Shown here in pieces: positions 1 to 7,735 of a stretch of 7,735 bases of DNA. The translations under genes were made by a program, and so were the position numbers. Source of the stretch: Nitrospinae bacterium RIFCSPLOWO2_12_FULL_45_22 (lineage in GTDB: Bacteria; 2-12-FULL-45-22). A model generated the notes under the pieces. It saw nothing but the letters and a program-made list of their open reading frames with translations, was not told the DNA's origin and did not search any database. The stretch covers positions 1 to 7,735 of the forward strand of contig MHDQ01000068.1 in assembly GCA_001803565.1 (NCBI GenBank), in the 5' to 3' direction. Numbering within the stretch: position 1 is the first letter of the stretch; every line of letters begins with the position of its first letter.

Positions 1-11
1 GACTAAAAGGG

Positions 12-1607
12 TCAGGGGCCATTTTGTTTCTTAAGGGATTCGGGCAGGAAGCGACTAAAGGCACCGTCCGAGCTTTTTTTTCGGAAATGCCTGAACTCGG
101 GCTTTTGGGCAATAGTACGGGCATAAAGGTTCAAGCCCTTGATAAAGACGGTCTCCCATACCTGCCCACCGAGGACAAATATAGTCCCCGGGACGGCCTG
201 CAGTCCGATCTCTCCTACTTCCCTGCCACTATCTCTATCTATCACCCGATACTCTCTGTGGGATGGTATATTGGAGTGGATAAGACCCCGCTCGGCCAGG
301 TCCATAAGCTTAGTAGTAGCACAGAACCGCTCCGGGCGATAAGTGATATATTCCAGGTCTATGAGGTGGTTCAAGATAGCTTCTAGTTGGGAAGGATTAG
401 CCAGGGGTCTGAGCAATGCCTCCAGGTTAGCCTTTTGTTCTCCCCTGGTATGGCAAAAGAGATAGGAAAATATCTGCTGCACGATTACTGATAAATCTGG
501 CTCATAATCTAATGGCTCGATCTCACCCAGCCGCGCCATATCGGCATAGAGCTGGAAGCAGGCCCGCTCACCTTCATCAGCAAAATAACCCAGGGCCTGC
601 ATGACTTCCTCGCGGCGACACCCACGGCCAATACGCTGCTGGAAAGAAGAGGGTGTAGGGGGTGGGTGATAACAGGCGACACCGTCAAAATCCCCAATAT
701 CTATCCCGATCTCGAGGGTAGTAGTCGCTACACAGATACCCCAGCGCCATTCCCGTAAGACCTTCTCGGTGGTCTCCCGCACCTGTTTGGATAGGCTCCC
801 ATGATGGATAACGATCCGGTCTGCTGGCCAGAGGGCCTTTAGCTCTGTCCCCAGTCGCTCTACATCCCGTCTGCTATTGGCAAAGATAAGGACTTTATGC
901 ATCCCCTCTCGCCTAATGAATCCGATCAACTCCCCTAAGTCAGAAAATAGATGCAGATGAAAGGGTCTGGGCTCTCCTAATTTAATCGGCATAACGGGCT
1001 GGAAATAGCGTTGAGCCGTCTCTTCGGGGTTATATAGCGTAGCAGATAAGGCGGCATAATGCAGGGGCTCAGTAACATGCTCCCACCTTATCCGCTCCAG
1101 CAAGACCCGCAGTTGATCACCCCGGTAACTGGCATCTACCAGATGGATCTCATCCAGTATAATGGCTTTTAGGGTTTTCCAGATCTGAGGGTAACGACAG
1201 AGCATAGAGTCAAGGGACTCTGGTGTAGTAAAGAGCACTTGCTCGGGCTTTCTTACGGAGTATTCAGGCCGGTCACCCGTCCTCATGGCTGCCCTTAACC
1301 CACACCTCTCCAGGATATCTTTTAGCCGATAATAGATATTGTTCACTAAGGCCCGGGTAGGCGCTACATAGAGGATATTGAGCCCGGTATCTGTCCCGCT
1401 TCCTTCCAGCCTTTCGACCAGGGGGGCAAATGCCGCTTCTGTTTTTCCACTAGCTGCCGGAGAGGATATAATAACGTTCTCACCCGCAAGGATACAGGGG
1501 ATAGCAGCTAATTGTATTGGGTTGAGCCTGCCGAACCGGCTGAAGAAGGGGCTCCAGGTCTTCCTGAGCTTCTTTTTAAGGCTGAACAGTTCTGCCGTGG
1601 AATGCAT
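12..1607 (-). CDS. Lhr-like superfamily 2 DEAD/DEAH-box helicase (BREX BrxHI-like), compact form
   Basis: Predicted ATP-dependent DNA helicase or translocase, 531 aa. All core SF2 motifs are visible: Q-motif-like segment around 25-32 (ends NPIQ), motif I SPAASGKTEA at 49-58, motif Ia APTRALV at 82-88, TTPESL at 127-132, motif II LDEIH at 151-155, motif III SAT at 188-190, motif V TTTLEIGIDIG at 295-305, and motif VI QRIGRGCRR at 324-332. After the two RecA-like domains, residues about 365-445 look like a winged helix and about 450-500 like the start of the Lhr beta-barrel (VGEIG, VLGGQVW). Lhr proteins and BREX helicases are usually longer, so this is a short form, but the end looks natural and a second in-frame stop follows six bases after the first. 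ATG 1605-1607 is the only usual start between the upstream in-frame stop (1656-1658) and motif I. It has no clear Shine-Dalgarno site and overlaps ATPase B by 32 bp, so coupled translation is likely. Assignment as an Lhr-like helicase is firm; the defence role is inferred from its neighbours. Confidence 0.93.
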   Translation of the reverse strand: MHSTAELFSLKKKLRKTWSPFFSRFGRLNPIQLAAIPCILAGENVIISSPAASGKTEAAFAPLVERLEGSGTDTGLNILYVAPTRALVNNIYYRLKDILERCGLRAAMRTGDRPEYSVRKPEQVLFTTPESLDSMLCRYPQIWKTLKAIILDEIHLVDASYRGDQLRVLLERIRWEHVTEPLHYAALSATLYNPEETAQRYFQPVMPIKLGEPRPFHLHLFSDLGELIGFIRREGMHKVLIFANSRRDVERLGTELKALWPADRIVIHHGSLSKQVRETTEKVLREWRWGICVATTTLEIGIDIGDFDGVACYHPPPTPSSFQQRIGRGCRREEVMQALGYFADEGERACFQLYADMARLGEIEPLDYEPDLSVIVQQIFSYLFCHTRGEQKANLEALLRPLANPSQLEAILNHLIDLEYITYRPERFCATTKLMDLAERGLIHSNIPSHREYRVIDRDSGREVGEIGLQAVPGTIFVLGGQVWETVFIKGLNLYARTIAQKPEFRHFRKKSSDGAFSRFLPESLKKQNGP

Positions 1608-2952
1608 GGGACAATAGGAGATCCGGGTCTTCTGACGGATAGAAGCGATGGAAGTCTAGACACTCTACCATGGCCTTGATAAACCTGCGAGTAGAATGAT
1701 AACTGTTGGCCTTTACCAGTTCAAAGAGCCGCCTCCGGTACCCTTTGGGCATCTGGAGTTGATATACCCTTTCGTATAGCTCTATGAACCGATAAAAAAG
1801 ATATTCCATCTGCTGTGCGGCTAGAGATTCTAATTCTATCTCGTAAATATTGTAGCCGCGAGGGATATTTAGCTTAAAGTCCGGGGTAAAGGCAAAGACA
1901 ACTTTAAGAAAACTCGGCAACTGATATATGTAACGAATGGGTTGATGGCCAGAATATACCAGTCCGGTTTGTTTGCCATAGTAATAATAATCTCCCCGCA
2001 CCACCCTCTCTTCTTCTAGCTCCGGCTCGTCATTAGCTACCATCGAGAGGGCATTAAAGAAATTAACTGCCCGAGCCCATTCATAGATATAGCGATAAGT
2101 GCGGGAGGTCTCTGCCTCATCAAACATCAGGAGCATACCCCGGAGCCCCAATTCTCTTACCGCCAGCATACTTATCCCGCTAAGGATATGACAGTATATA
2201 TTAGCAGCAGTAGTATGATCATAAAGGGCGCCTAGCTCCGAATAGTTTGTCTCCTGGCCTTCTATCCATTCCCACATCTCCGGGGTATCCCTGGCTTCCC
2301 TAATCTTCTCTAAGACTTTTCCTAAGAACCGGTGGTCGGACAAGGGATTCGGCTGGGAGTTTTTGCTTACCAGGCTTAACATTTCGCGGAAGTTATAGTA
2401 CTGGCCCTGGTAAGGGAACCTGAGGTTTCGGATCAGGTGGCGATACACCCTCTTAGGGAAGGCAGCCTGGGCATCGCAAGGGTCTATCCCTACGAGGCTG
2501 ACGGCATAATTTAGCTCAAATCCGTTATCATGCAGATACTCAATCAGGTGACTCTTACCACTGCCATATTCCCCCCGGATAACCATAGTACCGGAAGACT
2601 CATCCCGGAGCCATCCCTGAACTTTTTCTAGCTCGCGGGCCCGACCCACAGTCCATTCTCTTATTGCCTGGGCCGGGACAATCCCTAAGCGGAATGCCTC
2701 AATGACCGAGCGGGCTTCTTTGGGTATCTGGGGCTTAGGCCTTATCTCTGGTTTAAGCTGGTAGGTTCTACGCGGCTGCTTCGCTAGAAAGGTTGCAGTC
2801 CCTAAAAAGGTAAGGTAGGGCTTCTTTATCCAGAGCTGCAAAGAATTAGGGAATCGGACCAGGTACTCATGACCATAATGCCGCTGGTCAATCACTACGC
2901 CATCACCAAATATGCCATGTCTCACCCGGGGATATTCAATTAACTCCACCAC
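1576..2952 (-). CDS. BrxC/BrxD-like (DUF2791) P-loop ATPase B with N-terminal SH3-like segment
   Basis: Predicted AAA-type ATPase, 458 aa. Walker A is GEYGSGKSH at residues 127-135, and Walker B is LLMFDEAE at 274-281, with acidic D278/E279 expected to bind Mg and activate water. The GEYGSGKSH and FDEAE signatures, and the TVGRARELE lead-in at 101-109, match the BrxC/BrxD (DUF2791) family in my recollection. Residues about 7-50 (RVRHGIFGDGVV, then LVRFPN) look like the small SH3-like barrel found at the C terminus of UvrD/PcrA helicases, which may contact nucleic acid or protein; ATPase A lacks it. A basic pair R422-R423 in the C-terminal helical part could be a sensor or finger, which is speculative. 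Start is GTG 2950-2952, two bases after the ATPase A stop, with GGAGG seven bases upstream inside the preceding gene; a second GTG follows directly. It overlaps the helicase gene by 32 bp. ATPase assignment is firm, family fairly sure, function in defence inferred. Confidence 0.92.
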   Translation of the reverse strand: MVELIEYPRVRHGIFGDGVVIDQRHYGHEYLVRFPNSLQLWIKKPYLTFLGTATFLAKQPRRTYQLKPEIRPKPQIPKEARSVIEAFRLGIVPAQAIREWTVGRARELEKVQGWLRDESSGTMVIRGEYGSGKSHLIEYLHDNGFELNYAVSLVGIDPCDAQAAFPKRVYRHLIRNLRFPYQGQYYNFREMLSLVSKNSQPNPLSDHRFLGKVLEKIREARDTPEMWEWIEGQETNYSELGALYDHTTAANIYCHILSGISMLAVRELGLRGMLLMFDEAETSRTYRYIYEWARAVNFFNALSMVANDEPELEEERVVRGDYYYYGKQTGLVYSGHQPIRYIYQLPSFLKVVFAFTPDFKLNIPRGYNIYEIELESLAAQQMEYLFYRFIELYERVYQLQMPKGYRRRLFELVKANSYHSTRRFIKAMVECLDFHRFYPSEDPDLLLSHAFHGRTVQP

Positions 2953-2954
2953 CT

Positions 2955-4205
2955 TTATCCCTCCAGGAGTTTTATGCTTAGTTCTCTATTAAGGGTTTTC
3001 GTTGGCTCCTTCCTCAGCATATGGAAGGCCCTAATGGCTCCTTGAACAAAGAGTCTTATGTAACCTATATCACCAAATCGGCGCTCATATGCCTCTTCGG
3101 CCAGGCGGCGAATGATATCACCGGCTATATCGCCAGCAAAAGAGTGTTCATAAGCTTCTTCATATATGCTCCTGAGCTTCTGGCCAATCTCCTCCAGCAA
3201 GGCTATAGGCTCACGATCCATATCTTCCAGGTTGATCTTTACCCCCGAGGGGTTATAGAAGTCAAATACACTGGATATGCGCTGTTTCAATGCCTCATAT
3301 ACATTGGAAGCGCCTTCAAAGATATTCTCATCTGGTATAGCATAAAAGATCATCACGTTCTTGAAAGAGGCATGACCACATTCATCAATCAGCTCCCGGA
3401 GGTTGCTAAGCATCAGTTCGCGCTGTTTACTGCTGAGGCTAGGCACTTGCTCAGCCTCATCAAATAGGATCACTAAGCCCGAATATCCTATATTCCTTAC
3501 CCATTGAATAAGCGAACGGATCATAGAAAAGGCATTGCTGCGCTCAATGGGATGCAACAGGCCATACTCCTTATGCAAATTACGTTCATAACCCTCTACC
3601 CGTAACCACTGGATGATATTACGAGAGTCTTCTTCCCGGTCCTGATGTAGGAAGAGGAAGGCCTGGGATATTGCCCGAGCAAAATTGACATTTTCGAGGT
3701 CCCTTTGGATAGCCTTGGCATAGTTAATAAGCTCCTGGTCCAGGGTCTCTCCCTGCAACCCCGCATCCCGGAAGCTCTCAGTCTGTCTCTCATACCAGTT
3801 TATAATAAAAGGCTCAATCCCCTTTTCTACCCCTTTCAAAAGCTCTTCGGCATCCATGGGATACATGAGATTATTGACAATAGCCCGGTAGACCAATTCT
3901 AGCCGGTGGAATGGGGCCTCTTCCGGGCTCAAGTTGACATAGCTTACAACAAAGTTTTCGTTCCAGGCCAGCTCCCGGACATTATATAAAAAGTGGGTCT
4001 TGCCACCGCCATAAGCGCCAATTACCAGCTTGATGGTAGAGCCACCATCGTCTTTAATGAAGGTCTTTAAGTATTCTTCGTCAATCAGGTTAAGATACTC
4101 CTCCAGTCCTACGGTAAAGTACTGAAATCCCCACTCGGGTGGTGTGCCAAAAGAGCCCACCGTCTCAATGATCCGCCGTGCGCTCTTTTTATCCAACTGA
4201 TTCAT
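2955..4205 (-). CDS. BrxD-like (DUF2791) P-loop ATPase A
   Basis: Predicted AAA-type ATPase, 416 aa. It opens with a helix, SARRIIETVG at residues 8-17, and a TVGLEEYL element at 31-38, the usual entry to BrxD-type proteins. Walker A is GAYGGGKTH at 63-71 and Walker B LVILFDEAE at 244-252. The next conserved element, IFYAIPDENIF at 286-296, sits where sensor 1 would be expected. The C-terminal part (about 330-415) is helical and ends with a basic region. In BREX, BrxD accompanies an Lhr-like helicase; here the same pairing recurs without the other BREX genes. Start is ATG 4203-4205 with AGGAG at 4215-4219, a good Shine-Dalgarno site. The gene is 52 bp downstream of the coiled-coil gene and 2 bp upstream of ATPase B, so one transcript is likely. 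ATPase A and B are clearly distinct sequences, not recent duplicates. Annotation as a nucleotide-binding ATPase is secure; partner DNA and role are not visible. Confidence 0.92.
   Translation of the reverse strand: MNQLDKKSARRIIETVGSFGTPPEWGFQYFTVGLEEYLNLIDEEYLKTFIKDDGGSTIKLVIGAYGGGKTHFLYNVRELAWNENFVVSYVNLSPEEAPFHRLELVYRAIVNNLMYPMDAEELLKGVEKGIEPFIINWYERQTESFRDAGLQGETLDQELINYAKAIQRDLENVNFARAISQAFLFLHQDREEDSRNIIQWLRVEGYERNLHKEYGLLHPIERSNAFSMIRSLIQWVRNIGYSGLVILFDEAEQVPSLSSKQRELMLSNLRELIDECGHASFKNVMIFYAIPDENIFEGASNVYEALKQRISSVFDFYNPSGVKINLEDMDREPIALLEEIGQKLRSIYEEAYEHSFAGDIAGDIIRRLAEEAYERRFGDIGYIRLFVQGAIRAFHMLRKEPTKTLNRELSIKLLEG
2960..2964 (-). promoter_or_regulatory. Ribosome binding site of ATPase B, inside the end of ATPase A
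   Basis: GGAGG on the minus strand lies within the last codons of ATPase A and seven bases before GTG 2950-2952. This decides in favour of a GTG start that is not preceded by any ATG option nearby. The arrangement suggests coupling of ATPase B translation to termination of ATPase A. Confidence 0.8.
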
Positions 4206-4214
4206 ACAAACCTT

Positions 4215-4219
4215 CTCCT
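4215..4219 (-). promoter_or_regulatory. Ribosome binding site of ATPase A
   Basis: AGGAG on the minus strand, nine bases before the ATG at 4203-4205, with further purines (AAGG) closer to the start. It supports this start codon and shows that ATPase A can be translated independently of the upstream gene. Confidence 0.75.
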
Positions 4220-4244
4220 ACATGCATCTATTCATGCTATCCGT

Positions 4245-4266
4245 GTTCTATGTCGTTCTATGTCGT
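4245..4266. repeat. 10-bp tandem repeat spanning the coiled-coil gene stop codon
   Basis: The plus-strand unit GTTCTATGTC occurs twice in a row and then two more matching bases follow (about 2.2 copies). The TAG stop of the coiled-coil gene (4258-4260) is inside it. Because the repeat carries its own stop, gaining or losing one unit would alter only the spacer before ATPase A, not the protein. Origin by slippage is an inference. Confidence 0.9.
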
Positions 4267-5127
4267 GGCCCCCTGACGGAAGTATACCGAGGCAAAGTGG
4301 GTACCATCACCCCTTGGATTAGTCGGGATCCAAAGGTTATCCTCTTTCGTTTTGGTCTGTTCCCGGCTAGCTACTGCCAACCGTAATTCGTATTGGCCGT
4401 ATTCTCGCTGTTTTAAGCAATAGAGATCGTAGCTCAGTTGCGTGCGGCCATAACTCTTGAAATGCTCTCTGCGGGGATCAGTGAGAAAGTCCTTACCCTG
4501 CTTGAGCCAGGCTATCTCCCTGAGCCAATAAATAATAGAAACATTGGCCCCCAATTCCAACCCCTCCCTCTTCATCAAACTACTATAAGCCTCAAACAGA
4601 AGTTTAAGGAAATCCCTCTCCTCCTTAAAGCTGGCATTATCCAGGTCGGTATAGGTTTTTATTACGGTATTTACCAGCTCATCAGTTACGAGCTGGGCCC
4701 GGCCCAGCAGCTCTATCTTGGGACCATACCAAATTCTAACCTGGCCCTGGGATAATAAAAACTCCAGGGTCAACACTCCTACCCTTAACTCGGGTAAATT
4801 ACCTTCTATCTTCCAGCCTTTCTCCTCAAACCTGCGCTCCAGCTCTGCCCCTAAATAAGCCTTGAGCTTATGCTTAGGATGCTCCAGTAATTTTTTCCTC
4901 TCTTCCACAAATTCCTTTACATTTTTCAAGTTCTCGTGGAGCTCCTCCAGCTCCTTTATCTGGCCTAGCCTTTGCTCCACCTTCTTTAGTCTCTCCTCTA
5001 TCTGATAGGCATTTTTATCTATATCTTTTTCTAAATACTCTCCTTCCTTGAGATACTTCTCTATCTCCCCTAGTATCTGCCTACTCTGATTTATCTTTTT
5101 ACGCAATTCCTGATAAGTATTTGCCAT
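4258..5127 (-). CDS. Coiled-coil protein of unknown function, first gene of the ATPase/helicase cassette
   Basis: I do not recognise a named family for this 289 aa protein. Residues about 5-85 are strongly charged with heptad-like spacing (runs of E, K, L and I), so a long coiled coil is very likely. Residues 86-289 look globular: a beta-rich stretch at about 104-145 (GWKIEGNLPELRVG, then VRIWYGPKIELL), a helical stretch at about 147-212, and a C-terminal part with YGRTQLSYDLYCL at 226-238 and a final strand-like ASVYFRQG at 279-286. No Walker motifs, metal-binding cysteines, signal peptide or membrane segment are seen, so it should be cytoplasmic. Start ATG 5125-5127 follows GGAGG with 10 bases between. 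It heads the operon and may be the sensor, adaptor or effector of the ATPase/helicase system (inference from position). The stop codon lies inside a 10-bp tandem repeat. The reading frame is secure; function is unknown. Confidence 0.85.
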   Translation of the reverse strand: MANTYQELRKKINQSRQILGEIEKYLKEGEYLEKDIDKNAYQIEERLKKVEQRLGQIKELEELHENLKNVKEFVEERKKLLEHPKHKLKAYLGAELERRFEEKGWKIEGNLPELRVGVLTLEFLLSQGQVRIWYGPKIELLGRAQLVTDELVNTVIKTYTDLDNASFKEERDFLKLLFEAYSSLMKREGLELGANVSIIYWLREIAWLKQGKDFLTDPRREHFKSYGRTQLSYDLYCLKQREYGQYELRLAVASREQTKTKEDNLWIPTNPRGDGTHFASVYFRQGATT

Positions 5128-5137
5128 GTTTAATAAA

Positions 5138-5142
5138 CCTCC
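5138..5142 (-). promoter_or_regulatory. Ribosome binding site of the coiled-coil gene
   Basis: GGAGG on the minus strand, ten bases from ATG 5125-5127. The spacing is slightly long. The spacer itself forms most of the odd palindrome GTTTATTAAAC (5128-5138), so a DNA-binding protein or an RNA fold there could affect initiation; that is speculative. Confidence 0.75.
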
Positions 5143-5151
5143 AATGGGATC

Positions 5152-5179
5152 AGTTTAACAGATAGGGAGAAAAATTCAA
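5152..5179 (-). promoter_or_regulatory. Candidate sigma-A promoter of the four-gene cassette
   Basis: On the minus strand a -35-like TTGAAT (5174-5179) is followed after 16 bases by a -10-like TAAACT (5152-5157). Each matches the consensus at four of six positions. Transcription would begin around 5145 and give a leader of roughly 18 bases holding the GGAGG. No strong intrinsic terminator lies between the LysR stop and this site, so read-through from the LysR gene is also possible. This is a moderate match only. Confidence 0.4.
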
Positions 5180-5273
5180 GAATGGATGTCTGCTCACTTG
5201 CCACGGCAGGCACGGGGTCTAAGCTTGAAGGCTTCATCAAAATTATTTGCGTTAAGAATTTTTTTTCAGTCCT

Positions 5274-6176
5274 TCATAAAGAGGTCTTAAGGCATTCTAG
5301 TAGGAAATCGTTAAGGGCCTGGCATAAAGGCGAGGTCGTCCTGGTTTTATTGACAACTATATAAAAATCTCTCTGAAAAATTATCCCCTGAATGGGGATC
5401 TCTTTCAAAAGGCTACCCCTCAATTCCTCCTCCACTGCCCTTTTAGAGACAATAGATACTCCTACGCCGGTCTTGATCCCCTGGATAACCGCTTCAGTGC
5501 TACCCATCTCGGCTACTACCTGCAAAGATCTGCTATTTATCCCTCGCTTTGCCAGAGCTTGCTCCATAATCTTTCTGGTACCAGAACCTTTCTCCCGCAT
5601 AATGAAAGGCTCTTCCAGCAGTTGCCTGGCAGATATAGACCTTTTCTTTACCCAGGGGTGCTTCGGTGGGACTACTAAGATCAATACATCCTTCACAAAG
5701 TCTCTATAATCAAGCTTCCCATCCTCCCATTTAGCCCCCACCACACCTAATTCTAATCGCCCTTCCAAAACATCCTGAACCACTTCCTGGCTATCGCTTA
5801 TCTTCAAAATAATCTGGATCTCGGGATATTCTTCCTTAAACTTACCTAGCGCCTGGGGCAAGATATAAGTACCAGGGATAGTGCTGCCCCCTATAGTTAG
5901 CCTCCCCCGCATCCGCCCCTGGAACTGATTGATGGCTTGCTGGGCCTCTTGATACAACCCTAAAAGCTTCTGCGCATAGCTATAGAGGACTTCCCCACCT
6001 TTAGTAAGAACCACTTCTCTTCCCAGGCGGTCAAAGAGCTTAACCCCAAAGGCCTCTTCCAGTGACTGGATATGCTCACTGACCGTAGGCTGAGACAGGA
6101 GCACCGCCTCGGCTGCCTTAGAAAAGCTCTTCAGGTCCGCAATCTTACAAAATATCTCTAATCGTCTTAAGTCCAT
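5274..6176 (-). CDS. LysR-family transcriptional regulator (resembles the selenium-metabolism-associated subfamily)
   Basis: Predicted DNA-binding transcription factor, 300 aa, the normal LysR length. Residues 1-60 form the winged helix-turn-helix, including SFSKAAEAVLLSQPTVSEHI at 17-36 and LFDRLGREVVLTKGG at 47-61. Residues about 90-295 form the periplasmic-binding-protein-like effector domain, with the family-typical GVGVSIVSKRAVEEE segment late in it. The overall style matches the LysR subfamily labelled selenium-metabolism-associated in Clostridia and also the CysB/CbbR-like group; no selenium gene is in the window, so that label is tentative. Start ATG 6174-6176 lies inside the radical SAM gene (32 bp overlap), with only a weak AGG upstream, suggesting coupled translation. 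LysR proteins often control an adjacent divergent gene; here the neighbour is co-directional, so its targets may be elsewhere or include its own operon. Confidence 0.93.
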   Translation of the reverse strand: MDLRRLEIFCKIADLKSFSKAAEAVLLSQPTVSEHIQSLEEAFGVKLFDRLGREVVLTKGGEVLYSYAQKLLGLYQEAQQAINQFQGRMRGRLTIGGSTIPGTYILPQALGKFKEEYPEIQIILKISDSQEVVQDVLEGRLELGVVGAKWEDGKLDYRDFVKDVLILVVPPKHPWVKKRSISARQLLEEPFIMREKGSGTRKIMEQALAKRGINSRSLQVVAEMGSTEAVIQGIKTGVGVSIVSKRAVEEELRGSLLKEIPIQGIIFQRDFYIVVNKTRTTSPLCQALNDFLLECLKTSL

Positions 6177-7074
6177 CCAGCCTATACAAACTCACTCTTA
6201 GCGCAGCCTTGACCGCCGCTTCATATTCATCTGAGGTTATACGCCGGCCCAGGTACGGGTCCCCTATAGCCTTAAAGCAAGGCCTATACTGATCCATCAT
6301 ATTAACGTAAGTGTTGGAAGAAACCTCCCGGGCGATAAAAGACATGATTTCCTCAGTGCCAGCCAGACCCTGTGGTAATACCAGATGGCGTACCAGTAAG
6401 CCCCGTTGAGCTATACCCCGGCTATCTATAATTAAATCACCTACCTGACGGTGCATCTCTTGTAAGGCTGCCTTAGCCCTCTCGGGATAGTCCCTTGCCA
6501 GGGAGTATTTCTCTGCTACTTCCGGGTCGGCATACTTGAAATCGGGCATATAGATATCAAAGATACCCTCCAGGAGTTGCAATATTGTCAGGGACTCGTA
6601 GCCGCCACAGTTATATACCAGGGGTAGGTTCAGCCCCCCTTCCACCGCTAGCCCCAGGGCTTGAAGGATTTGGGGGACAAAGTGGGTTGGGGTAACAAAA
6701 TTGATATTATGACAGCCCTGCCTTTGTAATTCCAGCATGTATTGAGCCAGGTGCCCGGCTGAGACCTTATGCCCTTGGGCCTTATGGCTTATATCGTAAT
6801 TCTGGCAGAAGATACAACCAAGGTTACAATTGGTAAGGAATATGGTCCCGGAACCACTATAGCCTACCAGGGGCCGTTCCTCACCATAGTGGGGGCCATA
6901 ACTGGATACCATAGCTTGTTTGCCACTGCGACAAAACCCCTCTTCATCAGCCAGGCGATTCACGCCGCAATGCCGTGGACAGAGAGAGCATTTTTCCATA
7001 AGCTTATATGCCGCTGCTATTCTCTCTCTTAGTACCCCTTTCGCAGCCAGCTCCAAATATGCTGCCCGGAACAT
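6145..7074 (-). CDS. PflX-type radical SAM protein (COG1313-like, pyruvate formate-lyase activase homologue)
   Basis: Predicted radical S-adenosylmethionine enzyme, 309 aa. The radical SAM CX3CX2C motif is CNLGCIFC at residues 83-90 (C83, C87, C90), expected to hold a [4Fe-4S] cluster that cleaves SAM. An N-terminal cysteine set C29, C32, C36 and C48 (CSLCPRHC, then GFCRSG) is typical of the PflX group and may bind a second metal or cluster. Further recognisable parts are NFVTPTHFVP at 125-134, YNCGGYES at 154-161, MPDFKYAD at 176-183 and HLVLPQG at 230-236. The family is related to glycyl-radical enzyme activases, but its substrate is unknown to me and no glycyl-radical enzyme is present here. 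ATG 7072-7074 is preceded by purine-rich GGAAAGG, a reasonable ribosome binding site. It overlaps the LysR gene by 32 bp, so the two are probably one transcript. Enzyme class is secure. Confidence 0.93.
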   Translation of the reverse strand: MFRAAYLELAAKGVLRERIAAAYKLMEKCSLCPRHCGVNRLADEEGFCRSGKQAMVSSYGPHYGEERPLVGYSGSGTIFLTNCNLGCIFCQNYDISHKAQGHKVSAGHLAQYMLELQRQGCHNINFVTPTHFVPQILQALGLAVEGGLNLPLVYNCGGYESLTILQLLEGIFDIYMPDFKYADPEVAEKYSLARDYPERAKAALQEMHRQVGDLIIDSRGIAQRGLLVRHLVLPQGLAGTEEIMSFIAREVSSNTYVNMMDQYRPCFKAIGDPYLGRRITSDEYEAAVKAALRVSLYRLDGLKTIRDIL

Positions 7075-7163
7075 CTTTTCCTTTCCTTTATCTTAAACTA
7101 AATATAAGACTCGTTCGGGAAACGAGCCCTCCTTGCCCAAATCCTTCAGGAAGCAATTATAGC
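7075..7163. other. Short intergenic region between flavoprotein and radical SAM gene
   Basis: This 89 bp gap holds the terminator hairpin and a purine-rich leader for the radical SAM gene. A GGAGG-like sequence (about 7130-7134 on the minus strand) precedes the hairpin but no start codon follows at a usable distance, so it marks no small gene. No clear -35/-10 pair is seen. Confidence 0.5.
7108..7128 (-). terminator. Probable intrinsic terminator after the iron-sulfur flavoprotein gene
   Basis: On the minus strand GGCTCGTT and AACGAGTC form an eight-pair stem (one G-U pair) around the five-base loop TCCCG. It is followed directly by TTATATTT, a broken U-tract. It lies 36 bp past the flavoprotein stop and 34 bp before the radical SAM start. 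The mixed U-tract makes it a moderate rather than strong terminator, and some read-through is plausible because I see no convincing promoter after it. Confidence 0.65.
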
Positions 7164-7735
7164 TCAGGAATAGAAATCTGCCTCTAACCACCCTTTGACC
7201 TTCCAATATTCATAATCCGCTTTGAAGATATCCTTATTTTTAATTATAATATTTTTAAAACCTTGAAAACTGAGCAGATCCATCTGACTGGGTGGATACT
7301 CTCTCGCCTCCTCTATTGCCCTTATAAGGTCATTTGCCAGTTCAATAACCCTATTAAAGATTTTCCCTTGTTCTATGGAGGTATCTTCAAAGCCTAACCT
7401 GGCCCCTAGCTCACCTATCGGCCTAGCACCGAATATCCGGAAAACATCTCTTAAGTAAGCCGAAACTCCCTTTTCCCCGGTTACCGCTGTCGTTGCAACC
7501 GCCACAAAGTATTTGCCAATAAGTGGGGGCCTATGAGTCCAAAAACAGCACCGGTCAAGAAAGGCCTTAGCCTGGGCGCTGACTTGAAGGAGATATGTTG
7601 GACTACCAAATATTATACCATCCGAGGCTAATATCTTATCCTGGATAAAAGCTACATCATCCCTTTGCGGGCAACTGCCTTCCGTTAAACAAAGGAAACA
7701 GGCATTACAGCAATTTATCTGGAAGTCACTTAAAT
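7164..7735 (-). CDS. Iron-sulfur flavoprotein (flavodoxin-like, NADPH-dependent FMN reductase family), 5' end outside window
   Basis: The frame stays open to the window edge: 189 residues are visible (76 upstream of an internal GTG at 7503-7505 plus 113), ending at TGA 7164-7166. The internal GTG should not be taken as the start because the family signature lies before it. Counting from the first full codon (ending at 7733), cysteines 9, 12, 15 and 21 make CX2CX2CX5C, the compact [4Fe-4S] motif of the iron-sulfur flavoproteins of anaerobes. It is followed by DGIIFGSPTYLLQVSAQAKA at 38-57 and FLDRC, the flavodoxin-fold FMN-binding loop and dimer helix. The missing part should be about 30-40 residues with the first FMN phosphate loop. 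Such proteins transfer electrons or reduce oxygen species in anaerobes; the partner is unknown here. Extra cysteines (8, 62, 63) are noted. A terminator hairpin follows. Confidence 0.9.
   Translation of the reverse strand, partial: LSDFQINCCNACFLCLTEGSCPQRDDVAFIQDKILASDGIIFGSPTYLLQVSAQAKAFLDRCCFWTHRPPLIGKYFVAVATTAVTGEKGVSAYLRDVFRIFGARPIGELGARLGFEDTSIEQGKIFNRVIELANDLIRAIEEAREYPPSQMDLLSFQGFKNIIIKNKDIFKADYEYWKVKGWLEADFYS

What the first reader, a model, noticed from the sequence alone, without database searches (positions are those of the whole stretch)
12..5179. Four-gene cassette: coiled-coil protein, two different BrxC/D-like ATPases and a compact Lhr-like helicase, without the BREX core
Seen: four co-directional genes, 2 bp spacing and a 32 bp overlap among the last three, a candidate promoter at the front, intact Walker and helicase motifs. 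Known: BrxD-type DUF2791 ATPases and Lhr-like BrxHI helicases occur in BREX phage defence loci with PglZ, PglX and others. Inference: the pairing here, with a new coiled-coil gene and no PglX, PglZ or nuclease in view, is a separate BREX-related system that may defend against foreign DNA or survey DNA. Related Ter-linked neighbourhoods with TerB-type domain proteins are a possible relative, though no such protein is seen.
Basis: partly seen in the sequence, partly recalled or inferred. Interest (0 to 1): 0.85.

Follow-up and report, generated by a model that had tools for sequence, protein, structure and literature searches.

The report
Four-gene two-ATPase–helicase cassette, probably defensive
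Four bacterial genes (a coiled-coil protein, two different ATPases and a DNA helicase) travel together as one unit between very different bacteria and on plasmids, apparently as a separate relative of the known phage-defence systems Shango and BREX that no model or paper I searched describes.

Summary
In detail: four co-directional minus-strand genes encode a coiled-coil protein, two different BrxD-type ATPases (A, B) and a compact BrxHI/SngC-like helicase. The unit is real. I found the same order (cc-A-B-helicase) at 20 places including the window, in at least nine phyla. Two are named plasmids: Desulfomonile tiedjei pDESTI.01, with no PglX or PglZ annotated, and Aulosira laxa plasmid3, directly behind a BREX locus that has its own BrxD-BrxHI pair. 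The cassette helicases form one fully supported clade apart from the Shango and BREX helicases sampled. In the window's lineage the four genes co-vary with each other but not with rpoB, and the closest relative is a cross-phylum transfer. No TerB protein is present; the first protein matches no known family convincingly. New anatomy: in the window-type lineage ATPase B begins with a UvrD/PcrA-Tudor-like domain; in another lineage the helicase is fused to a Cas4/Dna2-like nuclease and a second helicase. Best reading: a mobile, probably anti-phage system in which two ORC/Cdc6-type ATPases load or license the helicase on foreign or abnormal DNA. Function is untested. Novelty: new variant of a known kind.

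The parts
4258..5127 (-). Gene 1 (cc), 289 aa: N-terminal coiled-coil-like helices (about residues 1-100) followed by a conserved ~190-residue domain; no known family
   Evidence: ORF; no Pfam/NCBIfam/PADLOC/PHROG family beyond weak coiled-coil matches; 12-member alignment A5
2955..4205 (-). Gene 2, ATPase A, 416 aa, full-length BrxC_BrxD (PF10923) AAA+ ATPase
   Evidence: 46-83% identical to the closest homologues
3996..4019 (-). ATPase A Walker A, GAYGGGKT
   Evidence: sequence; conserved block in alignment A2
1576..2952 (-). Gene 3, ATPase B, 458 aa, divergent BrxD-type ATPase with an added N-terminal domain; GTG start
2803..2952 (-). N-terminal small domain of ATPase B, UvrD/PcrA Tudor / CarD-RID-like
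   Evidence: profile A10 best PDB hits are UvrD/PcrA C-terminal domains, E 6.5e-4; Pfam PcrA_UvrD_tudor matches 5 of 10 members, CarD_TRCF_RID 2 of 10, the window's own copy none
2551..2574 (-). ATPase B Walker A, GEYGSGKS
12..1607 (-). Gene 4, SF2 helicase of the BrxHI/SngC (Lhr-like) group, 531 aa, without the C-terminal extension present in longer relatives (662-720 aa)
1440..1463 (-). Helicase motif I, SPAASGKT
   Evidence: sequence; alignment A4
1143..1154 (-). Helicase motif II, DEIH
621..638 (-). Helicase motif VI, QRIGRG

Best explanation
The four genes form one operon and one machine: a mobile defence or DNA-surveillance system, sister to the BrxD-BrxHI (BREX-2/6) and SngB-SngC (Shango) pairs. 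SHOWN: fixed gene order in many phyla, common descent of the helicases and probably of each ATPase, cross-phylum transfer as a unit, intact ATPase and helicase motifs, a Tudor-like domain on B in the window lineage, nuclease-helicase fusion in another lineage. INFERRED: A and B form a hetero-oligomeric ORC/Cdc6-like AAA+ assembly. The first protein is its scaffold or DNA-reading adaptor, in the place TerB holds in Shango. In the window lineage B's Tudor domain tethers the assembly to RNA polymerase or to another partner carrying the Tudor-binding motif, so that foreign DNA that is being transcribed or is structurally abnormal is recognised. ATP-driven loading then places the helicase, which unwinds or strips the DNA. 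The DNA is cut by the fused PD-(D/E)XK nuclease where present, otherwise by a host or unlinked nuclease.
For: Recurrence: 20 loci in the same order. Searches with the first protein alone: all 9 full-length homologues, including the window, sit beside A-B-helicase. One helicase clade with 100% support apart from the Shango and BREX helicases sampled; B on one side of a branch (90%), A not rejected as one clade (AU p 0.315). Pairwise identities of the four genes correlate among themselves (0.79-0.91) but not with rpoB (-0.12 to -0.28) in 11 loci outside the phylum of G117; window versus G265 is 70-83% in the cassette and 60% in rpoB although they are different phyla. Mobile or defence context: complete on a 27-kb plasmid with AbiEi/AbiEii; on a conjugative plasmid 173 nt behind PglX-PglZ-BrxD-BrxHI; beside a tyrosine recombinase homologue in G602 and near an AbiEii homologue in G118. 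Patchy: 11 of 386 genomes of many groups, 6 intact of 232 in one phylum. Relatives with tested defence: Shango (PMC10250203) and BREX-2; SngC and BrxHI fall in a helicase clade defined by antiphage functions (PMC12278908). Tudor: and PcrA's Tudor binds RNAP beta (PMC8318588). Nuclease: PD-(D/E)XK-type motif plus Cys cluster and SF1 Walker A, with only weak Pfam support.
Against: No phage or plasmid challenge exists. Most chromosomal copies sit among ordinary genes rather than defence islands. The compact window version has no nuclease in view. Within the phylum of G117 the cassette may largely follow the species. RNAP tethering rests on a weak profile match; a strict Tudor-binding motif was seen in RpoB of only 4 of 15 genomes, the window's own among them. 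Both structure predictions failed (pLDDT 41 and 40), so complex formation is untested.
Confidence: 0.6

Rival explanations
1. A horizontally spread genome-maintenance module, not a defence system: the Tudor-bearing ATPase and the Lhr-like helicase act at stalled RNA polymerase, R-loops or damaged DNA of the host.
For: UvrD/PcrA-type Tudor domain, whose known role is in RNAP binding and R-loop suppression (PMC8318588); ordinary chromosomal neighbours such as gyrase genes in L009; NCBIfam's ligase-associated DNA-damage helicase is among the top matches of the window helicase.
Against: Patchy distribution, cross-phylum transfer at 70-83% identity and lack of correlation with rpoB; presence on plasmids and next to BREX; no Tudor domain in the plasmid and G117-phylum versions; closest families are defence proteins.
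Confidence: 0.22
2. It is Shango with a diverged TerB gene and a duplicated ATPase.
For: SngC ties with BrxHI for the helicase and SngB matches ATPase A; similar order of adaptor, ATPase, helicase.
Against: No TerB_N or TerB_C match in any of 12 first-gene proteins although true triads give strong TerB matches; helicases form a clade apart from Shango with 100% support; BrxD outscores SngB for A.
Confidence: 0.08
3. An accessory module of BREX (a second BrxD-BrxHI set serving a BREX core located elsewhere).
For: In Aulosira it follows a BREX locus directly and co-directionally; homology to BrxD and BrxHI.
Against: Stands without an annotated PglX or PglZ on the complete Desulfomonile plasmid and without one adjacent in most loci; in Aulosira BREX keeps its own BrxD and BrxHI. 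Whole genomes were not searched for an unlinked core.
Confidence: 0.1

Closest known systems
Shango (SngA TerB protein, SngB ATPase, SngC helicase)
   Same: Operon of an adaptor protein, BrxD-type ATPase and Lhr/Ski2-type helicase, chromosomal and plasmid-borne; defence tested in P. aeruginosa and E. coli (PMC10250203)
   Different: No TerB; first protein unrelated by profile search; two ATPases instead of one; helicase in its own clade
BrxD-BrxHI dyad of BREX types 2/6
   Same: ATPase-helicase pair of the same families; a helicase-loading role has been proposed (PMC12839542)
   Different: No PglX, PglZ or BrxC as a cassette partner; a second ATPase and a new first gene; separate clades. The main text of the 2026 BREX survey does not describe this set
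Dpd / YprA-type systems (DpdJ, DrmA, DruE, ARMADA)
   Same: Defence loci built around SF2 helicases; PADLOC DpdJ matches parts of the helicase weakly
   Different: Helicase is BrxHI/SngC-like, DpdJ is not its best match; the YprA survey (PMC12458937) does not mention BrxD or Shango
PcrA/UvrD C-terminal Tudor domain
   Same: Sequence profile of the N-terminal domain of ATPase B
   Different: Placed at the N-terminus of an AAA+ ATPase instead of the C-terminus of an SF1 helicase

Membership tests
BREX (any type) | PglZ and, except type 4, a PglX-type methyltransferase with BrxC | tested here: not met
   None annotated on the complete Desulfomonile plasmid; none in the part of the PADLOC list shown for 74 flanking proteins of 20 loci. 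Window contig is cut at position 1, so untestable there. One locus (Aulosira) adjoins a BREX locus
BREX (any type) | BrxD equivalog score (NF033438 cut-off 350 bits) | tested here: not met
   ATPase A 152 bits, B 55 bits
Shango | TerB-domain protein SngA | tested here: not met
   12 first-gene members: no TerB match; positive controls L060 and L061 match TerB_N/TerB_C
Shango | Single SngB ATPase | tested here: not met
   Two ATPases in 20 of 20 loci
Shango | SngC helicase | tested here: not met
   Homologous (1.8e-68) but in a separate, 100% supported clade
PF10923 BrxC_BrxD ATPase family | Score above the gathering cut-off and Walker A/B motifs | tested here: met
   A 179 bits, B 73 bits, cut-off 22.2; motifs
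BrxHI/SngC helicase group | SF2 core plus best match to BrxHI/SngC | tested here: met
UvrD/PcrA Tudor domain | Significant profile match | tested here: inconclusive
   PDB profile E 6.5e-4; Pfam best E 0.0011, 5 of 10 members match at E up to 1; the window copy alone has no match
Anti-phage defence system | Protection in an assay | not testable with these tools

The most novel reading that the evidence does not exclude
A previously undescribed immune machine in which a two-subunit ORC/Cdc6-like ATPase, tied to RNA polymerase by a UvrD-type Tudor domain, senses foreign DNA through its transcription and loads an Lhr-type helicase (in some lineages fused to a Dna2/Cas4-like nuclease) on it: a transcription-coupled DNA defence.
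Probability: 0.2. Interest if true: 0.85.

Novelty: new variant of a known kind. Interest (0 to 1): 0.62.

Why it matters
It adds a third branch to the BrxD/BrxHI-type ATPase-helicase machines, whose mechanism is unknown in both Shango and BREX-2. Its extra parts (a second ATPase, an apparent RNA-polymerase-binding domain, and a fused nuclease in one lineage) suggest what the shared engine does, and a complete copy on a small plasmid of a cultured bacterium makes it testable. Carriers in the phylum of G117 include small-genome bacteria (1.3-2.9 Mb), where one would not expect many defence systems.

Tried and rejected
Structure prediction of the first protein (2-sequence alignment) and of ATPase B (single sequence) gave pLDDT 41 and 40; not used for fold searches. 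Phage and viral contigs: no relative of the first protein, and none of ATPase B in viral contigs. Conserved fifth gene: all-against-all of 189 flanking ORFs gave no family shared widely. Defence-island enrichment by PADLOC: no clear enrichment. Idea that G117-type loci are Dpd systems: their ATPases match BrxD, not Dpd proteins. Phylum searches of most carriers returned only 1-9 genomes. Papers: nothing found for DUF2791, or for Desulfomonile with BREX; the library holds open-licence papers only.

Full report
OBSERVATION. The window holds four minus-strand genes: cc (289 aa), ATPase A (416 aa), ATPase B (458 aa), helicase (531 aa). A matches Pfam BrxC_BrxD along its length (1.6e-52); B matches it weakly (3.9e-20), its best stretch being the P-loop third; the helicase is DEAD plus Helicase_C. 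In PADLOC, A is closest to BrxD (2.7e-44), then SngB; the helicase ties between SngC and BrxHI; the first protein matches only coiled-coil parts of unrelated proteins. NCBIfam agrees, and no equivalog cut-off is met. The window is the end of a 12.4-kb contig of a fragmented genome assembly (3.67 Mb, 321 contigs).

RECURRENCE. A search of about 100 genomes from many groups with the first protein alone hit two others, G044 and G059, and both carry cc-A-B-helicase in order. A profile of B over 386 genomes of many groups, and follow-up searches, gave further copies: G137 (two, one with its helicase cut by the contig end), G274, G363, G118, G202, G349, G117, G602, G506. In the 232-genome phylum of G117 the first protein alone found six more genomes beyond G117: five carry all four genes in order, the sixth (G925) is a remnant. 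Plasmid records added Aulosira laxa NIES-50 plasmid3 and Desulfomonile tiedjei pDESTI.01. In all: 20 loci with the four genes in order, plus G265 (cc-A-B together, helicase intact on another contig) and G790 (B-helicase at a contig edge). Gaps are mostly short or overlapping. The phylum searches returned separate groups for G059, G137, G363, G202, G118, G265 and G117; with the window's own group and at least one of Cyanobacteriota and Thermodesulfobacteriota this is at least nine phyla.

DESCENT. Helicases of 21 cassettes form one side of a 100%-supported branch against 12 Shango, BREX and similar helicases. B is one side of a branch (90%); A needs one extra change but one clade is not rejected (p-AU 0.315); A and B together are one side against BrxD/SngB (85%). 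These are quick trees and some B rows are long branches. Identity matrices of the four genes correlate with each other (0.62-0.74 over 21 loci; 0.79-0.91 over 11 loci outside the G117 phylum) but in those 11 loci not with rpoB (-0.12 to -0.28). With the G117 phylum included the correlation with rpoB is 0.42-0.57. The window and G265 share 71/83/70/77% in cc/A/B/helicase against 60% in rpoB. So the cassette moves between phyla as a unit, and in G265 the helicase shows the same elevated identity although it is now unlinked.

CONTEXT. On pDESTI.01 (27 kb) the cassette is complete with no PglX or PglZ annotated, and AbiEi/AbiEii are on the same plasmid. On the conjugative Aulosira plasmid it lies 173 nt behind PglX-PglZ-BrxD-BrxHI, co-directional, as a second, distinct ATPase-helicase set. 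G602 has a tyrosine recombinase homologue just upstream and G118 an AbiEii homologue nearby. Most other neighbours are ordinary, and no fifth gene recurs widely. True TerB triads were used as contrast.

ANATOMY. (i) Ten window-type B proteins begin with a ~50-residue domain, H-x3-G-x-G...V-x-F, whose profile best matches UvrD/PcrA C-terminal domains in the PDB (E 6.5e-4) and Pfam PcrA_UvrD_tudor (5 of 10 members; the window copy alone gives none); CarD_TRCF_RID matches 2. PcrA's Tudor domain binds a motif in RNAP beta and in other partners (PMC8318588). A strict form of that motif occurs in the window genome's RpoB and in 3 of the other 14 RpoB proteins examined. The plasmid and G117-phylum versions of B lack the domain. 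(ii) G349, G117, G933, G913, G865 and G965 have 1576-1828-aa helicases. Four of these six show a PD-(D/E)XK nuclease motif by my strict pattern, all six show a Cys cluster and an SF1 Walker A, with Pfam AAA_11/AAA_12 in the three scanned and only weak PDDEXK_1/Cas4 scores: a Dna2/Cas4-like nuclease-helicase fused to the BrxHI-like core. (iii) In G363 ATPase A carries an N-terminal HTH_17 DNA-binding domain. (iv) The window helicase (531 aa) lacks the C-terminal extension of the 662-720-aa forms.

MECHANISM. Shown: unit, descent, transfer, motifs, domains. Inferred: the two ATPases act together as an ORC/Cdc6-like loader, as proposed for BrxD with BrxHI (PMC12839542); the first protein is the adaptor in TerB's place; Tudor or HTH domains aim the complex; helicase, and nuclease where fused, act on DNA. 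Shango protects against phages (PMC10250203), and SngC and BrxHI fall in a helicase clade defined by antiphage functions (PMC12278908). Defence is therefore the most likely role (0.6), with transcription-linked genome maintenance the main rival.

KNOWN OR NEW. It fails defining tests of Shango (TerB, single ATPase, helicase clade) and of BREX (PglX/PglZ, BrxD equivalog score). The main texts of a 2026 BREX survey and a 2025 YprA-helicase survey do not describe it. No PADLOC 2.0.0 model covers the first protein. I file it as a new variant of the BrxD-BrxHI type of ATPase-helicase system.

Noticed in passing
L062:1-2593 (genome G035): A BrxD-type ATPase and BrxHI-like helicase follow a protein with sigma-70 regions instead of TerB: another adaptor swap in the same scheme.
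   Followed up: no
L060:2-1390 (genome G231): The TerB protein of this triad has a RecU-like Holliday-junction-nuclease domain at its cut N-terminus.
   Followed up: no
L068 (NZ_CP034187.1 32995-51354, Deinococcus psychrotolerans plasmid): Two ATPase-helicase units of this group in a row, whose helicases bear the same protein accession.
   Followed up: no
L094, L095, L096, L097, L099: Relatives with two adjacent ATPases but no or only a very weak match to the first gene; in L094 and L095 ATPase A is longer (558 and 651 aa).
   Followed up: partly
L051:12136-16998 (genome G363): A 1621-aa protein with an AAA domain directly upstream and co-directional with the cassette.
   Followed up: no
L067 and L139 (Sulfitobacter and Mesorhizobium plasmids): TerB-ATPase genes (followed by the helicase in Mesorhizobium) stand behind DUF1403 and ScpB-like genes in both.
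   Followed up: no
window 5274-7074: A LysR regulator and a radical SAM protein overlap by about 30 nt upstream of the cassette; ordinary neighbours, apparently unrelated.
   Followed up: no
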